Made by a program: the position numbers and the translations under genes
Assembly: GCA_016188575.1 (NCBI GenBank)
Contig: JACPHN010000172.1
Coordinates: 1-9,750, forward strand
Direction: 5' to 3'
Length of the DNA: 9,750 nucleotides
Origin: Candidatus Schekmanbacteria bacterium
GTDB taxonomy: Bacteria > CSSED10-310 > JACPHN01
Notes under the pieces: model-generated
Database searches by the model: none
The model's input: the letters and a program-made list of their open reading frames with translations, nothing else
What the model was told of the DNA's origin: nothing
Part shown: piece by piece, positions 1-9,750 of the stretch
Position numbering within the stretch: position 1 is the first letter of the stretch
Layout of the letters: every line of letters begins with the position of its first letter

Positions 1-2
1 CG

Positions 3-761
3 ATCCTGCCCGAGCACGTCGAGGCCGCCCGGGAGGTTCTGATCGAGCGCCGAGACACGCACCTTGATTCCCTCGTCGAGCGACTCCGGGAGGAGCGGGT
101 ACGGAGGATCGTGGAACCGATCCTCGTGGGCGAGCTCCTGCCCCGGGACGTCTACAGTGACGACGTCGCCTACTGCCAGGATCTCGGCCTCGTCCGATCG
201 GGTCCATCGGGGCTCGAGATCGCCAATCCGATCTACCGAGAGGTAATTCCCCGTGCCCTGGCCTGGGTCCTCCAGCAAACCTTGCCCATCCCCCGTGCCC
301 CCTACATCGCAGCCGATGGCACTCTGCGCTTCGAGAAGCTCATAGGTGACTTCCTGACCTTCTGGAAAGAGCACGGGGAGTTCCTGCTCAAGGGAGAAAA
401 CTATCCCGAGGCGGCACCCCATCTGGTGCTCATGGCCTATCTGCAGCGGGTCGTCAACGCCGGGGGCGTGATCGAGCGGGAGTATGCCGTCGGAATGGGC
501 CGAATGGACCTGCTGATCCGATGGAGACACCCGGGCGGAGAACAGCGGGAGGCGATCGAGATCAAGGTCTGGCGCACCAATAGGCCCGATCCCCTCCTCC
601 AGGGACTTGCGCAGCTCTCGGGCTACCTCGAGCGCCTGGGGCTAGACGAAGGCACGCTCGTCATCTTCGACCGCGGCCAACAGGCCCCGCCGCTGCCCGA
701 TCGAGCTTCCCTGACCCACATCGAGCACGCCGGCCGCCCGATCCGCCTCCTCCGCCTGTGA
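3..761 (+). CDS. AAA-like ATPase with C-terminal PD-(D/E)XK nuclease-like domain, copy 1 (5' end outside window)
   Basis: Only the last 252 residues are visible. The frame is open from the window edge, so the GTG at 111 is internal and not the start. The N-terminal P-loop domain can be inferred from copy 2 at 8474, which matches this gene over its first 393 visible bases; joined, they predict about 522 residues. The C-terminal part carries a PD-(D/E)XK-like pattern: Glu158 (GGVIERE), Asp169 (GMGRMDLLIRW), then E186-I-K188 (AIEIKVW), followed by QGLAQLSGYLERL, the Gln/Tyr-rich helix often seen in this fold (numbering from position 3). Such ATPase-nuclease fusions are common multicopy genes in environmental bacteria; their role is mostly unknown, and defence or mobile-element functions have been suggested. 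No partner gene is adjacent downstream. Unlike copy 2, this visible part is intact. ATPase and nuclease activity are inferred from motifs only. Confidence 0.8.
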   Translation: MLPEHVEAAREVLIERRDTHLDSLVERLREERVRRIVEPILVGELLPRDVYSDDVAYCQDLGLVRSGPSGLEIANPIYREVIPRALAWVLQQTLPIPRAPYIAADGTLRFEKLIGDFLTFWKEHGEFLLKGENYPEAAPHLVLMAYLQRVVNAGGVIEREYAVGMGRMDLLIRWRHPGGEQREAIEIKVWRTNRPDPLLQGLAQLSGYLERLGLDEGTLVIFDRGQQAPPLPDRASLTHIEHAGRPIRLLRL

Positions 762-1008
762 TGGCCCAGGGGTGAGCCCATCCAGGCACCCGGCCCCGCC
801 CTGACGACCTCGACGAGGAGGACGAGGCGGACGAGAGCAGACCTGCCTGAGAGGCGTCCGACACGTGGCAGGTCCCCTGTTCCCCTGAGCTGAAGGACAC
901 AGGTAAGGGTTGCAGGCACCCTTCCGGTGTGCCGAGGGGCAGCGGCCACGATCGTGCTCGCGTGTCCGGACAGGCCAGGAGGCACCTGCCATCAAGATCC
1001 AGACCATC
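762..1008. other. Non-coding tail of AAA/nuclease copy 1
   Basis: These 247 bases separate the stop codon of the AAA/nuclease gene from the 45-bp repeat that abuts the glycyl-radical-enzyme remnant. I see no convincing gene, RNA or U-tract terminator. The minus-strand frames that stay open here are continuations of the GRE remnant frame into unrelated DNA. The stretch may have arrived together with the AAA/nuclease gene, because nothing in it resembles the GRE sequence that resumes near 1051. Confidence 0.5.
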
Positions 1009-1054
1009 CTCTCCACTGCCCTCGGTTGGCATGGCCGTAGCCGCACAGATGAAG
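1009..1054 (+). repeat. Dispersed 45-bp repeat, copy a
   Basis: The sequence starting CTCTCCACTGCCCTCGGT recurs at 8377-8421 in the same orientation. About 40 of 46 aligned positions match, with one extra T in this copy. This copy lies downstream of AAA/nuclease copy 1 and runs right up to the point where GRE similarity resumes (around 1051). The other copy lies about 50 bp upstream of AAA/nuclease copy 2. It is not part of a recognisable gene, and its role is unknown. Confidence 0.7.
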
Positions 1055-1300
1055 AGCCCTCTATGGAAGCGGGTGATGCGCCGCGAGAAGGCGGGGACGA
1101 TCTCGCACAGCTTGAGCGCGAAACAGCCGAGCAGCTGGAACGTCGCCTGGGCGTCGAGGCGCCCGGCGGCCACGTCGGCCTGGTAGGTGGGCCACAGAAG
1201 CTGGTCGAGCCGGCTCGGGCTCACCGCGTTGTCGAGAGACTCCAAATTCAGGCGTCGGCCGAATCCCAATGCTCTCTGCTTGACAGGCCTGCGGCTCGGT

Positions 1301-1323
1301 GGCACAGGCATCCTGCCTGTGCC
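1301..1323. repeat. Hairpin 1 inside the MITE
   Basis: A perfect 10-bp stem (GGCACAGGCA pairing with TGCCTGTGCC) closes a three-base loop, TCC. It has no U-tract. It forms a REP-like pair with the hairpin at 1346-1364. Confidence 0.8.
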
Positions 1324-1345
1324 GCGCGGCACCGGGCCATCTAGA

Positions 1346-1364
1346 CACAGGCTGAAAGCCTGTG
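1346..1364. repeat. Hairpin 2 inside the MITE
   Basis: An 8-bp perfect stem (CACAGGCT pairing with AGCCTGTG) closes a GAA loop. The stem core is the same as in hairpin 1, 22 bases upstream, so the two form a paired palindromic unit. Confidence 0.75.
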
Positions 1365-1734
1365 CCACCAGCCTGCACCTGTAAAGGACATTCGGCCGAC
1401 GCCCAAATTCAGCGCAATCTGGGCCAGGAGGATCGCTTGCAGCGCCTCGCGGAACGTTTCGGGTGGCGGCGCGGGCACGCGGTGCGCGGTGAAGCAACCC
1501 ACGAGTAGCTCGCCGGGGTAGATGTGCACCGCTTTGTTGGCCAGCAGGAAGCGGAGGGCCGCGGCCTTCTGCATCACCGTGGGCTGGTGAGGATCGGCGC
1601 GCGTCTTGAAGTAGCGCGTGACGAGCAGCGCGCGCTCGGCGCAAAGGTGCGGGTCGCGGCGCGGATGTCGCGATCCAGAGCGCGCACGCGGTCGGAGACA
1701 GTCACCGTCATGTCCATGCCTCCAGTCCAAGCTC

Positions 1735-1979
1735 ACGGAGCCGTCGCACGCCGCCGGCGATCGCCTGAGCGCGGTGTGGGGACAGGCGGTGAAACAGTCT
1801 CCGTGCCCGCGACAGTGCTCGGTGAAGAACGCGATCTCCGGCCGCGGCCGCAGAGACTCCGGGTTCTGACACCACCGGCAGCGCAGCGGGCAGCCCTTCA
1901 AGAACACGGTCGTGCGAATTCCCGGACCGTCGTGGACCGAAAACCGCTGCATTTCAAGAATGAGACCTTGCTGTTGCAC
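1735..1979 (-). pseudogene. Glycyl-radical enzyme activase (radical SAM) remnant
   Basis: The minus strand encodes GLILEMQRFSVHDGPGIRT, then FLKGCPLRCRWCQNPESL, which holds the CxxxCxxC motif that binds the radical-SAM [4Fe-4S] cluster in GRE activases. Next comes HCRGHGDCFTACPHTALRR, the start of a ferredoxin-like cluster region. A GTG at 1979-1977 is a possible start, but no good ribosome binding site precedes it. Similarity stops around residue 80, where family members run to roughly 300, and the GRE start follows within about 30 bases. Most of the activase has therefore been deleted. An intact enzyme would install the glycyl radical on the neighbouring GRE. The frame itself stays open, but the product would lack most of the barrel. 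Confidence 0.75.
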
Positions 1980-2289
1980 TGCTTGTTGAAGGACCCAATG
2001 AGACCGAACGCGAATGCCCTCAAGGCTACCTATCCGCGCCCGGGGATGCAAACGTACCTGTTCATCTCCCCCCCGCTTGCGGAGGGCCCACTCGTTGCGC
2101 GACGACGCCTCATTATTCGTCAGCCGGTCTAAAACCCCGCCCTTCAACGCGTGCTACACATTGTCGCGCCTGCACGGGCATTGCGGCGCGATGAAGCGCG
2201 CCGCTACGGTCACGCGAAGAGCGTGGGCGAGCGAATCACCGCGCGCAAACGACGCAACGAACGCCTGGTTTGGTGATCGCGAACATGTC

Positions 2290-2307
2290 GCCGGCCCGAA
2301 GGCCGGC
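2290..2307. repeat. Hairpin with GCCGGCC stem
   Basis: GCCGGCC and GGCCGGC form a perfect 7-bp stem with a CGAA loop. No U-tract follows, so it looks like a dispersed palindromic unit and not an intrinsic terminator. Confidence 0.6.
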
Positions 2308-2328
2308 ATCCTCTGACCCCGCGCACGG

Positions 2329-2343
2329 GCTCATCCGATGAGC
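2329..2343. repeat. Hairpin with GCTCAT stem
   Basis: GCTCAT and ATGAGC form a 6-bp stem around a CCG loop. It has no U-tract, and its function is unknown. Confidence 0.45.
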
Positions 2344-2408
2344 TCCCCGGATTCCACATTGAGCCTCTTGAAATACCTTCCCATCAAGGGGCGCGAGGAT
2401 CACACGAT

Positions 2409-2596
2409 GGACCGGCCACTTTCCGATGAGATAAAACATCTAACGCGAATCTGACCGGGAAACTCCTGAAAAACCGGCCATACTTGCCCTGGATACGGCC
2501 ATCTGCGGGAAAAGTGGCCGAAAACAGGGCGAATTGAGGCGAATTGGCGGCCAGAATCGCCTCAGATGTTTTATCTGCGGCAAGTATGGCCGGTCC
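2409..2596. mobile_element. 188-bp element of nested inverted repeats, possible internally deleted IS or MITE
   Basis: The outer ends are inverted copies: GGACCGGCCA at 2409-2418 and TGGCCGGTCC at 2587-2596. The imperfect match extends to about 34 bp, including GATAAAACATCT at 2430-2441 and its exact reverse complement at 2564-2575. A second, inner pair repeats the same theme. ACCGGCCATACTTGCC (2473-2488) has its exact reverse complement at 2579-2594, and CGGCCACTTT (2413-2422) has its own at 2511-2520. Each end thus holds two related sites, as in IS families with multiple terminal transposase-binding repeats (IS21 is one). A further 7-bp palindromic pair lies at 2536-2542 and 2557-2563. No transposase gene and no clear target duplication are visible, so calling it mobile is inference. 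Confidence 0.55.
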
Positions 2597-2870
2597 GGCC
2601 TCGACTCACCAGCCCCCCGCTGCCACCCTCTCACCACCGCATCCAGGCAGTCGCGCCGCTTCGCCTCCGTCACCTGCGGCGCGCTCGCCGGCCGCAGGGT
2701 GTCACCGGCGAGCCGGCCCTCGATCTCCAAGAGCTCCGCAGCTCCCCGAAACCCGAAACCCATAAGGAGCCTTCATCGTTGCGGAACGAGTGGGGAGGGG
2801 ACAGAGATGGGGAGGTGGACAAGTACCGGAGGGAGAGAGGGAAGAGATTCGGAAGGGCTGGCCGGCAAGA
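2597..2870. other. Intergenic sequence upstream of gltX
   Basis: I see no supportable gene in these 274 bases. Open frames on both strands lack motifs. A purine-rich run around 2784-2850 and a short tandem (CGAAACC twice, 2748-2760) are the only visible features. Confidence 0.45.
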
Positions 2871-2899
2871 TTGACTTCCGTCGCCGCCGATTGAATAGT
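2871..2899 (+). promoter_or_regulatory. Candidate sigma-70 promoter for gltX
   Basis: TTGACT at 2871-2876 matches five of six bases of the -35 consensus. A 17-base spacer leads to AATAGT at 2894-2899, four of six bases of the -10 consensus. Transcription would start near 2906 and leave a leader of about 50 bases before the gltX ATG. It is a sequence match only. Confidence 0.45.
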
Positions 2900-2957
2900 G
2901 TGCTCCCCAGGTTTGGCTGAAATCAAAGACGTAGTCGCAGCAAATAAAGAGACTGCC

Positions 2958-4460
2958 ATGACCGAGCAACCTGTCCGCGTACGTTTCGCCCCCTCACCTA
3001 CCGGCTACCTTCACGTCGGCAGTGCCCGCACGGCGCTGTTCAACTGGCTGTACGCCAGGCAAAAAGGCGGGGTGTTTCTGCTGCGGATCGAGGACACGGA
3101 TCGGCAGCGGTCCACCAAGGAGTCGATCGACGCGATCTTCGATGGGTTGCGCTGGCTCGGGCTCGACTGGGACGAGGCGCCGCGCTACCAGTCCGAGCAC
3201 ATGGAGACCCACCGCAAGGCGGCACAGACGATGCTCGAGCTGGGCGTCGCCTACCGCGACTTCTCGTCCGATGACGAGGCGGAGACGCGCCGCGCGGCCG
3301 ACCGCAAGGAAGGGCGGGTGTACCGCGCCGCCAAGATGCGGGCGCTCAGCGCCGCGGAAAGCAAGCGCCGCGCCGTCGCTGGCGAACCTTTCGTGCTGCG
3401 CTTCAAGGTGCCCGCTGGTGGGGGCAGCGCGAGCTTCGTGGACGGCGTGTACGGGCCGCTCTCCCGTTCGTTCGACGAAATCGAGGATTTTGCCTTGCTA
3501 CGTTCCGACGGCACCCCCGTCTACATGCTCAGCGTCGTCTGCGACGACTACGAAATGCGCGTAACTCTCGTGCTGCGCGGCCAGGACCATCTGACCAACA
3601 CCTACAAGCAGATTCTCATCTACGAAGCGCTCGGCTGGCCCATTCCCAATTTTGCGCACCTGCCGCTCATCCTCGCGCCGGACCGCAGCAAGCTCTCCAA
3701 GCGCAAGCACGGCGAGGTGGTCAGCGTCGGCGCCTATCGAGACCGCGGGCTGCTGGCCGCGGCGTTCCGCAACTTTATCGCGCTGCTCGGCTGGTCTCCG
3801 GGCGATGACCGCGAGATCATGACCGTCGACGAGCTCATCGCCGCCTTCTCTATCGGCGGAATCAACAAGAGCAACGCGGTATTCAACTTCGACCCGGCCG
3901 ATCCCAAGAAATGGACGGATCCGAAGGCGATCTGGATGAACGGCCACTACCTGTCGAACATGCCGCTCGACGCGCTGTTGCCACTCGTCAAGAGCGAGCT
4001 CGGGCAGGCCGGGCTGTGGGACGATCGCTTCGAGCGCGAGGATGCCCGGCAGTTCGCCGAGATCGTGGCGTTGATTCGCGCCCGCTTCTACTCCACCAAG
4101 GATTTCGTCACGCTTGGGAGGCCCTATTTCACCGAGGATTTCGGAATCGACCCCGAAGCGGCCCGAAAAAACCTGGGTGAGATCGCCATGCCTGACCTGC
4201 TCGATGCGCTCGCCAATCACCTGGAGACCGCGAGCAGCTTCGACCTCCCGACCGCCGAGAGCCTGGTGCGGGGCGTGGCGGCGGTGGCCGGGTTCAAGGC
4301 GGGCGTCGTCATCAACGGCGCCCGGACGGCGCTGACGGGGCAGGCCGTGGGGCCGTCGATGTTTCACTTGATGATCGCCCTGGGGCGGGACCGCTGTGTG
4401 AGCCGCCTTCGCCGCTGCGCGAACCGGCTGCGGGACGAGCGCGCGCGCGCTACGGCGTGA
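2958..4460 (+). CDS. gltX: Glutamate--tRNA ligase
   Basis: The product is a 500-residue class I aminoacyl-tRNA synthetase that charges tRNA-Glu with glutamate in the cytoplasm; this is the usual bacterial length. The Rossmann-fold catalytic domain opens with VRFAPSPTGYLHVGSART, where HVGS (19-22) is the HIGH motif. LLRIEDTDRQRS follows, and the KMSKS loop appears as LSKRKHG (246-252). The C-terminal half, from about residue 330, is the helical anticodon-binding region and ends with VGPSMFHLMIALGRD. I chose the ATG at 2958 because MTEQPVRVRF places the conserved VRFAPSPTG near the N-terminus as in the family; an in-frame GTG at 2898 would add 20 unrelated residues. The ribosome binding site is weak (AAAGAG). 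A short Arg-rich tail follows the conserved C-terminus. Whether it is discriminating or also charges tRNA-Gln cannot be told here. Confidence 0.97.
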   Translation: MTEQPVRVRFAPSPTGYLHVGSARTALFNWLYARQKGGVFLLRIEDTDRQRSTKESIDAIFDGLRWLGLDWDEAPRYQSEHMETHRKAAQTMLELGVAYRDFSSDDEAETRRAADRKEGRVYRAAKMRALSAAESKRRAVAGEPFVLRFKVPAGGGSASFVDGVYGPLSRSFDEIEDFALLRSDGTPVYMLSVVCDDYEMRVTLVLRGQDHLTNTYKQILIYEALGWPIPNFAHLPLILAPDRSKLSKRKHGEVVSVGAYRDRGLLAAAFRNFIALLGWSPGDDREIMTVDELIAAFSIGGINKSNAVFNFDPADPKKWTDPKAIWMNGHYLSNMPLDALLPLVKSELGQAGLWDDRFEREDARQFAEIVALIRARFYSTKDFVTLGRPYFTEDFGIDPEAARKNLGEIAMPDLLDALANHLETASSFDLPTAESLVRGVAAVAGFKAGVVINGARTALTGQAVGPSMFHLMIALGRDRCVSRLRRCANRLRDERARATA

Positions 4461-4484
4461 CGGTACCTGTCCGCCAGCCCGACC

Positions 4485-4506
4485 CTCCCCCCGCTGGCGA
4501 GGGGAG
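4485..4506. repeat. Imperfect hairpin between gltX and the kinase gene
   Basis: CTCCCC (4485-4490) pairs with GGGGAG (4501-4506) around a 10-base loop. A few more pairs follow after a mismatch. No U-tract follows, so it is probably a dispersed palindrome or a weak transcript structure and not an intrinsic terminator. Confidence 0.4.
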
Positions 4507-4527
4507 AAGGTGAGCAGCTACGCCCGC

Positions 4528-4533
4528 AGAGGA
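4528..4533 (+). promoter_or_regulatory. Ribosome binding site of the kinase gene
   Basis: AGAGGA ends six bases before the ATG at 4540. It favours this start over the out-of-frame ATG at 4536. The GPYRVEALLGKGG kinase lobe starts only seven residues later, so no longer N-terminus is expected. Confidence 0.6.
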
Positions 4534-4539
4534 TCATGA

Positions 4540-7500
4540 ATGATACCGGCGAGGATCGGTCCGTATCGCGTCGAGGCGCTGCTCGGGAAGGGCGGATGCG
4601 GTGTGGTCTACCGCGCCACCCATGCGCAGAATGGGCATGATGCGGCGGTCAAGCGCGTCGAGCTGAACGACAGTGCCGCGGTGGCGTCGCTTCGGCGCGA
4701 GATCCGCATTCTCGGCCGCATCGCTCACCCTGCGATCGTGCCGATCCTCGAGCACGGCACCGACGGCGGTCTGCCGTGGTATGCCATGGCACTGCTGGCG
4801 GGCCGCCCGTTGGGCCAGCACTGCGACGCGGTGGCCAAGCGGCCGCGGACCGCGCGGATCGGCAGCGGCCGGTGGTGGACGCGGTGGCTCGCGGCTGAGG
4901 TCGCCGGCGAAGAGGTGGGCTCCGCGGCTTCCGAACCCGACTCCGGCACGGCGCCGGGGGAGTCCGGCCGGCCGCTACCGCCGGCGGTCCTGCAGCGCCT
5001 CCTCACGCTGATCCTGCGACTCTGCTCGCCGCTTTCGTACCTGCACGGCGAAGGCATCGTCCACCGCGACCTGAAGCCGCAGAACGTAATCGTCTGCGAG
5101 GGCGACCGGCCCGTCATCGTGGACTTCGGCCTGATCGCGCGGTTTGGCGGGGAGGCTCCGAACCTCGCGGGATGGACCCGCGAGGAAATCGACGACCTGG
5201 AGACCGCGGTCGGGACTCCCGCCTACATGGCGCCCGAACAGATCCGCGGCGAGCTCGTGGACGCGCGAGCGGATCTGTATGCCCTCGGCTGCATCCTGTA
5301 CGAGGTCATCACCGGGCGCCTCCCGTTCATTGCGCGTTCGGCCTACGATCTGCTCGATCTGCACTTGCACGCGCCGCCGATTCCGCCGTCGCGGCTCACT
5401 GCCGGGATTCCAGAATCGCTGGACGCGCTGGTTCTCCGTCTGCTGGCAAAAGACCCGCGTCACCGCCTCGGCTACGCCGATTACGTGGCGCGTGCTCTGA
5501 TCGAGAATGGCGCCATCGCGCCCTCGCCCGATGCGGAAACGCCCGGCCCCGCCGCTCGCACCTATCTCTACCGCCCCGGGTACGTCGACCGTCACGGCAC
5601 GTCGGATACTCTGCTGCGCCGCGTGCGCTCGCTGCGGAACGGTCCCGGCGGCCTGGTGCTCGTCACCGGCGAAAGCGGCATCGGCAAGACGCGCCTGGCG
5701 CTCGAGGTCGTGCGCAACGCGCGCTCGGGGTCGGACGAAGCGCTCGTCTTCGCCTCGTCTTGCGCCCCTCCCGCGCCCGGAACGGACCGCCGCCATAGCC
5801 AGGCCGTGGGAGCCCCGTTGGAGTCGCTGCGGCCGGTGCTCCGCGCCATTGGGGATTGCTGCCGGTCTTGCGGCGAGACGGAGACCAGGCGCATCCTGGG
5901 TGCCGGGGCCGCGGTGTTGGCGGCGCTCGAACCTGATCTGCAACTGCTTCCCGGCCAGCGGCAGCGCCCGAAGCCGGCGGAGCTGCCGCCGCCCGCGGCG
6001 CGCACGCGCATCAAGAGCGCGATGGCCTCGGTTTTCGCCAATCTGGCGGCGATCGCCCCGGTCCTCTTGGTGCTCGATGATCTGCAGTGGGCCGATCCGC
6101 TGACGGTCGAGCTCCTGACCCATCTCGTCCGCCACCGCTGGCTCGAAAAGAGCGCCATCCTCGTGCTCGGTACGTTGCGCCGCGAGGAAGCGACGCCGGC
6201 GCTGGCGGCCTTGTTGGCAGCGCCCGCAGTAGACGAGATTCAGGTCCAAAGCATGGATGCACCGGCCGTGGCGTTCATGATCAGGGACATCCTCGCGCTG
6301 GAAAAGGCGCCGGAACAGTTCGCCGGAATGCTTGTCCGCCACACCGAAGGCAACCCGTTCTTCGTCGGCGAATACCTTCGCCTCGCGGCGGAGGAGGCGC
6401 TCTTGACGAGAACCGCCGGGGGAACCTGGCATCTGTCGCTGGCGGAGCCGAACGACACCGCTGGCGAAGCCGTGCTGCCATTACCGCGATCGCTTCGCAC
6501 CGTCCTGCTGCGGCGTCTGCAGGGATTGAGCGCCGGGGGTAGAGCGCTGGCCGAAATCGCCGCCGTGGCTGGCCGGGCGTTCTCCGCGGCGCTGCTCGAG
6601 CGCCTGGCTGAAGTGGAGGGCGCCCCTGTCGAGGCCACCGGCGAGCTGCTGGCGCGCGGGATCCTGCAGGAGGCGCCGGCGCTGCTGAGCTTCGGACACG
6701 ACAAGATCCGCGAGGTCATTTACGATGAGATCCGCGTACGGCGGCGGGCGCGCTTGCATCGTCGCGTCGCCGCCGAGCTTGCCGCGGGTGGGTCCGCGAT
6801 TGGCGAGCGCGATCCGGCACAGGTGGGGTACCACTGGGAGCGCGGCAAGCGGCGGGAAGAGGCACAGGCGTGCTATCTCGAAGCGGCGCGCAAGGCGAAG
6901 GGCGAATATGCGTTGGAAAGCGCGGACGAGCTTTTCCGCGCGTGTCTTCGCCTCACCCGGGGGCGGGGTGAGCGCGCGGCGATCGAGGCGGAGCTCGCTC
7001 TGGACGTTCTTTGCATCCAGGCGCGGTATCGGGAGGCGCTCGCGCTGCAGATGCGGGCGTTGGCGACGGCGCGGCGGATCGGAGACGCGAGGCTCGTTGG
7101 CGCGAGCCTCGCGGGAATCGCGTCGTGCCTGCTGGATCTCGGAAAGCCAGAGGAGGCTCTGGCGAAGGCGGCAGAGGCACTGGCGGTAGAGCGGCGCCGC
7201 GGCGCCACGGACATGGAAGCCCGCGTTCTCCGGCGCATCGGCGCGATTGCATGGTCCCGCGGCGATCTCGCCGGAGCGGAGCGCGCCTTCCGGCAGGCGC
7301 TGGATCATTTTCTGCGGCTCGGCGACCGCCCGTTCGTCTGTGGTACCGGCAACAACCTCGCCGTCGTGCTCCAGCAGCAGGGCCGGGGGGAGGAGTCGCT
7401 CGCGGTGAACAGAAAGAGCCTGGCGCTGGCGCGGGAGCTCGGCGATCGCCGGCTCGAGGCGACCTTGCTGCTCAATGAGGCGGGAGCGCTGTGGGAGCTC

Positions 7501-8265
7501 GGCGACCTCACTGCCGCGCTGGCGGCGGGCGAGCAGGCGCTGGCGCTGCTGCGCGAGGTCGGTGACAGGCACAGCGAGGGGATCGTGCACAGCCACCTGG
7601 GGGGAATCCACCTGGAGATCGGCCAGATGGATCAGGCCATCCGCGAGCTCGAGGCGGCGGCGCGGATCTTCGCCGAGATCGAGAGCCGGCGTTCGGCCGG
7701 GGTCTCCGTGGGGGCCGCCGCCTTCGTCGCCGCGCGCCAGGGCGAGCTGCAGCGCGCCGAGTCGCTCTGCCTGGAGGCCATCGGCGCGCATCGGGAAGTC
7801 GCGGATCGCGTGTCGGAATCGATCACGCTGGCGAATCTCGACACGATTCGGTTGCAGATGGGCAAGGCGGAGGGATCCTGCGAGCTCGCGGACGAGGCGC
7901 TCGCCATTGCCCGCGCGACCGGCAGCGCGCGTGCGCTGATTCTCGCGTTGCGGGCGCGCGCCCGCCGCGCGGCCGCGGCTGGCGAGGCGGGGACGGAGAG
8001 CGCCGTGGCGTTGCTCGAGGAAGCCATCGGTGTCGCTCGCGCCAGTGCCGCGGAAGTGTCTCTGGCGCAATGCCAGTGTGAGCTTGGACTGCTTTTCCTC
8101 GCTCGCGGCAGAACCGCGGAGGCCTTGTTGCGTGAGGCCGCCGAGGTCGCCGAGCGGCGGGGTGTCCTGGAGTCGAGCGAGCTCGGTGAGGCGGTCGCGG
8201 CGCTCGCAGCGGCGCAGCGGCGCTTCGCTGCGGGCGGCGCTGGCGAGGCCGGTGGTGACCAGTAG
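4540..8265 (+). CDS. Multidomain Ser/Thr protein kinase with AAA/STAND ATPase and TPR domains
   Basis: The 1241-residue protein has an N-terminal Hanks-type kinase domain (about 7-325). It shows GKGGCGVV (16-23), AAVKRV with catalytic Lys38, Glu54 of helix C, HRDLKPQN (175-182), DFG (195-197) and APE (231-233), all intact. An insert rich in Gly, Ser and Pro (about 100-150) sits between the lobes. Next comes a P-loop ATPase of the AAA_16 type: Walker A GESGIGKT (377-384), Walker B VLLVLDDLQWAD (508-519) and EGNPFFVGEYLRL. A winged-helix-like segment (about 645-745) leads to at least eight TPR-like repeats (about 760-1225). No transmembrane segment is evident, so it is probably cytoplasmic. The architecture resembles PknK and the multidomain kinases of Myxococcota; these act as signalling scaffolds in which TPRs sense partners and the ATPase switches state. 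It begins 79 bp after gltX and may share its transcript. Substrates are unknown. Confidence 0.93.
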   Translation: MIPARIGPYRVEALLGKGGCGVVYRATHAQNGHDAAVKRVELNDSAAVASLRREIRILGRIAHPAIVPILEHGTDGGLPWYAMALLAGRPLGQHCDAVAKRPRTARIGSGRWWTRWLAAEVAGEEVGSAASEPDSGTAPGESGRPLPPAVLQRLLTLILRLCSPLSYLHGEGIVHRDLKPQNVIVCEGDRPVIVDFGLIARFGGEAPNLAGWTREEIDDLETAVGTPAYMAPEQIRGELVDARADLYALGCILYEVITGRLPFIARSAYDLLDLHLHAPPIPPSRLTAGIPESLDALVLRLLAKDPRHRLGYADYVARALIENGAIAPSPDAETPGPAARTYLYRPGYVDRHGTSDTLLRRVRSLRNGPGGLVLVTGESGIGKTRLALEVVRNARSGSDEALVFASSCAPPAPGTDRRHSQAVGAPLESLRPVLRAIGDCCRSCGETETRRILGAGAAVLAALEPDLQLLPGQRQRPKPAELPPPAARTRIKSAMASVFANLAAIAPVLLVLDDLQWADPLTVELLTHLVRHRWLEKSAILVLGTLRREEATPALAALLAAPAVDEIQVQSMDAPAVAFMIRDILALEKAPEQFAGMLVRHTEGNPFFVGEYLRLAAEEALLTRTAGGTWHLSLAEPNDTAGEAVLPLPRSLRTVLLRRLQGLSAGGRALAEIAAVAGRAFSAALLERLAEVEGAPVEATGELLARGILQEAPALLSFGHDKIREVIYDEIRVRRRARLHRRVAAELAAGGSAIGERDPAQVGYHWERGKRREEAQACYLEAARKAKGEYALESADELFRACLRLTRGRGERAAIEAELALDVLCIQARYREALALQMRALATARRIGDARLVGASLAGIASCLLDLGKPEEALAKAAEALAVERRRGATDMEARVLRRIGAIAWSRGDLAGAERAFRQALDHFLRLGDRPFVCGTGNNLAVVLQQQGRGEESLAVNRKSLALARELGDRRLEATLLLNEAGALWELGDLTAALAAGEQALALLREVGDRHSEGIVHSHLGGIHLEIGQMDQAIRELEAAARIFAEIESRRSAGVSVGAAAFVAARQGELQRAESLCLEAIGAHREVADRVSESITLANLDTIRLQMGKAEGSCELADEALAIARATGSARALILALRARARRAAAAGEAGTESAVALLEEAIGVARASAAEVSLAQCQCELGLLFLARGRTAEALLREAAEVAERRGVLESSELGEAVAALAAAQRRFAAGGAGEAGGDQ

Positions 8266-8376
8266 GGATGCCGGTCTGCAAACGCGCCCCTTCTTCCCGC
8301 CGCACGTTTCGGTGAGCTGAGGCGCGATTCATCGGCCCCGGTGGTACGGGGCATCATGGCATTCCGGCGGACGGGG
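8266..8376. other. Spacer after the kinase gene with one hairpin
   Basis: No gene is visible. GCCCCG (8335-8340) and CGGGGC (8347-8352) form a 6-bp stem around a six-base loop without a following U-tract. It could help end the kinase transcript but lacks the usual terminator form. Confidence 0.4.
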
Positions 8377-8421
8377 CTCTCCACTGCCCTCGGTGGCATG
8401 GCTATCGCCGCAAAGATAAAG
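8377..8421 (+). repeat. Dispersed 45-bp repeat, copy b
   Basis: It matches 1009-1054 in the same orientation, with identity strongest over the first 27 bases (CTCTCCACTGCCCTCGGT and GGCATGGC). It ends 52 bases before the start of AAA/nuclease copy 2. It might carry the promoter or mark a boundary of that gene unit; the sequence does not decide between these. Confidence 0.7.
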
Positions 8422-8473
8422 TACCCGAACGACGGTACACATCGCTTGCCCATCATTCCGGAGACGGACGGAA

Positions 8474-9674
8474 ATGAGAAGGTTCTTCAACACCGCGGGT
8501 CCTTGCCGGCCGGACATGCACTACATGCTGCCCCCGGAACGACGCATCCCGGAGGTGCGCGAGCTCATCGATCGGGCACAGTACTTCGTCGTGCACGCGC
8601 CCCGGCAGGTGGGCAAGACCACGTGCCTGGCCACTCTGGCCGCGACCCTCACCGCCGAGGGACGCTACGCGGCGCTGCTGGCAAGCTGCGAAGCAGCACA
8701 GCCGGCAGGCGGTGACATCCAGTGGGGAGTCGACGCCATCGTGAGCTCTATCGATCGGCGCGCACAGCTCCTTCCGCCGGACCTGCGGCCCCCCGGGCTC
8801 GATGAGTCCACCGGGGTCCATCCGGGGAGCCGACTCAACCGGCACCTGAGCTCATGGGCACAGCAATGTCCTCACCCGGTCGTGCTCTTCCTTGACGAGA
8901 TCGACGCACTGCAGAATGAGACGCTCATCTCCGTGCTCCGCCAGTTGCGCGACGGGTATCAGGACCGGCCCTCGATGTTTCCGCAGTCGGTGGCGCTGAT
9001 CGGCCTCCGCGACGTACGAGACTACAAGGTGCGGGTGCGAACGGATCGGGACAGCCTCGGCACCTCCTCTCCGTTCAACGTCAAGGTGCGATCGTTGACG
9101 ATCGCCGACTTCACCGCGACGGAAGTTGCCGAGCTTCTCGGCCAGCATACCGCCCAGACCGGGCAACGCTTCACCGAGGAGGCCATGGCGCGGGTCTTCG
9201 AGCTCACGAGGGGCCAGCCCTGGCTCGTCAATGCTCTCGCCGCCGAGCTTGTCGACAAGCAGGTGCCGGACCGTACTGTGGCGATCCTGCCCGAGCACGT
9301 CGAGGCCGCCCGGGAGGTTCTGATCGAGCGCCGAGACACGCACCTTGATTCCCTCGTCGAGCGACTCCGGGAGGAGCGCGTACGGAGGATCGTGTAGCCG
9401 ATCCTCGTGGGCGAGCTCCTGCCCCGGGACGTCTACAGTGACGACGTCGCCTACTGCCAGGACCTCGGCCTCGTCCGATCGGGTCCAGCGGGGCTCGAGA
9501 TCGCCAATCCGATCTACCGAGAGGTAATTCCCCGTGCCCTGGCCTGGGTCCTCGAGCAAACCTTGCCCATCCCCCGTGCCCCCTACATCGCAACCGATGG
9601 CACTCTGCGCTTTGAGACGCTCATAGGTGACTTCCTGACCTTCTGGAAAGAGCACGGGGAGTTCCTGCTCAAGG
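8474..9674 (+). pseudogene. AAA-like ATPase/PD-(D/E)XK nuclease gene, copy 2, with in-frame stop and lost 3' end
   Basis: The ATG at 8474 follows GGAG (8460-8463). The first 307 residues form a P-loop ATPase: HAPRQVGKTT (41-50, Walker A of the A-x4-GKT form) and VVLFLDEIDAL with Asp141/Glu142 (Walker B). SVALIGLRDVRDYK and a helical part with LTRGQPWLVNALAAEL follow. At 9395-9397 the codon that is GAA in copy 1 is TAG. Past it the frame stays open and matches copy 1 up to 9674, after which the sequence is unrelated and the nuclease catalytic region is missing. A 307-residue ATPase without nuclease could still be made. Compared with copy 1 there are seven further substitutions, three of them synonymous. 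Readthrough or suppression is possible but unsupported. The parent family looks like an AAA ATPase fused to a nuclease domain, whose function is not established. Confidence 0.85.
9282..9674 (+). repeat. 393-bp direct repeat of positions 1-393
   Basis: The stretch aligns without gaps to 1-393 at an offset of 9281, with nine base differences (about 97.7% identity). The first 97 bases are identical. The match stops at 9674/393, where copy 1 continues into its nuclease domain and copy 2 does not. It is a paralogous gene copy, and the true length of the duplication extends upstream beyond the window on the copy 1 side. Confidence 0.95.
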
Positions 9675-9750
9675 CTTCGCCGCTGGCGAAAATCAGGCCA
9701 TCTGTGCCGGCCAGAAGTCGACCAGGGTGCGAATCCGAAATTTCAACTGA
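9675..9750. other. Unrelated sequence after the copy 2 breakpoint, with a hairpin
   Basis: Immediately after the breakpoint TTCGCC (9676-9681) pairs with GGCGAA (9685-9690) around a GCT loop. The remaining 60 bases to the window end carry no gene I recognise. The AAA/nuclease frame stays open through them but shows no similarity to copy 1. Confidence 0.5.

Follow-up and report, generated by a model that had tools for sequence, protein, structure and literature searches.

The window analysed here is the whole of contig C19 (9,750 bp) from the draft assembly of a Candidatus Schekmanbacteria bacterium, which comprises 9.2 Mb in 275 contigs and is 93.8% complete. Near-identical copies of part of a gene for an AAA-type ATPase (98% over the first 300 bases) lie at both ends of the contig, at 1-395 and 9282-9675; the gene copy starting at 8474 stops in frame at 9397 (window 8474-9397), and a related stretch adjoins an intact glycyl radical enzyme (GRE) locus on contig C119. 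Paralogue alignment and Pfam profiles place a GRE pseudogene on the minus strand of the window, with its 5' part, coding for a PFL-like N terminus, at 1412-1740 and its continuation at 1050-1242. The two parts are separated by a 153-bp element (1251-1403), which is flanked by exact copies of the 8-bp target site duplication (TSD) CAAATTCA at 1243-1250 and 1404-1411. Its terminal inverted repeats (TIRs) match over 14 of 14 bp, with GGCGTCGGCCGAAT on the plus strand at 1251-1264 and the exact reverse complement of it at 1390-1403. The right TIR is included in an extended, A-type end, GGCGTCGGCCGAATGTCCTTTACA (1380-1403, minus strand), common to most relatives of the element.

The core of the element is formed by two REP-like units. 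In the first (1299-1321, plus strand) a GTGG tag (1299-1302) is followed by the hairpin CACAGGC-ATCCT-GCCTGTG (1303-1321). The second, which lies beyond a 24-nt spacer (1322-1345) and is inverted (1346-1368, minus strand), consists of the hairpin CACAGGC-TGAAA-GCCTGTG (1346-1364) and CCAC (1365-1368), the reverse complement of GTGG; each hairpin is thus preceded by GTGG on its own strand. A 153-bp MITE with 14-bp TIRs and an 8-bp duplication had been predicted from the sequence alone, and it is confirmed to the base at 1243-1411. Modelled as single-stranded DNA, the element forms a single long hairpin with a folding energy of -55.7 kcal/mol (z = -9.7 relative to dinucleotide shuffles). It is short and devoid of coding capacity, and the open reading frames (ORFs) that cross it all enter from outside. 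Spurious ORFs run through it at window 1061-1378 and 910-1344 (e.g. GTGFQPVSRWPGAARHRQDACATEPQA), and these are a likely source of false protein annotations.

In-silico removal of 161 bp, comprising the element and one TSD copy, joins LAQIALN to LESLDN in a single frame. The rejoined peptide scores 85.4 bits against the Pfam PFL-like profile versus 31.3 and 39.7 for the separate halves, which abut on that profile, one ending at 268 and the other resuming at 271. The intact GRE paralogue of C119, in the same genome, is an 802-codon open frame with VGC and RVSGYS, the thiyl cysteine and glycyl-radical motifs of the family. In this paralogue the target is found once (CTGAATTTG; local reading ...LAQIALNLESLDNAVSP...) at the insertion site, between DNA flanks with 94-96% identity to those of the window copy. 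This natural empty site settles the insertion. The predicted restoration of the frame holds locally, across the LAQIALN-LESLDN junction, but does not yield a working gene, because the window copy has lesions of its own: an in-frame deletion has removed about 504 bp at ~1476-1482, at a CACGCGG repeat; the loss of one base shifts the frame near 1653; about 637 bp are absent upstream, at 1749-1757; and the likeness to the intact paralogue stops at ~1050 (deletion sizes being differences of alignment coordinates between the window copy and C119). The GRE copy that the element interrupts is a pseudogene remnant, frameshifted and truncated at its 3' end. Both deletions (1476-1482 and 1749-1757) are situated at direct repeats of 7-9 bp, as expected for short-repeat deletion.

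The element belongs to a large family in this genome. The TIR 14-mer, with at most two mismatches, has 541 matches in the genome versus 143 for a reversed control. The extended 24-bp A-type end, which includes a subterminal TTTACA (GGCGTCGGCCGAATGT..TTTACA), occurs 54+54 = 108 times (reversed-pattern control 0+0), and an extended B-type end with a GG-TTTC motif 44+42 = 86 times (control 0). The search for further TIR pairs proposed earlier recovered 104 non-redundant pairs of 60-240 bp from the fetched loci, establishing that other copies exist. Of these 104 pairs, 35 are flanked by 8-bp duplications in which no more than one base differs, against 0.42 expected from randomly re-paired flanks, and 17 TSDs are exact (0.06 expected). 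TSD lengths of 4-7 and 9-11 bp gave zero exact matches among the same pairs, so that only 8 bp is in excess. Roughly two thirds of the pairs are without a recognisable TSD, owing to decay, rearrangement or chance pairing. The target consensus, approximately S-R-A-W-W-T-Y-S, is AT-centred and weakly palindromic. Together with the empty site on C119, these genome-wide data support the earlier proposal of a non-autonomous, TIR-dependent transposition with 8-bp TSDs.

Family members measure ~87-212 bp and are dispersed in many copies, with about a hundred relatives sharing the same ends. Behind the common ends we recognise five main interior types, namely one of ~88 bp with an additional 150-bp hairpin-bearing form, one of 116/164 bp, one of 127 bp, one of 208-212 bp with shorter forms, and the 153-bp type of the window with about six copies, the interior cluster sizes taking in some spurious pairings. 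The 164-bp subtype (L089, L097) has a near-perfect hairpin of ~48 bp (TGATAGGGGTAGGAAGGGCCGG..), which the related 116-bp subtype is without. The window also holds a second, non-coding dispersed element of ~0.7 kb at 2086-2794, with inverted ends (CCCACTCGTT..) and an internal 29-nt inverted repeat (2429-2457/2548-2576). Stretches 85-90% similar to it occur in at least six other fetched loci, in one of which (L115) the stretch is positioned between two MITE ends.

That the feature might be a product of chance or assembly, i.e. repeats arising in GC-rich DNA or the chimeric joining of a contig, is a suspicion raised by the fact that the window is an entire contig of 9,750 bp with copies of one gene at both its ends. 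Against it stand the exact TIRs of 14 bp, the exact TSD of 8 bp, the empty site on a different contig, and dozens of copies, independent of one another, that have TSDs of their own. The folding z-score of -9.7, the 54+54 versus 0+0 occurrences of the 24-bp end and the 8-bp TSDs far above re-paired flanks exclude chance as the source of the inverted and direct repeats. The artefact reading is refuted by the C119 empty site and the TSD statistics, and we accord it a negligible probability.

A whole-genome search found nine CACAGGC hairpins, every one of which belongs to a copy or a fragment of the 153-bp type and holds the same position there. Two are in the window copy, two in a complete copy on C158 with its own TSD (CATTCTTG), one in a right-half fragment on C158, one in a 126-bp form on C194 in which the other hairpin is missing, one in a copy on C217 cut by the contig end, and two in a copy on C235 with a nested insertion at CTAG. 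This ~0.2-kb insertion (L272, C235:121500-123881, at ~1867-2070) has inverted ends of its own (AGCTTGTCGGAGAA) and is apparently a further miniature element. We observed no independent dispersal of CACAGGC hairpins outside the TIR unit or its fragments in this assembly, so that the second of the observations named beforehand as refuting the prediction, hairpins routinely found without TIRs and target duplications, was not made in this genome. Hence, in this genome, the hairpins have spread together with the TIR unit.

The original prediction had gone further, treating the hairpins as widely dispersed palindromes of which at least some travel within a TIR-bounded unit. Such travel is upheld for this genome, where none of the hairpins is dispersed independently of the unit; our conclusion is a local one that is silent on palindromes at large, because similar hairpins occur elsewhere without these TIRs. 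Ten unrelated viral contigs of IMG/VR carry a longer form, GGCACAGGC..GCCTGTGCC, with no family TIRs in their printed flanks, and at least three of the ten have a GTGG or CCAC-like flank; a sample of 144 other genomes did not contain the longer pattern. Among the fetched loci, hairpins of the form CCCCCGC..GCGGGGG are found four times between TIR pairs and nine times away from any TIR. As these occur both with and without TIRs, some cores may derive from palindromes that were free in the genome.

The anatomy of the core invites an alternative in which the REP-like pair is itself mobile, being a REPIN that owes its movement to a RAYT transposase and landed in TIR-bounded DNA, with the TIRs being incidental. 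The two GTGG/GTRG-tagged stem-loops form an inverted dimer with the tags outside and a 24-nt spacer, closely recalling the head-head (HH) REP dimers of the GTAG superfamily in the account of them given in PMC3733652, as well as the REPINs of PMC3116915; the solitary similar hairpins of unrelated viral contigs would also be in keeping with independent mobility. Yet, the TSD abuts the TIRs rather than the hairpin pair, and the hairpins of this genome are never found outside the TIR type and have a constant position in its copies. We accordingly regard this alternative as improbable: the data contradict REPIN movement as the way in which the hairpins now spread in this genome, though it may have been the origin of the core. 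Unlike REPINs, the dimer has a low copy number, never occurs outside the TIR unit in this genome, and moves with TIRs and a TSD. Since it is not independently dispersed here, we do not file the core as a REPIN.

A full-length transposon with the same ends, for which a search had been recommended, was not found among the fetched loci of this draft assembly; nor did these loci contain TIR pairs of 420 bp to 12 kb with a matching 8-bp TSD. The distinct family ends number 243, of which 217 have a known MITE interior; the ORFs behind four of the 26 others (L012, L051, L138 and L154) do not encode a partner, the sole transposase-like sequence being a remnant on C108. A domain search of the genome recovered no transposase domains of the ISL3 or IS1595 types, and the ten places with DDE_Tnp_1 domains have no close TIR within ~1.5 kb. 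On C108 (3694-4034) the end of the transposase ORF adjoins a TIR, its C terminus being ~90 bp from the family end, and the family could on this account be derived from an IS5-like element, which is what we take the ORF to represent, judging from our own reading of its sequence. Copies of this transposase at other places in the genome, however, cease to align shortly after the ORF ends, and they do not share the sequence that leads on to the TIR. With its relatives stopping before the TIR, the remnant was rejected as the partner, and we deem such a derivation very improbable. We also set aside a TnsA-like fragment beside a degenerate copy in C239, as its ORF ends inside the MITE and Tn7-like elements differ in their ends and make duplications of 5 bp; at L071:278-748, an ORF for a TnsA-like N-terminal domain terminates within a degenerate member of the family where a contig begins. 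Repeats of this kind can fragment a draft assembly, and the partner may be missing from the present one, given that it is a draft of 275 contigs, some of which break in or near family elements.

Bacterial MITEs include RUP, NEMIS, ERIC, Nezha and others, as covered by a review (PMC10969869) and a list (PMC3733652). Like these, the elements reported here are short (known range ~70-300 bp), non-coding and TIR-bounded, with a target duplication, many copies, strong hairpin folding and an occasional location within genes. They differ in having at least five unrelated palindromic cores on one set of ends and in that no partner was found. Our literature search found no described MITE family with this TIR and 8-bp target. 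The nearest precedent comes from PMC3733652, with REP dimers that are regularly enclosed in longer palindromes, namely GTAG-15 of Anabaena variabilis and CGTC-1 of H. neapolitanus, where a REP dimer likewise sits inside a larger inverted repeat. In contrast to those enclosing palindromes, as described there, the present element is terminated by 14-bp TIRs, has an 8-bp TSD, and is accompanied by sister elements whose cores are different. With its TIRs, TSD of fixed length, empty site, short non-coding interior and dispersed copies, the element is a MITE by every testable criterion except a known partner, and represents a new family with palindromic cores.

The weight of the evidence makes it highly probable that the feature represents one member of a MITE family of high copy number and was moved by a trans-acting transposase operating on the TIRs, with the REP-like core carried passively. 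Because TIRs are combined with a TSD, the enzyme acting in trans would most likely be of the DDE type, and it would recognise the 14-bp TIRs along with the subterminal TTTACA motif. When the 153-bp unit entered its target, which is AT-centred and weakly palindromic, a stagger of 8 bp led to the duplication of CAAATTCA, the landing site lying in a copy of a GRE gene that may already have been decaying. The inverted pair of GTGG-tagged hairpins, probably captured before amplification, would then multiply passively as the core of the MITE.

The exact family end was not found in the genome_contigs or viral_contigs collections. It was also not found in 59 other genomes, only seven of which are from the same phylum, with a pattern that was one N too long but nonetheless matched 41 ends in the source genome. 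A more far-reaching proposal is that, in this lineage, REP-like palindromes in general are transported by one TIR system, which would repeatedly have acquired differing hairpin pairs as exchangeable cores and multiplied them, so that they spread by TIR-dependent, DDE-type transposition rather than by RAYTs; we advance this tentatively, as the less likely outcome.

The spread of REP-like palindromes, and the origin of their singlets and dimers, are still unsettled, with the RAYT transposase being the usual candidate. The case presented here is that of a REP-like dimer at the core of a unit which is bounded by TIRs and for which there are both a clean target duplication and an empty site; it indicates that units of this sort can carry short palindromic repeats with them as they spread. 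It also adds, from a sparsely sampled phylum, a MITE family that is large, whose preference for certain targets can be measured, and that illustrates how repeats break up a draft assembly and yield spurious ORFs.
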